In this document: piece after piece, positions 1 through 64,000 of the stretch | How the letters are laid out: each line of letters begins with the position of its first letter | Position numbering within the stretch: position 1 is the first letter of the stretch | Assembly: GCF_019711495.1 (NCBI RefSeq) | Contig: NZ_JAIGNM010000001.1 | Coordinates: forward strand, 992,001-1,056,000 | From: Qipengyuania xiamenensis | Lineage (GTDB): Bacteria > Pseudomonadota > Alphaproteobacteria > Sphingomonadales > Sphingomonadaceae | Direction of reading: 5' to 3' | DNA length: 64,000 bases | Translations under genes and position numbers: made by a program | The notes under the pieces: model-generated | Databases searched by the model: none | What the model was told of the DNA's origin: nothing | Seen by the model: the letters and a program-made list of their open reading frames with translations, nothing else

Positions 1-753
1 GTTGACGATTGCGTCCGGGCGCAGCCTGCCCTCGTCGGTCTCGAGCGAATGTTCGAGGATGAAATCGGTATGTTCGGCAAGCCCCGCCTGTTCAAGCACG
101 TTCTGCAGCGCCCGCTCGCCCCAGCGCCCGCGCGCCTTGGGGGCGTTCGTGAGCGAATTGCCGAGCCGCTGCGCCTCGCGCCGGACCTCTTCCTGCCCGA
201 GCCGCATCTGTTCGATCTGCGCGGCGAGCGAGGAGAAGGCATTGGTACGTTTCTCTTCCAGCGCGGCGACCTGATCTTCGTATTTCTTCAACCGGTCGCC
301 AACCGGCTGGAGCAATTCCCTGATCTTCGCCTCGGACGTCTTTTCGGAATGGCCGAACCGCTCGTTCGCGCGCTCGAGGAATTTCTCCTGCGCAGCGCCG
401 AGCACCTTGGCGCCGGTATTTTCGAATTCCTTGAGCAGCTTCTCGCGGCTCTCCTCGAGCAGGCGCTTCTGCTCCTCGAAACCGGCGGCCTGTGCTTTCA
501 GGGCCGTATTCTCCTCACGCGCCGCATCGAGCTTCCCGGCAAGCTCGTCCGCACGCGCAGCGCGATCGGACATGGTCGCCAGCTCGGGCGCCATGCGCGA
601 CAGTTTATCGGAGAGGTCTTTCGCCTCTGCATCGCGTTCGGCATGGCGTGCCTGCCAGTCGGCCGCAGGGCGCGAGCCGAAAAACCATCCGGCGAAGCCT
701 CCCACAAGGAGGCCGCCGAACAGTGCGATGAGGATGAAAAGCATTGGGTCCAT
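1..753 (-). CDS. rmuC: DNA recombination protein RmuC, partial (N-terminal part)
   Basis: The reading frame is open from ATG at 753 to the window edge, so 251 residues are seen and the C-terminal nuclease-like core is missing. An N-terminal membrane anchor (residues 4-26, Gly-rich and hydrophobic) is followed by a long charged coiled coil (about 30-200). The conserved RmuC block then begins, with ARGRWGERALQNVLEQAGL and a following DFILEHS segment. RmuC proteins limit inversions and other rearrangements at short repeats; the biochemistry is poorly known. It is the last visible gene of a minus-strand run recR, def, rmuC. Confidence 0.9.
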   Translation of the reverse strand, partial: MDPMLFILIALFGGLLVGGFAGWFFGSRPAADWQARHAERDAEAKDLSDKLSRMAPELATMSDRAARADELAGKLDAAREENTALKAQAAGFEEQKRLLEESREKLLKEFENTGAKVLGAAQEKFLERANERFGHSEKTSEAKIRELLQPVGDRLKKYEDQVAALEEKRTNAFSSLAAQIEQMRLGQEEVRREAQRLGNSLTNAPKARGRWGERALQNVLEQAGLAEHTDFILEHSLETDEGRLRPDAIVN

Positions 754-822
754 CCCGCCACATTAGGCGGAACGGAGAGGGAACGCTAGAGCGCTTTCAC
801 CAATTTCAACCGTTTCGGAGGC

Positions 823-1389
823 TTACGCCGCCTCGCGCAGTTTTTTCAGCTTCTTCAGCGCCATGTTGCGCTTGAGGCGCGAGAGGTGGTCGATGAAGAG
901 AATGCCTTCGAGATGGTCCATCTCGTGCTGGATGCACGTCGCCATCAGGCCGTCGAGCTCTTCTTCTTGGGTCTCGCCATCGAGATCCTGATAACGCACG
1001 CGGCAGGTGGCCGGCCGGTCGACATCGGCGAAGATATCGGGGACCGAAAGGCAACCTTCCTGGTATGTCGCGAGCTCCTCCGCCGGATCGAGGATCTCGG
1101 GATTGATGAAGACCCGCGGTTCCTTCTTCGTCGGATAGTGGACGTGTTCGTGGCCGCCGTGATTGCAGACCTCGCCCTCGGCTTCCTCGTCCTCGGGCTG
1201 GAGATCGATCACCAGCACGCGCTTCGGCACGCCGACCTGGATAGCCGCGAGACCGATACCGGGTGCGTCATACATGGTTTCGAACATGTCGGAGACGAGT
1301 TCGCGCAGTTCGTCGTCGAACTCGGTTACGGGTTCGGACACGACCTTGAGCCGGGGATCCGGCACTTCGAGAATTTCACGGATAGCCAT
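823..1389 (-). CDS. def: Peptide deformylase
   Basis: 188-residue metalloenzyme that removes the formyl group from the N-terminal methionine of new proteins in the cytoplasm. All three signature motifs are present: [10 protein letters not shown] at 44-53, EGCLS at 111-115 (metal-binding Cys113) and HEMDH at 155-159 (two metal-binding His and the catalytic Glu). Between residues 65 and 90 there is an acidic and His-rich insertion (containing HGGHEHVH) that bacterial Def of about 170 residues lacks. It lies 63 bp downstream of recR and upstream of rmuC on the same strand. The formyl group it removes is added by the product of fmt, which is close by on the other strand. Confidence 0.97.
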
Positions 1390-1416
1390 GGAGGGTCAGA
1401 TAGGCGCTGAATCCGA

Positions 1417-1434
1417 CCAATTCAATCGAATTGG
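1417..1434. repeat. Inverted repeat in the recR-def gap
   Basis: CCAATTC-AATC-GAATTGG forms a 7-bp perfect stem with a 4-base loop in the 63-bp gap between the recR stop and the def start. No T-run follows it, so it does not look like a terminator. It may be an RNA hairpin or a protein-binding palindrome setting def expression. The structure is seen; the function is a guess. Confidence 0.35.
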
Positions 1435-1452
1435 AGCGGTCAGAGTAATCGC

Positions 1453-2049
1453 CTAGCCGAGCGGCCTGCGCGCTCTCAAAGCCTGCGCCAGCGTGCCTTC
1501 ATCCAGATAGTCGAGTTCACCGCCTACAGGGAGACCATGCGCGAGCTGGGTGATGCGGACCGGAAAGTCCTCCAGCCGCTCGGCGAGGTAATGCGCGGTC
1601 GTCTGGCCTTCGAGCGTGGCGTTCATCGCTAGCACGACCTCGTCTATCCCGCCCTCCTCGACGCGGGACAGAAGGCTCGCGATGTTCAAATCTTCTGGCC
1701 GGATACCGTCGAGTGCGGACAGCTTGCCGCCGAGCACGTGATACTTGCCGGTGAAGAGTTTCGCGCGGTCCAGCGCCCAGAGGTCGGCGACATCCTCCAC
1801 CACGCACAGCCCCTTGCCGTCGCGGCGCGGGTCGGCGCAGATACCGCAGGGGTTGGTGGTGTCGACATTGCCGCAGGTGTCGCATTCGACCAGCGCCTCG
1901 CCCACAGTGGCTAGTGCTTCCAGCAGCGCCGGAAGCGCGCTTTCGCGGCGTTTCACCAGCCACAGCACGGCACGCCGCGCGCTGCGCGGGCCGAGGCCGG
2001 GAAGGCGTGCCAGCGCGGCGGCCAGCGTCTCGATCTCTTGCGATGCCAT
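1453..2049 (-). CDS. recR: Recombination mediator RecR
   Basis: 198 residues, the usual RecR length. It acts with RecF/RecO to load RecA at single-strand gaps. Visible features are an N-terminal helix-hairpin-helix ([11 protein letters not shown], 16-26), a four-cysteine zinc finger (Cys57, Cys60, Cys68, Cys71) and a Toprim domain with the GKYHVLGG motif at 101-108. The start ATG at 2049 fits the family N-terminus; an upstream in-frame start at 2118 would run into fmt and adds non-family residues. It is transcribed divergently from fmt, 52 bp away. Confidence 0.96.
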
Positions 2050-2101
2050 GGAGGCACAGATAGGGGGCGCGAGCCGAACACGAAAGGTCACAAGAGACGT
2101 C

Positions 2102-3010
2102 ATGCGCATAATCTTCATGGGTAGCCCGGATTTCGCCGTGCCGACGCTGCAGGCGCTGGTGGATGCCGCGCATGAGGTGGTGTGCGTCTACACCCAGCCG
2201 CCCCGCCCCGGCGGCCGCCGCGGGAAAGAACTGACCAAGACCCCGGTGCACCAGCTGGCCGAACGGCTGGGTATCGAAGTGCGCCATCCGGCCTCGCTCA
2301 AATCGGCCGAGGAGCAGGAGAAGTTTGCCGCACTCGATGCCGATGTGGGTGTGGTCGCGGCCTATGGCCTCATCCTCCCGCAGGCGGTGCTCGATGCGCC
2401 GACGCATGGCTGCCTCAACGTCCATGCCTCGCTGCTGCCGCACTGGCGCGGGGCCGCCCCGATCCACCGCTCGATCATGGCGGGTGACGAGGTGACGGGC
2501 GTTACCATCATGCAGATGGAAGCCGGTCTCGATACCGGCCCGATGCTCGCCACCGTGCGAACTCCGGTCGAGGACAAGACGACCGGCGAACTGACCGAGG
2601 AACTGGCCGAACTGGGCGCGCAGTTGATGGTCGGCACGCTGATCGATCTCGATGCGCTTCAGGCCATCGAGCAGGACCACGAGGCGGCGACCTATGCCAA
2701 GAAGATCGACAAGGCCGAGGCACGGATCGACTGGTCGCGCTCTGCGGACGAAGTAGTGCGCCAGATCCACGGCCTCTCGCCCTTCCCCGGCGCCTGGTCG
2801 GAGATGGATGGAGCGCGGGTGAAATTCCTCCGTGCGGAAGTCGCCGAAGGCTCGGGTAAAGCGGGGACGGTCATCGATGATGACCTCGCCATTGCCTGCG
2901 GTGAAGGCGCCATCCGCCCAATCCGCCTCCAGCGGGCCGGCAAACCCGCGATGGACCGTGACGAGTTCCTGCGCGGCAACGCGATTGCGAAGGGCGCGCA
3001 CTTCTCGTGA
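2102..3010 (+). CDS. fmt: Methionyl-tRNA formyltransferase
   Basis: 302 residues. It formylates the initiator Met-tRNA using 10-formyl-tetrahydrofolate. The start is placed at the ATG giving [14 protein letters not shown], the family N-terminus; longer in-frame starts run antisense through recR. The active-site signature [17 protein letters not shown] is at 105-121 with Asn106 and His108, and the catalytic Asp is at 144 (GLDTGP). The C-terminal tRNA-binding OB-like domain covers about 205-302. The stop codon overlaps the truA start (GTGA), so the two genes are translationally coupled. Confidence 0.97.
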
Positions 3011-3756
3011 CCCGCTTCGCGCTCACCATAGAATTCGACGGGACACCCTTTGTCGGGCTCCAGCGTCAGGACAATGGTCCGAGCGTCCAGCAATCGCTCG
3101 AGGACGCCGCCTTCCGCGTCACGGGCGAGGAAGTCCGGCTTTTCAGCGCGGGGAGGACAGACACCGGTGTCCATGCGCTCGCCATGCGCAGCCACATGGA
3201 TATCGAGAAGGCCATCGCGCCCTTCCGCCTGATGGAAGCGCTGAATGCGCAGGTCCGACCCGACCCGATCGCGGTCACGCATTGCGAAGTGGTGCCGGAC
3301 GACTGGCACGCGCGCTTTTCCTGCACCGGTCGCAGCTATGTCTACCGCATCGCCAACCGCCGCGCGCCGCTGACGCTGGATCGCAACCGCATGTGGCAAG
3401 TGCCGCAGGAACTAGATCACGAGGCTATGGACCGCGCTGCCAAGGCGCTGGTCGGCCTGCACGATTTCACGACCTTTCGCTCGGTCCAGTGCCAATCGCA
3501 AAGCCCGGTGAAGACGCTCGACCGGCTCGATGTTGAGCGCGAAGGCGACGAGGTCCGCATCCGCGCTGCCGCGCGCAGCTTCCTGCATCACCAAGTCCGC
3601 AGCATGGTCGGCTGTCTGGCGCTGGTCGGCATGGGTCGCTGGCGCGAGGAGCAGCTGGCCGAAGCGCTGGAAGCGAAAGACCGGCAGGCCCTCGGCCTCA
3701 ACGCCCCGCCGCACGGGCTTTACTTCGTCGATGCGACCTATCCGGACGATATCTGA
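3007..3756 (+). CDS. truA: tRNA pseudouridine(38-40) synthase
   Basis: 249 residues; makes pseudouridine at positions 38-40 in the anticodon arm of many tRNAs. The catalytic motif [10 protein letters not shown] spans 48-57 with the nucleophile Asp52. [11 protein letters not shown] near residue 196 is the second conserved TruA block. The GTG start overlaps the fmt stop by 3 bp, and no other start gives the canonical [13 protein letters not shown]-terminus. The fmt-truA pairing is frequent in alphaproteobacteria. Confidence 0.97.
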
Positions 3757-3839
3757 CGTAACGGCACCCTAGCCAAGCCCTTGAACGAGGCGTAGCGAGA
3801 CCCACAAACAGGTTTCGTAACGCAACGAAAGGGAATTGG

Positions 3840-4949
3840 ATGACCACCGGCAAACAGCTTTTCACCACGCTCGAAAGCGACGGCACACTTACGCTTGCAA
3901 TCGAGGAGGTCACTTTCCCCGAGCCGACCGGCAACCAGGTCCTCGTCAAGATGGAAGCGGCGCCGATCAACCCGTCGGACCTCGCGATCCTCACCGGCGC
4001 GGCCGATTTCGAGAACGCCGAATATTCGGACGGCAAGGTCGTCGCCAAGATGCCCGAACCGTTCAACTCGGGACAGAAATCGCGCCATGGGCAGAAACTT
4101 CCCGCGGGTAACGAAGGCGCCGGCACCGTCATCGCCACGGGTGACAGCGACATGGCCAAGGCGCTGATGGGCCAGCGCGTCGCCTGCGTACCGGGCAACG
4201 CCTTCAGCCAGTATGCCATCGCCGACGCCGCCATGTGCCTGCCGCTGGGCGACCACAGTGCGGAAGCCGGCGCATCGAGCTTCGTCAACCCGATGACCGC
4301 GCTCGGCTTCGTCGAAAACGCCAAGGCGGACGGCCAGAAGGCAATCCTGCACACGGTGGGCGCATCGAACCTCGGCCAGATGCTCAACCGCATCTGTCTC
4401 GAAGACGGGATCGATCTCGTGAACATCGTGCGCAAGGATGACCAGGCAGAGCTGCTCAAGTCACAGGGCGCGAAGCATGTCGTGAATTCCTCGGACGACG
4501 ATTTCATGGACCAACTGCGGAGCGCGATCGACGAGACCGATGCTTTCTACGGCTTCGACCCCATCGGCGGCGGCCAGATGGTCGACAGCTGCTTCAAGGC
4601 GATGGAGCAGGTCGCCGTGTCGAAGATGACCGAATATTCGCGCTATGGTTCGAACCAGGCGAAGCGCATGTTCATCTACGGCCGTCTCGACTTCGGCCCC
4701 ACCATCCTGACCCCGGCCTACGGCTTCGGCTGGACGCTATCGGGCTGGCTGCTGACGCCGTTCCTGCAGACTGCCGGCATGGAAACGGTGATGCGGATGC
4801 GCACCCGCGTGCTCGAAAACCTCACCACGACCTTCGCCAGCAGCTACAAGACCAAGGTCGATCTCGAAGGCATGCTGACCAAGGATGCGATCCTCGACTA
4901 TCGCCAGATGAAGACGGGCGAGAAGTACCTCGTCACGCCGCACGGCTGA
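3840..4949 (+). CDS. Zinc-less MDR-family NAD(P)H-dependent oxidoreductase
   Basis: 369 residues of the medium-chain dehydrogenase/reductase fold. An N-terminal GroES-like part (about 30-150, with APINPSDL at 41-48 and NEGAG at 91-95) precedes a Rossmann domain whose glycine motif is VGASNLGQ (173-180). The Cys/His ligands of catalytic-zinc alcohol dehydrogenases are not seen, so it resembles quinone/enoyl reductases rather than zinc alcohol dehydrogenases. The substrate cannot be told. An AAAGGGA ribosome site precedes the ATG by 6 bases. It stands alone 83 bp after truA and converges on the asparaginase gene with a 2-bp gap. Confidence 0.75.
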   Translation: MTTGKQLFTTLESDGTLTLAIEEVTFPEPTGNQVLVKMEAAPINPSDLAILTGAADFENAEYSDGKVVAKMPEPFNSGQKSRHGQKLPAGNEGAGTVIATGDSDMAKALMGQRVACVPGNAFSQYAIADAAMCLPLGDHSAEAGASSFVNPMTALGFVENAKADGQKAILHTVGASNLGQMLNRICLEDGIDLVNIVRKDDQAELLKSQGAKHVVNSSDDDFMDQLRSAIDETDAFYGFDPIGGGQMVDSCFKAMEQVAVSKMTEYSRYGSNQAKRMFIYGRLDFGPTILTPAYGFGWTLSGWLLTPFLQTAGMETVMRMRTRVLENLTTTFASSYKTKVDLEGMLTKDAILDYRQMKTGEKYLVTPHG

Positions 4950-4951
4950 GC

Positions 4952-5926
4952 CTAGCGGCCGTCGAAGGCTTTCTGGATGGCGGCGGGGTCGGTGATCCCG
5001 CCCGCCAACAGCAGTTGCAGCAGGATACGCGCCTTCTGCGGATTGAGCGCACGGGCGGCGACGAAGCCGTTTTCCGTGTCCTCGGGCTCGCGGTCGACAA
5101 GGCCTTCATCGGCGCGGCTGGCGCGCACCACTGGTAGACCGCGTTTAGCCTGCGCCACCAGCGCCGCCCTCGCGCTTTCAGGCATATTGCCCTCACCCAC
5201 ACCAGCGACGACGATACCGCGCGTATTCTCTCCGACCTGCCGCTCGACACCTGCAGCATCGAACCCGGCATAGGCATAGACGATCACGACCTCGGGCAGC
5301 TTGTCGCACCAGTCGAAGCTGGCAGGCCCACCCTGTCGCCACGGCGCACCGAACCACTCCAGGCTGGCCGGCGTAACGAGGCCGATCGATTCGCGCGGGA
5401 AACCCCGGAATGCCTCGGTTCCGCGCGTGCGGACCTTGCGCACGTCGCGCGCGGCAAAAACGCGGTCGCCCATCACGACCAGCACACCGCGCCCGGCGGC
5501 ATCGGGATCGCTCGCGACACGCACGGCATTGGCGAAATTCCTGAGGCCGTCATAACCGACCGCGTCGGCAGGCCGCATCGCTCCGACTACGACGACCGGC
5601 TTTTCGGCAGGTAGCGTCAGGTCGAGCAGGAATGCGGTTTCCTCCAGCGTGTCGGTTCCGTGGGTGATGACCACGCCCGCACATTCGGGATCGTCCAGCG
5701 CCTCGCAAACCGCAGTGTGGAGCGCATTCCAGACCTCGGGTCCCATGTCCGCGGAATCGATATTGGCGATCTGGCGGCCCGACAGCTCCGCCTCCAGCCC
5801 CAATCCGCCGACCTTCTCGAGATAGTCCTCGATCCCAATTTCGCCTGCACGATAATCCTTGGCGATGGCCGACCCGGCGATGCCCGCAATGGTGCCGCCG
5901 GTGGCAAGAACGGTGAGTTTCGTCAT
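4952..5926 (-). CDS. Asparaginase (asparaginase/glutaminase family)
   Basis: 324 residues; hydrolyses L-asparagine to aspartate and ammonia. The first active-site motif ATGGTIAG is at 8-15 (nucleophile Thr12) and the second, HGTDTLEETA, at 89-98 (Thr91-Asp92). A conserved Lys follows in DVRKVRT. There is no signal peptide, so a cytoplasmic enzyme is expected even though the sequence pattern is close to the secreted type II group. Glutaminase side activity is possible. A separate glutaminase gene is found near 27.2 kb. Confidence 0.9.
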   Translation of the reverse strand: MTKLTVLATGGTIAGIAGSAIAKDYRAGEIGIEDYLEKVGGLGLEAELSGRQIANIDSADMGPEVWNALHTAVCEALDDPECAGVVITHGTDTLEETAFLLDLTLPAEKPVVVVGAMRPADAVGYDGLRNFANAVRVASDPDAAGRGVLVVMGDRVFAARDVRKVRTRGTEAFRGFPRESIGLVTPASLEWFGAPWRQGGPASFDWCDKLPEVVIVYAYAGFDAAGVERQVGENTRGIVVAGVGEGNMPESARAALVAQAKRGLPVVRASRADEGLVDREPEDTENGFVAARALNPQKARILLQLLLAGGITDPAAIQKAFDGR

Positions 5927-5995
5927 AAAGGCGCGTTAGCGGCAATTGATTTATGTGTCAGCCGCGCTATGTGGCGCTTCACCCGACGTTGGTTG

Positions 5996-6071
5996 GGGCG
6001 CTTAGCTCAGTTGGTAGAGCATCTCGTTTACACCGAGAGGGTCGGCGGTTCGAGCCCGTCAGCGCCCACCA
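5996..6071 (+). tRNA. tRNA-Val (anticodon UAC)
   Basis: A 76-base cloverleaf with acceptor stem GGGCGCT/AGCGCCC, D-arm containing AGCTCAGTTGGTAGAGC, anticodon loop TTTACAC (anticodon TAC, reads GUA and related Val codons), T-loop GGTTCGAGCC and an encoded CCA at 6069-6071. All stems pair. There is no integrase gene or repeated 3' end nearby to suggest use as an attachment site. Confidence 0.96.
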
Positions 6072-6142
6072 GTTTCGATCAGTCAAAAGCATCCGGGGGA
6101 TGGTTTTGCATCGAAACTCCCGAGCGCAAGCGACGGGTCCCC

Positions 6143-6916
6143 CTACATCGCCATCCAGCTTTGCCACAGCATGTAGGCTGCAACGGCGAAGATGATTCCT
6201 GCGAAGATCTTCGTCAGCGCTCCCGTGCTCGCCAGCTTGCGTGCCATGCGGGTGCCGAACATGCTGCCAATGATGCCACCGGCCACGAAGATGCCGGCCA
6301 GCGCCCAGTCGACCAATCCCGAAATCGCGTAGTTGGCAGAAGTCGTCAGGCCGAAGGCGCTGACGGCGACCAGGCTGGTGCCGACCGCATTGATCATCGG
6401 CATTCGCGTCGATGCAAGCAGGCCCGGGACGATCAGGAAACCGCCGCCGATCCCGAAAAAGCCGGAAACTGCGCCGGCGCCCAATCCCGTGCCGAGAAGT
6501 CTTGGCGCATTGTCCTTGCCCAGCCGCACATCCGCATCGCTCTTGCGACCCTTGTCACGCAGCATCAGCGCGCCGACGACCAGCATCAGCAGCGCGAAGA
6601 GGAACAGCAGCTTCTGTCCGTCTATGTTCTTGCCCAGCGTCGATCCGCCAAGAGCGCCAAGGATACCGGCGGCTGCAAAGGTCATTCCACATGGCCATTT
6701 GACCGTGCCTGCGCGCGCATGGTTGAACAGTCCGCCAAGCGCATTGGCCGCCACCGCCAGCGCGCTGGTTCCGATCGCGACATGCGGGTTCGAAACGCCG
6801 ACGACATAAACCATCAGCGGGACGGCAAGGATCGACCCGCCCCCGCCGATCAGCCCGAGGACAAAGCCCACGGCGCCACCCGAAAGCGCGCCGGAAAGCC
6901 AGTAGATCCAGTCCAT
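6143..6916 (-). CDS. TauE/SafE-family membrane anion exporter
   Basis: 257 residues with about 8 hydrophobic helices and the two Gly-rich family repeats (GFVLGLIGGGGSILAVPL near the N-terminus and GFFGIGGGFLIVPGL in the middle). Members export sulfite, organosulfonates and related anions across the inner membrane. The ATG at 6916 shares one base with the stop of the upstream sulfide:quinone oxidoreductase gene (TGATG), so the two are coupled. This suggests the exported product is a sulfur anion such as sulfite or thiosulfate made after sulfide oxidation. The substrate is inferred only from context. Confidence 0.88.
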   Translation of the reverse strand: MDWIYWLSGALSGGAVGFVLGLIGGGGSILAVPLMVYVVGVSNPHVAIGTSALAVAANALGGLFNHARAGTVKWPCGMTFAAAGILGALGGSTLGKNIDGQKLLFLFALLMLVVGALMLRDKGRKSDADVRLGKDNAPRLLGTGLGAGAVSGFFGIGGGFLIVPGLLASTRMPMINAVGTSLVAVSAFGLTTSANYAISGLVDWALAGIFVAGGIIGSMFGTRMARKLASTGALTKIFAGIIFAVAAYMLWQSWMAM

Positions 6917-8142
6917 CAGCCAAGCTTCCCGGGTTTGACGAGCCATTCATGGCCCTTGAGCATGCCTTCCCAATAGAGCTTGGGCAGTATGTCGGCCTTG
7001 AGCACCCAGGCACGGCGCGTCGGCTTCGTGCCGTCGAGCGCCCAGTCCGGAAAGCTCGGCAGCAGCTTCCCGCCATATCCGAATTCGGCGAGCACGATCT
7101 TGCCGCGCTCGACGGTCAGCGGACAGCTGCCATAGCCATCATATTGGGATGGCATGGGCTTATCGAGGATAGCGGCGATAAGGTTGCTCGCGACGATCGG
7201 AGCCTGCTTGCGCGCGGCAGCAGCCGTCTTTGCGTTGGGGGTATTCGTACAATCGCCAAGGCCGAAGACGTTGTCGAACCGCGTGTGGCGCAGCGTCTCC
7301 TGGTCGACATCGATCCAGCCGCCTTCACCGGCAAGCGGGCTAGACTTGATGAAATCCGGCGCGGTCTGCGGTGGGCAGACATGCAGCATGTCGAAATCGA
7401 CCGTCTTACTGCCATCGGCGGTCTCGAAAGTCGCGGTCTTCGCGCTGCCATCGACCGCAGTGAGCCGCTCGTTGAGGTCCAGCGTAATGCCGTAGCGCCC
7501 GACATATTCCATCAGCGCCGGCACATAGTCGGCTACGCCGAACAACACGCCGCCGGCATTGTGGAAATGCACGTCGATATCCGAGAGGACGCCCCGGCGC
7601 TCCCATTCGGAGCACGACAGGTACATCGCCTTCTGCGGCGCACCGGCACATTTGATGGGCATCGGCGGCTGGGTAAAAAGCGCTCGGCCCGATCGCAGGC
7701 GCTGGACGAGTTCCCACGTGTAGGGCGCAAGGTCGTAACGATAATTCGATGTGACACCGTTGCGGCCAAGCGTGTCCGACAGCCCCTCTACTCCGTCCCA
7801 GTCGAGTTTCAGGCCCGCGGCGACCACGAGGAAGATATATTTGATGCGCGAACCGTCGGCGAGGACGACAGTGTTGTTGCCGGGTTCGAAAGCCGTGGCT
7901 GCCTGGCGTATCCACGACACGTAGTCGGGCATGACCGAAGCCATATCCCGTTCGGTCTGCTTGGCCTGGAAAATGCCGCCTCCGACCATGGTCCAGCCGG
8001 GCTGGTAGTAATGCTTGTCTGAAGGCTCGACGATTGCGATCCGGAGACTGGGCTCACGCTTGTGCAGGGAGGCCGCAGTGGCAATCCCAGCCGCACCTCC
8101 GCCGACGATTACCACTTCGAATTCGGAAGTACCGTTGGTCAT
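6916..8142 (-). CDS. sqr: Type II sulfide:quinone oxidoreductase
   Basis: 408 residues; flavoprotein on the inner face of the membrane that oxidises sulfide and passes electrons to quinone. The FAD-binding motif is VIVGGGAAGIA (11-21). Two cysteines match the redox pair of the mitochondrial-type enzyme: Cys165 in KCAGAPQKAMY and Cys340 in YGSCPL. The FAD-closing motif NVFGLGDCTN is at 291-300. These agree with the type II (SQOR-like) class, which hands the sulfane sulfur to an acceptor. It is first in a two-gene operon with the TauE/SafE exporter and has a candidate operator-promoter directly upstream. Confidence 0.9.
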   Translation of the reverse strand: MTNGTSEFEVVIVGGGAAGIATAASLHKREPSLRIAIVEPSDKHYYQPGWTMVGGGIFQAKQTERDMASVMPDYVSWIRQAATAFEPGNNTVVLADGSRIKYIFLVVAAGLKLDWDGVEGLSDTLGRNGVTSNYRYDLAPYTWELVQRLRSGRALFTQPPMPIKCAGAPQKAMYLSCSEWERRGVLSDIDVHFHNAGGVLFGVADYVPALMEYVGRYGITLDLNERLTAVDGSAKTATFETADGSKTVDFDMLHVCPPQTAPDFIKSSPLAGEGGWIDVDQETLRHTRFDNVFGLGDCTNTPNAKTAAAARKQAPIVASNLIAAILDKPMPSQYDGYGSCPLTVERGKIVLAEFGYGGKLLPSFPDWALDGTKPTRRAWVLKADILPKLYWEGMLKGHEWLVKPGKLG

Positions 8143-8155
8143 GAGCTATCTCGCA

Positions 8156-8203
8156 ATCTATATATTAGATAATCCTGATATAATGTCTCTGCTTCGGAAT
8201 CAA
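8156..8203 (-). promoter_or_regulatory. Candidate promoter and operator palindrome for sqr-tauE
   Basis: On the minus strand a -35-like TTGATT (8198-8203) is 17 bp from a -10-like TATCAG (8175-8180). Immediately downstream is the AT-rich inverted repeat ATCTA-N5-TAGAT (8156-8170), which would cover the transcription start and ends 13 bp before the ATG. Sulfide genes in proteobacteria are often repressed by ArsR-type persulfide sensors (BigR, SqrR) that bind AT-rich palindromes. That such a repressor acts here is inference; no arsR-type gene is in the window. Confidence 0.5.
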
Positions 8204-8209
8204 GGGTAG

Positions 8210-8767
8210 CTAGGGCTGTATGACTGCGTCGATGGCCGCGCGGGCCTCTTCGCCTGACCAGTCGTAGTCTCCGCGGATCCTCCAGACTTCCTGACCCTGC
8301 GCATCATATAGCACAGTCGTGGGCAGTTCCCCGCCGCCAAGTGCGAAACCGAGCTCGGCCTGCCGGTCCATCCACGATGGCAGGTTTTCGTATCCGCCCT
8401 CTTCGAAGAAAGCGGCAACGCGTTCCGCACTGCCCATGTCCTGGCTGACGGTCACGACCCGCAGGGCCTCGCCATATTCGCCCGCCAGATCGTCGAGCAT
8501 CGGCATTTCCTTCACACACGGAGCACACCACGTCGCCCACAGGTTGAGCAGGACGGGCGTGCCCTGAAGTGCGCCGAGGTTGAGTTCGCGCCCTTCCAGA
8601 TCGGTGACATTCATCGCGGGCAGCAATTCGCCCGCCATGCTGCGGTCGATCTCGCCGCTTGCCGCACTTGAAGCACCGCTTTCTTGCGCCTGCTCCGGCG
8701 CGCCACTATCGCAGCCGGCGACAGCAAGACCGAGGATGGTAAAGAGCGTGAGCGACAAGCGGGACAA
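8210..8767 (-). CDS. TlpA-like thioredoxin-fold lipoprotein
   Basis: About 185 residues. A lipoprotein signal (hydrophobic 6-18, LAVAG-C19) is followed by a Ser/Ala/Glu linker and a thioredoxin fold with WATWCAPC at 77-84. TlpA/ResA-type proteins are periplasmic thiol-disulfide reductants for cytochrome c or copper-site assembly. I placed the start at TTG 8767 because GGAG lies 6 bases upstream and the residues after it make a clean lipoprotein n-region. An ATG at 8785 is the alternative. Either start lies head to head with the argH start region. Confidence 0.82.
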
Positions 8768-10157
8768 TTCGGGCTCCAACAGCATGTGGGGAGGCAGGTT
8801 CGCCGAAGGACCTAGCGCGATCATGCGCGAAATCAACGCCTCCATTCCCTTCGACAAGGCGCTCTGGCGCGAGGATATCGACGGCAGCCTCGCCCATGTC
8901 GCCATGCTGGCGAAGCAGGGCATCGTCAGTGAGGCGGATGCGGCAACGATCTCCGGCGGCCTGAAGCAGATCGCGCAGGAATACGAACGCGACGGTGTAC
9001 CCGAGGACTGGGACCTCGAAGACATCCACATGACCGTGGAGGCGCGGCTGACCGAAATCGTGGGACAGGCCGCGGGCCGTCTCCACACGGCGCGCAGTCG
9101 CAACGACCAGGTCGCAACCGATTTCCGCATGTGGGTCCGCAGCGCCATGCGCCGCGCCATCGCAGGCATCGACGCCGTGCTGGGCGCACTTGTCGACCGT
9201 GCCGACGAGCATGCCGACAGCATCATGCCCGGCTTCACCCACCTCCAGACCGCGCAGCCGGTAACGCTCGGCCACCACCTGCTCGCCTATTTCGAGATGC
9301 TGATGCGTGACCGTTCGCGCTTTGCCGATGCACTGGCGCGGATGGACGAATGCCCGCTTGGATCGGCCGCGCTGGCGGGTACCGGCTTCGACCTCGACCG
9401 CGACATGACCGCAGAGGCGCTCGGCTTCGCGCGCCCGACCCGCAACAGCCTCGATGCAGTATCCGACCGCGATTTCGCGCTCGATTACCTCATGGCGGCG
9501 AGCCAATGCTCGCTTCACTTGAGCCGCCTCGCCGAAGAGTTCATCATCTGGGCCAGCCAGCCTTTCGGCTTCGTCAAACTGCCCGACACGCTGTCGACCG
9601 GCAGTTCGATAATGCCGCAAAAGCGCAATCCCGACGCCGCCGAACTCGTTCGCGGCCATGCCGGGCGCGTCATTGGCTGCGCAACCAGCCTGATGGTCAC
9701 GATGAAGGGCCTCCCGCTCGCCTATTCCAAGGACATGCAGGACGACAAACCGCCGGTGTTCGAAGCGGCGGGCCTGCTCGACCTCAGCCTTGCCGCCATG
9801 GCCGGCATGGTGGCCGACAGCCAGTTCCAGACCGCCCGGATGCGCAAGGCCGCCGAGGCCGGTCACGCGACTGCCACCGACCTTGCCGACTGGCTGGTGC
9901 GGCAGGCGGACATCCCGTTCCGCGAGGCGCACCACATCACCGGCGCGGCGGTGAAGCTGGCCGACGAGAAGGCGGTCGCCCTCGACGGCCTCTCGATCGA
10001 AGACCTCAAAGCCATCGATAGCCGCATCGACGAGCGGGTGTTCGACGCCCTGTCGGTCGATGCTTCGGTCGCTGCGCGCTCGTCCTATGGCGGCACGGCA
10101 CCGGTCCGTGTTAGGGAGCAGGTAGAAGCTGCGCGCAAGCGGCTGGAGGACAGGTAA
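8748..10157 (+). CDS. argH: Argininosuccinate lyase
   Basis: 469 residues; last step of arginine synthesis, cleaving argininosuccinate to arginine and fumarate. The N-terminal MWGGRF block, [10 protein letters not shown] and the fumarate-lyase signature [12 protein letters not shown] (about 284-295) are all present. The start is uncertain: GTG 8748 gives a 12-residue polar leader before MWGGRF, as in many ArgH, while ATG 8784 starts at MWGGRF itself and lacks a clear ribosome site. The 5' end overlaps the divergent TlpA-like gene if the GTG is used. The LptM-like gene follows 3 bp downstream. Confidence 0.96.
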
Positions 10158-10160
10158 ATC

Positions 10161-10397
10161 ATGCGCTTAATCACCGTTCTCGCCCTCTCGGCTGCGCTAT
10201 GCGCCTGCGGCCAGAAGGCCGATCTCGAACCCGTCGCGGGCCAGACCCTGCCGCCCAAGCCTTTCGGCGCCGAGACGCAACCCGATGCGCAGGACCTGCT
10301 CGCGCTGGACCCGCAGGCCGCGCCCGATCGATCGGTGGAGCTCAGGACCCGCTCGGAAGAGCGCGAGGACGATCCCTTCGACCTGCCGCCCGAGTGA
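10161..10397 (+). CDS. Small LptM (YifL)-like lipoprotein
   Basis: 78 residues: signal peptide with a lipobox ending at Cys16 (ALCAC-G), then CGQKADLEP, which resembles the conserved CGxKGxLxxP start of mature LptM, followed by a Pro-rich polar tail. LptM-like proteins assist assembly of the LptD/LptE lipopolysaccharide translocon in E. coli. The position directly before lysA is the classic location of this family (yifL-lysA or yifL-dapF clusters), which supports the call despite low complexity. It follows argH by 3 bp and is probably co-transcribed. Confidence 0.7.
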   Translation: MRLITVLALSAALCACGQKADLEPVAGQTLPPKPFGAETQPDAQDLLALDPQAAPDRSVELRTRSEEREDDPFDLPPE

Positions 10398-10460
10398 GTT
10401 GCAGGCCGCAAAGCACAGTTTGTTAGACTCGCGCGGGGACATTCGGCACAGGGCAGCGCC

Positions 10461-11723
10461 ATGGACCATTTCCAGATCCGCAACGGCATCCTCCATGCCG
10501 AAGACGTCGCCCTCCCGGTCATCGCCGAAGAAGTCGGTACACCGGTCTATGTCTATTCGCGCGCAACACTGGTTCGCCATGCGCGCGTGTTCCGCGATGC
10601 GTTGTCGGGGCTGAAAAACCCGCACATCGCCTTTGCCGTGAAAGCGAACCCCAACCTCGCCGTCCTACGTGTGCTGGCGAAGGAAGGCTATGGCGCCGAT
10701 GTCGTGTCGGGCGGCGAGCTGACCCGCGCGCTGGCTGCAGGCATGAAACCCAAAGACATCGTCTTTTCCGGCGTCGGCAAGACACATGCCGAATTGCAGC
10801 AGGGTCTCGAGGAAGGCATCGGCCAGTTCAACATAGAGAGCGAGGAAGAAGGCTACGAGCTGGCTTCCATTGCGCGCCGTTTCGGCAAGACCGCTGCCTG
10901 CGCGCTCCGCGTCAATCCCGATGTCGATGCGCGCACGCATGAGAAAATCTCTACCGGCAAGCGCGAGAACAAGTTCGGCGTCCCGCTCGACCGTGCAGCT
11001 GAAATCTATGCCAGCCTTTCCAAGGAGGACGGGCTCGATATGCGCGGCATCGCGGTTCATATCGGCAGCCAACTGGGCGACCTCGAACCGCTGGAAACCG
11101 CTTTCGGCAAGCTTGGCGAATTGATCACGCAGCTGCGCGAAGCGGGCTGCAAGGTGAGCCATGTCGACCTGGGTGGCGGTCTCGGCGTGCCATACAAGAC
11201 CGGCGAGGAACTGCCCGCGCCCGCGGAATACGGCGCCATGGTCGAACGCGTGACGAAGGACTGGGACGTCCAGCTCATGTTCGAACCCGGCCGCGTCATT
11301 GCCGGCAATGCAGGCGTCCTGCTTACCCGCGTCATCCGTGTGAAACGCGGTATCGAACGTCCCTTCGTAGTGGTCGATGCGGCAATGAACGATCTCGCCC
11401 GCCCAGCCATGTATGGCGCGTGGCACGATTTCGAGGCTGTCCAACCGACCGGCGAAAAGTCGGTCTCCCACATCGTCGGCCCGATCTGCGAGACCGGCGA
11501 TACCTTCGCGATGGACCGCGAATGCGACACGCTGGTCGCAGGCGATCTCGCGGTCTTCCGGACTGCCGGCGCCTATGGGGCAACCATGGCATCGAGCTAC
11601 AATTCGCGCGGTTTCGTTGCCGAAGTGCTTGTCGATGGCGACCAGTTTGCCGTGGTGGCGGACCGCATCCCCGCCGGTGCGATCATGGATGCCGAGCGCG
11701 TGCCCGCCTGGCTCGACGACTGA
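10461..11723 (+). CDS. lysA: Diaminopimelate decarboxylase
   Basis: 420 residues; final step of lysine synthesis, converting meso-diaminopimelate to lysine with PLP. The PLP lysine is Lys61 in FAVKANPN. Also seen are the HIGSQL block, the phosphate-binding VDLGGGLGVPY, EPGRVI, and the active-site Cys in GPICETGD from the second domain. It is 63 bp after the LptM-like gene and its stop overlaps the next start (TGATG), so expression of the siroheme gene is likely coupled to it. Confidence 0.97.
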   Translation: MDHFQIRNGILHAEDVALPVIAEEVGTPVYVYSRATLVRHARVFRDALSGLKNPHIAFAVKANPNLAVLRVLAKEGYGADVVSGGELTRALAAGMKPKDIVFSGVGKTHAELQQGLEEGIGQFNIESEEEGYELASIARRFGKTAACALRVNPDVDARTHEKISTGKRENKFGVPLDRAAEIYASLSKEDGLDMRGIAVHIGSQLGDLEPLETAFGKLGELITQLREAGCKVSHVDLGGGLGVPYKTGEELPAPAEYGAMVERVTKDWDVQLMFEPGRVIAGNAGVLLTRVIRVKRGIERPFVVVDAAMNDLARPAMYGAWHDFEAVQPTGEKSVSHIVGPICETGDTFAMDRECDTLVAGDLAVFRTAGAYGATMASSYNSRGFVAEVLVDGDQFAVVADRIPAGAIMDAERVPAWLDD

Positions 11724-12496
11724 TGCATTCGCTACCGCTCTTCCACCGGATCGCAGGACAGCGCGTCGTTGTGGTCGGCGAAGGAGAAATGGCGGAAGCG
11801 AAAGCGCGGCTGGTCGAACGCGCAGGCGGCATTCCCTGCGCAGAGACGGAGGCACATCATGCCAAGATGGGCTTCGTGGCGCTTGAGGATCCGCGCGCTG
11901 CGGAAGCGGCCGCTCTCAGGCTCAAGCGACTGGGCCTGCTGGTCAATGTCGCCGACCGCCCCGAACTGTGCGACTTCACCCTGCCCAGCATCCTCGAGCG
12001 TGGTCCCGTCATGATTGCGGTCAGTACCGGCGGCGCTTCTGCGGGCCTCGCAAAGCACCTGCGGCTGCGGCTCGAGAAACTGCTACCCCAAGGTCTGGGC
12101 GCGCTCGCGGAAGGGCTTGCTACAGCGCGTGAGCGGATCAGGAACCGCTTTCCGGACGGGACGGAGCGGCGTCGTGCCATCGACGAAGCCCTTGGCGAGG
12201 GCGGGAAGCTTGACCCGTTCGAGCATGCCAGCAGCGATCGCATCGATGATTGGCTGGACAATACCGCCAAGCCCGAGGGCGACCGGGTGTTGCAGTTCGA
12301 TATCGCCAGCGACGATCCAGACGATCTCACCGTCCGGCAGGCGCGCGCCTTGGGCACGGCGGACGTCGTCCTGCATGACGAGGCTATTTCCGAAGCGGTG
12401 CTGATCCGTGCACGGGCCGACGCCATGCGCATCCCTCTGCCCGCCGACCCGGCAGAGCACGAAGGTCAGGTCATTGTGCTTCGCCGCGCGGGCTAG
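11723..12496 (+). CDS. Precorrin-2 dehydrogenase/sirohydrochlorin ferrochelatase (CysG N-terminal type) with vestigial methyltransferase tail
   Basis: 257 residues. Residues 1-165 match the CysG/Met8 oxidase-chelatase module: Rossmann motif VVVVGEGEMAEAKA, and residues equivalent to the catalytic pair of CysG (Asp78 in NVAD and Ser101 in VSTGG). It would oxidise precorrin-2 and insert iron to make siroheme for sulfite reductase. The last 60 residues (about 195-257) resemble only the beginning of the uroporphyrinogen methyltransferase domain, with its GAGPGDPxLLT loop decayed to IASDDPDDLT. Methylation is presumably done by the separate cobA gene near 48.6 kb. It ends tail to tail with the next gene, sharing CTAG. 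Confidence 0.82.
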   Translation: MHSLPLFHRIAGQRVVVVGEGEMAEAKARLVERAGGIPCAETEAHHAKMGFVALEDPRAAEAAALRLKRLGLLVNVADRPELCDFTLPSILERGPVMIAVSTGGASAGLAKHLRLRLEKLLPQGLGALAEGLATARERIRNRFPDGTERRRAIDEALGEGGKLDPFEHASSDRIDDWLDNTAKPEGDRVLQFDIASDDPDDLTVRQARALGTADVVLHDEAISEAVLIRARADAMRIPLPADPAEHEGQVIVLRRAG

Positions 12497-13473
12497 AGCA
12501 CCAGCACCTGCTCCTGCGCGCCGAGACCGATCTCGCTGAAATAGCGCGCCATCATGTCCGCGGTATTATCGCTCAGCGCGATATGCGCCCTGCGACGATC
12601 ATGCGGGTCCGGAATGCGGACGAGCAGGTCGGTATCGACCATCTGCGAGATCCACCGCAGCGCCGTGGTCGCTGGAACACCGGCGGCAATGCACAGCGAT
12701 GTGACGCAGACCTGCTGCCGTTCCGAACGCGATGCCGCGAGGTCGAGCAGGATGTCCCATGCGGGATCGGCGAACAGCTCCGAATCGAAGAATTTGGCGC
12801 GCGCCTGGCGGCGGGCGATGAGCGCGCGGATGACCGGCCCGTCGGGCAAACGCGGCGCGGCTGCGCTTTCGTTCCTGACGACGTACTCGTCCCCTGCCCC
12901 GCGCCACGAACTGCTCGAGGCTTCGAGCCGGAATGCCCCGCCCCCTTCGCGCTGGCCCGGCGAGAGTTTCTCCAGCCGCTCCGCCATGCCGGCGACCTGT
13001 TCGGTCAGGCGCAGCAGCATCAGCCGGTCTTCCTCCGCCAGTTCGCGCAGGCGCAGGTTGGGCACATGCGCGAGCGAGCGCCCGATCGCGATCACCCGTT
13101 CCGCATGCCCCGGATCGACAAGGATTTGCGCACCCGACATCGAAAAGCAGCCGAAAACCGCATCGAGCGCGGCCATCGTCGTCGAAACGATCAACTGCGC
13201 CCCGGACTTGCCCGCTCGCATGTCGAGCCGCGAGAGCAGCGCTATCGCGCCAGCATCGGGCTCTACGCAATCGACCAGCACGAGATCGCCGAGGGCCCCG
13301 GTTGCCCCGCTGGCATATTCATCGAGACCGCAGCATTCGAGCACACGATAACCGGCCGCCTCGGCATCCTCGCGCATCTGCACGCGCACCGCATCGCGAT
13401 CGGCAAGGATGGTGACGGCCAGTTGGATTCCGGCCCCGTCATTGACTGGCTCGTACGAGAAATCGGCTTGCAT
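12493..13473 (-). CDS. Winged-helix (MarR-like) DNA-binding protein with receiver-like N-terminus
   Basis: 326 residues. Residues 1-150 have an alternating alpha/beta pattern like a response-regulator or Rossmann domain (LVLVDCVEP, AQLIVSTT, AQILVDPG) but without a convincing phosphorylation site. Residues about 210-320 are a winged helix: the recognition helix is near VPATTALRWISQMVDTDLL and the wing has DPHDRRRAHIALS as in MarR proteins. It is probably a transcription regulator of unknown signal. ATG 13473 was chosen because AAGGAG lies 9 bases upstream; a start 45 bases earlier has none. It is divergent from the ECF sigma gene. Confidence 0.65.
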   Translation of the reverse strand: MQADFSYEPVNDGAGIQLAVTILADRDAVRVQMREDAEAAGYRVLECCGLDEYASGATGALGDLVLVDCVEPDAGAIALLSRLDMRAGKSGAQLIVSTTMAALDAVFGCFSMSGAQILVDPGHAERVIAIGRSLAHVPNLRLRELAEEDRLMLLRLTEQVAGMAERLEKLSPGQREGGGAFRLEASSSSWRGAGDEYVVRNESAAAPRLPDGPVIRALIARRQARAKFFDSELFADPAWDILLDLAASRSERQQVCVTSLCIAAGVPATTALRWISQMVDTDLLVRIPDPHDRRRAHIALSDNTADMMARYFSEIGLGAQEQVLVL

Positions 13474-13596
13474 CGACTCGTTCTCCTTACCGCGAGATTT
13501 GGAACGTAGTGAGAACAAATACGGATCGTGTCAAGAATTTCAGGTTGTTATCGATTTGGGTTGAACCATTTGACCTCCTGCTGCGACTAAAGGGAC

Positions 13597-14151
13597 ATGA
13601 CGCAGCGGGGCACAGGTCAGCCGGATACGGCACGGCTGTTCGACGAACTGCTGGTGACCCATGTCCAGTCAGGCGATCGCCGAGCCGCTGAACGGCTGGC
13701 GGGGCGCTGGCATCCGCGGCTCATGCGTACGGCGAACCGCCTTCTGCGCGACGAAGAGATGGCGCGATCCGCGGTACAAGACACGTGGATTTCCATCCTG
13801 CGAAGCATTGCGACGCTGCGTGATCCGTCGCGCTTCGCACCCTGGGCCTTTGGCATCCTGCGACGCAGGTGCGCCGATGGCATCAGGCAGGCGCAGGCCA
13901 GGCGATCGAGACTGGGAGAGATGCCGTCCGACGCGGCTACGCCGCCAACCGGCGAGGAAGCGATCGGGCTGCGCGAGGCATTCGACGCACTGCCCCATAA
14001 CCAGCGGTTCGCCGCGCAATTGTTCTTTGTCGAGGGCCTGACCCTCGCCGAAATCGCGGAGGTGCAGGACATTCCGACCGGCACTGCGAAATCGCGAATT
14101 TTCCATGCCCGCCAGAAACTGAAGGCGGCTCTAACCGGAGACGATCAATGA
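13597..14151 (+). CDS. ECF-type RNA polymerase sigma factor
   Basis: 184 residues. Region 2 (about 20-98) carries the RNA polymerase and -10 contacts, with RSAVQDTWISILRS and FAPWAFGILRRRCAD. Region 4 (about 128-180) holds the helix-turn-helix LTLAEIAEVQDIPTGTAKSR that reads the -35. There is no region 1 or 3, as expected for extracytoplasmic-function sigma factors. The stop overlaps the next start (ATGA), so the downstream membrane protein is its likely regulator. It is divergent from a winged-helix regulator 123 bp away. Confidence 0.9.
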   Translation: MTQRGTGQPDTARLFDELLVTHVQSGDRRAAERLAGRWHPRLMRTANRLLRDEEMARSAVQDTWISILRSIATLRDPSRFAPWAFGILRRRCADGIRQAQARRSRLGEMPSDAATPPTGEEAIGLREAFDALPHNQRFAAQLFFVEGLTLAEIAEVQDIPTGTAKSRIFHARQKLKAALTGDDQ

Positions 14152-14516
14152 CCGGAATCGACGACCAGATCAGCACTGCGCTAGACGAGGACGACAGGGC
14201 CTTCCTCGCCTCGCTCAACGAAGAGCGCGGCATGTTCCGCCAGATCGGCGACAGCATGCACGGACCGCTTGGCGGGTGGGCGAAGTTCAGTTTCGCGATC
14301 GCGATCCTGATCGGTATCGGCCTTGCCTATTCCTTCTTCAGGGCGGTCACCGCCGATGACCTGCAGCCGATGGTCGGCTGGGGCATGACCACGCTCGGCC
14401 TGTTGATCATGCAGGGCTTCCTGAAGGAATGGATGTTCGCCCGCATGAACATGCTGAGCGTGCTACGCGAGGTGAAGCGCCTGCAATTGCAGGTCTCTAT
14501 GCTGGAGAAGCGCTGA
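14148..14516 (+). CDS. Small two-helix membrane protein (DUF6768-like), possible sigma regulator
   Basis: 122 residues: a polar acidic N-terminus (1-40), two membrane helices (about 45-67 and 75-93) and a short cytoplasmic tail with a heptad-like helix (VLREVKRLQLQVSML). It resembles small proteins found after ECF sigma genes in sphingomonads that are classed as DUF6768, though I could not verify the family. The start codon overlaps the sigma factor stop by 4 bp. An anti-sigma-like role is inferred from this coupling only; no zinc-binding anti-sigma motif is present. Confidence 0.6.
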   Translation: MTGIDDQISTALDEDDRAFLASLNEERGMFRQIGDSMHGPLGGWAKFSFAIAILIGIGLAYSFFRAVTADDLQPMVGWGMTTLGLLIMQGFLKEWMFARMNMLSVLREVKRLQLQVSMLEKR

Positions 14517-14528
14517 GCGACTCCGTAA

Positions 14529-15845
<1,317 letters not shown>

Positions 15846-15943
15846 TCAAACGCGCGCGGCACTAGGCCTATATGCGGCCCGGGGCAAGGCGCAGCTGAGG
15901 AAACATCCGCCGAGTTCTCCATTGGTGTTGCAAAGGAGACCTT

Positions 15944-16762
15944 ATGACCGATTACCCCACACTACCCCTGAATGACGGCCGCCAAATCCCCCAGCTCGGC
16001 TTCGGCACCTGGCAAATGGAAGAGGAAGACGCGCCCGAGGCCGTCTCGACCGCGATCGATGTCGGCTACTGGCTGATCGATACCGCTGCGATCTACGGCA
16101 ACGAACGCGGCGTCGGCAAAGGCGTGGGCGACTGGTCGGACATTTTTCTCCAGACCAAGATCTGGAACGAGAGCCAGGGTCACGAGCGGACGCTCGCCGC
16201 GGCAGGCAAGTGCCTCGGGCGCTTGGGCCGCGACCATGTCGACATGCTACTCATCCACTGGCCCTGCCCGGAAAAGGACCTGTTCGTGGAGACGTGGAAG
16301 GCGCTGATCGAGCTGCGCGACCAGGGCAAGGCGAAGTCGATCGGCGTGTCGAATTTCCGCGAGGAGGACCTGCGCCGCATCATCGACGAGACCGGCGTCA
16401 CCCCGGCACTCAACCAGATCGAACTGCACCCCAGCTTCCAGCAACGCGAGATGCGCAAGGTCCACGAGGAACTGGGCATCGTGACACAAAGCTGGTCGCC
16501 GCTCGGACAGGGCAAGGGCATGTCGAACGATGTCATCCAGGCGATTGCGGAAGAGACTGGCCAGCCGGAAACCGCCGTGATCCTGCGCTGGCACATCCAG
16601 CACGGGCTGTGCCCCATTCCCAAGGCGTCGAGCCGCGATCATATCGAGGCGAACTTCAAGGCGCTGTCCTTCGAACTGTCGGACGAGCAGATGGGGCGTA
16701 TCGACGACCTCGACGATCCGGACGGCCGCATGGGTCCCGACCCGGCCGACTTCAACGGCTGA
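15944..16762 (+). CDS. Aldo/keto reductase
   Basis: 272 residues with the (beta/alpha)8 aldo/keto reductase pattern. The catalytic tetrad is visible: Asp46, Tyr51 (DTAAIYGNE), Lys72 (FLQTKIW) and His105 (LLIHWPCP). The NADPH-binding end has IPKASS. It is closest in pattern to the 2,5-diketo-D-gluconate reductase/methylglyoxal reductase group; the physiological substrate is unknown. A GGAG ribosome site precedes the ATG. It is first of three plus-strand genes between purA and hisZ. Confidence 0.88.
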
Positions 16763-16808
16763 CAAGCGTCTTTCGGGCGGCGCGCCGGACTGCTATCGGC
16801 GCGCCACC

Positions 16809-17750
16809 ATGACCGACCTGCCTATCCGCATCGCAGCGCTCTATCACTTCACGCGCTTCGACGATCCTGCCGCGCTCAAGCCGGGCCTGCTCGCCTGCGC
16901 CGAGGAAAACGGCGTGCGCGGCACGTTGCTGCTCGCGAACGAAGGGATCAACGGCACGATTGCCGGCAGCGACGAGGGCATCGAGGCGGTGCTGGACTAT
17001 ATCCGCAAGCTTCCCGGATGCGCCGATCTCGACTGGAAGGAATCCCGCAGCGCCGAATTGCCCTTCCACCGCACCAAGGTCCGCCTGAAGCGCGAAATCG
17101 TGACCATGGGCCAGCCCGATCTCGATCCGAAGGGCGGCGTCGGGACATATGTCGATCCGCAGGACTGGAACGCGCTGATTTCGGACCCCGACACGATCCT
17201 GATCGACACGCGAAACGACTACGAGGTCGCCATCGGCACCTTCGAAGGCGCGATCGATCCCGAGACGAAGAGCTTCCGCGAGTTTCCCGAGTGGTTCCGC
17301 GCCCGCCGCGAGGAATTCGAGGCCGAGGGCCGCAAACCCAAGATCGCGATGTTCTGCACCGGCGGCATCCGCTGCGAGAAATCGACCGCTTTCGTGAAGT
17401 CCGAGGGTCTCGACGAAGTCTACCACCTCAAGGGCGGCATCCTGAAGTATCTGGAAGAGGTGCCGCAGGAGGAAAGCCGCTGGGAAGGCGAGTGCTTCGT
17501 CTTCGACGAGCGTGTCAGCGTGAAGCACGGTCTCGATGTCGGCTCGCACAGCCTGTGCCGCGCATGCCGCCGCCCCTTGAGCGAAGCGGACCTTGCACAC
17601 GAGCATTACGAAGAGGGCGTCTCCTGCCACCAGTGCCACGGCGAGCGCAGCGACGAACAGCGCGCACGATATCGCGAGCGCCAGCGGCAGGAACAGCTCG
17701 CCGCAGCGCGCGGGGCGGAACACATCGGCCGGAAGGAAGAGGATGGCTGA
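16809..17750 (+). CDS. trhO: tRNA uridine(34) hydroxylase TrhO (rhodanese family)
   Basis: 313 residues. The N-terminal YceA-type domain (about 1-105, [15 protein letters not shown]) precedes a rhodanese domain with active Cys183 in [13 protein letters not shown]-terminal Cys-rich segment (LCRACRRP and CHQCH) may bind metal. TrhO makes 5-hydroxyuridine at the tRNA wobble position using oxygen, a precursor of 5-methoxy or carboxymethoxy uridine. The reaction is known from the family. The GST gene starts inside its last codons. Confidence 0.92.
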
Positions 17751-18348
17751 GCCGGTCCTCTACAGCTTCCGGCGCTGCCCATATGCGATGCGCGCCCGCA
17801 TGGCGCTGAGCATCAGCGGCGCGGAATACGATCATCGCGAAGTCGTGCTCCGCGACAAGCCGCCGCAGATGCTCGAAGTCTCACCCAAGGGAACAGTGCC
17901 CGTACTGGTGACCGAAGACGGCGCGGTGCTGGAAGAAAGCCTCGACATCATGCGCTGGGCGCTGAGCAAGAACGACCCCGAAGACTGGCTCGAGCGCGAC
18001 GATAACGACTTGCTTGCCGCGAACGACGGCCCGTTCAAGCACCATCTCGACCGATACAAATACTCGACACGCTATGACGACGTCGATCCGGAGGAGCATG
18101 GGCAAAAGGCGCTCGACCACCTGCGCACACTGGAAGAGCGACTGGCGAACAGCCACTGTTTGGGTGGCGAGAAACGTGGCTTCGCCGATATCGCCATCTT
18201 TCCCTTCATCCGCCAGTTCGCAAATGCTGATCGCGAATGGTTCGATGCGCAGGACCTGCCCAATGTGCAGCGCTGGCTGAGCGAACTCGTCAATTCGGAG
18301 CTGTTCACCGGCATCATGGCAAAGCACGACCAGTGGCAGGCTGATTAA
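17743..18348 (+). CDS. Glutathione S-transferase-like protein
   Basis: 201 residues. The N-terminal thioredoxin-fold half (1-75) has [14 protein letters not shown], a glutaredoxin-like CPxA motif at 11-14, followed by the cis-proline segment GTVPVL; the C-terminal half (85-200) is helical with [13 protein letters not shown]. It resembles glutaredoxin 2/omega-type GSTs that act as glutathione-dependent thiol transferases. The start ATG lies 8 bp before the trhO stop, so it is translationally coupled to it. The 3' end overlaps hisZ by 4 bp on the opposite strand. Confidence 0.85.
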
Positions 18349-19457
18349 AGAGCCTTGGGCTCGCCGCCGTCGAGCACGTGCGTGCAGCCGAGCGCCGAAG
18401 CGTCGTCATTCTCGCCGATAGCCGCCACCGTACGCCAGCCTTCGCCGCGCAGGCGCAAAGCCGCATCGGTGTCGTGGCCTAGCGGCAGGAAGAGCGTGTC
18501 GCGCCGGCCCGCATTGGTCTGTCCGAGCGCTTCGAGCAGCGGCTCGATATAGAGCGAGAAGCCGGTCGCGGCTTCTTCGCTGCCCTTGATCGCATAGGTA
18601 CCGCCGCGGCCCAGCGCGCCGCGCGCACCGGTGGCGTGCAGCGTGAAGCCGAACCAGCTCTGGTATTCGAAACCGTGGCGTTCGGATGGGTCGAGCGTGA
18701 GGCGGGCCCGGTCGCCGAGTGCGGCGGCTACTTCACGCAGGGCAGCAATGCGTGATGCGAGCACACCGCCGACATCGAGTGCGGCCAGCTTCTCTATCGC
18801 ATCATCGAAAGGGCCGGTCGCATAAAGCAGCGGGAGATAGTCCTCGCCCCCGGCCGCCTTGAGCCCGCCGGCATCCTTCATGTCGAGTTCGCGGCGGACC
18901 GCTTCGCGCTTCTCCTCTGCCAGCGGCAGCGCTTCCTCGGCCAGTGTATCGACGAGGTCGGGGAGCGTGAAATCGACCGAAAGGCCGGTCAGTCCAGCCG
19001 CTTCGAGAGCGTCGAGTGCTACGGTCACTGCTTCGATAGCAGCCGCAACGCTATCGCTTCCGACAAGTTCGGCGCCCATCTGCAGGCGCTGGCGTGCGGG
19101 ATCGAGCTGGTCCGCCTTCAGCAGGGCAACCTCGCCAGCATAGGCAAGGCGCAAGGGACGCGGAGCCTCGGCAAGACTGGTCGCTGCAATGCGCCCGACC
19201 TGCACGGTAATGTCGCTGCGCAGTGCGAGTGTACGCAGGCTTTCGGGATCGGTGAAACGCACCATGCGGCGCGTCGCCACGCCTTCCATCCGGCCTGCCA
19301 GCGAAGCCTCGAATTCGACCAGCGGTGGACGCACACGGTCATATCCATGGCTGTCCATGGCATCGAGAACCTGGCGCATGGCGCGGGTGATCGCGGCGGC
19401 GCGCGCGGGCAGCGCGTCTTCGAGGCCGATGGGCAGGAGATCGTCGGGCTTGGTCAT
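18345..19457 (-). CDS. hisZ: ATP phosphoribosyltransferase regulatory subunit
   Basis: 370 residues of class II aminoacyl-tRNA synthetase fold without aminoacylation function. HisZ pairs with the short HisG catalytic subunit for the first step of histidine synthesis. Visible are the HisRS-like motif 2 region (RTLALRSDITVQVGRIA) and the C-terminal GRGGTYAI. There is no anticodon-binding domain, which separates it from HisS. It is 28 bp downstream of serA on the same strand, the usual alphaproteobacterial arrangement. Confidence 0.93.
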   Translation of the reverse strand: MTKPDDLLPIGLEDALPARAAAITRAMRQVLDAMDSHGYDRVRPPLVEFEASLAGRMEGVATRRMVRFTDPESLRTLALRSDITVQVGRIAATSLAEAPRPLRLAYAGEVALLKADQLDPARQRLQMGAELVGSDSVAAAIEAVTVALDALEAAGLTGLSVDFTLPDLVDTLAEEALPLAEEKREAVRRELDMKDAGGLKAAGGEDYLPLLYATGPFDDAIEKLAALDVGGVLASRIAALREVAAALGDRARLTLDPSERHGFEYQSWFGFTLHATGARGALGRGGTYAIKGSEEAATGFSLYIEPLLEALGQTNAGRRDTLFLPLGHDTDAALRLRGEGWRTVAAIGENDDASALGCTHVLDGGEPKAL

Positions 19458-19485
19458 AGCGCGGGGTCCCCTGCCCTATCGCAGT

Positions 19486-21069
19486 TTAGAATGCCAGTGG
19501 CATTACGGTCTTCACGCCTTCAAGCGCGCAGGCCTTGTCGACGACGTCCTGCGGGATCGGCTGGTCGACGCTCAGCAACAGCACCGCCTCACCCCCTGCA
19601 GCACGGCGGCCGAGGTTGAAGGTACCGATATTGATGCCGTTTTCGCCGAGCAGCGAACCGATGCGGCCGATGAAGCCCGGTGCGTCTTCGTTGACGATGT
19701 AGAGCATGTGCCCGTCGAGTTCGGCTTCGATGCGAACACCGAAGATCTCGGTCAGGCGCGGTGCGTCTGCCCCGAACAGCGTGCCGGCAACCGAACGGTC
19801 GCCGCTGTCGGTACCCACGGTCACGCGCAGCAGGGTGTTGTAGGCACCTTCCTTCTCGTGGCGGATCGAACGGATATCGAGGCCGCGTTCCTTCGCGAGG
19901 AAGGGCGCGTTGACCATATTCACCGTGTCCGAATACTGGCGCATCAGGCCGGCAAGCACTGCACCTTCGATCGGCTTGCCCGAAAGCTGCGCTGCCGCGC
20001 CTTCGCGCTCGATGCTGATCTTGGTGAGATTGCCGTGCGCGAGCTGTCCGACGAGGCTGCCGAGGTTTTCTGCGAGGCCCATGTAGGGGCGCAGCTTGGG
20101 CGCTTCCTCTGCGCTGAGCGAAGGCATGTTGAGCGCATTGGTGACGCCGCCGTTGACCAGGTAATCAGCAAGCTGTTCAGCCACCTGCAGCGCGACATTG
20201 ACCTGCGCTTCGTTGGTGCTGGCGCCAAGGTGCGGCGTACAGATGAAGTTGGGTTTGCCGAACAGCGGGCTTTCCTTGGCCGGTTCGGTCTGGAACACGT
20301 CCAGCGCCGCGCCTGCCACCTGTCCGCTGTCGAGCGCATCGGCCAGCGCAGCCTCGTCGATCAGGCCGCCACGCGCGCAATTTACGATGCGCACACCCTT
20401 TTTGGTCTTGGCAAGGTTTTCGCGGCTGAGGATGTTGCGGGTTTCATCGGTCAGCGGCGTATGCAGCGTGATGAAATCGGCACGTGCGAGCAGCGTATCG
20501 AGATCGACCTTCTCTACCCCGATCTCCACTGCGCGTTCTTCGGTCAGGAAGGGATCGAAGGCGATGACTTTCATCTTCAGCCCCTGTGCGCGGCTGGCCA
20601 CGATCGAACCGATATTGCCCGCTCCGATCAGGCCCAGCGTCTTGCCGGTGACTTCGACGCCCATGAAATCGTTCTTGGGCCATTCGCCTGCCTGTGTGCG
20701 ACGGTCGGCTGCCGGAATCTGGCGGGCCAGCGCCATGATCATCGCAATGGCGTGTTCGGCGGTGGTGATCGAATTCCCGAACGGCGTGTTCATCACCACC
20801 ACGCCCTTCGAACTGGCGTAGGGAATGTCGACATTGTCGACACCGATGCCCGCACGGCCGATGACCTTGAGATTGGTCGCGGCGTCGAGGATTTCCTTGG
20901 TCACCTTGGTCGACGAACGGATGGCGAGACCATCGTAATCGCCGATACGGGCTTTGAGTTCTTCCGGCGTTTCACCGGTGATGACGTCGACGTCGCAGCC
21001 GCGCTCTTCGAAGATGCGCGCTGCGTTGGGGTCCATCTTGTCGCTGATGAGGACTTTGGGTTTGCTCAT
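19486..21069 (-). CDS. serA: D-3-phosphoglycerate dehydrogenase
   Basis: 527 residues, the long form. It oxidises 3-phosphoglycerate to phosphohydroxypyruvate in serine synthesis. The NAD-binding motif GLIGAGNIGS lies near 147, catalytic Arg and Glu are in NCARGGLIDE and the His in PHLGAST. An intervening ASB domain and a C-terminal ACT domain (about 455-527, starting near MLYIVNEDAPG) may sense serine. ATG 21069 gives the standard MSKPKVLISDKM start; longer frames are non-family. It lies 89 bp downstream of serC. Confidence 0.97.
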   Translation of the reverse strand: MSKPKVLISDKMDPNAARIFEERGCDVDVITGETPEELKARIGDYDGLAIRSSTKVTKEILDAATNLKVIGRAGIGVDNVDIPYASSKGVVVMNTPFGNSITTAEHAIAMIMALARQIPAADRRTQAGEWPKNDFMGVEVTGKTLGLIGAGNIGSIVASRAQGLKMKVIAFDPFLTEERAVEIGVEKVDLDTLLARADFITLHTPLTDETRNILSRENLAKTKKGVRIVNCARGGLIDEAALADALDSGQVAGAALDVFQTEPAKESPLFGKPNFICTPHLGASTNEAQVNVALQVAEQLADYLVNGGVTNALNMPSLSAEEAPKLRPYMGLAENLGSLVGQLAHGNLTKISIEREGAAAQLSGKPIEGAVLAGLMRQYSDTVNMVNAPFLAKERGLDIRSIRHEKEGAYNTLLRVTVGTDSGDRSVAGTLFGADAPRLTEIFGVRIEAELDGHMLYIVNEDAPGFIGRIGSLLGENGINIGTFNLGRRAAGGEAVLLLSVDQPIPQDVVDKACALEGVKTVMPLAF

Positions 21070-21158
21070 GACGGAATATTCCTGTCGTTTTCCCGGCGCG
21101 TCGCCGGACAGTAATTGGGGGGAGGCGGCGGCCCGTTCTCGTGGGGCCGCCAACCGGA

Positions 21159-22313
21159 TCAGCCGTTCTTGACGGTCTCGTAGGCCCACTCGATCCACGG
21201 CAGGAGACGCTTCAGGTCTTCCTGCTCGACCGTGCCGCCGCACCAGATGCGAAGGCTCGGCGGGGCATCGCGATAGCCGTTGAAGTCGTAGCCGACGTCG
21301 CGCTCTTCGAGGAGCTTGACGATCTTCTTGGGAACGGCGGCCTGGTCTTCTGCCGACAGGCTTTCATACCAGTCGCCCTGGAAGACGAAGCATACGCCGG
21401 TGTTGGTCCGCTTGGCAGGGTCGGAGACCATGTTGCGCAGCCACGGCGTCGCCTCGATCCAGTCGAGGACGATCTTGGCATTGGCATCGGCGCGTTCGAA
21501 CATCGCCTTGCGGCCGCCCATCGCCTGCGCCCATTCGAGCGCATCGATGTAATCTTCGGTCGCCAGCATCGAAGGCGTGTTGATCGTCGCGCCTTCGAAG
21601 ATGCCGCGGTTGATCTTGTCACCCTTCTTGAGGCGGAAGAGCTTGGGCAGCGGCCATGCCGGATCGTATTCCTCGATGCGGGCAACGGCCTTGGGGCTGA
21701 GGATCAGCATGCCGTGCTGCGCTTCGCTGCCCATTACCTTCTGCCAACTGTAAGTCGTGGCATCGAGCTTCGCCCAGTCCATCTCCATCGCGAAGACGGC
21801 GCTGGTGGCATCGTTGATCGTCACGCCTTCGCGGCCCGGTGCAAGCCAGTCGGTATTCGGGATCTTCGCACCGGAGGTCGTGCCGTTCCAGGTGAAGACG
21901 ACGTCATTGTCCTGCGGGATCGAGGCGAGATCGGGAATTTCGCCGTAATCGGCGTCGAGCGTGGTCAGCTTGGGCAGCTTGAGCTGCTTGACTGCGTCCT
22001 GGATCCAGACGTTGCCGAAGCTTTCCCACGCCGCGACGGTTGCCGGGCGGTCGGGGCGCAGCATCGTCCACATCGCGCATTCGAGCGCGCCCGTGTCCGA
22101 GGCCGGCATGATGCCGACAAGGTAATCCTCGGGCACGCCGAGCATCTCCTTCGACAGGTCGATGGCATATTTCAGCCGCGACTTGCCAAGGGCGCTGCGA
22201 TGCGAGCGTCCGAGCGATTCGGTTCTGAGATTGGCGGCAGACCAGCCTTTGTGTTTGGCAGTCGGCCCCGACGAGAAGAAGGGGCGCTCAGGCTTGAGCG
22301 TCGGTTCAGTCAT
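21159..22313 (-). CDS. serC: Phosphoserine aminotransferase
   Basis: 384 residues; PLP enzyme converting phosphohydroxypyruvate to phosphoserine. The PLP lysine is in TYSWQKVMG. The N-terminal FSSGPTAKHKGW pattern is that of the alphaproteobacterial/archaeal-type subgroup. ATG 22313 was chosen because AAGGAG lies 8 bases upstream. The ribosome site sits within a hairpin of the leader described separately. It is first in serC-serA-hisZ. Confidence 0.96.
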   Translation of the reverse strand: MTEPTLKPERPFFSSGPTAKHKGWSAANLRTESLGRSHRSALGKSRLKYAIDLSKEMLGVPEDYLVGIMPASDTGALECAMWTMLRPDRPATVAAWESFGNVWIQDAVKQLKLPKLTTLDADYGEIPDLASIPQDNDVVFTWNGTTSGAKIPNTDWLAPGREGVTINDATSAVFAMEMDWAKLDATTYSWQKVMGSEAQHGMLILSPKAVARIEEYDPAWPLPKLFRLKKGDKINRGIFEGATINTPSMLATEDYIDALEWAQAMGGRKAMFERADANAKIVLDWIEATPWLRNMVSDPAKRTNTGVCFVFQGDWYESLSAEDQAAVPKKIVKLLEERDVGYDFNGYRDAPPSLRIWCGGTVEQEDLKRLLPWIEWAYETVKNG

Positions 22314-22318
22314 GTATT

Positions 22319-22358
22319 CTCTCCTTGCAGAGAGCACGCGCGGCGTTGGGACCGCGTG
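22319..22358 (-). ncRNA. Candidate serC leader (two tandem hairpins, serC-motif-like)
   Basis: Directly before serC the minus strand has a 6-bp hairpin (CACGCG/CGCGTG, 22335-22358) abutting a second one, CTCTC-TGCAAG-GAGAG (22319-22334), whose 3' arm contains most of the AAGGAG ribosome site. Folding would hide the ribosome site. A two-hairpin serC motif has been described in alphaproteobacterial leaders; this resembles it in position and layout, but I could not align it to the family model. Confidence 0.5.
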
Positions 22359-22571
22359 GCCCGCTGGCGGCAATAAAGTTACGTTCCCGGGAGTCAACGT
22401 GAAATAGGTATGCGTCCACGCATTCTGGGTTTCGCCCTATCAAGTCGCGACGCCGCCCGGGAGTTCCGAGCTGGATCGTGCAAGCGCGACGGGGCGAGTT
22501 CTGCGGGCGATCCGGCGTGTCCCGAACTCTCCACTCGCCAAATGCGCGAGCATTTCCTATGGCCCCGCGCG

Positions 22572-23744
22572 ATGGATGTGTCCGACCTTCGCATTGCGCT
22601 GTTCAGCGGGAACTACAACTACACCCGCGACGGCGCGAACCAGGCCCTGAACCGGCTCGCAGAGTACCTGCTGCGGCAGGGCGCACAGCTGCGCGTCTAC
22701 TCCCCTGTTGTGGCCGAACCGGACTTCGAGGCGACCGGCGACCTCGTCGACGTGCCGAATGTCCGCATGCCCGTGAAAGGGCGCGGCGAATATCGCCTGC
22801 CGCTGGGCCTCAATTCCGAAGCGCGCCGCGACCTTGAAGATTTCGCGCCGAACCTGGTGCATGTTTCCTCGCCCGATCCGACCGGCCATGCCGCGCTGAA
22901 ATGGGCGCGGCAGAACGACGTACCGGTGCTGGCGAGTGTACACACGCGCTTCGAGACCTATCCGCGCTATTACGGTCTGGCCTTCCTCGAACCGGCAATC
23001 GAGAGCCTGCTGCGCCGCTTCTACAATCGCTGCGACGCGCTGGTTGCCCCCTCGCAGAGCCAGATCGACGAACTTCGTGCGCAGGGCATGCACGAGGATA
23101 TCTCGATCTGGTCGCGCGGCGTGGATCGCACCGTCTTCGATCCTTCGCGTCGCGATCTGGAATGGCGCCGTGCCAATGGTTTGGCAGATGACGATGTCGC
23201 GATCGTATTCCTTGGCCGGCTGGTCATGGAAAAGGGCCTCGACGTCTTCTCGGACACGATCGTCGAACTGCGCAAGCGGCAGGTGCCGCACAAGGTGCTG
23301 GTGATCGGCGACGGGCCTGCCCGCGGGTGGTTCGAAAAGGCGCTGCCGGGAGGCACCTTCGTCGGCTTCCAGACCGGCAAGGATCTGGGCCGTGCGCTGG
23401 CGAGCGGCGATATCTTCTTCAACCCCTCGATTACCGAGACCTTCGGCAACGTGACGCTCGAGGCGATGGCTTGCGGCCTGCCTGTCGTCGCAGCCGGTGC
23501 TACCGGCGCGGCAAGCCTCGTGACTCCGGGCGAGACCGGGCAGCTTGTCCCGCCAAGCAAGACCGATGCCTTCTCGAAAGGCTGCGCCGAGGCACTCGCG
23601 CCCTATTGCACGGATGACGATCTTCGCCTTGCCCACGGTGCGGCAGGCGAGAAGGCTGCCCGCGCCTATTCGTGGGACGCGATCAACCAGGCGGTTGTCG
23701 ATACCTACCTGCGGCTGCACGGCCAGCGCACAGCCGCAGACTAA
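22572..23744 (+). CDS. GT4-family glycosyltransferase
   Basis: 390 residues, GT-B fold. The N-terminal half starts with RIALFSGNYNYTRDGANQ; the C-terminal half carries FLGRLVMEKGLD and the retaining-enzyme ExxxxxxxE signature in ITETFGNVTLEAMACGLPVV. It resembles GDP-mannose- or UDP-sugar-dependent glycosyltransferases acting on membrane lipids (MgtA/PimB-like), and a glycolipid product is possible in sphingomonads. The donor and acceptor are unknown. ATG 22572 fits the family start; a 54-residue upstream extension is low-complexity and was not used. Confidence 0.85.
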   Translation: MDVSDLRIALFSGNYNYTRDGANQALNRLAEYLLRQGAQLRVYSPVVAEPDFEATGDLVDVPNVRMPVKGRGEYRLPLGLNSEARRDLEDFAPNLVHVSSPDPTGHAALKWARQNDVPVLASVHTRFETYPRYYGLAFLEPAIESLLRRFYNRCDALVAPSQSQIDELRAQGMHEDISIWSRGVDRTVFDPSRRDLEWRRANGLADDDVAIVFLGRLVMEKGLDVFSDTIVELRKRQVPHKVLVIGDGPARGWFEKALPGGTFVGFQTGKDLGRALASGDIFFNPSITETFGNVTLEAMACGLPVVAAGATGAASLVTPGETGQLVPPSKTDAFSKGCAEALAPYCTDDDLRLAHGAAGEKAARAYSWDAINQAVVDTYLRLHGQRTAAD

Positions 23745-23747
23745 ACT

Positions 23748-24185
23748 CTACTTCAGTACGCCGCGCTTTTTCATCATCCAACTGTACAAGAACAGGAGGA
23801 TGGCGATTGCCCACAGGACAACCGGGAACCAGGCCGGCTGCACTTCGGCGAGCTCCGGCGGCATTTCCGCGCCAGCTTCATAAACCGTGGTAATGGCGAT
23901 CCCGAGCAGCGAAATCGCAAAGGCGACGAAGGCGTGGCGGCTGCGCGCCAGGAGCAGGATCGACCCTACGAAGGCACCAAGTGTGCCCAGTGCCCATCCG
24001 CCATGTGCCCAGGCCGGAAACTGGTCCAGATATGCGATACCCGCTTCGGGATATTGCATCATCTTGAACCACGCTTCGCTGCGCAGGCTGGAGAATATGT
24101 AATCCGCTGCCCCGATCGAGTTCCAGAGCAGCGAAACCACCCCGATCACCCAAAGGTGCCAAGGCGTCCTCGTGGTCGTATCCAT
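23748..24185 (-). CDS. Four-helix membrane protein of unknown function
   Basis: 145 residues with four membrane helices (about 10-30, 58-80, 85-103 and 118-138). The first helix contains WNSIGAADYIFSS, a conserved-looking WNxxGAxDY pattern. I do not recognise a named family; similar proteins occur as hypotheticals in sphingomonads. It converges on the glycosyltransferase gene with a 3-bp gap. ATG 24185 has GGGGAG upstream; an earlier in-frame start adds a charged stretch and was rejected. Confidence 0.65.
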   Translation of the reverse strand: MDTTTRTPWHLWVIGVVSLLWNSIGAADYIFSSLRSEAWFKMMQYPEAGIAYLDQFPAWAHGGWALGTLGAFVGSILLLARSRHAFVAFAISLLGIAITTVYEAGAEMPPELAEVQPAWFPVVLWAIAILLFLYSWMMKKRGVLK

Positions 24186-24258
24186 GCGAAATCTCCCCTC
24201 TCGCGTCCCTCGTCGCACAGACTAGCGTGCACACGAGGGGACGCAAGCGTGAGACGGA

Positions 24259-24900
24259 TCAGAGGCGTTCGATCTTTTTCGCAAGCTCGTCGATCAGGTC
24301 GACGATCTCTTCCATCGTCTTCTGGTCGAGCTGTCCGCTGCGCGCCTTGTTTTTGAGCACGCCTGCAAGATTGCCCGCCGCGCGGAACATCTCGGGGGTG
24401 GCATAGGCACGGCGGCGTTCGCCATGGCCCGCCAGCCGCTCCATCAGCTGCTCGACCTCCTCTGCGCGTTCCTCCAATTCTTCGCGGCCCGCATCGGTGA
24501 TCTCGTAGGCCTTGCGCGTCTCGTCGCCCTTGGCGGGGGCAATCGCGCCCTCGTCTTCGAGCAGGGATAGCGTGGGGTAGACCGTGCCGGGACTGGGGGC
24601 ATAGCTGCCGCCGGTCAGATCCTCGACCGCCTTGATCAATTCATAGCCGTGGCGCGGTTCGTCGCCGAGAAGCTTGAGCAGGACCAGCCGGAGTTCACCC
24701 GAACCGAACATGCGGCGGCGCCGTCCTCCGCCCCGCTTGCCGAAAGGGCCACCCGGTCCGAAAGGCCCGCCCGGACCGAACGGACCATCGGGCCCGAAGG
24801 CATCGTCCCAGCCGCCCATCATTTCCATGCGGGGCCAGGCACCCATCATGCCCATCTTGCGTAACTTGCGCAGTTTGCGAATTTTCCGAGCCTTGTGCAT
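24259..24900 (-). CDS. PadR-family transcriptional regulator, YqjI-like
   Basis: 213 residues. An unusual N-terminus combines a basic Met-rich stretch (1-25) with a collagen-like run of GPxGP-type triplets (about 36-54). A PadR winged helix follows (about 63-145): FGSGELRLVLLKLLG, HGYELIKAVEDLTGG and SPGTVYPTLSLLEDEG. The C-terminal helices (165-213) would dimerise. The domain closely resembles E. coli YqjI, whose N-terminus is His/Cys-rich and binds nickel; those residues are absent here. AAGGAG sits 6 bases before ATG 24900, and a perfect palindrome 30 bp upstream suggests autoregulation. Confidence 0.85.
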   Translation of the reverse strand: MHKARKIRKLRKLRKMGMMGAWPRMEMMGGWDDAFGPDGPFGPGGPFGPGGPFGKRGGGRRRRMFGSGELRLVLLKLLGDEPRHGYELIKAVEDLTGGSYAPSPGTVYPTLSLLEDEGAIAPAKGDETRKAYEITDAGREELEERAEEVEQLMERLAGHGERRRAYATPEMFRAAGNLAGVLKNKARSGQLDQKTMEEIVDLIDELAKKIERL

Positions 24901-24930
24901 CGCTCGCTCCTTAATCAATCTTCGATAGCT

Positions 24931-24946
24931 CTAAGATATATCTTAG
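24931..24946. promoter_or_regulatory. Perfect 16-bp palindrome upstream of the PadR gene
   Basis: CTAAGATATATCTTAG is a perfect palindrome 30 bp before the PadR start and 59 bp before the divergent rarA start. On the minus strand a TTGCAG lies upstream at -35 distance, so a bound dimer would block the promoter. PadR proteins often repress their own gene through such sites. The palindrome is seen; binding is inferred. Confidence 0.6.
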
Positions 24947-25005
24947 TTAGCCTTCTGCAAGCGGGCACTGCAAATCCTCGGCGAACGTCCTATGTGAACC
25001 GACCA

Positions 25006-26322
25006 ATGTCCGATCTCTTTCCCGACCAGCTCCCGCAGGAGCCTAAGCGCGAGCCGTTGCGCGAAGACGCGCCGCTCGCCGATCGCCTGCGTCCCGAAAC
25101 CCTTGCCGAGGTCATCGGGCAGGACCACCTGACCGGCCCCGAAGGAGCGATCGGGCGCATGGTTGCCGCCGGGCGGCTTTCCAGCATGATCCTGTGGGGA
25201 CCACCGGGCACGGGCAAGACCACGATCGCCCGCCTGCTGGCAGACAGCGTGGGTATGCGGTTCGAAAGCGTGAGCGCGGTGTTCAGCGGCGTGGCCGACC
25301 TCAAGAAAGCCTTTGCAGCGGCAGACAAGGCGGCTGAAGCAGGCCAGCGCACCTTGCTGTTCGTGGACGAGATCCACCGCTTCAACCGCGCGCAGCAGGA
25401 CGGCTTCCTGCCCTTCGTTGAGCGCGGCACGGTGACGCTGGTCGGCGCGACCACGGAAAATCCCAGCTTCGCGCTCAATGCCGCACTGCTCAGCCGCGCG
25501 CAGGTGCTGATCCTCCAGCGGCTCGATCACGATGCCCTTGGCGAGCTGCTCGACCGCGCCGAGAAACTCGAAGGCCCCCTTCCCCTGACCGCAGAGGCCC
25601 GAGATGCACTCGTCGCCAGTGCCGATGGTGATGGGCGCTTCCTGCTCAACCAGGCCGAAACGCTGTACAACGCCAAGATCGACGAGCCGCTCGATCCGGC
25701 AGGGCTCGGCAAGTTCCTCCAACGACGGGTCGCGGTCTACGACAAGGATCGCGAGGGGCACTACAATCTCATCTCCGCCCTGCACAAAGCCGTGCGCGGC
25801 AGCGATGTGCAGGCGAGCCTCTACTATCTCGCGCGTATGCTGACCGCTGGCGAAGAGCCGCGCTTCCTCGCCCGCCGCCTCGTGCGAATGGCGGTCGAGG
25901 ATATCGGCATGGCCGACCCGCAGGCGCTGGTTCAGTGCATGGCGGCCAAGGACGCTTACGAGTTTCTCGGCAGTCCGGAGGGCGAACTCGCGCTGGTTCA
26001 GGCCTGCACCTATCTCGCCACCGCACCCAAATCGAACGCTGTCTACAAGGCGCAGAAATCCTCGTTCAAGAGCGCGAAGGAGACCGGCAGCCTGATGCCG
26101 CCGCAGAACATCCTCAACGCGCCGACCAAGCTGATGAAGGATATCGGCTACGGCGCAGGCTACAGCTACGACCACGATGCCGAAGACGGGTTCTCGGGCG
26201 ACAATTACTGGCCCGAAGAGATGGAGCCTCAGGCCTACTACCAGCCGGTCGAACGCGGTTTCGAACGCGAAGTGAAGAAGCGGCTCGACTATTGGGACAA
26301 GCTCAGGCGCGAACGTGGCTAG
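25006..26322 (+). CDS. rarA: Replication-associated recombination protein RarA (MgsA)
   Basis: 438-residue AAA+ ATPase of the clamp-loader clade that acts at stalled replication forks. Walker A is WGPPGTGKTT (64-73) and Walker B is LLFVDEIHRF (117-126); the arginine-finger region SRAQVLILQ follows. The C-terminal MgsA tetramerisation domain covers about 260-438, with EDIGMADPQAL and a conserved tail. ATG 25006 gives MSDLFPDQLP; earlier in-frame starts cross the PadR promoter region. The next gene starts 8 bp before its stop. Confidence 0.95.
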   Translation: MSDLFPDQLPQEPKREPLREDAPLADRLRPETLAEVIGQDHLTGPEGAIGRMVAAGRLSSMILWGPPGTGKTTIARLLADSVGMRFESVSAVFSGVADLKKAFAAADKAAEAGQRTLLFVDEIHRFNRAQQDGFLPFVERGTVTLVGATTENPSFALNAALLSRAQVLILQRLDHDALGELLDRAEKLEGPLPLTAEARDALVASADGDGRFLLNQAETLYNAKIDEPLDPAGLGKFLQRRVAVYDKDREGHYNLISALHKAVRGSDVQASLYYLARMLTAGEEPRFLARRLVRMAVEDIGMADPQALVQCMAAKDAYEFLGSPEGELALVQACTYLATAPKSNAVYKAQKSSFKSAKETGSLMPPQNILNAPTKLMKDIGYGAGYSYDHDAEDGFSGDNYWPEEMEPQAYYQPVERGFEREVKKRLDYWDKLRRERG

Positions 26323-27196
26323 GCGCTTCGGCCACTTCCTTGCGATCGACTGGTCCGGCGCCAAGGGCCCGCGGCAAAAGGGGATCGCGCTGGCGATAGC
26401 CGATGGCGCAGGCGGCCCGCCGGTTCTGGTCGATGCAGGCAGAGGCTGGTCGCGCGAAGATGTGCTGTCACTGCTGCGCGACGACCTGCCGGAAGATACG
26501 CTGGTCGGCCTCGACCTCGGGATTGCCCTACCCCATTACGACTGCGGAGCGTATTTTCCGCGCAACCGCGTCCAGCTTCCCGATGCCCCCGCATTGTGGG
26601 CCCTGATCGACGACATCTGCCGGGACGAACCCAATCTGGGTGCGAACAGCTTTGTCGCGCATCCCGACTACCGCGCCTATTTCCGCGACGGCAGCGACAC
26701 CGGCACGCATTTCGGCTGCGACGGGGCGGACCACGGCCGCGGGCGCTTCAGGGTGACCGAGCAAGCGCAGGCGGCGATGGGGTGCAAGCCCTATTCGAAC
26801 TTCAACCTCGTCGGCGCAGCGCAGGTGGGCAAATCAAGCCTCACGGGCATGAGGATGCTGCACCGACTTCGCGGGCACGTGCCGGTCTGGCCGGTCGATC
26901 CGATGGCCCAGAGCGGTTCGGTGGTGGTCGAGATATACACCAGCCTCGCAGCACTGGAGGCCGGCCGCAGTTCTTCCAGGGCCAAGATGCGGACCTTCGA
27001 AGATCTAAACGAGGCGTTGGGCGCCTTGGGATCACCAGCAGTCGCCGGAGCGGGAACGATCGATGATCACGCGACCGACGCGCTGCTCACCGCCGCATGG
27101 CTAAGGCACGTTGCTGACGATCAGGCGCGATGGTCTCCGAAAGGTCTTACGCCGCACATCGCCCGGACCGAAGGCTGGACCTTCGGCGCGCTCTAG
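26315..27196 (+). CDS. Conserved protein with an RNase H-fold-like (DUF429-type) start, function unknown
   Basis: 293 residues. The beginning, FLAIDWSGAKGP, and a second strand, VGLDLGIALP, resemble the paired acidic strands of ribonuclease-H-fold DUF429 proteins. A late IDDHATDALLTAAWL (about 245-260) fits the final helix of that fold with further acidic residues. No catalytic activity is established. The GTG start overlaps the rarA stop by 8 bp, so it is co-translated with a replication-fork ATPase, making a nucleic-acid-related role reasonable but unproven. Confidence 0.6.
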   Translation: MARRFGHFLAIDWSGAKGPRQKGIALAIADGAGGPPVLVDAGRGWSREDVLSLLRDDLPEDTLVGLDLGIALPHYDCGAYFPRNRVQLPDAPALWALIDDICRDEPNLGANSFVAHPDYRAYFRDGSDTGTHFGCDGADHGRGRFRVTEQAQAAMGCKPYSNFNLVGAAQVGKSSLTGMRMLHRLRGHVPVWPVDPMAQSGSVVVEIYTSLAALEAGRSSSRAKMRTFEDLNEALGALGSPAVAGAGTIDDHATDALLTAAWLRHVADDQARWSPKGLTPHIARTEGWTFGAL

Positions 27197-28134
27197 ATTT
27201 CAGGTAGCCGCCCGCTGAAAACCGACCAGCCGGTCTTTAGCGCGATCTTCGACAAGGCCTTGGCCCCAAGCAAGCTCGTACCTGCACGGTTGAGGCCGGG
27301 GGACCACACCGCAATCGCAGCCCTGCCCGGTACGCACGCAAGAATGCCGCCGCCGACCCCCGACTTGCCGGGAAAGCCGACTTCGAAAGCGAACTGGCCC
27401 GAATTGTCGTAATGGCCACACAGCAGCATCAGTGCGTTGATCCGCCGCGCACGGCTGGCGCTGCACATGCGCTGGCCGGTGACGGGATCGGTCCCGTCGA
27501 AAGCGAGGAAGAGCGCACTTTCGGCAAGCTGGCGACAGCTCATCGCGAGCGCGCACTGGCGGAAATAGACCGACAGCACGTCTTCGACCGGATTCAAGAG
27601 CCGCCCGAAGTCGGCAAGGAACCATGCAAGGCTGCGATTGCGGGAACCGGTCTCGCTTTCGCTTCGTGCCACTTCCTCGTCGAAAGTGATGCTTTCGTCG
27701 CGTCCCATCCGGCGCAGGCGGGTCAGCAGGTCCTCCACCGCCTGGTCGGGTGATCGGTCGCCAATGAAGCGATCGGTGGTGACGATCGCACCCGAATTGA
27801 TGAACGGATTGCGCGGGATGCCTTTTTCGCGCTCCAGCTGGACGATCGAGTTGAAAGCATTGCCCGAAGGCTCGCGGCCAACAGCGTCCCACAGGGAAGC
27901 CCCTTCCCGCTCCAGCGCAAGCGCAAGCGCGAACACTTTCGATATCGACTGGATCGAGAATCGCTCGTCCGCATCGCCCGCGCACGCGACCTCGCCGTCA
28001 CGCGTGGCGAGCGCGATACCGAACTTGTTCGGATCGACCAGTGCCAGCGCCGGAATATAGCTCGCAGGAGTGCCGCTGCCGCGCTCGTCGGCCAGTTCGG
28101 CGTAAGTCTCGGAAACGATTGCGCCTAGATCCAT
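27193..28134 (-). CDS. glsA: Glutaminase A
   Basis: 313 residues; hydrolyses glutamine to glutamate and ammonia in the cytoplasm, using a serine-dependent beta-lactamase-like fold. The catalytic SxxK is Ser63-Ile-Ser-Lys66 (SIQSISKVF). Other family blocks are GNAFNSI, NPFINSGAI and FPGKSGVGGGI. ATG 28134 gives the usual short N-terminus; a TTG start 36 bases upstream is less likely. It overlaps the previous plus-strand gene by 4 bp tail to tail. Confidence 0.94.
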   Translation of the reverse strand: MDLGAIVSETYAELADERGSGTPASYIPALALVDPNKFGIALATRDGEVACAGDADERFSIQSISKVFALALALEREGASLWDAVGREPSGNAFNSIVQLEREKGIPRNPFINSGAIVTTDRFIGDRSPDQAVEDLLTRLRRMGRDESITFDEEVARSESETGSRNRSLAWFLADFGRLLNPVEDVLSVYFRQCALAMSCRQLAESALFLAFDGTDPVTGQRMCSASRARRINALMLLCGHYDNSGQFAFEVGFPGKSGVGGGILACVPGRAAIAVWSPGLNRAGTSLLGAKALSKIALKTGWSVFSGRLPEI

Positions 28135-28227
28135 CGCAGACCCGATAGGCGCGATGCCATGGAGGCGCAATGATACTGGACGCGGCGCGCAAATTGCGCC
28201 AGAGGCGCTCGCGCTCTCGCTCGGTGT

Positions 28228-28303
<76 letters not shown>

Positions 28304-28365
28304 CTCCCGCCCTTATCGGCCCTGCACATTTGCATCCTGCTGTCGCTTCCCTATGACTGGGCGAC

Positions 28366-30048
28366 ATGTCTTCCGAAAGTGATGCGCCCATCGCCCCGCC
28401 TCTGGTGGAGCTTCCGATCAACACACACGACCGCGGTTTCTACGACGGCTTCAGCCGCGCGGTGACGATCCCGTCCAAGATCATCGTGTCGTTGCTGATC
28501 ATGTGGGCGATCTTCTTTCCCGTCAGCGCCAGCGAAACGCTGAGCGCGGCGAATTCCACCATCATCTCGAGTTTCGCGGGCTGGTATGTCTACCTCGTTG
28601 CCGCGCTGGTGGTCGTGTGTTTCCTCCTCGCACTGTGGCCGTCGGCCGGTAGCCTGAAGATCGGAGCCCCCGACGACGAGCCCGAGTTCGGACGGTTCAG
28701 CTGGTTCGCCATGCTCTTCGGTGCAGGCATCGGCATCGGCATGCTGACCTATTCCACGGGCGAGCCACTGGCGCATTTCGCAAACAATCCGGACATCATC
28801 CGCGGAACCATCGAGCCGCTCTCCGCCGGAGCGGTCCGGCCGGCCTATTCCTATACCTTCCTGCACTGGGGCCTCGCCGCATGGGCGACCTATGCGCTGG
28901 TGGGCCTTGCGATCGGCTATGTCGCCTACCGGCGCGGCCTGCCGCTGACGATCCGTTCCGGCCTCGCGCCGCTGTTCGGCCTGAAAATGTCCGGTATCTG
29001 GGGGCATGTCATCGACATCGTTGCCGTGGTCGCGACGATCCTCGGCGTGGCGGTCACCATGGGCTTCGGGGTCGAACAGTTCGTTGCCGGCCTCGCCCGC
29101 CTCGGCCTTGGAGACTGGTTACTCGATCCGGATGGGTCGTCCTCGGCCGCCGCGGTCATCGTTTCGCTGGTCGTGCTGGTCGGCGCCTCGACCATCAGCG
29201 CGCTTTCGGGGGTCGGACGCGGCATCAAGTGGCTGTCCAACCTCAACATGGGGCTGTCCTTCGCCCTGCTCGCCCTGTTCCTCGTCGTGGGGTCGGGCCT
29301 GCTCGGCCTGGAACTGCTCGGCGTCGGGTTGTGGGATTACATGCGCACGATCGCACCCAATTCGCTGACCCTGTTCGACGAAGCGGGCCCGAACGGAGCG
29401 GAACTCGTCCAGTGGCAGCTCGACTGGTCGGTATTCTATTGGGCATGGTGGATCGCCTTCGCCCCATTCGTGGGAATGTTCATCGCCCGCATCTCGCGCG
29501 GCCGCAGCATTCGCGAATACGTGCTGGGAGTGATCCTCGTGCCATCGCTGATGTGCTTCACCTGGATGACCATCGTCGGCGGGACCGCGATCGACCTGGA
29601 ACTCAGCGGCGTAGCGGGGGGCAGCATTGTCGGTGCCGGCATTTCGGACCAGCTTTTCGCCACGCTCGCCGTCCTCCTGTCGCCCGGCGTAGCTTCGGTG
29701 GTCTCGGGCCTCGTGGTGCTGCTGCTCATGACCTATCTGGTCACCTCGGCCGACAGCGCCATCCTGATCGTGAACACGATCAACGGAGCGGGCGATACCA
29801 GCGGCCAGCGCCGCCGCCACATCGTCTTCTGGGGTGCCGCCCTCGCCTTTGTGGTGGGATCGATGCTCATCCTTGGCGGGATCGATGCGATCCGGATCAC
29901 CATGATCATCGGCGCACTTCCCTTCTCCGTGGTCGTCGCCCTGATGGCGATTTCGATCGTGAAGGCGGTTATCTACGACCTCAGGCGCAAGAAGCACGGC
30001 GTGCCGACTACTGCGGCCGGCTGCGCCGACCTCGCCGCCACGAAGTAG
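28366..30048 (+). CDS. BCCT-family betaine/choline/carnitine-type transporter
   Basis: 560 residues with 12 predicted membrane helices, a polar N-terminal tail and a basic C-terminal tail. The transporter signature is clear: WSVFYWAWWIAFAPFVGMF followed by IARISRGRSIREY, and GAGIGIGMLTYSTGEP in the first repeat. Members import compatible solutes such as glycine betaine with sodium or protons, usually for osmotic protection. The substrate cannot be fixed. It stands alone after tRNA-Thr and is followed by an AT-rich gap. Confidence 0.9.
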   Translation: MSSESDAPIAPPLVELPINTHDRGFYDGFSRAVTIPSKIIVSLLIMWAIFFPVSASETLSAANSTIISSFAGWYVYLVAALVVVCFLLALWPSAGSLKIGAPDDEPEFGRFSWFAMLFGAGIGIGMLTYSTGEPLAHFANNPDIIRGTIEPLSAGAVRPAYSYTFLHWGLAAWATYALVGLAIGYVAYRRGLPLTIRSGLAPLFGLKMSGIWGHVIDIVAVVATILGVAVTMGFGVEQFVAGLARLGLGDWLLDPDGSSSAAAVIVSLVVLVGASTISALSGVGRGIKWLSNLNMGLSFALLALFLVVGSGLLGLELLGVGLWDYMRTIAPNSLTLFDEAGPNGAELVQWQLDWSVFYWAWWIAFAPFVGMFIARISRGRSIREYVLGVILVPSLMCFTWMTIVGGTAIDLELSGVAGGSIVGAGISDQLFATLAVLLSPGVASVVSGLVVLLLMTYLVTSADSAILIVNTINGAGDTSGQRRRHIVFWGAALAFVVGSMLILGGIDAIRITMIIGALPFSVVVALMAISIVKAVIYDLRRKKHGVPTTAAGCADLAATK

Positions 30049-30419
30049 TTTCCTGACAATAGGTTACAGTCCTCAGCGTGATTTTTCAGTATATCTCGAT
30101 TTCTATTTGAAACTACTTCCACAAATATATAATCTAGAGATAGTAAAATATTACGCAACTAAGTCCTGATAACGTTCATATTCCGATATCGGTTTTCTTA
30201 TTTGAAATATTTGTCCGAGTTCTTTCCTGTGTTGTCTCATTGCAACAGGACTCAATTCATTCGGTAATTTGAAGTCGCACCGGTGGTCGCGCCCCCCACC
30301 CTTCCTTATTGGTCTCGTCGAGCGGGATTGTGATTTTCACACGCTCACGAATATTGGTCCGTCCGGATAACCGGGTGCAGGGCGACAGATATCGATCCAC
30401 ACGGGGGAAACTTCCAGCC
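30049..30419. other. AT-rich intergenic region before the TonB receptor, with candidate promoters
   Basis: 371 bp without a supported gene. Its first 200 bp are strikingly AT-rich compared with the GC-rich genes around it. On the plus strand I see TTGAAA (30107-30112) and a perfect TATAAT (30128-30133) at 15-bp spacing, and TTGCAA (30240-30245) with GGTAAT (30263-30268) at 17 bp. A palindrome CCGATATCGG lies at 30183-30192. These could drive and regulate the receptor gene. The promoter calls are from pattern only. Confidence 0.45.
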
Positions 30420-33074
30420 ATGAAGAAAATCATCAGCGGCGCGTCCGTTAGCGCGCTCGCCATCGCAGTCGCATCGCCTGCACTCGCGCAGGAAACCACG
30501 GAAGCACAACCTGAAGCACAGCCGCGCGCAGGCGGCGTCCAGACCATCGTTGTCACCGCGCAGAAGCGCAGCGAAGACCTGCAGGACGTGCCCGTTTCCG
30601 TCGCCGCCATCGGCGCCGAGGAACTCGACGAACTCGCAGTCGACACCTTCGAGGATTATCTCGACCAGCTTCCCACGGTCACCGCAGGTGGCAGCGGCCC
30701 GGGTCAGAGCACGATCTACATTCGCGGCCTCGCCTCGACCACGCCGAACCTGACGACTGCCGGCGTTGCCGGTCTCGCCCCCAACGTGGCGCTCTATCTC
30801 GACGAACAGCCGCTGGCACAGCCGGGTCGTAACCTCGACGTCTACGCCGCCGACATGGAGCGTATCGAAGTCCTCTCGGGCCCGCAGGGCACGCTGTTCG
30901 GTGCAAGCTCGCAGGCAGGCGTCGTCCGCCTTATCACTGCAAAGCCCGACCTGTCCGGCTTCGACATGAGCGCCGATGCTGGTCTCTCGTTCACCAAGGG
31001 CGGCGAGATGAGCTACAAGGGCGAGGTCATGGTCAACCTGCCGGTGACCAACACGATCGCGCTGCGCGGCGTTGCCTATTACGATCACCAAGGCGGCTAC
31101 ATCGACAATGTCGCCGGTACGCGCGACCTGAGCGAAAGCGCCCGCTTCCGCCCCGCCGGTACGGTCCGTTCGAACGGCGTTCCGGTGAACGCGCTGCGCG
31201 GCGGTTTCCAGGCCGGCGCCGACCTGTCGAACGTGACCTTCCTCGAAGCCGACAATGCGGCACTGGTCGAAGATGATTTCAACGACACCAGCTATGCCGG
31301 TTTCCGCGCCACCGCGCTGTGGGAAGTCACCCCCGACTGGACCGTGACCGTGGCCCACAGCCGCCAGGAAGTCGAAAGCGACGGCGTGTTCTTCGCCGAT
31401 CCCGAACTCGACGGTCTCGACGATCTGGAAATCCAGCGTTTCGAAGAAGACACGCTGGAAGACGAGTTCTCGAACACCGCCTGGACCGTCGAGGGCCGCC
31501 TCGGCATGCTCGACCTGGTCTACACGGGCGCGTTCACCGACCGCACGACCGACCAGCGCGTCGACTACACCGACTACCTGTTCGTCGGTCAGTATCTGCC
31601 GTATTACATCTGTGACGGCTCGGTTACCTATCCCGGCGCAGCTGCACCCAGCGGCACCTGCCAGGCACCCAACCTCTACGTCACCTCGTTCAGCGAAACG
31701 GAAGTCTTCACCAATGAATTCCGCTTCAGCACGCCGGACGACAACTGGATCCGCACCACGGGCGGTGTGTTCTTCTCCGACCTGGAGCTGAAAGAACGCA
31801 ACGACTTCGCCTATCCGGGCAATGTCATCGCTCAGCCGTTCGGCGCTTTCGCACCGAACTTCCCGCAGGCGGGCTATACCTCGCTCGACGGCCCGTTCCC
31901 GGCAGAAACGATCTTCCGGAACGATATCCGCCGTACCGACGAGCAGTTCGGCATCTTCGGTGAAACCAGCATCGACATCATCCCGGACCTGCTGACCATC
32001 ACCGGCGGCATCCGTTACTACAACATCCGGGTCGACTTCGAAGGCAGCGCCAACGGCAGCTTCTGCAACAGCGGCGCAGCGCAGGACGCGAACGCGTTCG
32101 GCACCGACCTCAACGACCTGTATGACGGTGACGGTTCGTTCACCTTCATCGGTTCGTGCAACTCGGCCCTGCGCCAGACCTTCACGATCAACGACACCTT
32201 TGCCGACATTCGCGCAGCCGGCCTGAGCGTTTCGCAGGCCCGCGCGGTATTCAACGCCGTTCGCGCACCGGACGAAGCGAAGGCCGAAGGCGTGATCTAC
32301 AAGGGTACGCTGACCCTCACCCCGACGCCGGACCTGCTGTTCTACGCGACCTATTCGGAAGGCTTCCGTCCCGGACTGCTCAACCGTCCGGGCGGCGCCA
32401 CCAATGGCGCGGGCTTCGTGGTTCCGTTCGAACTCGATACCGACGAAGTGAAGAACTACGAATTCGGCTGGAAGACCGAACTGCTCGACGGCCAGATGCG
32501 CTTCAACGGCAGCGCGTTCTACGTCGACATCAGCCGCCTCCAGACGACGATCTTCGACCCGTCGATCACGAACCTGTTCTTCTCGGCAAATGCTGCGAAT
32601 GCGGAAATCCGCGGTGTGGAAGCAGACTTCACCGTGGCACCCTATTCGATGCCGGGCCTGACGCTCTCGGGTGCCTTCTCGATCCTCGACACCGAGATCA
32701 CCGAAGTGCTCATCCCGACGAGCGACGTGATCGTGGGCAACGAACTGGCCTTCGCACCGTCGTTCCAGGGCAATCTGCGTGCACGGTACGAATGGTCGCT
32801 GTCGAATGACTGGGAAGCTTTCATCCAGCCCCAGGTCACGCATTCGGCATCGAAGTTCACCGACGTGATCGAGATCAACAAGCTCGAACTCGACAGCTAC
32901 ACCGTCGTCGACCTGTCGGCAGGCGTTAAGGGCGAGCAGTGGAGCGTCGAACTGTTTGGCGAGAACCTGTTCGACGAACGCGCACAGATCTCGGGCAATT
33001 ACGTCAACGACCGCCCGCGGATCGCGACCAACCGTCCGCTGACGGTCGGCCTGCGCGTCGGCTTCGACTACTAG
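30420..33074 (+). CDS. TonB-dependent outer-membrane receptor
   Basis: 884 residues. Signal peptide 1-24 (cleavage near PALAQ-E), then a TonB-box-like TIVVTAQKRSEDLQDVPVSV, a plug domain (about 45-160, GPQGTLFGASSQAGVV) and a 22-strand beta-barrel pattern ending in an aromatic residue (LRVGFDY). A loop near residue 400 contains a Cys pair (YYICDGS and GTCQAP) likely disulfide-bonded outside. This class imports siderophores, B12, glycans or peptides using TonB energy; the substrate is unknown. The next gene is a TPR-sulfotransferase, separated by a terminator-like hairpin. Confidence 0.93.
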   Translation: MKKIISGASVSALAIAVASPALAQETTEAQPEAQPRAGGVQTIVVTAQKRSEDLQDVPVSVAAIGAEELDELAVDTFEDYLDQLPTVTAGGSGPGQSTIYIRGLASTTPNLTTAGVAGLAPNVALYLDEQPLAQPGRNLDVYAADMERIEVLSGPQGTLFGASSQAGVVRLITAKPDLSGFDMSADAGLSFTKGGEMSYKGEVMVNLPVTNTIALRGVAYYDHQGGYIDNVAGTRDLSESARFRPAGTVRSNGVPVNALRGGFQAGADLSNVTFLEADNAALVEDDFNDTSYAGFRATALWEVTPDWTVTVAHSRQEVESDGVFFADPELDGLDDLEIQRFEEDTLEDEFSNTAWTVEGRLGMLDLVYTGAFTDRTTDQRVDYTDYLFVGQYLPYYICDGSVTYPGAAAPSGTCQAPNLYVTSFSETEVFTNEFRFSTPDDNWIRTTGGVFFSDLELKERNDFAYPGNVIAQPFGAFAPNFPQAGYTSLDGPFPAETIFRNDIRRTDEQFGIFGETSIDIIPDLLTITGGIRYYNIRVDFEGSANGSFCNSGAAQDANAFGTDLNDLYDGDGSFTFIGSCNSALRQTFTINDTFADIRAAGLSVSQARAVFNAVRAPDEAKAEGVIYKGTLTLTPTPDLLFYATYSEGFRPGLLNRPGGATNGAGFVVPFELDTDEVKNYEFGWKTELLDGQMRFNGSAFYVDISRLQTTIFDPSITNLFFSANAANAEIRGVEADFTVAPYSMPGLTLSGAFSILDTEITEVLIPTSDVIVGNELAFAPSFQGNLRARYEWSLSNDWEAFIQPQVTHSASKFTDVIEINKLELDSYTVVDLSAGVKGEQWSVELFGENLFDERAQISGNYVNDRPRIATNRPLTVGLRVGFDY

Positions 33075-33101
33075 GACCGACACCCTTCACCGGGAAACGA
33101 G

Positions 33102-33148
33102 GCGGCGGGAGCGGGCAAAGGCCATCGCTTCCGCCGCTTCTGTTTGTT
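33102..33148 (+). terminator. Terminator-like hairpin after the TonB receptor gene
   Basis: GCGGCGGGAGC (33102-33112) pairs with GCTTCCGCCGC (33127-33137) with one G-T pair, followed by TTCTGTTTGTT. It lies 28 bp after the receptor stop and 12 bp before the sulfotransferase start, so it may end most transcripts or let part through to the sulfotransferase gene. Confidence 0.65.
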
Positions 33149-33159
33149 AGGCGATAATC

Positions 33160-35127
33160 ATGACCACCCGCGAAGACACTCTTTCGGCAGCGCAAAAGGC
33201 CCTGCAGGCGGGCGATTTCGCACGCGGACGCGAGCTTGCCGACAGCCTGCTGGCCGAAGACGGCAAGGACGGCGAAGCGCTGTACATGGCCGCGGTCGCC
33301 GCGCGCTATCTCAAGCAGTTTGACGATGCCGAAGGCTACCTCGCCGCGCTCCATGGCGTCATGCCGGAATATGGCCGCGCGTGGCAGGAGGCCGGACATC
33401 TGGCAAAGGCTCGCGGCCAGACGGCCGACGCCATCTCCGCCTATGCCAACGCCACGCGCTTCAACCCTGCGCTGGAAGCCAGCTGGCGCGCGATGGCACC
33501 GCTCCTCACAGAGGCGGGCCGAGTAGCGGAAGCCCGGAATGCCATCGCGCAGGCCGACCGGATCGACGGCCTGCCGAAGGAACTCGTCGCGGTTACCCAT
33601 CATTTCCACGAAGGCCGCCTGCTGCGCGCCGAGGAAATTTGCCGCCATTACCTTCGCAGCCATCCGAAGAACGTAGAAGGCATGCGCCTGCTCGCCAAGA
33701 TCGGCATGCAGCTGGGCGTAGTCGAAGATGCGGAGTTCCTGCTCGACAGCGCCGCCGCCTTCGAGCCGCACAACGTCCAGGTGCGGCTCGACTATATCGA
33801 CGCGCTGCGCCGCCGCCAGAAGTTCGAAAGGGCGCGTGAAGAAGCCGAGGCGCTCTACCGGCAGGACCCCGAAAACCCGCTGTTCCAGTCTCACCTCGCG
33901 ATCGAGAGCATGCAGACGGGCGACTATGACAAGGCGTTCGAACTGTTCGATGCCGTGCTTGCCAGGCTGCCCGATGATCCTGCCACGCTGACCAGCCGCG
34001 GCCATGCCTTGAAGACAACCGGCAGGCAGGAGGATGCGGTCGAAAGCTATCGCGCCGCCTTCGCTGCCAAGCCCGACCACGGCGACGCCTATTACGCGCT
34101 CGCCAATCTCAAGACCTACAGCTTCACCGACGACGAAATCGCTGCAATGCGCGAACAGGCCGCTCGCCCCGGCCTCGCATTCATGGACCGCGTCCACCTC
34201 TCCTTTGCGCTCGGCAAGGCGTTCGAGGATCGCGGCGAATACGAAGCGTCATTCGGGCACTACGAGGAAGGCAATGCGCTGAAGCGCGCGCAAACCCGCT
34301 ACAGCGCCGATGCCATGAGCGAGGAACTGGCGAAACAGGCCGAGTTCTGCACGCCGGAACTCTTCGATACGCACGCAGGTTCGGGCCATTCCGCGCCCGA
34401 CCCGATCTTCATCCTCGGCCTTCCCCGTGCAGGCTCGACCCTGCTCGAACAGATCCTTGCCAGCCACAGCCAGGTCGACGGGACGCTGGAACTGCCCAAT
34501 ATCCTTGCACTGGCGCACCGACTGCGAGGCCGGAAGGCCGGCCAGTCGCGATATCCGCAGATCCTCCATGATCTCACCCGCGAACAGCTCACGCAGTTCG
34601 GCGAAAAGTTCATCGAGGACACCCGCGTCCACCGGCAAGGCGCGCCTTTCTTCATCGACAAGATGCCGAACAATTTCCGGCACATCGGCCTCATCCACCT
34701 GATCCTGCCCAATGCAAAGATCATCGATGCCCGCCGCGCCCCGATGGACTGCTGTTTCTCCGGCTTCAAACAGCTCTTCGCCGAAGGGCAAGAGTTCACT
34801 TACGGGCTGGAGGAAGTCGGCCGCTACTATTCCGACTACGTCGCGCTCATGGACCACTGGGACCGCGTGCTGCCGGGCAAGGTCTTGCGGGTGGATCACG
34901 AGGACGTGCTCGACGATCTCGAGGGTCAGACCCGCCGGATGCTCGAATATTGCGGCCTGCCCTTCGAGGAAGCCTGCCTCGACTTCCACAAGTCCGACCG
35001 CGCAGTGCGTACCGCCAGCAGCGAACAGGTCCGCCGCCCGATAAACCGCAGCGGACAGGACGCATGGAAGCCTTTCGAACCATGGCTCGATCCGCTGAAA
35101 AAGGCTCTCGGACCGCTCGCACCATAG
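33160..35127 (+). CDS. TPR-repeat sulfotransferase
   Basis: 655 residues. Residues 1-370 are a series of tetratricopeptide repeats (helical 34-residue units). From about 414 there is a sulfotransferase domain with the PAPS 5'-phosphate loop FILGLPRAGSTLLEQILASH (417-436), an internal IDKMPNNFRHIGLI block and a 3'-phosphate-binding-like IIDARRAPMDCCFS. It would transfer sulfate from PAPS to an unknown acceptor; the TPR part probably binds a peptide or protein acceptor or partner. There is no signal peptide. The pairing with a TonB receptor recurs in sphingomonads and caulobacters. Confidence 0.88.
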   Translation: MTTREDTLSAAQKALQAGDFARGRELADSLLAEDGKDGEALYMAAVAARYLKQFDDAEGYLAALHGVMPEYGRAWQEAGHLAKARGQTADAISAYANATRFNPALEASWRAMAPLLTEAGRVAEARNAIAQADRIDGLPKELVAVTHHFHEGRLLRAEEICRHYLRSHPKNVEGMRLLAKIGMQLGVVEDAEFLLDSAAAFEPHNVQVRLDYIDALRRRQKFERAREEAEALYRQDPENPLFQSHLAIESMQTGDYDKAFELFDAVLARLPDDPATLTSRGHALKTTGRQEDAVESYRAAFAAKPDHGDAYYALANLKTYSFTDDEIAAMREQAARPGLAFMDRVHLSFALGKAFEDRGEYEASFGHYEEGNALKRAQTRYSADAMSEELAKQAEFCTPELFDTHAGSGHSAPDPIFILGLPRAGSTLLEQILASHSQVDGTLELPNILALAHRLRGRKAGQSRYPQILHDLTREQLTQFGEKFIEDTRVHRQGAPFFIDKMPNNFRHIGLIHLILPNAKIIDARRAPMDCCFSGFKQLFAEGQEFTYGLEEVGRYYSDYVALMDHWDRVLPGKVLRVDHEDVLDDLEGQTRRMLEYCGLPFEEACLDFHKSDRAVRTASSEQVRRPINRSGQDAWKPFEPWLDPLKKALGPLAP

Positions 35128-35194
35128 GCCACGCGGGGCATTGTCGGGCCGTCATGGCTTGAAGTGCGCACAATGAGTGATACGCAGCGCCGGA

Positions 35195-36421
35195 ATGCTG
35201 ACGTCCGCTCTTCCCGTACGCGCCATCCTGGCAGCGATCTTCGTCCTCATGGCAGGCAGCGGCTTCCTGTCGACCCTGATCGCCATCCGGCTGGAGCAGG
35301 ACGGGCAGTCGGCGGCCATCATCGGCCTGGTTGCCACCAGCTACTTCGCGGGCCTGATGATCGGATCGATGCGGGTCGAGCGGCTGATTGCCAATATCGG
35401 CCATATTCGCGGATTCGCGGCCTTCGTGACAGTCTATTCGGCGAGCAGCCTGACCTATGCGATCATAGACCTGCCCGCGGTCTGGCTTGTCCTGCGCCTG
35501 ATCGACGGTTTTGCGATGGCCGGCGTGTTCGTATGCCTTGAAAGCTGGCTCAACCAGCAGGCGAGCCCGGCCAACCGCAGTTCGATCCTCGCGGCGTACA
35601 TGATTGCGCTCTATTGCGGTCAGGCAGGAGGGCAGTTCCTGCTTAACCTCGGCGACAATGCGCCCGACCTGCCCTTCATGGTGTCGGCGATCCTGCTGTC
35701 GATCGCCCTCCTTCCGATCCTGCTCACGAAGATGCAGCAACCTGTGATCGAGAAGACGGTCCCCTTCTCTCTGAAGAAGCTCTACAAAGCCTCGCCTCTC
35801 GGGATCGTAGGTACGCTGGCAACCGGTGCCATGCTCGGCGCGTTCTACGCATTGGGCGCGGTCTACGTGCAGCGGATCGGAATGCCGCTTTCGCAGGTCG
35901 CCCTGTTCACCTTCTGCGTGATCGCGGGTGGTGTGGTGTTGCAATATCCGCTCGGCATCCTGTCGGACCGCTTCGACCGCAGGCAAGTGGTCAACGCCTG
36001 CTTCCTCATAGTCGGAGCGATCTGCGCGGTCATGGCCTTGGTTCCGATGCCCTCCTTCGGCACGATCGTCCTCGGCAGCCTGTTCGGAGGCTTCGCCTTC
36101 GCACTCTATCCGCTGTGCGTCGCCCATTCGAACGACCACCTTACCGAAGAGGAGCGTGTCGGCGCGAGCAGCGGGCTCGTCCTGACCTACTCGGTAGGAG
36201 CCGTCGCGGGCCCGATGATCGGTTCGCTCGGGATGGGGCTACTCGGCCCCGATGGCCTGTTCGGCGTGATCGGCACCATGGCTATTATGGGCGCCATGTT
36301 CGGCCTGTGGCGGACCTTAGCGCGTGCCTCTGTCCCTGCAGAAGAGCAGCAGGCCTTTCAGAGCCTGCCGCGTACCACGCCGATGGCAGCGGTTCTCGAA
36401 AGCGAGGATTTGCCCGAATAG
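35195..36421 (+). CDS. MFS transporter, YcaD-like
   Basis: 408 residues with 12 membrane helices. The cytoplasmic-loop motif around DRFDRRQVVNACF marks the major facilitator superfamily, and the pattern FVCLESWLNQQASPANR and LLTYSVGAVAGPMIGSLGMG resembles YcaD. The substrate is unknown. ATG 35195 was chosen; a GTG 18 bases upstream is possible and neither has a clear ribosome site. It follows the sulfotransferase gene by 67 bp, so the three genes may share a role in taking up or exporting a sulfated compound, but this is only context. Confidence 0.85.
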   Translation: MLTSALPVRAILAAIFVLMAGSGFLSTLIAIRLEQDGQSAAIIGLVATSYFAGLMIGSMRVERLIANIGHIRGFAAFVTVYSASSLTYAIIDLPAVWLVLRLIDGFAMAGVFVCLESWLNQQASPANRSSILAAYMIALYCGQAGGQFLLNLGDNAPDLPFMVSAILLSIALLPILLTKMQQPVIEKTVPFSLKKLYKASPLGIVGTLATGAMLGAFYALGAVYVQRIGMPLSQVALFTFCVIAGGVVLQYPLGILSDRFDRRQVVNACFLIVGAICAVMALVPMPSFGTIVLGSLFGGFAFALYPLCVAHSNDHLTEEERVGASSGLVLTYSVGAVAGPMIGSLGMGLLGPDGLFGVIGTMAIMGAMFGLWRTLARASVPAEEQQAFQSLPRTTPMAAVLESEDLPE

Positions 36422-36428
36422 ACATACG

Positions 36429-36460
36429 AAAAGGCCGGACCGCCTTTCGACGATCCGGCC
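36429..36460 (-). terminator. Rho-independent terminator of the Gly/Ser-rich protein gene
   Basis: GGCCGGA (36433-36439) and TCCGGCC (36454-36460) form a 7-bp GC stem. On the minus strand the stem is followed by TTTTCG, the expected order for the gene ending at 36486. It also lies just after the convergent MFS stop. Confidence 0.7.
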
Positions 36461-36485
36461 CCTTCGCGGTTCTGCGACCCTGTTG

Positions 36486-37349
36486 TTATTCAGCCATGTC
36501 TTCGCTGACCGGCTCGGGCCGTTCATCATTGCCGCTCGATGCCGAGCCGCTGCCTTCGCCAGCGATCAAGGCGTTGCCGCTACCCCTGAGGTTGGCTGCC
36601 GGAATGGTGGTAAGTCCTTCGCGGCTCTCGACGACCACTTCGCGAACCTGGCCGCTACGCGTGGCGACGATGTCGCGAACATTTCCGAGCTGCTGGCCCG
36701 AGGGAAGGTTGACCGGCATTCCCGGTGCCACTGCAAAGGCGCCTTCGCCCTCGGCATCGCCACTGCCTGCCACGGCCAGCATGCCGTTACCGAGCGAGCC
36801 CGCACCCGAAGCCGCGCCGTTGGCCGAACCGGCAGCATTGCCTGCCTGGCCTGCAAGACCGGTGGCGCGCTCACGTACGGCACCGACAGCCGGAGTGGCG
36901 AGGTTGCGAACGGTCGAAACGCCGTCACGGGCACGGCCCACTGCGTCGCCAGCTGTGCTACGAACGGCATCCGTGCCGATCAGCTGGGCATTGGCATTGC
37001 CCGAACCCGATGCACTGCCCGAGCCCGAGGCATCGCCCGAGGCGGAACCCAGCGGGCTATCGATCAGCTGACTGGTGGTACCTTCGAGGCCCGCATCGAG
37101 CGAACGCGTCACAGAAACCTCGCCGGTATCGCGGTCGACATTCTGGTCGCCGTCGGTCGAAGCATTGCCACGTGCGGTGCCGCGGGTGATCGTGCTGATC
37201 CGGTCGGTCGAACCGCGCAGGGTGGTATCGACAGTGCCCCTGACAGTTCCGGTCACCCCGCCGAGGCCGCCGCCACTACCCAGGAGCTGAGCATGCGCCG
37301 GAGCCGAAATCAGGGTGAGAGCCGAAGCTGCGAGAATAAGATGTTTCAT
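36486..37349 (-). CDS. Secreted Gly/Ser/Ala-rich protein with a PRC-barrel-like segment
   Basis: 287 residues. Signal peptide 1-20 (HLILAASALTLISAPAHA), then a long low-complexity Gly/Ala/Ser/Thr-rich region (about 22-205) with several SGSGxA-type runs. Residues about 210-255 (MPVNLPSGQQLGNVRDIV and QVREVVVES) resemble a PRC-barrel domain, usually found in RNA-processing, photosynthetic and surface proteins. The C-terminal tail is acidic. An envelope or matrix role is likely, function unknown. ATG 37349 gives a better signal peptide than the start 18 bases upstream. Its neighbour is the secreted subtilase. Confidence 0.65.
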   Translation of the reverse strand: MKHLILAASALTLISAPAHAQLLGSGGGLGGVTGTVRGTVDTTLRGSTDRISTITRGTARGNASTDGDQNVDRDTGEVSVTRSLDAGLEGTTSQLIDSPLGSASGDASGSGSASGSGNANAQLIGTDAVRSTAGDAVGRARDGVSTVRNLATPAVGAVRERATGLAGQAGNAAGSANGAASGAGSLGNGMLAVAGSGDAEGEGAFAVAPGMPVNLPSGQQLGNVRDIVATRSGQVREVVVESREGLTTIPAANLRGSGNALIAGEGSGSASSGNDERPEPVSEDMAE

Positions 37350-37459
37350 GATGGTTTTCCCTTTCATCGTTTACGGATGCGAAGAGTGGTTGGTGCATCC
37401 GCTTGAAAGGAAAACGGGCGGGGTTCGCCGCTTAATCCATCTTTTCTGGAAAAACTTTT

Positions 37460-38680
37460 CTAGCGCCCGTCGCAGCGCCCGCAAACAAGGCCGCGCCCGT
37501 ACACGTCGTCATGGCCTTTCTTGCCAAGGTCTTCCGCCTCGCGGTCGAGTGCGCTCCGCCAGTCGCTTCCCTGCCCGATTGCCTGAGCGGCGCGTGCCGC
37601 GACCAGCGGGGTGGCAAATGACGTGCCGCGCAGCCTCATGCGCCGCCCCTTTGCATTGCGGCCATAAATGTCGGCGCCGGGGGCGGCATAATCGAGATGG
37701 AGCGCGCGCCCCGCCTCGATCAGGGCACGGCGCTTGCCATCGACAGCGGTAACCGCGACCACGCCCTCGTAGGAAGCGGGAAATGACGGCGGTGAGGCCG
37801 GTCCGTCATTCCCGACCGCGGCCACGATGACGACGCCCTTGCGCTGTGCCGAAGCGATGGCTCTGCCGAGCACAGGATTGCGCGGCCCGACGAGGCTGAT
37901 GGTCACCACCTTGCTGCCCCGTGTCACCAGCCAGCCGAGCCCCTTGGCCATCGCAAGCGCATTGCCGCCGGCTTTGTCGGTGCCATAGACGTCCGCCACA
38001 CGGATCGTCCCCGCACCAGCATAGGCGAGGAGCGAAGCCACCGCGCTGCCATGATTGCTCGGGTAAGGAGCGCCTTTTGCAAAGCCGCGTTGTTCGGCGA
38101 CTTTGACCGAGGAGCCTGTCGCACCGTCGATCATTCCTACCGGCGCACCAATCGAGTTCGGCGCGTCTGCCGCCAATACAAGGTTCGCAGCATCCGCGCC
38201 TCCGGCCTGGAAGTGCAGCGTATCGGCAGAAACTACGGCATCGGGCACGATAGCCTCCAGCTGCTTCTGCGCCTCGGCGAGTTTCATCCCTTCCGGCACA
38301 GAGAGCCGCACAAGCTGGAGATCCAGCCCTTCGACGCTTTCGCGCGAGAGGACGGTAAAGCCACGCTCGCCAGCAATTTCGAGAGCGGATTGCGAAGCGT
38401 CCATGACCAGCAGTTCGCCCTTGCGGGCAGGAGCGCCGTTCGCATCGAATTCGATCGCATCCCGATTGCGCCTGACCAGCCGGTCGATCCGGCGAAGGCG
38501 ATCGTTCGCAAGACGCTGCGTTTCCCGCTCTATTTCGCGCGTGGTCCGATCGAGCCTGTCGTCGATCTGGTCGACCACGCTCCCGACATCGGGAACGCCC
38601 ACGCGAGGCAGCGCGATCTGCGCAGCCAAAGGGGCGGCAACCATCGCCAGAAGCGCGGAAATCAGGGAAAACAATCGCAT
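37460..38680 (-). CDS. Secreted S8-family (subtilisin-like) serine protease
   Basis: 406 residues. Signal peptide 1-20, a charged coiled coil (about 32-75), a pro-like region (85-165) and the subtilase domain. The triad is visible: Asp185 (VGMIDGATG), His210 (SNHGSAVASL) and Ser354 (RGTSFATPLVA), with oxyanion Asn291 (AVGNDGPA). Four Cys are nearly absent except a C-terminal pair (VCGRC). It should be active in the periplasm or outside. It is divergent from an ECF sigma/anti-sigma pair across 108 bp, which suggests it belongs to that regulon or acts on the anti-sigma factor. Confidence 0.9.
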   Translation of the reverse strand: MRLFSLISALLAMVAAPLAAQIALPRVGVPDVGSVVDQIDDRLDRTTREIERETQRLANDRLRRIDRLVRRNRDAIEFDANGAPARKGELLVMDASQSALEIAGERGFTVLSRESVEGLDLQLVRLSVPEGMKLAEAQKQLEAIVPDAVVSADTLHFQAGGADAANLVLAADAPNSIGAPVGMIDGATGSSVKVAEQRGFAKGAPYPSNHGSAVASLLAYAGAGTIRVADVYGTDKAGGNALAMAKGLGWLVTRGSKVVTISLVGPRNPVLGRAIASAQRKGVVIVAAVGNDGPASPPSFPASYEGVVAVTAVDGKRRALIEAGRALHLDYAAPGADIYGRNAKGRRMRLRGTSFATPLVAARAAQAIGQGSDWRSALDREAEDLGKKGHDDVYGRGLVCGRCDGR

Positions 38681-38701
38681 CGGTCTGTCGTTACTCCACT
38701 A

Positions 38702-38739
38702 AAACGCATTAAGCATGGATGAAACGCATGCAGTCATCC
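38702..38739. promoter_or_regulatory. Repeats in the subtilase/ECF sigma divergent promoter region
   Basis: Two copies of AAACGCAT (38702-38709 and 38722-38729) are exactly 20 bp apart, two helical turns. Overlapping the second is an inverted repeat GGATGA-N11-TCATCC (38717-38722 and 38734-38739). Such spacing suits a dimeric regulator controlling both divergent genes. No promoter of known ECF type could be assigned with confidence. Confidence 0.4.
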
Positions 38740-38788
38740 GTTTAATCCGTGGAAGGCAAAGACACTGAGCACATCGTTCGAAACCGAT

Positions 38789-39253
38789 ATGCTGGCTTTG
38801 ATGCCCCGGCTGCGGCGTTTCGCGGTCGGGCTTGCCGGCAATCCGGCCGACGGTGACGATCTTTGCCAGATGACCATCGAGCGTGCGCTCACCAACCGTT
38901 CGAAGTGGACGGAGGGGACGCGGCTCGACAGCTGGACCTATCGGATCATGCGCAACATCTGGATCGACGAGGGCCGCAAGACCACCCGCAGGCACGAGAC
39001 CTTCGTCGCCGAGGAAGCAGGCGCAGGCGTCGGCGGCGACGGCGCACAGGAATCTGCGGTGGAACTTTCCAATGTCGACCGCGCCATGCAGAAACTGCCC
39101 GAAGACCAGCGCGAAGCCGTGCTGCTCGTGATGGTTGAAGGCTATGCCTACAAGGAAGCGGCCGAGATCGTCGGTTGCCCCGTAGGCACGCTGAATTCGC
39201 GCCTGGTACGGGGGCGAGACGCTTTGATGGGAATGCTGGGAGAAGCACAATGA
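38789..39253 (+). CDS. ECF-type RNA polymerase sigma factor
   Basis: 154 residues, near the minimum for the family. Region 2 (about 1-65) contains NPADGDDLCQMTIERAL and DSWTYRIMRNIWIDE; region 4 (about 95-150) contains LPEDQREAVLLVMVEGYAYKEAAEIVGCPVGTLNSRLVRGR. The linker between them is short and Gly/Ala-rich. The stop overlaps the next start (ATGA), and the product of that gene is a membrane-anchored anti-sigma candidate. It is divergent from the subtilase gene. Only one ATG fits, since the next upstream codons include no accepted start. Confidence 0.9.
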   Translation: MLALMPRLRRFAVGLAGNPADGDDLCQMTIERALTNRSKWTEGTRLDSWTYRIMRNIWIDEGRKTTRRHETFVAEEAGAGVGGDGAQESAVELSNVDRAMQKLPEDQREAVLLVMVEGYAYKEAAEIVGCPVGTLNSRLVRGRDALMGMLGEAQ

Positions 39254-39948
39254 GCATCACCCGCGAGGAAATCGCCGCCTTTGCCGACGGTCAGCTTTCG
39301 CCCGAGCGCGAGGCCGAAGTCGCCGCCGCAGTCGCCAGCGATCCTGCCCTTGCAGAGGAAGTCGCAAAGCACCGCGCCCTCAAAGCGATGCTGCAAGGCC
39401 ATTTCGCGCCGATCGCGGAAGAGCCGGTGCCCGAACACATGGCCGCGCTGCTTCGTCCCGAACCGCAGCCGGAAGTCGTAGATTTTGCAGCGGCGAAGGA
39501 GCGGCGCGAGGAGAAGCGCAAGCTGCCGAGCTGGGGTTGGGTCGCAGGTCCGGCACTGGCCGCTTCGCTTGCCATCGCGATTTTCCTGCCGCGAGGGTCC
39601 GACACGCCAGACGGCTACGCAGATGCGCAGCTTGCATCCGTGCTCGACCAGACGCTGGTTGCCGAACAGACCGGCAGCGCCGACACCCGCATACTGCTGA
39701 GTTTCCAGAACGACGACGCCGAGTTCTGCCGCGCCTTCAGTGCTCCCGACGGCGGCGGCATCGCCTGCCGCGACGACAAAGGCTGGCAGCTCGAGGCTTT
39801 GGGCGAAGGGAGCGAAGCTGCCAGCACCGATTATCGCATGGCGGGAGCTGGAGACGCCGATATCCTCGCGATCGCACAGGAACTCGCCCAAGGTCCCGCA
39901 CTCGATGCCGAAGCCGAAAGGAAAGCGCGCGAGGCAGGCTGGCGTTAA
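39250..39948 (+). CDS. Membrane-anchored anti-sigma factor candidate
   Basis: 232 residues. The N-terminal 50 residues (TREEIAAFADGQLSPEREAE) match the helical start of RsiW/ChrR-type anti-sigma domains that clamp the sigma factor, but no zinc-binding His/Cys set is present. One membrane helix (about 97-115) precedes a periplasmic domain (116-232) containing a Cys pair (EFCRAF and GIACRDD). This arrangement allows a signal outside the membrane to free the sigma factor by proteolysis. The start overlaps the sigma stop by 4 bp, and a strong terminator follows. Confidence 0.8.
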   Translation: MSITREEIAAFADGQLSPEREAEVAAAVASDPALAEEVAKHRALKAMLQGHFAPIAEEPVPEHMAALLRPEPQPEVVDFAAAKERREEKRKLPSWGWVAGPALAASLAIAIFLPRGSDTPDGYADAQLASVLDQTLVAEQTGSADTRILLSFQNDDAEFCRAFSAPDGGGIACRDDKGWQLEALGEGSEAASTDYRMAGAGDADILAIAQELAQGPALDAEAERKAREAGWR

Positions 39949-39974
39949 GCCCCAACAGCGCCACAAAAAACAAG

Positions 39975-40012
39975 GGCCGCAAACCTCATCTCGGGTTTGC
40001 GGCCTTTTCTTT
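39975..40012 (+). terminator. Rho-independent terminator of the sigma/anti-sigma operon
   Basis: GGCCGCAAACC (39975-39985) pairs perfectly with GGTTTGCGGCC (39994-40004) around an 8-base loop, followed by TTTTCTTT. It lies 27 bp after the anti-sigma stop. Confidence 0.9.
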
Positions 40013-40031
40013 GGTCGCCCTTCGCGGGCAC

Positions 40032-40100
40032 AAAAATTGGAAGGACCGGGGGGTCATCCGGTCCTTCCTGGGAGATCGGCCTGCCTGGGACATGCAGGCC
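40032..40100 (-). terminator. Terminator and accessory hairpin after the small periplasmic protein gene
   Basis: On the minus strand a perfect 11-bp stem GGAAGGACCGG/CCGGTCCTTCC (40039-40068) is followed by AATTTTTG, a strong terminator for the gene ending at 40120. Between gene and terminator is a second stem, GGCCTGC/GCAGGCC (40078-40100). The region ends 20 bp from the opposing terminator, so the two convergent operons are well insulated. Confidence 0.8.
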
Positions 40101-40119
40101 GGGGGGACATCCCTCGCGA

Positions 40120-40464
40120 TTATTCGACGACGATCACCTCGCCGTAGCGATAGCCACGCTCGGCCATTTCCTTGATGTAGTGTTCGCGCTCTTCCTTGAG
40201 CTCGTGGCCGTATTCTTCCCAGGCATCGCGCAAGTCCTCGACATCGGACGCGCGGCGCAGGTCGCTGGTCAGTTCCTTCTGGGCCTCGGTGATGTCGATC
40301 CGGTAGTCGAACCAGAAGCGGTTCTCGATCCCGGCGATCGGGCTGGAAATGATCCGCGCTTCCTGATCCCGGGCATAGGCTTCCTCGTGAAGCATCGGGA
40401 TCGCTGCGGTCGCTGCAGTGGCGAGGCCGAGGGCGAGCATCGGCAGGGTTGCGGTGAATTTCAT
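40120..40464 (-). CDS. Small periplasmic protein of unknown function
   Basis: 114 residues. Signal peptide 1-20 (MKFTATLPMLALGLATAATA), then a mature part that is charged and helical (about 50-100: ITEAQKELTSDLRRASD, WEEYGHELKEEREHY), ending in a hydrophobic VIVVE. I recognise no family. A strong AAAGGAG ribosome site precedes ATG 40464 and a strong terminator follows, so it is a real, probably well-expressed single gene. It sits next to the ECF sigma group, but nothing else ties it to them. Confidence 0.75.
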   Translation of the reverse strand: MKFTATLPMLALGLATAATAAIPMLHEEAYARDQEARIISSPIAGIENRFWFDYRIDITEAQKELTSDLRRASDVEDLRDAWEEYGHELKEEREHYIKEMAERGYRYGEVIVVE

Positions 40465-40638
40465 GTCTTTCTCCTTTTGTGACCGGGCGCCATTGCGACC
40501 GGCTTGCAAGGAGAACGGATCGCGTCGCGGGTTTAATTCACGATGCGGGCAAATTTTTTGACGGCTTCGGAAATTTCGACCTTCGCAGAAGCATTCGTAG
40601 TTCTCGCCATGCCCCTCAAAACCGTCTAGGGGCGCGCA

Positions 40639-41700
40639 ATGCATTTCCTCGATCAGGCCAAGATCTATCTGAAATCCGGCGCGGGTGGTCCCGGCGCTGT
40701 CAGTTTCCGGCGCGAAAAATACATTGAGTACGGCGGCCCAGACGGGGGCAATGGCGGCAAGGGCGGCGACATCATCTTCCGCGCCGTGCAGGGTCTCAAT
40801 ACGCTCATCGACTTCCGCTATGCGCAGCACTTCAAGGCGAAGCGCGGCAGCCATGGACAGGGCAAGGACAAGACGGGTGCGGGCGCGCCCGACCTGATTA
40901 TCGACGTGCCCGTCGGCACGCAGATCCTGTCGGAAGACAAGGAAGAAGTGCTCGCCGACTTCACCGAGGTCGGTCAGGAAGTCGTCTTCCTCGAAGGCGG
41001 GATGGGTGGTCGCGGCAATGCCAGCTACAAGTCCAGCACCAACCGCGCACCGCGCCAGCACCAGCCGGGCATGCCGGGCGAGGAGATGTGGGTCTGGCTG
41101 CGCCTGAAGCTGCTGGCCGATGTCGGGCTGCTCGGTCTGCCAAACGCCGGCAAGAGCACCTTCATCAACCAGGTCACCAACGCCAATGCGAAGGTGGGGC
41201 ATTATGCCTTCACCACGCTGGTGCCGAAGCTGGGCGTAGTCCGGCACAAGGCGCGCGAGTTCGTAATCGCCGACATTCCCGGCCTTATCGAGGGCGCCGC
41301 GGAAGGCGCAGGAATCGGCGATCGCTTCCTCGGCCATATCGAGCGCTGCCGTGTGCTGATCCACCTGATCGATATCGCCGGCCAGGATCCGGCAGACGCC
41401 TATCGCACGGTGAATGCCGAGCTCGAGGCCTATGGTGCCGGCCTGTCCGACAAGCCGCAGCTGGTAGCGCTCAACAAGCTCGACCTTGCCGACGAGGAAC
41501 TGGGCGAAGCTTTTGCCAAGGAATTGCTCGAAGCGGGCGCGGACAAGGTCTTCTCGATCTCGGGTGCGACCGGCGAGGGCATTGAGGAACTGCTCGACGC
41601 AGTGCTCGGCTACCTGCCCGATCGCACTTCGACCGAAACCAAGGCCGCCGAGGTGGAAAGCACCGAGGAAGACGGCACCGGCGAGTGGTCGCCCATCTGA
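40639..41700 (+). CDS. obgE: GTPase ObgE/CgtA
   Basis: 353 residues; ribosome-associated GTPase for 50S maturation and stringent/cell-cycle control. The Gly-rich Obg fold (1-158) has GPDGGNGGKGGDI, and the G domain has GLPNAGKST (G1), DIPGLIEGA (G3) and NKLD (G4). The C-terminal tail is short and acidic. It lies directly before proB, a common bacterial order. Confidence 0.97.
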   Translation: MHFLDQAKIYLKSGAGGPGAVSFRREKYIEYGGPDGGNGGKGGDIIFRAVQGLNTLIDFRYAQHFKAKRGSHGQGKDKTGAGAPDLIIDVPVGTQILSEDKEEVLADFTEVGQEVVFLEGGMGGRGNASYKSSTNRAPRQHQPGMPGEEMWVWLRLKLLADVGLLGLPNAGKSTFINQVTNANAKVGHYAFTTLVPKLGVVRHKAREFVIADIPGLIEGAAEGAGIGDRFLGHIERCRVLIHLIDIAGQDPADAYRTVNAELEAYGAGLSDKPQLVALNKLDLADEELGEAFAKELLEAGADKVFSISGATGEGIEELLDAVLGYLPDRTSTETKAAEVESTEEDGTGEWSPI

Positions 41701-41705
41701 CGCCC

Positions 41706-42827
41706 ATGGCGATCACGACGCTTTCAGGACTGGGTGAGGCAAAACGACTCGTCGTGAAGGTCGGCTCGGCCCTGCTGATCGAGCAAGGCAAGCCCCGCGC
41801 AAACTGGCTGGCCACGCTGGCACAGGAACTTGCCGCGCTGCGGAAGCGCGGGACCGAGGTCATCGTGGTCTCTTCGGGTGCCATCGCGCTTGGCGCTGCC
41901 AAGCTCGGCCTGCCCAAGGGAGGGCGTGGCAGTCTTGCCGATGCGCAGGCCGCCGCATCGGTCGGACAGGTGGAACTGGCGCGCCTTTGGTCGGATGCCT
42001 TCGAGACGCACGGTCTCGTCGCCGCCCAGATGCTGGTCACGATCGACGATCTCGAAGACCGCCGCCGCTATCTCAATGCTTCGGCCACACTGGAACGCCT
42101 GCTCGTTGCGGGTGCGATCCCCGTGGTCAACGAGAACGACAGCGTAGCGACAGAAGAAATCCGCTTCGGCGACAACGATCGCCTTGCCGCGCGCGTGGCA
42201 CAGGCCGCGCAGGCACAGGGCGTGTTACTGCTCTCCGATGTCGACGGGCTCTATGATCGCGATCCGGCGCAGAACGGGGCCGCGCTGATCGAAACGGTCG
42301 AAGGTGTGACGCCCGAGATCATCGCCATGGCGACCGGCGGTTCCACATCGGGTCTCGGCTCCGGAGGCATGCTGGCAAAACTGCAGGCCGCCCGCATCGC
42401 CGAGCGTGCAGGTATCGCGCTCGCCATCATCAACGGCATCCATGAAGCGCCCATTTCGCGCGCGCTCGATGCCGGACGCGGTACGCTTTTCCTGCCGCAG
42501 GGTGACGAAAGTGCCCGCAAGGCCTGGCTCTCGGGCCGGCTTGCTCCTTCCGGGGTTCTCACGGTCGATGCCGGCTGCACCGAAGCACTCGCCGACGGAG
42601 CCAGCCTGCTGGCAGCGGGACTGACCGAGATCGAAGGTGATTTCCGGCGCGGCGATCTCGTTGCAATCCACGGCGCGAAGGGCGAGCGGCTGGGCCAGGG
42701 CCTGGTCGAGTACACGAGCGAAGAATGCCGCGCGATCCTCGGCCTTCGTGAAGACATGCAGGCGGAAAAGCTCGGCTATGCGCCGCGCGCTGCAGTCGTC
42801 CACCGCGATCACATGGTGCGCGCATGA
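41706..42827 (+). CDS. proB: Glutamate 5-kinase
   Basis: 373 residues; first step of proline synthesis, phosphorylating glutamate. The amino-acid kinase domain shows RLVVKVGSALL, IVVSSGAIALG, PVVNENDSVA and SDVDGLYDRDP; residues about 280-365 form the C-terminal PUA domain. ATG 41706 was preferred to one 21 bases upstream that overlaps the obgE end. Its stop overlaps the next start (ATGA). Confidence 0.97.
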   Translation: MAITTLSGLGEAKRLVVKVGSALLIEQGKPRANWLATLAQELAALRKRGTEVIVVSSGAIALGAAKLGLPKGGRGSLADAQAAASVGQVELARLWSDAFETHGLVAAQMLVTIDDLEDRRRYLNASATLERLLVAGAIPVVNENDSVATEEIRFGDNDRLAARVAQAAQAQGVLLLSDVDGLYDRDPAQNGAALIETVEGVTPEIIAMATGGSTSGLGSGGMLAKLQAARIAERAGIALAIINGIHEAPISRALDAGRGTLFLPQGDESARKAWLSGRLAPSGVLTVDAGCTEALADGASLLAAGLTEIEGDFRRGDLVAIHGAKGERLGQGLVEYTSEECRAILGLREDMQAEKLGYAPRAAVVHRDHMVRA

Positions 42828-43729
42828 CCGTTGCGCTGACAGGAGCCACGGGATTTGTCGGGCAGGCCGTCCTCGATGCCGCCGCGAGCAAAGGCATCGC
42901 AGTCCGCGCACTGACCCGCCGGACGCAGGCACCTCGCGACGGCGTCACCTGGGTCGAGGGCAGTCTCTCGGATTCGAAATCTCTCGCTGTGCTTTGCGAG
43001 GGCGCCGACTGCGTCGTGCATGTCGCGGGCCTTACGAACACGCCCGACCCGGCGGAATTCGAAGAGGCCAATGTCATCGGCACGCGCAAATTGCTGCACG
43101 CCGCGAAGTCGCAAGGCGCCGGGCGCTTCGTCTTCACAAGTTCGCTGTCCGCGCGCGAGCCTTCGCTGTCGCTCTACGGCGCCTCCAAGGCCAATGCGGA
43201 GGCCTTTGTCGAAACGAGCGGGCTGGACTTCACCATCGTGCGTCCGCCTGCCGTTTACGGACCTCGCGACAAGGACATGTTCGAACTCTTCCGTTCGGCG
43301 AAGTTCGGCGTGGTGCCAGTTCCACCGAAGGGCCGGACCTCGATAATCCATGTCGACGACCTGGCCGAATGCCTGCTGGCGCTTTCGCCTTCAGGAACTG
43401 CTGCGGGAGCGACACTCGAGCCGGATGACGGGCAGCACCGGGGCTACGAACACGGCGAGCTCGCCCGCCTGATCGGTCGGGCGATGGGGAAAAGGGTCCT
43501 CGCCCCTCACCTTCCCGCCGCATTGCTCCGCATCGGCGCGAAGGCCGACCGCCTGCTTCGTGGTGACGATGCCAAACTCACTCACGACCGCGTCGGCTAC
43601 ATGGTCCATGACGACTGGGTCTGCCGTCCCGACCGCGCCGTCCCCGAGGGCATCTGGACGCCGCGCATTCCGGGCGAGGATGGCCTCGCGGCGACAGCAG
43701 ACTGGTACAAGCGCGAAGGCTGGCTCTGA
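42824..43729 (+). CDS. NAD-dependent epimerase/dehydratase family protein (extended SDR)
   Basis: 301 residues. Rossmann motif TGATGFVGQA at 6-15, a Tyr-x3-Lys pair in YGASKANAE (about 118-126) and RPPAVYGPRD typical of extended short-chain dehydrogenases. Related proteins modify nucleotide sugars, or act as complex-I assembly-like or hydroxysteroid-type dehydrogenases. The specific substrate is unknown. It is translationally coupled to proB. Confidence 0.83.
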   Translation: MTVALTGATGFVGQAVLDAAASKGIAVRALTRRTQAPRDGVTWVEGSLSDSKSLAVLCEGADCVVHVAGLTNTPDPAEFEEANVIGTRKLLHAAKSQGAGRFVFTSSLSAREPSLSLYGASKANAEAFVETSGLDFTIVRPPAVYGPRDKDMFELFRSAKFGVVPVPPKGRTSIIHVDDLAECLLALSPSGTAAGATLEPDDGQHRGYEHGELARLIGRAMGKRVLAPHLPAALLRIGAKADRLLRGDDAKLTHDRVGYMVHDDWVCRPDRAVPEGIWTPRIPGEDGLAATADWYKREGWL

Positions 43730-43772
43730 CAGGTGATTGTCGCCCGCTGCCAAGCGGTTTAGACACCTCCAC

Positions 43773-44870
43773 ATGACCACCCAGCCTGCCCCGCCGGTAG
43801 CCGGCGACTATGCTCCCTGGTTCCATGCGAAAGCCCTTTCGGGATCGGATCGCTACGCCTTCCACTCGGTCGGCGGGCGGCACGTGCTGATGCTGTTCTT
43901 CGGCACCGCCAGCCAGCCCGGGGCAAAGGCAGCGCTTGAGGTGGTGGCAAGACATCGCGCTGTCTTCGATGACGAACATGCGGTGTTCTTCGGTGTAACC
44001 GTCGACCCCACCGATGTCGCGCAGGACAGGATCGCGCAGGACCTTCCCGGCATCCGGTATTTCCTCGACTATGACCGCGCGGTCAGCCGCCAGTTCGGCG
44101 CGGCCAACGACGCCAATCGCTATGAGCCTTTCTGGGTCCTGCTCGATCGCGAACTGCGGGTGATCCAGCGCTACCGGATCGACGCGGGCGAGGCGGCGAT
44201 CGAGGAACTCAAGAGCCGCACCGCCGACGTTACCGACGGGGGCGCCCCAGTGCTGACGGTGCCCGACGTATTCGATGCGGAAACCTGCCGGATGCTGATC
44301 GACCTGTATGAAAGTGACGGCGGCACGGCCTCTGGCTTCATGCGCGACGTGAACGGCAAGACGACCCACATTCTCGATGACAACTTCAAGCGCCGACGCG
44401 ACACTTCGATCACGGACCCGAAGCTCATCCAGATGCTGTCCCAGCGCATCGCCCGCCGCATTGCCCCCGCGATCGAGCGCGCGACCCACTTCAAGGCAAC
44501 CCGCATCGAACGACATATCGTCGCCTGTTACGAGGCCGGAAAAGGTCATTTCCGCCCGCACCGCGACAACACCACCTTCGGTACCGCGCATCGGCGGTTC
44601 GCCGTCACGATCAATCTCAATGCCGACGAATACGAAGGCGGCGACCTGCGCTTCCCCGAATTCGGAGGACGCACCTACCGCGCGCCGACCGGCGGTGCGG
44701 TGGTGTTCTCCTGCTCGCTGCTCCACGAGGCGCTCCCTGTGACCAAGGGCAAGCGGTACGCCTTCCTGCCGTTCCTTTACGACGAGGAAGCCAAGGCAAT
44801 CCGCGAGGCCAATCTTGACAAGCTGGCGGCCGAAGCGGGCCAGGCCGTCAAGCAGGACGGCACCGCCTGA
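43773..44870 (+). CDS. Redoxin-like domain fused to a 2-oxoglutarate/Fe(II) prolyl-hydroxylase-type oxygenase
   Basis: 365 residues. Residues 5-155 follow the AhpC/peroxiredoxin fold (DYAPWF, HVLMLFFGT, a thioredoxin-like core) but the peroxidatic Cys position reads FFGTASQPGAK, with no Cys. Residues 160-350 are a P4H-type double-stranded beta-helix: the iron-binding His263 and Asp265 (HRD), His318 (LLHEALPV) and the 2-oxoglutarate Lys/Arg at 326-328 (KGKR). It would hydroxylate a protein or peptide. The redoxin half is probably a binding or scaffold module. It lies 43 bp after the epimerase gene. Confidence 0.82.
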   Translation: MTTQPAPPVAGDYAPWFHAKALSGSDRYAFHSVGGRHVLMLFFGTASQPGAKAALEVVARHRAVFDDEHAVFFGVTVDPTDVAQDRIAQDLPGIRYFLDYDRAVSRQFGAANDANRYEPFWVLLDRELRVIQRYRIDAGEAAIEELKSRTADVTDGGAPVLTVPDVFDAETCRMLIDLYESDGGTASGFMRDVNGKTTHILDDNFKRRRDTSITDPKLIQMLSQRIARRIAPAIERATHFKATRIERHIVACYEAGKGHFRPHRDNTTFGTAHRRFAVTINLNADEYEGGDLRFPEFGGRTYRAPTGGAVVFSCSLLHEALPVTKGKRYAFLPFLYDEEAKAIREANLDKLAAEAGQAVKQDGTA

Positions 44871-44979
44871 CCGGCTTGCGTTGCGTTCTGCCGCGTAAGG
44901 CCTACTCTCCGGCTCACTGGTCGCGAATCGCAAGCGGGAATCCCCGCAATTCACTCATGGGTCGCATCAGGAGAGTACC

Positions 44980-45402
44980 ATGAGGAAACTGATCTTTGCC
45001 GTGAGCGTGCTGGCCCTTGCAGGCTGTTCACAGGCCGAAGAAGCCGACACGATGGAAGCCGAAGAAGAGGTCGCCGTAGCCGAAGAGGCCGGTCCGACCG
45101 CCGCAGACGGCATGCCGTCACCGGGCATGTACAAGGTCACCGACGGCGAAGGTGTCGTCTACATGGAAGAGGTCAAGGCTGACGGAACCTATGTGACCAC
45201 CAAGGACGGCGAACTCTACCAGACCGGTCGCTGGGAACAGCCATCTCCCGACCAGTACTGCTCGGCTGTCGATGAAGCCTATATCGATGAAGATGACGAC
45301 GGCACGATGAAGTGCAACACCGAACAGATCGGTGAGGACGGCGTCTGGACCTCGGTCAACGACAAGGGCGAGACCGCAACGGTCGAACGCGTCGAAGGCT
45401 GA
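44980..45402 (+). CDS. Small acidic lipoprotein of unknown function
   Basis: 140 residues. Lipobox LALAG-C16, followed by an acidic Glu/Ala-rich linker (18-45) and a small domain (50-140) with YKVTDGEGVVYMEEV and a Cys pair (QYCSAV, MKCNTE). It is presumably anchored in the envelope. I know of no function. It stands alone between the oxygenase and cysH, with a shared hairpin terminator after its stop. Confidence 0.75.
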   Translation: MRKLIFAVSVLALAGCSQAEEADTMEAEEEVAVAEEAGPTAADGMPSPGMYKVTDGEGVVYMEEVKADGTYVTTKDGELYQTGRWEQPSPDQYCSAVDEAYIDEDDDGTMKCNTEQIGEDGVWTSVNDKGETATVERVEG

Positions 45403-45419
45403 ATTCGCACGAGCTAAGG

Positions 45420-45451
45420 AAGGCACCGTCGGCATGGCGCCGCGGTGCCTT
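45420..45451. terminator. Bidirectional hairpin terminator between lipoprotein gene and cysH
   Basis: AAGGCACCG (45420-45428) pairs with CGGTGCCTT (45443-45451). It lies between two convergent stop codons (45402 and 45460) and is followed by T-containing sequence on both strands, so it can serve both genes. Confidence 0.65.
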
Positions 45452-45459
45452 TCCCGTTT

Positions 45460-46215
45460 CTAGAGGAAGGGTTCCTCGCCCGGCTTGTGAATTCCGCACT
45501 CGACCTTGTCCCAGCCCGCCCATCGTCCCGCGCGCGGGTCTTCGCCCGGCTTCACCGCTCGCGTGCATGGGGAACAGCCGATCGACGCGAAGCCGCGCTC
45601 GATCAGCGGGTGCCGCGGCAAGTCGTGTTCGTCGAAATAGGCCGAGATCCGGTCCGCATCCCAGTCGATCAGCGGATTGATCTTGAGCCTCCCCTGCGCA
45701 TCCGACGTGTCGAGTTCGAACCGCGGAAGCGTTGCCCGCGTAGTGGACTGGAATGCCTTGCGACCGGTGAAGCTAGCATCGTAGCGGGCCAGCGCCTTTT
45801 CGAGCGGCCGCACCTTGCGCAGCTCGCAGCAACCGTCGGGATCGTACGACCAGCGTAGCCCCGTCTCGTCACGCTTCGCCAGATCGTCGAGATCGGGATA
45901 GAGATTGACGAGGTTGAGGCCGAAACGCTCGGTCAAAAGGTCGCGATAGGCGAGCGTTTCGGGGAAATGCTTGCCGGTTTCGAGAAAGAGCACCGGCACC
46001 GACGGATCGATCTGCGAAACCAGGTGGAGAAGTGCGGCGCTTTCGGCACCGAAGCTGGAAACCATCGCGATATCGCCCGCGAGGTTGCCCTCGAGCACGG
46101 CGCGCAGCCATTCCTCGGTATCGCTTCCACGGAACATGCGGTTCAGCCGGATGGCATCATGCTCCGTAAAGCGCGGCCCTGTATCGAGCCGGTCGATGGC
46201 GCGCGCGTCGTTCAC
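45460..46215 (-). CDS. cysH: Assimilatory adenylylsulfate (APS/PAPS) reductase with [4Fe-4S] centre
   Basis: 251 residues; reduces activated sulfate to sulfite. Cluster ligands are Cys129-Cys130 (GCCELRK) and Cys214-x2-Cys217 (IGCSPC), and the catalytic Cys240 is in ECGIH. The four extra Cys place it in the APS-type, iron-sulfur class instead of the E. coli PAPS type. Electrons come from thioredoxin. It is last in cobA, DUF2849, cysI, DUF934, cysH, and its start overlaps DUF934 by 4 bp. Confidence 0.95.
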   Translation of the reverse strand: MNDARAIDRLDTGPRFTEHDAIRLNRMFRGSDTEEWLRAVLEGNLAGDIAMVSSFGAESAALLHLVSQIDPSVPVLFLETGKHFPETLAYRDLLTERFGLNLVNLYPDLDDLAKRDETGLRWSYDPDGCCELRKVRPLEKALARYDASFTGRKAFQSTTRATLPRFELDTSDAQGRLKINPLIDWDADRISAYFDEHDLPRHPLIERGFASIGCSPCTRAVKPGEDPRAGRWAGWDKVECGIHKPGEEPFL

Positions 46216-46658
46216 GCGTGCCTCTTGCTCCAGATCGGCGTGCGCTTGTCGGCAGCCCCCTGATATACCTCGGGCCAGCGCGAGAGCGCCGTTTCGAGAT
46301 CGGCCTCGTTCAAGGGGGCGTCGGGATCGAAGGCATCGAAGCCGCAGCGGCGCATGTACGCGACCTGGTCGACCAGCACGTCGCCCACCGCGCGCAGTTC
46401 GCCCTGGTAGCCCGCTTCGCGCAGGATTTGCGCCGAGGAATAGCCCCGTCCGTCGCCAAAGGCAGGAAAGTTCACCTCGACCAGCGAAAGGCGTTCGAGA
46501 TGCGGAAGCAGTTCGCGCGCATCGTCACCCGGCTCGACGCGCACGGCGCTGGCCGACGACTGGTCGAGGAAGGAATCCACGGTGACAGCGGCGTGATCGA
46601 CCGGCTCGTCGTCACGATAGCGAATGAGCGTGTCGTTTTCGGAGGAAAGATTATCCAT
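46212..46658 (-). CDS. DUF934 protein, sulfite-reductase-associated
   Basis: 148 residues. DUF934 proteins are nearly always encoded next to assimilatory sulfite reductase in alpha- and other proteobacteria; a helper or electron-supply function has been proposed but not settled. Here a repeated LxxLxxVEVNFPAFGDGRGYS segment and DVLVDQVAYMRRCGFDAF are the recognisable blocks. The start lies 8 bp inside cysI and the end overlaps cysH by 4 bp, so translation is tightly coupled. Confidence 0.8.
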   Translation of the reverse strand: MDNLSSENDTLIRYRDDEPVDHAAVTVDSFLDQSSASAVRVEPGDDARELLPHLERLSLVEVNFPAFGDGRGYSSAQILREAGYQGELRAVGDVLVDQVAYMRRCGFDAFDPDAPLNEADLETALSRWPEVYQGAADKRTPIWSKRHA

Positions 46659-48285
46659 AAAGCGCCTCTTTGAACGGGGCCATGCCGATGCGGCGGTAGG
46701 TATCGAGGAAGCGCTCGCCATCTTCGCGCTCGCGCAGGTAGACGTCCGCAGCCGTTTCGACCGCATCTACGATGCCGGCCTCGTCGAATCCGGGACCGGT
46801 GATCTTGGCGAGGCTGACATCTTCCGCCTCGCTGCCGCCGAGCAGTAGCTGGTAGTTCTCGACGCCCTTCTTATCGACACCGAGGATGCCGATGTGGCCC
46901 GCGTGGTGGTGGCCGCAGGCGTTGATGCAGCCCGAAATCTTGAGCTTCAGCTTGCCCAGCGCCTCGGTCTTGCCATTGGCAGCGAACCGCTCTGAGATTT
47001 TCTGCGCCACGGGGATCGAACGCGCATTGGCAAGGCTGCAATAGTCGAGACCCGGGCAGGCGATGATGTCCTCGATCGTGTCGAGGTTCGAGCTGCCCAG
47101 CCCTGCCTCTTCCAGCGCGGTCCACAAGGCATGGAGGTCAGCCACACGGACGTGCGGCAGGACGATGTTCTGCGTGTGCATGACGCGCAGTTCGTCGAAG
47201 CTGTAATCCTTCGCCAGATCGGCCATCAGGCGCATCTGTTCGGAGGTGGCATCGCCGGGAATGCCGCCGACGGGCTTGAGGCTGATGACCGCCGAAACAT
47301 AGCCGTCAGCCTTGTGCGCGTGGGTGTTGCGGTCGACCCACAGGGCGAAATCGGGATCTGAGCGGTCGATTTCCGCGCTCGCGCCTTCCTCGAACAGCGG
47401 GTCTTCGAAGAATGTCCGGATACGCTCGAGTTCGGCAAAGGGCGGTTCGATGCCCTGCGAAAGCATGTGATCGAATTCGGCATCGACCTGGCGCGTGTAT
47501 TCTTCCGCGCCCATTTCGTGGACGAGGATCTTGATACGCGCCTTGTACTTGTTGTCGCGGCGGCCGTGGCGATTGTAGACACGCAGGCACGCCTCGGCAT
47601 AGGTGACCAGCCGGTCGAGCGGCACGAATTCCTTGATGCAGGGCGCGATCATCGGGGTACGGCCCATGCCACCGCCGACATAGAAAGCAGCGCCCAGTTC
47701 GCCTGCATCGTTCTTCACGATCTGGATGCCGATATCATGCAGGCGCATCGCCGCACGGTCGGTATCGCTGGCAATCACCGCGATCTTGAACTTGCGCGGC
47801 AAGTAGCTGAATTCGGGATGGAAGCTCGACCACTGGCGCAGCAGTTCTGCATAGGGACGCGGATCGACAAGCTCGTCGGCAGCGGCACCTGCGAAATGGT
47901 CCGAAGAGATATTGCGGATGCAATTCCCGCTGGTCTGGATGGCATGCATTTCGACCTCGGCGAGATCGGCGAGGATATCGCCTGCATCTTCCAGCTTGAT
48001 CCAATTGTACTGAATGTTCTGGCGCGTCGTGAAGTGCCCGTAACCGCGGTCGTACTTTTCCGCGATATCGGCGAGCGCGTGCATCTGGCGGCTGTTAAGC
48101 GTCCCATAGGGAATGGCGACGCGCAGCATGTAGGCGTGCAGCTGCAGGTACAGGCCGTTCATCAGCCGCAGCGGTTTGAACTGGTCTTCGGTCAGCTTGC
48201 CTTCGAGGCGGCGCTGCGCCTGGTCGCGGAATTCCGCGACGCGCGCATCGACCATCGCCTGGTCGTATTGGTCGTAAAGATACAT
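46651..48285 (-). CDS. cysI: Sulfite reductase hemoprotein (nitrite/sulfite reductase family)
   Basis: 544 residues; reduces sulfite to sulfide with siroheme and a [4Fe-4S] cluster. Cluster Cys lie in CPGLDYCSLA and SGCINACGHHHAGHIG; the second Cys pair bridges siroheme. Two ferredoxin-like substrate-binding halves are visible (about 60-150, GHFTTRQNIQYN; and 340-400). The ATG 48285 overlaps the DUF2849 stop (TGATG). No separate NADPH flavoprotein gene (cysJ) is nearby, so electrons probably come from ferredoxin or another donor. Confidence 0.94.
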   Translation of the reverse strand: MYLYDQYDQAMVDARVAEFRDQAQRRLEGKLTEDQFKPLRLMNGLYLQLHAYMLRVAIPYGTLNSRQMHALADIAEKYDRGYGHFTTRQNIQYNWIKLEDAGDILADLAEVEMHAIQTSGNCIRNISSDHFAGAAADELVDPRPYAELLRQWSSFHPEFSYLPRKFKIAVIASDTDRAAMRLHDIGIQIVKNDAGELGAAFYVGGGMGRTPMIAPCIKEFVPLDRLVTYAEACLRVYNRHGRRDNKYKARIKILVHEMGAEEYTRQVDAEFDHMLSQGIEPPFAELERIRTFFEDPLFEEGASAEIDRSDPDFALWVDRNTHAHKADGYVSAVISLKPVGGIPGDATSEQMRLMADLAKDYSFDELRVMHTQNIVLPHVRVADLHALWTALEEAGLGSSNLDTIEDIIACPGLDYCSLANARSIPVAQKISERFAANGKTEALGKLKLKISGCINACGHHHAGHIGILGVDKKGVENYQLLLGGSEAEDVSLAKITGPGFDEAGIVDAVETAADVYLREREDGERFLDTYRRIGMAPFKEALYG

Positions 48286-48581
48286 CAGATAACCCAGGTG
48301 CCGATATCGGGATCGGTCGGTTTGAGGGTGAGGTCGGGCCGCACGGTGGGGCCGAGGGCGCGGATGCGATCCTTGATATGCGAGGGCCGCGGACGGCCTT
48401 CGTATATTTCCGCATCGATCGCATAGGGCGCGTTGACGCGGCGCGAAGCCTCTTCGCGGCGGGCGATCTCGTCTTCGGATCCTGCGACATCGACGGCATC
48501 CTCGACGTGGAGCGACCAGTCGGACCCGGTCCACCAGGTCACGCTGCCGCTCTTCAGGTCGTTTCCGGTCAGAATTCTCAT
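48285..48581 (-). CDS. DUF2849 small protein of the sulfate-reduction operon
   Basis: 98 residues, starting MRILTGNDLKSGSVTWW and with the DWSLHVEDAV block typical of DUF2849. It is regularly found between cobA and cysI in alphaproteobacteria. Function is unknown; chaperoning siroheme or sulfite reductase assembly is a guess based on place. The start overlaps the cobA stop by 4 bp (ATGA) and its stop overlaps the cysI start. Confidence 0.83.
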   Translation of the reverse strand: MRILTGNDLKSGSVTWWTGSDWSLHVEDAVDVAGSEDEIARREEASRRVNAPYAIDAEIYEGRPRPSHIKDRIRALGPTVRPDLTLKPTDPDIGTWVI

Positions 48582-49333
48582 GCTGCTGCCTCCCGGGCGA
48601 GTTCGACTAGCGCGTTGTCGCGTGCGGTCACTTCACCGATCACGATAAGCGAGGGGCTGACGACATTCTCGCTCTCGACGAGCTGCGGAAGCCCGGCGAG
48701 CGAGCTGCGCAGGACGCGCATTTCGGGCCGGGCGCCGTTTTCAATCACCGCAATCGGCATTTCGGGGGCAAGACCGTCGGCCATCAGCTTTTCGGCGATC
48801 TGCGGCGCTGTCTTCACGCCCATGTAGATCACAAGCGTGCGTCCCTTGCCGGCGAGGCCCGCCCAATCCTGGTCGGACAGGCCCTTGCACTGTCCGGCAA
48901 CGAAACTGACGATTGAGGAAGCATCGCGGTGGGTCAGCGCAATCTGCGCTGCCGCAGCCGCGCCATTGGCGGCGCTGATGCCGGGGACGACCTCGACCTT
49001 CACGCCGGCCGCATTGGCAGCCTCGGCCTCTTCGCCGCCTCGACCGAAGATGAAAGGATCGCCTCCCTTCAGCCGGACAACGTCCTGTCCCGAGCGGGCA
49101 TAAGCCACCAGCAGGGTGCAGATATCTTCCTGCGGCATGGTGTGCTTCGAACGGCGCTTGGCGACGGAAATCAGCTCCGCCTTGGGGTGGGCGAATTCGA
49201 GGATCGAAGGATCGACGAGACCGTCATGGACGATCACGCGCGCATTGCCGATCAGCCGCGCGGCGCGCAGCGTCAGGAGATCGGGATCGCCCGGCCCTGC
49301 TCCGACGAGATAGATGGTTCCACTATTTGCCAT
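48578..49333 (-). CDS. cobA: Uroporphyrinogen-III C-methyltransferase
   Basis: 251 residues; methylates uroporphyrinogen III twice to give precorrin-2 for siroheme. The SAM-binding VGAGPGDPDLLTLRAARLI starts near residue 9, VVRLKGGDPFIFGRGGEE and VVPGISAA follow. This is the intact counterpart of the decayed methyltransferase tail on the CysG-like gene near 12.3 kb. A TTG start 36 bases upstream was rejected. It is first in the sulfate-reduction operon; a hairpin CCGCA/TGCGG lies one base before the ATG. Confidence 0.94.
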   Translation of the reverse strand: MANSGTIYLVGAGPGDPDLLTLRAARLIGNARVIVHDGLVDPSILEFAHPKAELISVAKRRSKHTMPQEDICTLLVAYARSGQDVVRLKGGDPFIFGRGGEEAEAANAAGVKVEVVPGISAANGAAAAAQIALTHRDASSIVSFVAGQCKGLSDQDWAGLAGKGRTLVIYMGVKTAPQIAEKLMADGLAPEMPIAVIENGARPEMRVLRSSLAGLPQLVESENVVSPSLIVIGEVTARDNALVELAREAAA

Positions 49334-49430
49334 TCCGCAAAAATGCGGTGACCGGCCGATTTCCGCCAATCAGAATGCGTGTCCAGCGACGAAGCGGAAA
49401 TTTTGAAATCCACGCTGTCCGGGCGTGAAC

Positions 49431-50486
49431 CTATTCTTTTGTAACTTTTCCTTCGGCCATCGCCTCGAACCAGCGTTCCAGCTGGTCGGACGAGCGGATA
49501 TGGATGTCGCGCTGCGGGAAGGGAATTTCGATCCCGTTGTCCTTGAACAGCCACCACAGCTTCTTCAGCACGGCGCTGCGGACATTGCCCACGCCGTCTT
49601 CGGGATCCTTGATCCAGCAGTGGATCATGAAGTTGACCGAATTGTCGCCATATTCGCTCATCCACACGGTCGGCGGCGGAGCCTTGAGAATGCGGTCGCA
49701 GCTCTTGGCGGCTTCCAGCATCAGCTTTTCAGCAAGGTCCATGTCCGCCTCGTAGCTGACGCCCACGGGCACCTGCATGCGGACGTTCTTGGATGAGTAG
49801 GACCAGTTTTCGACCTGGTTGATCATCAGGTTTTCGTTCGGGATCAAATATTCGCGCTGGTCGCGCGTGGTCACGGATACTGCACGCACGCCGATCTTGC
49901 GGATCTGGCCGAAGCTTTCGTTGCCGGCCATGTCGGTCACCGCGATCACGTCGCCCGGCTTGATCGACTTGTCCATCAGCAGGATGATCCCGGCGATCAG
50001 GTTACCGAAGGTCTTTTGAAGACCGAAACCGATCGCGAGGCCGAAGGCACCGGAGAACACTGCCAATGCAGTGAGGTCGATGCCGAGCAGGTCGATACCG
50101 AGGAAGAAGGCGGCCGCCCAGACGGCGATCGTGAGGATCTTTTCCGCCAGCAGCTGCTGCGTATCGTCGAGCTTGGTGAAGCGGCGCACCCCGCGGCGAA
50201 CCAGCTTGCTGACGAACCAGGCAAAGGCGATAACGCCAACGACGATCGAGGCGACGATCAGCACGTCGAACAGCGATATCCGCATATCGCCCATGCTGAG
50301 CGCAACCGCGTCCAGCCCGTCGAGCATCGAACCGACGGTCTCGTTCTTCTCGCTCACAGCCTCGCGAATACCTTCCGCCGCGGCAACAGGCGTTTCGGCA
50401 GGAGCATCTTCGGCTTGCAACCAAGCCTGCTCGACAGGAGCGTTCGCGGCCTCGGGAGCCTCGGTGGGTGCTGCTTCGCCTTGCAC
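49431..50486 (-). CDS. MscS-family mechanosensitive channel
   Basis: 351 residues. A polar Ala/Pro/Glu-rich N-terminus (1-60) is followed by three membrane helices (about 72-93, 113-133 and 138-160); the pore helix has FSGAFGLAIGFGLQ as in MscS TM3. The cytoplasmic vestibule domain (175-340) has DVIAV and GIEIPFPQRDI near the end. It releases solutes under hypo-osmotic stress. The GTG start has AAGGA upstream and overlaps the end of the metC-like gene, so it is in that operon. Confidence 0.9.
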   Translation of the reverse strand: MQGEAAPTEAPEAANAPVEQAWLQAEDAPAETPVAAAEGIREAVSEKNETVGSMLDGLDAVALSMGDMRISLFDVLIVASIVVGVIAFAWFVSKLVRRGVRRFTKLDDTQQLLAEKILTIAVWAAAFFLGIDLLGIDLTALAVFSGAFGLAIGFGLQKTFGNLIAGIILLMDKSIKPGDVIAVTDMAGNESFGQIRKIGVRAVSVTTRDQREYLIPNENLMINQVENWSYSSKNVRMQVPVGVSYEADMDLAEKLMLEAAKSCDRILKAPPPTVWMSEYGDNSVNFMIHCWIKDPEDGVGNVRSAVLKKLWWLFKDNGIEIPFPQRDIHIRSSDQLERWFEAMAEGKVTKE

Positions 50487-50488
50487 GT

Positions 50489-51700
50489 CTATCCTTCGTC
50501 CATCACGGCCATGGCCTGCTCGAGGTCCGCGATCAGGTCCGCGGGATCTTCAAGGCCGATGGATAAGCGAATGCCGCAACTATCCTCAACCCCCCAGCCC
50601 TGTTTTGGCCACGCCATTCGCGATCGTACCGGCGCCACGTCGAACGGGAGGGCGAGGCTTTCGAAACCGCCCCAGCTGTATCCGATGCCGAACAGGTCGA
50701 GCGCGTCGATCAGACGGCACCGCGCTGCATCGTCGCGGTCCCTGAGGACGAAGCTGAAGAGGCCGCACCCTCCGGTAAAGTCGCGCAACCACAGATCATG
50801 GCCGATACTGCCGGGAAGCATTGGGCAGAGTACGTGCGCGACTTCGGGTCGCTGCTCCAGCCACTTCGCGATTTCGAGCGCGGTTGCGGTTTCGCGTTCA
50901 AGGCGAACACCCATGGTCCTGAGGCCACGAAGGGCGAGCGCTGCATCGTCAGGCGAGACCACGTGGCCCAGCTGCTGCGAGGTCTGGCGAAGGCGCCTGT
51001 ACCAGCGCTCTCCTGCGGTCGCGGCTCCCATCATGAGGTCCGAATGTCCGCCGACATGCTTGGTCAGCGCGGTGATCGCGATATCGCAGCCATGCTCGAG
51101 CGCGGCAAAGCCCAGCGAAGTCGCCCAGGTATTGTCCATAAGGCTGACCGCGCCCTTGTCGCGCGCGATCCTGGCGAGAGCCGGGATGTCGCAGACTTCC
51201 AACGTCAGGCTTCCCGGACATTCGAGCATGACCGCCTTGGTCCGCTCGCAAAATGCCTCTTCGAAACGGTCAAGGTCGAGTGGGTCGAAGAAGCGATGCT
51301 CCACGCCGTATCGCTTGAGAATGCCCATCGCCGCATTGCGCGTCGGATCGTAGGCGTTGTCGGTCACCAGCAAGACGTCACCGGCACGCAAGACCGCCAT
51401 GAGCGCACCGACGATTGCAGCGACACCGCTAGGATAGAGGACGGTGCCGTGTGCACCGGGCTCCAGTTCGGTCAGCGCTTCCGACAGGCTCCACTGCGTC
51501 GGTGCGCCGCGACGGCCGTAGAAGAACGCGCCGTCTTCATTGCCCTTCACACCCTCGCGCAGGGCCGCGCAATTCTCGTAGAGATGCGTACTTGCCCGCC
51601 AGACAGGCGGATTGACGACGTATCCGGCGAAATCGCCGGAGCGCCCGCCTGTCACGAGGCGGGTGCCTTTGCCGAGCTTGTCCTTATTGCCTCCGGCCAT
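50489..51700 (-). CDS. metC: Cystathionine beta-lyase (Cys/Met metabolism PLP enzyme)
   Basis: 403 residues. PLP lysine Lys214 in ALTKHVGGHSD; the substrate/cofactor motif YGRRGAPTQW (61-70) and DNTWATSLGF (189-198) are typical of bacterial cystathionine beta-lyase. It cleaves cystathionine to homocysteine, pyruvate and ammonia. ATG 51700 gives the family start and lies next to the sseA stop. It is coupled with sseA upstream and MscS downstream. Confidence 0.92.
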   Translation of the reverse strand: MAGGNKDKLGKGTRLVTGGRSGDFAGYVVNPPVWRASTHLYENCAALREGVKGNEDGAFFYGRRGAPTQWSLSEALTELEPGAHGTVLYPSGVAAIVGALMAVLRAGDVLLVTDNAYDPTRNAAMGILKRYGVEHRFFDPLDLDRFEEAFCERTKAVMLECPGSLTLEVCDIPALARIARDKGAVSLMDNTWATSLGFAALEHGCDIAITALTKHVGGHSDLMMGAATAGERWYRRLRQTSQQLGHVVSPDDAALALRGLRTMGVRLERETATALEIAKWLEQRPEVAHVLCPMLPGSIGHDLWLRDFTGGCGLFSFVLRDRDDAARCRLIDALDLFGIGYSWGGFESLALPFDVAPVRSRMAWPKQGWGVEDSCGIRLSIGLEDPADLIADLEQAMAVMDEG

Positions 51701-51702
51701 GA

Positions 51703-52536
51703 TCAGCGCGCTGCCCCGCTTTCCTTGGGAGTTTCGGGATCCGCGCCCCATTCCAGCCAGCTCCCGTCGTAGAGGTCGGCATCCAGTTTATCGATCAGCG
51801 CAAGGCCGAATAGCAGCACGCTTGCCGTCATCCCGCTGTTGCAGCTGGTGACGATCGGTCGGTCGAGATCGACGCCCGCGTCTTGGAATTCCGTGCGGAT
51901 CGCATCGGGCGAACGGTAAGTACCGTCTTCGCGAAGGAGCCGCTTGAAGTGAAGGTTGCGCGCGCCCGGAATATGGCCCTCCGAGCCGCTACCCGCGCGA
52001 CCTTCGAAACGCGCCACATCGCGGGCATCGACGACCTGCCAATCCTCGCTGTCGACATTGGCCGCGATCTCGTCCTTGCTGCGGACCATGCGGACCGGCT
52101 CGTGAGCCGCCCTGTCGCGCGGCGCATGACCGACTACGTGGTCTGAAAGCCCGCGTCCTTCCATGCGCCATTTCGCGATCCCGCCATCGAGTATCGCAAC
52201 CTTCTTCTCACCATAACGCGAGAGGATGAACCAGGCGCGCGCGGAAGAGGCGATATCGCTGTCATCGTACAGGACGATGCGGCTGCCCGGCGCGACGCCA
52301 AGCTCGCGCATCCGCTGCGCAAACTGGTCCGCGCTCGGCACGGCCTTGGGGACGTCGGATCCGGTGTCGATGAAGCTCGCCAGGTCGAGAAACCGTGCGC
52401 CGGGTATGTGCCCGGCATCGAATTCCCTGCGCGCATTGCGGGGGCTGTCGGGCAAATGCATCGTCGCATCGAGGATAACGAGATCCTCCGCGTCGAGACG
52501 CGCGGCAAGCCATTCGGTCGAAACGAGCTTTTCCAT
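51703..52536 (-). CDS. sseA: 3-mercaptopyruvate sulfurtransferase (two-domain rhodanese)
   Basis: 277 residues: inactive rhodanese domain 1 (8-135) and catalytic domain 2 (150-270). The active loop starts at Cys232 (SCNSGMTAS), where E. coli SseA-type proteins have CGSGVT, so residue two is Asn here. It moves sulfur from 3-mercaptopyruvate to thiols or cyanide and can serve sulfane-sulfur detoxification. ATG 52536 gives MEKLVSTEWLA, the family start. It leads an operon with metC. Confidence 0.92.
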   Translation of the reverse strand: MEKLVSTEWLAARLDAEDLVILDATMHLPDSPRNARREFDAGHIPGARFLDLASFIDTGSDVPKAVPSADQFAQRMRELGVAPGSRIVLYDDSDIASSARAWFILSRYGEKKVAILDGGIAKWRMEGRGLSDHVVGHAPRDRAAHEPVRMVRSKDEIAANVDSEDWQVVDARDVARFEGRAGSGSEGHIPGARNLHFKRLLREDGTYRSPDAIRTEFQDAGVDLDRPIVTSCNSGMTASVLLFGLALIDKLDADLYDGSWLEWGADPETPKESGAAR

Positions 52537-52576
52537 CTCCCGACGTGCTAGCTTGCCGGGAAGGTGCTGTCGACAA

Positions 52577-53692
52577 TCAGTCGAGTGCGCGCGCGGCAAT
52601 CGGCTCGTAGCTGCGCGGACCATCGTCGAGGCGGAAGGGGCTGACCCGCCCGCCATCGGGCACGCCCTGGCCGATCACGAAGGTCTTCACCAGCACCTCT
52701 TCGCCCGCACCATCGATACGCACGCGCAGAAGCGGGACGAACAGCGCCGCATTGCCTTGCCGGATGATCCGGGCCTGCGAGAGAGGGATCATGACCGTGC
52801 CTTCGTAGCGGACGCTCTGGCCGGGCGCGATGCGATCGAAAGTGTGACGCTTCTCGAGAAGTTGCGACGAGCTTGCGACCTGCTGTTCGACCGGCACCCC
52901 GCCATGGGCCGATACGACGTCTGCCCCCAGCGCCACATTCGACAGCGCGCTGCCGGACCGGTTGAGGAGCGTGACGCGATAGTGGAGCGTCGCGTTCATC
53001 ACCGAGCGCGTCAGCTTGATCGCCTCGGCCCGCAGCTGGAGATCCGCCGCGCCGACTGTGCCTGCACCGGCCGCAGCCACCACGGGGCGTTCGATTTGCG
53101 GGGGTTCGGCATTCTTCCGGCGGCGCGAAACGAGGTAGCCGAGACCAAGCAGGGCCAGGATGCCCCCACCCACTGCAGGCCACAGCCATTCCGGCTGTTC
53201 GGACGCTTCCGCCTGTGCCTGCGGAGCCACATCAGCCGCAGGTGCAGGCAGGTCTACTTGAGGGGACGCCTGCTCGAGACCGGTTTCGGGCAAGACCGCT
53301 TCGCTATCCGGCAAGGACGCGGGCGGCTGGACGGGGACGGTCGTGGGACGGCTCGTCGGTACAGCACTCGGCGCTGCTGTGCGCGGCGTGGTTGCCGTAG
53401 GAACGGCCGCAGACGGCCTCGGCGTCGGTGTCGGAAGCGGCTGGACCGTGGCCGCAGGATTGGCGGTCGCCGTGGGAACGGGTGTCGGGGTCGGCGTCGG
53501 GGTCGCGGTCGGGATGACCCGCGGACGGGCCGGCACACTCGAGCCTTCGCTATCGACCGGTCCCTGAACCTGCGGGCTGGCTGTCGGCGTCGGCGCCGGC
53601 GGCAGCTGGAAATCACGCGTGCTTTGCGCGGAAAGAGCGGTCGGCGCGGCAAGGAACAGCGCGGCAAGGGGTAGGCGAATACGCTTGGGCAT
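52577..53692 (-). CDS. Secreted/membrane-anchored Pro/Thr-rich protein with C-terminal beta domain
   Basis: 371 residues. Signal peptide 1-22 (LAALFLAAPTALSA), then a long Pro/Thr/Ala-rich, disordered stretch (25-160) with repeated TPTPTP runs, a membrane helix (about 170-188, WLWPAVGGGILALLGLGYL) with a basic stop (VSRRRK), and a beta-rich domain (215-360) resembling immunoglobulin-like or cytosolic domains with HYRVTLLNRSGSALSNVALG. I do not recognise the family. The beta domain would be cytoplasmic if the signal peptide is cleaved. It is a single gene, 41 bp upstream of sseA on the same strand. Confidence 0.65.
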   Translation of the reverse strand: MPKRIRLPLAALFLAAPTALSAQSTRDFQLPPAPTPTASPQVQGPVDSEGSSVPARPRVIPTATPTPTPTPVPTATANPAATVQPLPTPTPRPSAAVPTATTPRTAAPSAVPTSRPTTVPVQPPASLPDSEAVLPETGLEQASPQVDLPAPAADVAPQAQAEASEQPEWLWPAVGGGILALLGLGYLVSRRRKNAEPPQIERPVVAAAGAGTVGAADLQLRAEAIKLTRSVMNATLHYRVTLLNRSGSALSNVALGADVVSAHGGVPVEQQVASSSQLLEKRHTFDRIAPGQSVRYEGTVMIPLSQARIIRQGNAALFVPLLRVRIDGAGEEVLVKTFVIGQGVPDGGRVSPFRLDDGPRSYEPIAARALD

Positions 53693-53797
53693 TGGGTAAA
53701 GATCAGCTCACTGGAGAAGGCGCGCTGAATAGGCACTGAAGCGCCTCCTTCCAAGCCTCGCCTTGCGCAAGAACAACATTCACGGCAGATGCGCGGC

Positions 53798-54256
53798 ATG
53801 AGCGACACAGTGACACCCAAGTTTCTGGGCGAAAACAGCCCGCTTCCCGCCTCGCCGGAAGAGGCCGAACTCGACTACGTGCCCAATCCGCGTGCCGGGC
53901 AACTCTACATGGTGCGATTCGCAGCGCCCGAGTTCACCTCGCTTTGCCCGGTGACCGGTCAGCCCGATTTTGCGCATCTCGTCATCGACTACGCGCCCGG
54001 CGAAACGATCGTGGAATCCAAGAGCCTCAAGCTATTCCTCGGCAGTTTCCGCAACCACTGCGGTTTCCATGAAGACGTTACCGTGGGCATCGGTAAGCGC
54101 CTGTTCGATGAAATGAAGCCGCAATGGCTGCGCATCGGCGGATACTGGTATCCGCGCGGGGGCATTCCGATCGACGTGTTCTGGCAGAGCGGCGCTGTGC
54201 CGGAAGGACTGTGGGTGCCCGACCAGGGTGTCTCATCATACAGAGGGAGAGGGTAA
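53798..54256 (+). CDS. queF: NADPH-dependent 7-cyano-7-deazaguanine reductase
   Basis: 152 residues, the short (type I) QueF. It reduces preQ0 to preQ1 for queuosine in tRNA. The active-site thioimide Cys50 is in [11 protein letters not shown] with the proton donor Asp57, and [15 protein letters not shown] (73-87) is the NADPH/substrate motif. ATG 53798 gives the shorter, family-like start; ATG 53789 adds three residues. The DUF1499 gene follows within 2 bp. Confidence 0.95.
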
Positions 54257-54257
54257 G

Positions 54258-55127
54258 ATGACCGATATGGACAACCAGCAGGAAACTCCTGCGGAAGCGG
54301 CTACTGCCGAAACTGAGAACAAACCTCTCGTCTGGCGCAAGAGCCTGCCCAAGTGGTCGCTCTGGGTGTCGCTCGCGGTACTCGCCTGGTTCGCCATCGC
54401 CGTGTTCGGCCCCAAGATCGGCCTCATCGGCTGGCGAACGGGCCTCGGCTTCATGATCATGCAGTCGGGCCTGATCCTGATCGGGATCGCAGCCGTATTC
54501 GCGCTGGTCGCACTGATCTTCGCTTTCCTCAAGACCCCGCGCGGACCGTGGTGGAAGGCGGCCCTAGCCCTCGCCATCCCGGTCATCCTGTTCCTTGGCC
54601 TGCTCACCATGCGCGCCCAGGCCGAGGCCGTTCCGCCGATCCATGACGTATCGACCGACCTGCGCGATCCCCCGACCTTCTCCGCCGAAACCATGGCGAT
54701 CCGCGAGGAACTGGGCGCCAATCCGATCAACGATTACGGCATTCCGCTGGGGCAGCTCGAAATGTGGGCCGGTTCGGAGGATGCCGAACTGAAGGCCAAG
54801 AACCACGCCGACATCATCTCCGAAGAATATGAAGACCTGAAACCGGTCATCATCGGCGGCGCAACCGAGGACCAGGCGTTCGATGCCATCGTCGCCGCTA
54901 TGGGAGAGATCGGCCTGCAGGATGTCCACCGCGTCGAGGGCTCGAACACGGTCGAGGGCGTCGCCGAGACCTTCGCATTCGGCTTCAAGGACGACGTGGT
55001 CGCAAGGGTAGAAGATGGTCAGATCGACCTGCGCTCCGTCAGCCGCGTCGGCGTATCCGACCTCGGCTATAATGCGGCCCGCTTGGAAGAACTCGCCGAA
55101 GCGATCGAAGACCGTCTCAACAAGTAA
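54258..55127 (+). CDS. DUF1499 membrane protein
   Basis: 289 residues. Polar N-terminal tail (1-35), three membrane helices (about 38-58, 68-92 and 100-118), then a DUF1499 domain (125-280) that starts with PPIHDVSTDLRDPPTF, a conserved family block, and ends with a helical region. Function is unknown. A GGGAGAGGG ribosome site is 5 bases upstream of ATG 54258. It follows queF directly and may be its operon partner by spacing alone. Confidence 0.8.
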   Translation: MTDMDNQQETPAEAATAETENKPLVWRKSLPKWSLWVSLAVLAWFAIAVFGPKIGLIGWRTGLGFMIMQSGLILIGIAAVFALVALIFAFLKTPRGPWWKAALALAIPVILFLGLLTMRAQAEAVPPIHDVSTDLRDPPTFSAETMAIREELGANPINDYGIPLGQLEMWAGSEDAELKAKNHADIISEEYEDLKPVIIGGATEDQAFDAIVAAMGEIGLQDVHRVEGSNTVEGVAETFAFGFKDDVVARVEDGQIDLRSVSRVGVSDLGYNAARLEELAEAIEDRLNK

Positions 55128-55272
55128 ACCACCTCCTTGTCGAAGCGGGGAAAGTAATGCCCCGCTTCGATATGAGACCAGCGAGCAGATTGGTGCCGGC
55201 GAATACACGCTTGGCAAGGCCGCTTGAATATGGTGGTCTGCAACCTGATTGCTTGTGGGGAGGAACAGGGGT

Positions 55273-57075
55273 TTGACGGAAAGCCGGGTCTTTGAACCGC
55301 GTCTTGCCCTCCGGTTCGGGGTAACCGGACACCGCCCCCCTCGCCTCGACACCCGCCACGAAAGCCGCATTCGCGAGGAGATCTCCGGCCTCCTGCGCAT
55401 TGCGGGCAATCGCCTGAAAGACTTGCAGCGCACCCACCCGGACTGTTTCAGCGATGACACCCCGACGGTGAAATTGCTCTCATCGCTCGCCGAGGGAGCC
55501 GATGTCATCGCCGCAGAAGCAGCGCTGGAAAGCGACGCGAGCCTGTCGGCGTGCCTGCCCTTCACTCCCGACGTCTATGCCAAGGATTTCAAGCCCGCCA
55601 ATTGGGAACGCAGCGCCCGACTGATCGAGCGCGCGACCTCCACCATGGTGCTTGCCGATTACCCCAGCGGCTCGGAGGCAGCCTACGAAATGGCCGGGCA
55701 GATCGTCCTCAGCCAATGTGATATCCTCTTCGCCATATGGGATGGCGAGGCGGCCGGTGGTCGCGGGGGGACGACCCACGTTATCGCCGAGGCAGTCGCC
55801 CGGCACCAGCCGGTGATCCATATCGACGCCACCGGCGAGAAACCGCCGCAACTGCTCTGGAGCGGTCTGCACGCCGCCATCCCCGATCGCCCGACCATCG
55901 ACGGCGTGGAACGTGCCAACGCCAGCGAGGCCCTGCCCGCGCTGGTCGAGGCGCTGTGTGCGCCGCCCAAGGAAGGCCAACGCGAGGCATTGCTGCATTT
56001 CCTGCACCCCCGTGTGAAGCGCCGCAGCCATGCCATCGCCTGGCCGCTGCTCCTGTGGGTGACCGGTGCCAAGAAGCTCTCCAAGCTGAGCCTGTCGTCA
56101 CAACTGGCCGAAGATTCCGCCCAGCAGGCGAAGGGGCTGGTGAGGCCGTTTTCCGAGGTCGGCCATTTCGGCAAGTTCCTCAACACCGACCTGCTCGAAC
56201 GCTATGCCCGCGCCGATGCCCAGGCGAGCCTTTTCGCGCTGCGCTTCAGGTCAAGCTTCGTCGTCAATTTCGCGCTGTCGGGCCTCGCGGTCCTGCTCGC
56301 TCTCTCGGGCCTGCTGTTCCCGGAATTCAAGAAGATCCTGATCACGGCGGAATTGCTCGTGATCCTCATCATTATCGTGAACACGAGACGGGCCTCGCGG
56401 ATCGATTTCCACCGGCGCTGGATCGACCGAAGGCATCTTGCCGAGCGGCTGAGGCAATTGATGATCACCTCGATCCTCGGGCGGTTGGGGCTCCGCGAGG
56501 TCGAAAACGGGACCCACGAACCGGGTTGGGCAAGTTGGTATGCCCGCGCCAGCGCGCGTGAGCTGGGACTCGTGGGCGCCAAGATGGACGAAGCCTATCT
56601 CTCCCGCCTGCGGCAGACGATGCTCGACCTGATAGACGACCAAGCCGGGTATCACCGGGCCAACCAGCATGCGATGCACCGCGCCAACCACCGCTTGCAC
56701 CTCATCGGCGATTGCTTCTTTGCCGGCACGATTGCGGCCTGCCTGACCTATCTCTTCGTATCCTTCACCATGGGCAAAGATGCAGGCCTGATGGGCTTCG
56801 GCATGGCCGAGATCGTGACCCTGCTCACCGCGCTGTTCCCCGCGCTCGCAGCCGCGCTTTACGGGATCAGGATGCAGGGCGATTTTGCCGCCACCAGCGA
56901 GCGGTCGGCGCTGATCGCGCGAATGCTGGAAGGCTTGAAGGTGGCGCTCGAGGCCGACCCGCTTCGCTACGACAGGCTGGTCGAACGCTCGCGCCGCCTC
57001 AGCGAGATCCTGCTGGTCGATGTCCAGCAGTGGCAGCTTCATTTCGAGACACGCCCGATGAGCCTGCCGGGCTAG
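55273..57075 (+). CDS. SLOG-like nucleotide-sensor fused to four-helix membrane domain, predicted stress or defence effector
   Basis: About 600 residues. The N-terminal Rossmann-like domain has FGVTGHR (15-21), SLAEGAD (71-77) and GGRGGTTHVIAEA (163-175), the G-rich loop plus Glu pattern of SLOG/LOG-type nucleotide-binding domains. Two pairs of membrane helices follow (about 329-350, 356-370; and 480-500, 512-531). After the first pair is RRWIDRRHLAERLR, resembling the conserved helix of SLATT-type membrane effectors that accompany SLOG domains in nucleotide-signal conflict systems. TTG 55273 was chosen since GGAGG lies 8 bases upstream. No partner nuclease or synthase is adjacent. Function is inferred from domain type only. 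Confidence 0.7.
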   Translation: MTESRVFEPRLALRFGVTGHRPPRLDTRHESRIREEISGLLRIAGNRLKDLQRTHPDCFSDDTPTVKLLSSLAEGADVIAAEAALESDASLSACLPFTPDVYAKDFKPANWERSARLIERATSTMVLADYPSGSEAAYEMAGQIVLSQCDILFAIWDGEAAGGRGGTTHVIAEAVARHQPVIHIDATGEKPPQLLWSGLHAAIPDRPTIDGVERANASEALPALVEALCAPPKEGQREALLHFLHPRVKRRSHAIAWPLLLWVTGAKKLSKLSLSSQLAEDSAQQAKGLVRPFSEVGHFGKFLNTDLLERYARADAQASLFALRFRSSFVVNFALSGLAVLLALSGLLFPEFKKILITAELLVILIIIVNTRRASRIDFHRRWIDRRHLAERLRQLMITSILGRLGLREVENGTHEPGWASWYARASARELGLVGAKMDEAYLSRLRQTMLDLIDDQAGYHRANQHAMHRANHRLHLIGDCFFAGTIAACLTYLFVSFTMGKDAGLMGFGMAEIVTLLTALFPALAAALYGIRMQGDFAATSERSALIARMLEGLKVALEADPLRYDRLVERSRRLSEILLVDVQQWQLHFETRPMSLPG

Positions 57076-57082
57076 TCCTGAG

Positions 57083-57535
57083 TCATTTCTTCTTCGGCGG
57101 TCGTCCAGCCTGCCCCTGCAGGTGCCAGAACTTCTCCATGTAGAGATAGGTCATCGATGCGGTCCAGCCGACCATCACGAGCCCGTTCAGTGCCTCGATC
57201 CCGCTAATGATGCGCAGGGCGCCCGTGGGATAAAGGTCGCCGATGCCGAGCGTGGTGTAGCTGGTGATCGAGAAGTAGAAGGCATCCTCCAGCGAATGCC
57301 CGCGTTCGCCGTCGATCGATCCGAAACCACCTACATCCTCAAGAAGGAGAAACGCTCCGGCATAAAGCATCACATGCGTTATGTGGGAAACGAGCGCGGC
57401 GACCAGCATCAGGATGATGCGCATGCGCGGCGGCACGTGCACATGCGTCAGACGCTGCGAGGTAAAGCGCAGGACCTCGTAATGGATTGCGATGGTCGCG
57501 GCGAGGAGGATCAGCGAGATGACAGCCGTCTGCAT
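57083..57535 (-). CDS. Two-transmembrane potassium channel family protein
   Basis: 150 residues with helices at about 3-20, 40-62 and 108-132 and a P-loop with the selectivity-filter-like TTLGIGD (94-100) between the last two; the usual TVGYGD has Leu and Ile substitutions here. A short basic C-terminus (PPKKK) has no RCK domain. It probably forms a small tetrameric cation channel. It is convergent with the SLOG gene, with only 7 bp between the stops. Confidence 0.85.
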   Translation of the reverse strand: MQTAVISLILLAATIAIHYEVLRFTSQRLTHVHVPPRMRIILMLVAALVSHITHVMLYAGAFLLLEDVGGFGSIDGERGHSLEDAFYFSITSYTTLGIGDLYPTGALRIISGIEALNGLVMVGWTASMTYLYMEKFWHLQGQAGRPPKKK

Positions 57536-57574
57536 CGCGCAAGCATCGCAAGCGTCCCCGCGCGGGGCAAGTGC

Positions 57575-58480
57575 CTAGCTGCGAATCTTCCAGCCTGACG
57601 CGAGGATGCGGTAAACCACGAAGGCCAGCAGCAGGTTGAAAACGGCAAGTCCGACTGCGCTCTGGAAAAGTGCCGCATTGGTGTCGCCGATGTCGCTTTC
57701 GCCAAGGAAACCGAAGCGGAAGCCGCTGATCACGTAGAAGAACGGGTTCGCGCGGCTGATCGCCTGGAATGCGGGCGCGAGGTTGTCGATCACGTAGAAT
57801 GTGCCCGACAGCAGGCTGAGCGGTGCGATCAGGAAATTGGAGACGGCAGCATTGTGGTCGAACTTTTCCGCCCAGATCGAAGCGAGCAGGCCCATCAGGG
57901 CGAGCATTGTCGCCCCCATCAGGCCGAACCAGGCCACCGCCCATGGATGAGCCATCGAAAGGTTCACGCCCGGATAGAAGAGCATGGCGAGTGCCACCGC
58001 GCCGCCCACGGCAATCGCGCGCGTGATCGCTGCGGCCACGATCCCGGTCATCAGTTCGCCGGTCGACAGCGGCGGCATCAGCAGGTCGATGATCGTCCCC
58101 TGGATCTTGCCGGCGAGGAGCGAGAAGCTGGAATTGGCGAAGGCATTTTGCATCATGCCCATCACGATCAGGCCCGGCGCGACGAAGGTGGCGAAGTTCA
58201 CGCCCAGCACTTCGCGACCCTCGCGGCCCAGCGCGACGGTGAAGATTACCAGAAACAGCAGGGTCGTGACCGCCGGAGCCCAGATCGTCTGCGTCTGGAC
58301 CTTGAGAAAACGGCGAACCTCCTTAATATAGAGGCTCCATAGTCCCACGCGGTTGATCCCGGTGATCACCGGCTCTCCGCGCTTCGGGAAACTGCCCATC
58401 CCCTTGCCCGTATTATCGGTAAAAGAGGCATCTTCGCCGTCAGGACCGGCGGCAGGAGCGGGTTTGACTTGATCGGCCAT
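57575..58480 (-). CDS. ABC-2 type transporter permease
   Basis: 301 residues. A 40-residue polar N-terminus, then six membrane helices with the ABC-2 block LLSGTFYVIDNLAPAFQAIS near the C-terminus. These permeases export polysaccharides, lipids or drugs with a separate ATPase, which is not in this window beside it. ATG 58480 gives a clean N-terminus (MADQVKPAPAAG); longer frames run antisense through gcrA. It is divergent from gcrA, 72 bp apart. Confidence 0.85.
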   Translation of the reverse strand: MADQVKPAPAAGPDGEDASFTDNTGKGMGSFPKRGEPVITGINRVGLWSLYIKEVRRFLKVQTQTIWAPAVTTLLFLVIFTVALGREGREVLGVNFATFVAPGLIVMGMMQNAFANSSFSLLAGKIQGTIIDLLMPPLSTGELMTGIVAAAITRAIAVGGAVALAMLFYPGVNLSMAHPWAVAWFGLMGATMLALMGLLASIWAEKFDHNAAVSNFLIAPLSLLSGTFYVIDNLAPAFQAISRANPFFYVISGFRFGFLGESDIGDTNAALFQSAVGLAVFNLLLAFVVYRILASGWKIRS

Positions 58481-58552
58481 AGGCGTGCGCCTAGGGCCAA
58501 GCACTTCCTCTGGCAAGATGGCCGGTGGTGACACGAAGGATACGGAATTCGC

Positions 58553-59230
58553 ATGAGCTGGACCGACGAACGGATCGCGACGCTGAAAAAGATGTGGGAA
58601 GGCGGCTCGACCGCCAGCCAGATCGCCGACGAACTGGGCGGCGTCAGCCGTAACGCAGTCATCGGCAAGGCACACAGGCTCGGCCTGAAATCGCGCCCAT
58701 CGCCGGTGAAGGCCGCCGAAAAGAAGAAGGCTGCCCCCAAGCCCAAGCCGGCTCCCAAGCCCGCAGCCAAGAAGGCGGCACCTCGCCCCGCGCCCAAGCC
58801 CGCGCCTGCTCCGGCAGCAGTAGCGGCCAAGCCGGCACCGAAGGCCGATGCCGCCATTCCTTCGCAGCCGCTGCCCAACAAGACCGCCGACCTGCCCAAG
58901 ATCGTTTCGATCGGACCGGGCGGCTTCCAGCGTCAGGGGCCCGGCGACCAGCAGGCACCGATCCCGCCGGCACCGCCGCGCCGCCTCGTACCGGCGAAGC
59001 CCAGCCCCGAGATCGCGGACAAGACCAGCCTGCTCGACCTGTCCGACAAGGTCTGCCGCTGGCCGATGGGCCACCCCGGCGAACCCGATTTCCATTTCTG
59101 CGGCGAAGCGGTGAACCCGGGTTTCCCCTATTGCGTCGAACATTGCGGCAGGGCCTATCAGGCACAGCTCCCCCGTGGTGCGCGCCGTCCCCCTCCGCCC
59201 CTGCCGTTCGGCGGTCCGCGCGTACGCTGA
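58553..59230 (+). CDS. gcrA: Cell-cycle regulator GcrA
   Basis: 225 residues. The N-terminal DNA-binding domain (1-50) MSWTDERIATLKKMWEGG, SASQIADELGG-like helices and NAVIGKAHRLGLKSR define GcrA. A Lys/Ala/Pro-rich linker (55-110) joins the C-terminal sigma-70-binding domain, which has CRWPMGHPGEPDFHFCG and YCVEHCGRAY. GcrA acts with the DNA methyltransferase CcrM on GANTC sites to control cell-cycle genes in alphaproteobacteria. A terminator follows 27 bp after the stop. Confidence 0.95.
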   Translation: MSWTDERIATLKKMWEGGSTASQIADELGGVSRNAVIGKAHRLGLKSRPSPVKAAEKKKAAPKPKPAPKPAAKKAAPRPAPKPAPAPAAVAAKPAPKADAAIPSQPLPNKTADLPKIVSIGPGGFQRQGPGDQQAPIPPAPPRRLVPAKPSPEIADKTSLLDLSDKVCRWPMGHPGEPDFHFCGEAVNPGFPYCVEHCGRAYQAQLPRGARRPPPPLPFGGPRVR

Positions 59231-59257
59231 CCTCACCGCAGGCACCGAAAAACCAGC

Positions 59258-59291
59258 GGCCCTCGGGAGACTTCCGGGGGCCTTTGTTTTT
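59258..59291 (+). terminator. Rho-independent terminator of gcrA
   Basis: A GC-rich stem GGCCC...GGGCC within 59258-59282 is followed by TTTGTTTTT. It ends gcrA transcription before the diguanylate cyclase gene. Confidence 0.85.
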
Positions 59292-59416
59292 GCCCATCCG
59301 GAACGCACGTTTACTTTTCCCGAGCCAAGTCTTAACTCGCGCAACCACCTGAATTAGATCGATATTGGACGAAATCTTTTCCTGTTGGTTACCATTTCGG
59401 TTGACCAAGCTGTCAT

Positions 59417-59458
59417 GCCTTGAGGCGATAAGAGAGGCTGCTGCCATGCCCTCAAGGC
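59417..59458. repeat. Inverted repeat in the diguanylate cyclase leader
   Basis: GCCTTGAGG (59417-59425) and CCTCAAGGC (59450-59458) form a perfect 9-bp stem with a 24-base loop, ending 32 bp before the start. It lies in the 199-bp gap after the gcrA terminator. It could be an RNA structure or an operator. I could not match it to a known riboswitch. Confidence 0.45.
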
Positions 59459-59490
59459 GAACAGCAAAGTAGAGAGAGCAAGAGACTGTC

Positions 59491-60672
59491 ATGGACTTGG
59501 AGAGCGTCACCTTCGGCGCATTTTTGGGGATTGCAGGCGTCTTCGGTCTTACGGCCGCAGCGATCTACCCGCTCGTCCGCCGCAGCTACCTGCTCTGGGG
59601 CGTTGCACGGGCGATCTTCTTCACCTGCATGGTGATCGCACTCTTCCCGATCGAGCTCTCCAATGGCGAACCGGTCGCCGGCACCAACTTGTCGCTCGCG
59701 GAAGCTGCGCTTGCACTTGGCGCGGCGATGACCGGCCCGTTCCTTGCCAATTATGTCGAGCCGCACGTCCAGCTCGGGCGGGCACGGCGCCTGCTTTACT
59801 GGATGCTTCCCCTCGGCCTGTTCGCCGCCGCGGCGAGCGCAATCGGCCAGGAAGTGCCGCTCTACAACCAGCTGCATGACCTCGCCTTGCTGGCCTGTAC
59901 CGTCTTGCTGGCCACCGGCCTCTATACAGCAATCAGGGCCGGAAGCAGGGCGGCACGCTTCCAGTTGATCGGCTGGGGGCCCCTGATCCTGATCGGCCTT
60001 GTGGCCTTCAGCTATGAACTGGTGACACAGGGCGACCTGCCATACTGGCCTTACCTGCTGCTGGCTGGCCTGGTGATCGATTTCGTGGTTTCGGCGACCG
60101 GTATCGTCGACGGCTTCGTCATCATCCAAAAGGAGCGCGATCGCGCGATGGCGGACATGAAGGCTGCAGAGCTCATGACCGTAACCGATCCCCTGACCGA
60201 AATCGCCAATCGCCGCGGGCTCGACCAGCATTTTGCAGACGCGGACCGGTCCCGCCTCTCGGGCCTTGCGCTGATCGACTGCGATCACTTCAAGCGGATC
60301 AATGACCAGTTCGGTCACGAGACCGGAGACAGGGTCCTTGTCGGCATCGCGCAGGGGCTGAAGATCGACAATACCTTTGTCGCGCGGCTGGGCGGCGAAG
60401 AGTTCGTCGTCCTGATCTACGGCGACGATTGGCAGGAACGTGCGGAACAGGCGCGCCGATGCATAACCCTGGCGGTGCGGGCCTATGTGCCGGACCTGCC
60501 CTATCCCGTCACCGCGAGCGCGGGTCTTACCTCGATCAGCGAGAGCGATACGCTGACGGGGGCAATGAAACGCGCGGACAAGGCGCTCTATGCTGCCAAG
60601 GAAAGCGGCCGCAATCGCAGCCTTTCGCTCACCGAGTTCCGCCCGCCGTCGGAGATCAGCGAAGTCGCCTGA
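59491..60672 (+). CDS. Membrane diguanylate cyclase (GGDEF domain)
   Basis: 393 residues. About six membrane helices (10-215) precede a GGDEF domain (about 220-385) with DPLTEIANRRGLDQHF, ALIDCDHFKRINDQFGHETGD and RLGGEEFVVL. The catalytic GGEEF is intact, so it can make c-di-GMP from two GTP. The inhibitory I-site RxxD that normally stands five residues before GG reads IDNT, so product inhibition through it is unlikely. The signal sensed by the membrane part is unknown. Confidence 0.93.
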   Translation: MDLESVTFGAFLGIAGVFGLTAAAIYPLVRRSYLLWGVARAIFFTCMVIALFPIELSNGEPVAGTNLSLAEAALALGAAMTGPFLANYVEPHVQLGRARRLLYWMLPLGLFAAAASAIGQEVPLYNQLHDLALLACTVLLATGLYTAIRAGSRAARFQLIGWGPLILIGLVAFSYELVTQGDLPYWPYLLLAGLVIDFVVSATGIVDGFVIIQKERDRAMADMKAAELMTVTDPLTEIANRRGLDQHFADADRSRLSGLALIDCDHFKRINDQFGHETGDRVLVGIAQGLKIDNTFVARLGGEEFVVLIYGDDWQERAEQARRCITLAVRAYVPDLPYPVTASAGLTSISESDTLTGAMKRADKALYAAKESGRNRSLSLTEFRPPSEISEVA

Positions 60673-60675
60673 AGC

Positions 60676-61356
60676 TCAGGGTTTCCGGGCAAACCAGATC
60701 GTGTGGCGCGGCCCCTTGTTGTTCGGTCGGGCGCGGACGGTACGCTCTTCGACATCGAAGCCCGCTTCCTTGAGGCGGATACGGAAGCGGTGATCTGGCG
60801 CGGCCGACCAGACGGCCAGCACGCCTCCCGAATTCAGGGCATCGCGCGCCTTGCCGAGTCCTGTGCGCGAATAGAGCCGTTCGTTGCCATCGCGCACGAT
60901 GCCATCCGGCCCGTTATCGACGTCGAGCAGGATCGCATCCCACTTCGCGCAGGTGCCATCGTTCGCATCGTCGATCAGTGCCGCGACATCGCACAGCACC
61001 ACTTTGCCGCGCGGATCGCTGAGCGTATCGCCGGTCAGGTGGGCTAGCGGCCCCTCCGCCCATTCGAGGATTTCGGGCACGACCTCGGCAACGACGATGT
61101 CGGCCTTTACCCCGCCCTTCTCCAGCGCCTTGCGGAAGGTGAAGCCCATCCCGTAGCCGCCGATCAGGACCCGCGGTGCGGATGTACGCAGCTCGGCCAG
61201 CGTCAGTTCGGCCAGCTGCTCCTCGCTGAATTGCATGCGCGTGCCCATCAACTCGTCGCGCCCGAGCATGATGATGAAATCGCGGCCGTGGCTGACCAGT
61301 GTCAGCGTGTCGCCTCCGGGTATTTCTGCAGTGGCAATTTCTTCGCGCGGGAGCAT
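60676..61356 (-). CDS. Spermidine-synthase-like methyltransferase-fold protein
   Basis: 226 residues. The Rossmann core has RVLIGGYGMGFTFRKAL (62-78) in the dcSAM/SAM-binding position, VVAEVVPEI, and DAILLDVDNGPDG (137-149) where spermidine synthases carry catalytic Asp. The short N-terminus lacks the usual 50-residue oligomerisation domain of SpeE. It may be a polyamine synthase relative or another SAM-dependent enzyme; activity is uncertain. It is convergent with the diguanylate cyclase gene (3-bp gap). Confidence 0.75.
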   Translation of the reverse strand: MLPREEIATAEIPGGDTLTLVSHGRDFIIMLGRDELMGTRMQFSEEQLAELTLAELRTSAPRVLIGGYGMGFTFRKALEKGGVKADIVVAEVVPEILEWAEGPLAHLTGDTLSDPRGKVVLCDVAALIDDANDGTCAKWDAILLDVDNGPDGIVRDGNERLYSRTGLGKARDALNSGGVLAVWSAAPDHRFRIRLKEAGFDVEERTVRARPNNKGPRHTIWFARKP

Positions 61357-61416
61357 GGACGTTCCTAAATTACGGTTTCGGTAGCTCCGTTAGCCGTCCC
61401 TGCCCCCGCGCGATAG

Positions 61417-62478
61417 TCAGCCCGTTACTTCGAGTACCATGTTGGTCGGTGTTTCGGCGGACCGGCGCACATTGCCGAAGCCTGCTTCTTCGAGCACTTC
61501 GGTGAGCCGCTTCTGTCCTGCCTGCGCACCAAGTCCCAGGCCGACTGGCTGCGAAAGCGATGCGGGCGTGCAGACGGTGGTGGAGAAGGCGTAGAAGATC
61601 TGGCCGAGCGGATGCATGTTTTCCGCCATGGAATCTCCCGCCATCGGTTCGACCAACATCAGGGTCCCATCCTCCTTCAAGGCTTCGCGGATATGCCGCG
61701 CCGCGCCGACGGGATCGCCCATGTCGTGCAAGGCATCGAAGATGCAGGCGAAGTCGTATCCGTCGCCCTCGAAGTCCTGCGCCGTCGCCACGTGGAACTC
61801 GACATTAGACACTCCCGCGGCCTTCGCCTTCTGGCGGGCTTCCTCGATCGAGGGCTCATGGAAGTCGAAGCCGTGGATTGTCGAGTTCGGATAGGCCTTG
61901 GCCATCAGGACGGTCGATGACCCATGGCCACAGCCGATATCGGCGACTTTCGCGCCTTCCTTCAGCTTTGCCTCGACATCCTTGAGCGAGGGTATCCATT
62001 CGTCGACCAGGTGCGCCTGGTAGCCGGGGCGGAAGAATCGATCGGTGCCGCAGAACAGGCATTGCGAATGCTCCCCCCACGCCCTTCCCTGTCCGGATTT
62101 GAAAGTCTCGACCGATTTCTCGTGCTCTTCATATTGCGAAACGACTGCCTGGATGAAGCCCTGCATGCAGGCAGGCTGACCTTCCCGTCCCATGACGAGT
62201 GCCTGCTCGGGGGAAATCGAGAATGTCTCGTTCTCCGGATGGAAGGTTATGTAGCCGGCGGCGCTGACCGAACCGAGCCATTCATGAAGGTATTTCGGAT
62301 TGTAGCCCGTTTTCGCGGACAATTGCTCGAGGCTCATGCGTCCCTCGCCGTCGAGTGCGTCGAACAGGCCTGCCTGGTCGCCGATATAGGCCATGAACAG
62401 GCTCAAAGCGCCTGCCACATCGCCGATTACCTTGCCGGCGTGCGCCTCTACTTTCGTCATGTCGATCTGCTGGATCAT
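61417..62478 (-). CDS. Class I SAM-dependent methyltransferase with N-terminal winged-helix
   Basis: 353 residues. Residues 20-95 form a winged-helix dimerisation domain (LEQLSAKTGYNPKYLHEWL, FSISPE) as in O-methyltransferases; residues 175-300 carry the SAM motif VADIGCGHGSSTVLMAKAYP. It resembles Rv2258c-type methyltransferases. The substrate is unknown. A GGAG site precedes ATG 62478. It is on the same strand as, and downstream of, the pnp terminator, so it is transcribed separately. Confidence 0.85.
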   Translation of the reverse strand: MIQQIDMTKVEAHAGKVIGDVAGALSLFMAYIGDQAGLFDALDGEGRMSLEQLSAKTGYNPKYLHEWLGSVSAAGYITFHPENETFSISPEQALVMGREGQPACMQGFIQAVVSQYEEHEKSVETFKSGQGRAWGEHSQCLFCGTDRFFRPGYQAHLVDEWIPSLKDVEAKLKEGAKVADIGCGHGSSTVLMAKAYPNSTIHGFDFHEPSIEEARQKAKAAGVSNVEFHVATAQDFEGDGYDFACIFDALHDMGDPVGAARHIREALKEDGTLMLVEPMAGDSMAENMHPLGQIFYAFSTTVCTPASLSQPVGLGLGAQAGQKRLTEVLEEAGFGNVRRSAETPTNMVLEVTG

Positions 62479-62596
62479 TTTCGCTCTCCATCACATGGAT
62501 AAGCGACCCCGTGCGATCCGGGCGGGCCGGAGCGACTCGCTCTTGGGCGGCGAGCCTGCATGGCTCGACTTTCATAGCACATGCGCGACGCGCATG

Positions 62597-62627
62597 AAAA
62601 AGGGGCCGCAGGTAATCCCGCGGCCCC
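62597..62627 (-). terminator. Rho-independent terminator of pnp
   Basis: GGGGCCGC (62602-62609) pairs with GCGGCCCC (62620-62627); on the minus strand the stem is followed by TTTTTC. It is 26 bp after the pnp stop. Confidence 0.9.
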
Positions 62628-62652
62628 TCTTCATGTGTTTGGTCCGAAAGGC

Positions 62653-63999
62653 TTAGTCCTTCAGGAAGTCCGGCACGTGGGCTTCACCGCCCCCGTCCTT
62701 CTTGCCGCCACCGTCACGGTCACGACGCGGACCACGGCCACCACGGTCGCCGCCACGGCCACCGCGACGATCACCGCCGCCACGCGGGCCACGGTCACCG
62801 CGCGGTTCGCGCGGCGGACGGGTGTCTTCCAGCTCTTCGCCGGTTTCCTGGTCGACCACGCGCATCGACAGGCGGACCTTGCCGCGCTGGTCGATCTCGA
62901 GGACCTTGACCTTCACTTCCTGGCCTTCCGACACGACGTCGGTCGGCTTCTCGACGCGCTCGTTCTTCATTTCGCTGACGTGGACGAGACCGTCCTTGCC
63001 GCCCATGAAGTTCACGAATGCGCCGAAGTCGACGATGTTGACGACCTTGCCGGTGTAGATCTTGCCGACTTCCGCCTCTTCGACGATGCCTTCGATCCAC
63101 TTCTTCGCGGCTTCGATTTCATCGGCGTTCGACGAGCTGATCTTGATCACGCCTTCGTCGTCGATGTCGACCTTGGCACCGGTTTCGGCGACGATCTCGC
63201 GGATCACCTTGCCGCCCGTACCGATCACGTCGCGGATCTTCGACTTGTCGATCTGCATGGTCTCGATACGCGGAGCGTGCTTCGAAACGCCCGTACGTGC
63301 CGAACCGAGAGCCTTGGCCATCTCGCCGAGGATGTGCTGGCGGCCGGCTTTCGCCTGTTCCAGCGCCTTGGCCATGATTTCCTGCGTAATGCCGGCAACC
63401 TTGATGTCCATCTGCATGGTGGTGATACCAGCTTCCGAACCCGCAACCTTGAAGTCCATGTCGCCGAGGTGATCTTCGTCACCCAGGATGTCCGACAGGA
63501 CCGCGAAGTCGTCGCCTTCGAGGATCAGGCCCATGGCGATGCCGGAGACCGGACGTTCGATCGGAACGCCTGCGTCCATCATCGACAGACAGCCACCGCA
63601 AACGGTCGCCATCGAGCTCGAGCCGTTCGACTCGGTGATGTCCGACAGGACGCGGATCGTGTAGGGGAAGTCTTCGTGGTCGGGCAGCACGGGGTGCAGA
63701 GCGCGCCATGCGAGCTTGCCGTGACCCGTTTCGCGGCGACCGGTGAAGCCGAAGCGGCCAACTTCGCCGACCGAGTACGGCGGGAAGTTATAGTGCAGCA
63801 TGAAGTGATTGTAAGATAGGCCTTCGAGACCGTCGATCATCTGCTCTGCATCCTTGGTGCCCAGCGTGGTGGTGCAGATCGCCTGCGTTTCACCGCGGGT
63901 GAACAGCGCCGAACCATGCGTACGCGGAAGCAGGCCGACCATGGCTTCGATCGGGCGAACCTGGTCGAGCTTGCGGCCGTCGATGCGGGTGCCGTCCTT
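62653..63999 (-). CDS. pnp: Polyribonucleotide nucleotidyltransferase, partial (C-terminal part)
   Basis: 448 residues are visible; the first PH domain and the gene start lie beyond the window edge. The second RNase PH core (about 1-240: [28 protein letters not shown]), the KH domain ([15 protein letters not shown]) and the S1 domain ([15 protein letters not shown]) are intact. PNPase degrades RNA with phosphate from the 3' end in the degradosome. The tail after S1 is a long Arg/Gly-rich segment ending in HVPDFLKD; such RG-rich tails often bind RNA or protein partners. Confidence 0.97.
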
Positions 64000-64000
64000 G

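Follow-up and report, generated by a model that had tools for sequence, protein, structure and literature searches.

A gene for a secreted subtilisin-like protease lies divergent from the genes for an ECF sigma factor and its membrane anti-sigma factor in Qipengyuania xiamenensis, within the 64,000-nucleotide stretch of contig NZ_JAIGNM010000001.1 analysed here (positions 992,001 to 1,056,000, the window). This arrangement raises the question of whether the protease acts on the anti-sigma factor or is itself an output of the sigma factor, and by what control DNA the two transcription units are joined.

The protease, sigma and anti-sigma genes

The protease gene (37460..38680, minus strand) codes for a protein of 406 amino acids with a hydrophobic N-terminus and a PF00082 domain (65.8 bits; cut-off, 21.8), inside which the Asp-His-Ser triad of the S8 (subtilase) family is present as D185, H210, and S354, together with N291. 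Its nearest solved structures are subtilisins. The domain score, the triad, and the N-terminus bear out the original prediction of a secreted subtilase with a full triad, and the gene coordinates, strands, and domain matches its divergence from an ECF sigma/anti-sigma pair.

The sigma gene (38765..39253, plus strand; 162 amino acids) codes for a protein with sigma70 regions 2 and 4. Its translation probably starts at a CTG codon at 38765, favoured by the homologues (start codons judged row by row, not by automatic tally) over the ATG at 38789 assumed originally; for the Novosphingobium homologue RefSeq also annotates a CTG start. The distance between the protease and sigma genes of 108 bp, as first given, holds with the ATG, but with the favoured CTG it is 84 bp. 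Such a start codon might hold the sigma level low.

The anti-sigma gene (39250..39948, plus strand) codes for a protein of 232 amino acids whose strongest hydrophobic window begins at residue 95. Cys160 and Cys173, both invariant, are its only cysteines, which leaves no Cys-based zinc motif, in agreement with the single membrane helix, two cysteines, and lack of a zinc motif predicted for it; Trp231 is invariant as well. The anti-sigma domain is indicated by matches to PF03872, PF13490, and NF052375, all below threshold. Compared with solved structures, the sequence profile gave one weak match, to NepR (E 0.03), while the predicted model was poor (mean pLDDT 57.1) and was left out of the fold search. 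The pair is organized as in the ECF26 group: the sigma factor has no regions besides 2 and 4, and the gene behind it codes for a membrane anti-sigma factor with an N-terminal domain, one helix, and a periplasmic C-terminal domain. The divergent serine protease gene likewise agrees with the RpoE6-type neighbourhood of that group.

Two further genes for secreted proteins lie on the protease strand. The first (36486..37349) codes for a Gly/Ser-rich protein of 287 amino acids with a weak match to the PRC-barrel (PF05239, 17.8 bits, below the cut-off), an annotation carried by its Novosphingobium homologue. The second (40120..40464), near the anti-sigma gene, codes for a small protein of 114 amino acids with three predicted helices, for which the fold search found no match up to E 0.001, the weaker rows including the zinc-resistance protein 3lay.

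A palindrome and single-direction sites

Between the protease and sigma genes lies a 32-bp palindrome, GGATGAAACG-N12-CGTTTAATCC (38717..38748), with the general form GGATKAAACG-N12-CGTTTMATCC. Its symmetry pairs each −35 element with the opposite −10, and it is interpreted as a divergent pair of sigma promoters in full overlap, the predicted one towards sigma at 38717-38742 (plus strand) and that towards the protease at 38723-38748 (minus strand). Inspection by eye revealed no steady T/G bias between the two −35 elements.

The motif GRATTAANC-N13-CGTT has three exact matches in the 2.8-Mb genome, upstream of the protease gene, the Gly/Ser-rich protein gene (GGATTAAGC-N13-CGTT, 37413..37438, minus strand), and the small secreted protein gene (GAATTAAAC-N13-CGTT, 40514..40539, minus strand), the latter two being predicted single promoters of the sigma factor; since the motif was derived from the window, these three matches are partly circular. 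A fourth site, with one mismatch, faces sigma, and six more matches with one mismatch occur elsewhere in the genome. When up to two mismatches are allowed, the window shows no enrichment of the motif (6 sites observed vs 4.46 in shuffles). An earlier form of the motif, with a spacer one base longer, showed no enrichment and was rejected in favour of the N13 form.

Being a long, near-perfect inverted repeat, the palindrome may also be regarded as an operator bound by a dimeric regulatory protein instead of an overlapping promoter pair. This is quite improbable, as the aligned sites of the Gly/Ser-rich and small protein genes retain both boxes, GGATTAA and CGTT, at equal spacing and without the second arm, which is promoter-like, and as CGTT lies 22 nucleotides from the beginning of the −35 element, the same distance as in promoters of the general stress sigma factor EcfG (GGAAC-N16-17-CGTT).

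Conservation in relatives

The anti-sigma factor gave matches at 47 places, distributed over 42 of 119 genomes of the family, and at 42 of these places, counted by hand, an S8 match lies beside them, so the protease–sigma–anti-sigma neighbourhood exceeds chance and the co-occurrence of protease and sigma genes in relatives, a check set beforehand, is present. Of the 119 genomes, 29 carry the palindrome in exact form (reversed control, 0/119), as do, in a second draw, 75 of 396 genomes of the order (reversed control, 0/396). All 19 newly examined loci have the palindrome in the stretch that separates the S8 gene from the divergently oriented sigma gene. Within the window's genus it was detected in no more than 12 of 30 genomes, and it is absent at 16 of 54 S8/sigma loci; on the sigma tree its presence is clustered (2 changes vs a shuffled mean of 13.9).

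The motif, taken unaltered to 40 relatives and allowed at most one mismatch, gave 90 sites in upstream windows totalling 31,059 strand-bases vs 7 in 1,087,021 elsewhere. It precedes the Gly/Ser-rich protein gene in 19 of the 28 relatives' loci possessing that gene, which, with the same motif in the window, supports the proposed inclusion of this protein in the output. Exact matches to the single motif also occur in 9 of the 77 family genomes with no anti-sigma match, and the reversed single motif has 12 matches in 9/119 genomes. Sites of the main clade have GGATTA or GGATGA as their −35 element; at the locus L114, and ahead of sigma in the second copy L117, it is GGAATAAAC. A single-protein anti-sigma search of named genomes yielded eight loci; the Bordetella locus has an anti-sigma match over 59 residues and no motif.

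The distribution of the palindrome also bears on the possibility that these sites are promoters of EcfG, the local sigma factor serving other genes. The CGTT element is identical in the two and the spacing is similar, but the −35 element is GGATTAA or GGATGAA, not GGAAC, and although EcfG is general in the class, all 29 family genomes carrying the palindrome are among the 42 with an anti-sigma match and none among the 77 without one. Such an assignment is highly improbable, even with the overlap of the S. meliloti RpoE6 and RpoE2 (ECF15) regulons noted in passages of PMC6180224.

Known systems and the role of the protease

In Sinorhizobium meliloti, according to passages of PMC6180224, the gene of the ECF26 sigma factor RpoE6 is divergent from that of the serine protease SMa0142, an RpoE6 target; the protease and the anti-sigma factor were reported to increase upon RpoE6 overexpression, and the activation mechanism of the ECF26 sigma factors of this species was termed hypothetical. 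The window's sigma factor is 42% identical to RpoE6, and the match between the two anti-sigma factors spans 59 residues. As an S8 homologue, SMa0142 shares 30.7% identity with the window protease and 38.4% with that of the second copy in the genome. The RpoE6-EcfR6/SMa0142 system thus shares with the locus an ECF sigma factor, a downstream membrane anti-sigma factor, a divergent S8 protease, and a −10 element with GT, contained here in CGTT. It differs, in the same source, in the −35 element (GGAATA in the ECF26 consensus vs GGATTA/GGATGA), in the published SMa0142 promoter, which does not make the window's palindrome, and in the 40 genes raised by overexpression, against three exact motif matches here.

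The Escherichia coli sigma70 bidirectional promoters, as described in part of PMC12825309, likewise have one pseudo-symmetric site used by polymerase in two exclusive orientations, their starts lying mostly 18 bp apart, with 10 and 23 also common. There, however, a symmetric −10 is shared, whereas in the palindrome each −35 overlaps the opposite −10, and the sigma factor is an ECF one. A subtilase also occurs within the conserved neighbourhood of ECF54 sigma factors, but these, in the portion of PMC8999054 concerned with them, are described without an anti-sigma factor, which the window locus has. Passages of PMC8103513, PMC8315932, PMC10202637, PMC3238334, and PMC6599016 hold no account of the window's system, and none of the papers listed, judged by title and opening of the abstract, deals with divergent ECF promoters that overlap or form a palindrome, or with the system in sphingomonads, PMC6180224 coming nearest; an earlier description may exist. 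An ECF26 sigma factor with a divergent serine protease is already known; the control DNA, i.e., the motif and the palindrome, goes beyond it.

The locus probably encodes an envelope-response system made up of an ECF26-like sigma factor and its anti-sigma factor, with a mostly local, small regulon and the protease as output through the shared palindrome. The anti-sigma factor would tether sigma to the inner membrane, as judged from its family, until inactivated by an envelope signal; RNA polymerase with the freed sigma would then use promoters of the form GGATKAA-N15-CGTT. The genes for the Gly/Ser-rich PRC-like protein and the small secreted protein would each have a single promoter, and some relatives carry a further such site upstream of a gene for an outer-membrane-barrel-like protein. 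As the two promoters are superimposed in the palindrome, polymerase could occupy only one of two orientations, transcribing the protease gene in one and the sigma/anti-sigma operon in the other, and the protease would be a sigma output coupled to sigma autoregulation by a shared DNA site. Given the 29/119 and 75/396 genomes with the palindrome and its position at the 19 loci, sigma very probably controls the protease gene, which would compete with the sigma operon over a single site. The suggestion that it is the main target gene is well supported by the motif, its conservation, and the reported response of SMa0142.

Compatible with this reading, the sigma-driven protease may in addition act as a site-1 protease, cutting the periplasmic part of the anti-sigma factor, with a site-2 protease completing the release in a positive loop. 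The genome does encode a site-2-type protease (PF02163), and S8 genes accompany anti-sigma factors matching across the periplasmic part, while the N-terminal-only matches in four genomes (G048, G061, G079, and G023) have no S8 match in the stretch examined, a 6.9-kb contig in G061. This correlation, however, may merely mirror orthology; two profile matches, L196 and L201, extend into the periplasmic part with no S8 match nearby, and the bacterial site-1 proteases named in a section of PMC7593790 are DegS, DegP, SipS, SipT, and Prc, not subtilases. A site-1 role is rather doubtful, and the fuller proposal, in which the palindrome is an orientation switch setting how much output is made relative to feedback, while the subtilase makes the first cut removing the anti-sigma factor, is unlikely.

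With very few exact matches of the motif per genome, the regulon of the probable ECF26-like system is testable gene by gene. The predicted promoter, in which the −35 of each direction overlaps the opposite −10, retained despite wide divergence of the sigma factors, offers a compact natural case for studies of polymerase competition, and the palindrome would be useful for asking how a stress sigma factor weighs its own synthesis against its output.

Genes of the locus and start of the sigma gene

The genes and coordinates of the original prediction proved correct when checked in the window. The S8 protease gene (37460–38680, minus strand), coding for a protein with the full triad, is divergent from the ECF sigma gene, which overlaps the start of the anti-sigma gene. 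As had been claimed, the sigma partner has one helix and two cysteines beyond it, Cys160 and Cys173, its only ones; both, together with Trp231, are invariant in 26 aligned sequences. The Gly/Ser-rich secreted protein shows a weak, sub-threshold match to the PRC-barrel, an annotation carried by a Novosphingobium homologue encoded at the same position. The locus also comprises a gene outside the coordinates first proposed (40120–40464, minus strand), coding for a 114-aa secreted protein with three predicted helices (model mean pLDDT 75.2). Elsewhere in the window (13597–14516, plus strand), a further gene codes for an ECF-like sigma factor of 184 aa and overlaps a frame of 122 aa; this frame contains hydrophobic stretches and could encode its partner.

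The sigma gene had been read from ATG 38789, which is not conserved among the 17 rows of the clade that contains the window on the sigma tree (support 99/99). The codon eight positions upstream is CTG in 15 of these rows, with GTG in L083 and ATC in L094; it is preceded by a Shine-Dalgarno-like stretch, and CTG is the RefSeq start of the homologue from Novosphingobium sp. ES2-1. Judging by this comparison, the start is therefore probably CTG 38765. In most of the other 17 rows compared, candidate start codons (ATG, GTG or TTG) lie six to eleven codons upstream.

Conservation and relation to the RpoE6 system

The anti-sigma factor has 47 matching places, spread over 42 of 119 family genomes, and an S8 match lies close to 42 of these places (two match tables compared by hand), which bears out the conserved S8/ECF neighbourhood for which the original prediction had proposed a search. 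At the five exceptions (G011:C58, G048, G061, G079 and G023) the window's protease has no match in the stretches searched, the G061 contig being just 6.9 kb long. One of them, L179 (G011:C58:111000-123000), encodes an anti-sigma factor 44% identical to that of the window and matches the sigma factor over residues 81–153 only, with neither a protease match nor the palindrome described below in the stretch searched; it appears to be what is left of the system. A class-wide profile search gave matches in 88 of 289 genomes. Outside the family, 17 of the 18 best places were examined (one of two in G244 was omitted), and an S8 gene is present in 13 of these stretches and absent from four (L196, L197, L198 and L201).

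According to one study (PMC6180224), the Sinorhizobium meliloti sigma factor RpoE6 of group ECF26 is encoded divergently from the serine protease SMa0142, a gene order described as widely conserved across ECF26; SMa0142 belongs to the most prominent targets of RpoE6, and ecfR6, coding for the anti-sigma factor, rises with RpoE6. Compared with pSymA, the window's sigma factor shares 42% identity with RpoE6 across 156 residues, the protease shows 30.7% identity over 339 residues, and the anti-sigma factor matches over 59 residues. The window's system would work as that of RpoE6 does; its -35 sequence differs from the ECF26 consensus, GGAATA/GT (PMC6180224). The same study terms the ECF26 activation mechanism hypothetical, and for the window's system a trigger is presumed. 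The protease might also cut the anti-sigma factor, one of the two roles that the original prediction had offered for it; the window's genome codes for a site-2-type protease. Beyond the window, at C1:759007-761429 (L117), this genome has a second set of S8 protease, sigma and anti-sigma genes, arranged in tandem, whose sigma gene is preceded by the element GGAATAAAC.

A predicted promoter motif and its specificity

The motif GRATTAANC-N13-CGTT, derived from the window itself, has three exact matches in the window's genome, upstream of the genes for the Gly/Ser-rich protein, the protease and the small protein, and seven with one mismatch, one of which faces the sigma gene. It was applied unchanged to 40 relatives selected for having both anti-sigma and S8 matches. 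With at most one mismatch it is found upstream of the protease gene in 30/40, the sigma gene in 33/40 and, where the gene is present, the PRC-like gene in 19/28 and the small gene in 8/11. This gives 90 sites in 31,059 strand-bases of upstream windows versus seven in 1,087,021 elsewhere; exact sites number 43 versus none.

Exact copies of the motif are present in 37 of the 119 genomes: 28 of the 42 that have an anti-sigma match and nine of the 77 without. Since the reversed motif gives 12 matches in nine of the 119, the frequency of single exact sites away from the locus is about that expected by chance. Among genomes with an anti-sigma match 11 such sites were counted and five examined. Two, in G062 and G084 (L174, L178), precede genes for homologous secreted barrel-like proteins, 42% identical to each other, that of G084 resembling PF11383 and PF13557 weakly, under both cut-offs; the remaining three lie upstream of short or doubtful frames. 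The G084 protein has matches at 14 places in 13 of the 119 genomes and within the S8/sigma locus in 12 of 65 sequences searched (L079, L112, L113, L114, L116, L118, L150, L151, L152, L154, L186 and L188). A search of the window found no homologue, and a weak one elsewhere in its genome showed no motif. The barrel-like protein is thus a recurrent, not a constant, partner of the locus.

The palindrome between the protease and sigma genes

Between the protease and sigma genes two sites are interleaved as GGATKAAACG-N12-CGTTTMATCC; each arm has AACG at its inner end, complementary to the opposite CGTT. The exact palindrome is found in 29 of the 119 family genomes, once in each and always in one of the 42 that have an anti-sigma match, and the reversed pattern in none. 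In a second draw, of 396 genomes from the order and partly overlapping with the first, it is present in 75 (the reversed pattern in none), including 12 of 30 of the window's genus, and among the rows listed it is confined to the family, with none in other families. There are two places in G555 and, near contig starts, four in G706. Thirty second-draw loci were listed, and in all 19 new to the set the palindrome lies between divergent S8 and sigma genes. Among named relatives (Qipengyuania xiapuensis, Erythrobacter, Croceicoccus) it is present within one mismatch in 7/7 loci, while an eighth locus, in Bordetella, has neither S8 nor palindrome. Two of the S8 matches on plasmids were examined, and both plasmids carry sigma and anti-sigma genes divergent from the S8 gene, with the palindrome exact in Sphingomonas parapaucimobilis and with two mismatches in Novosphingobium sp. 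ES2-1.

The comparison covered 58 loci, 54 of which have S8 and sigma genes together; 38 of the 54 were labelled as having the palindrome, exact or in a closely similar form, and 16 as having none. The labels were assigned by hand: the arms are of the GGAA type in L095, L102 and L114 and damaged in L088 and L090, and L104 was included despite a higher score for another repeat. Mapped on the sigma tree, the label requires two changes, versus a shuffled mean of 13.9 (0/500 shuffles as low), and is compatible with a single origin. L118, in tandem order, falls inside the palindrome clade and lacks the palindrome. Three loci of two other families (L185; L187 and L188) have it exact and are nested within rows from the window's family, possibly as a result of transfer.

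A palindrome might be an operator. However, in single-direction sites (26 of the PRC-like gene and 12 of the small gene, window included, at most two mismatches) conservation extends to both boxes but not to the second arm, which favours two overlapping promoters, presumably read by the sigma factor of the locus. In E. coli sigma70 bidirectional promoters, basal activity was found to be too low for interference, and strong activation one way can repress the opposite direction (PMC12825309). The two directions of the palindrome may be mutually exclusive; by this analogy, they would interfere only at high sigma activity.
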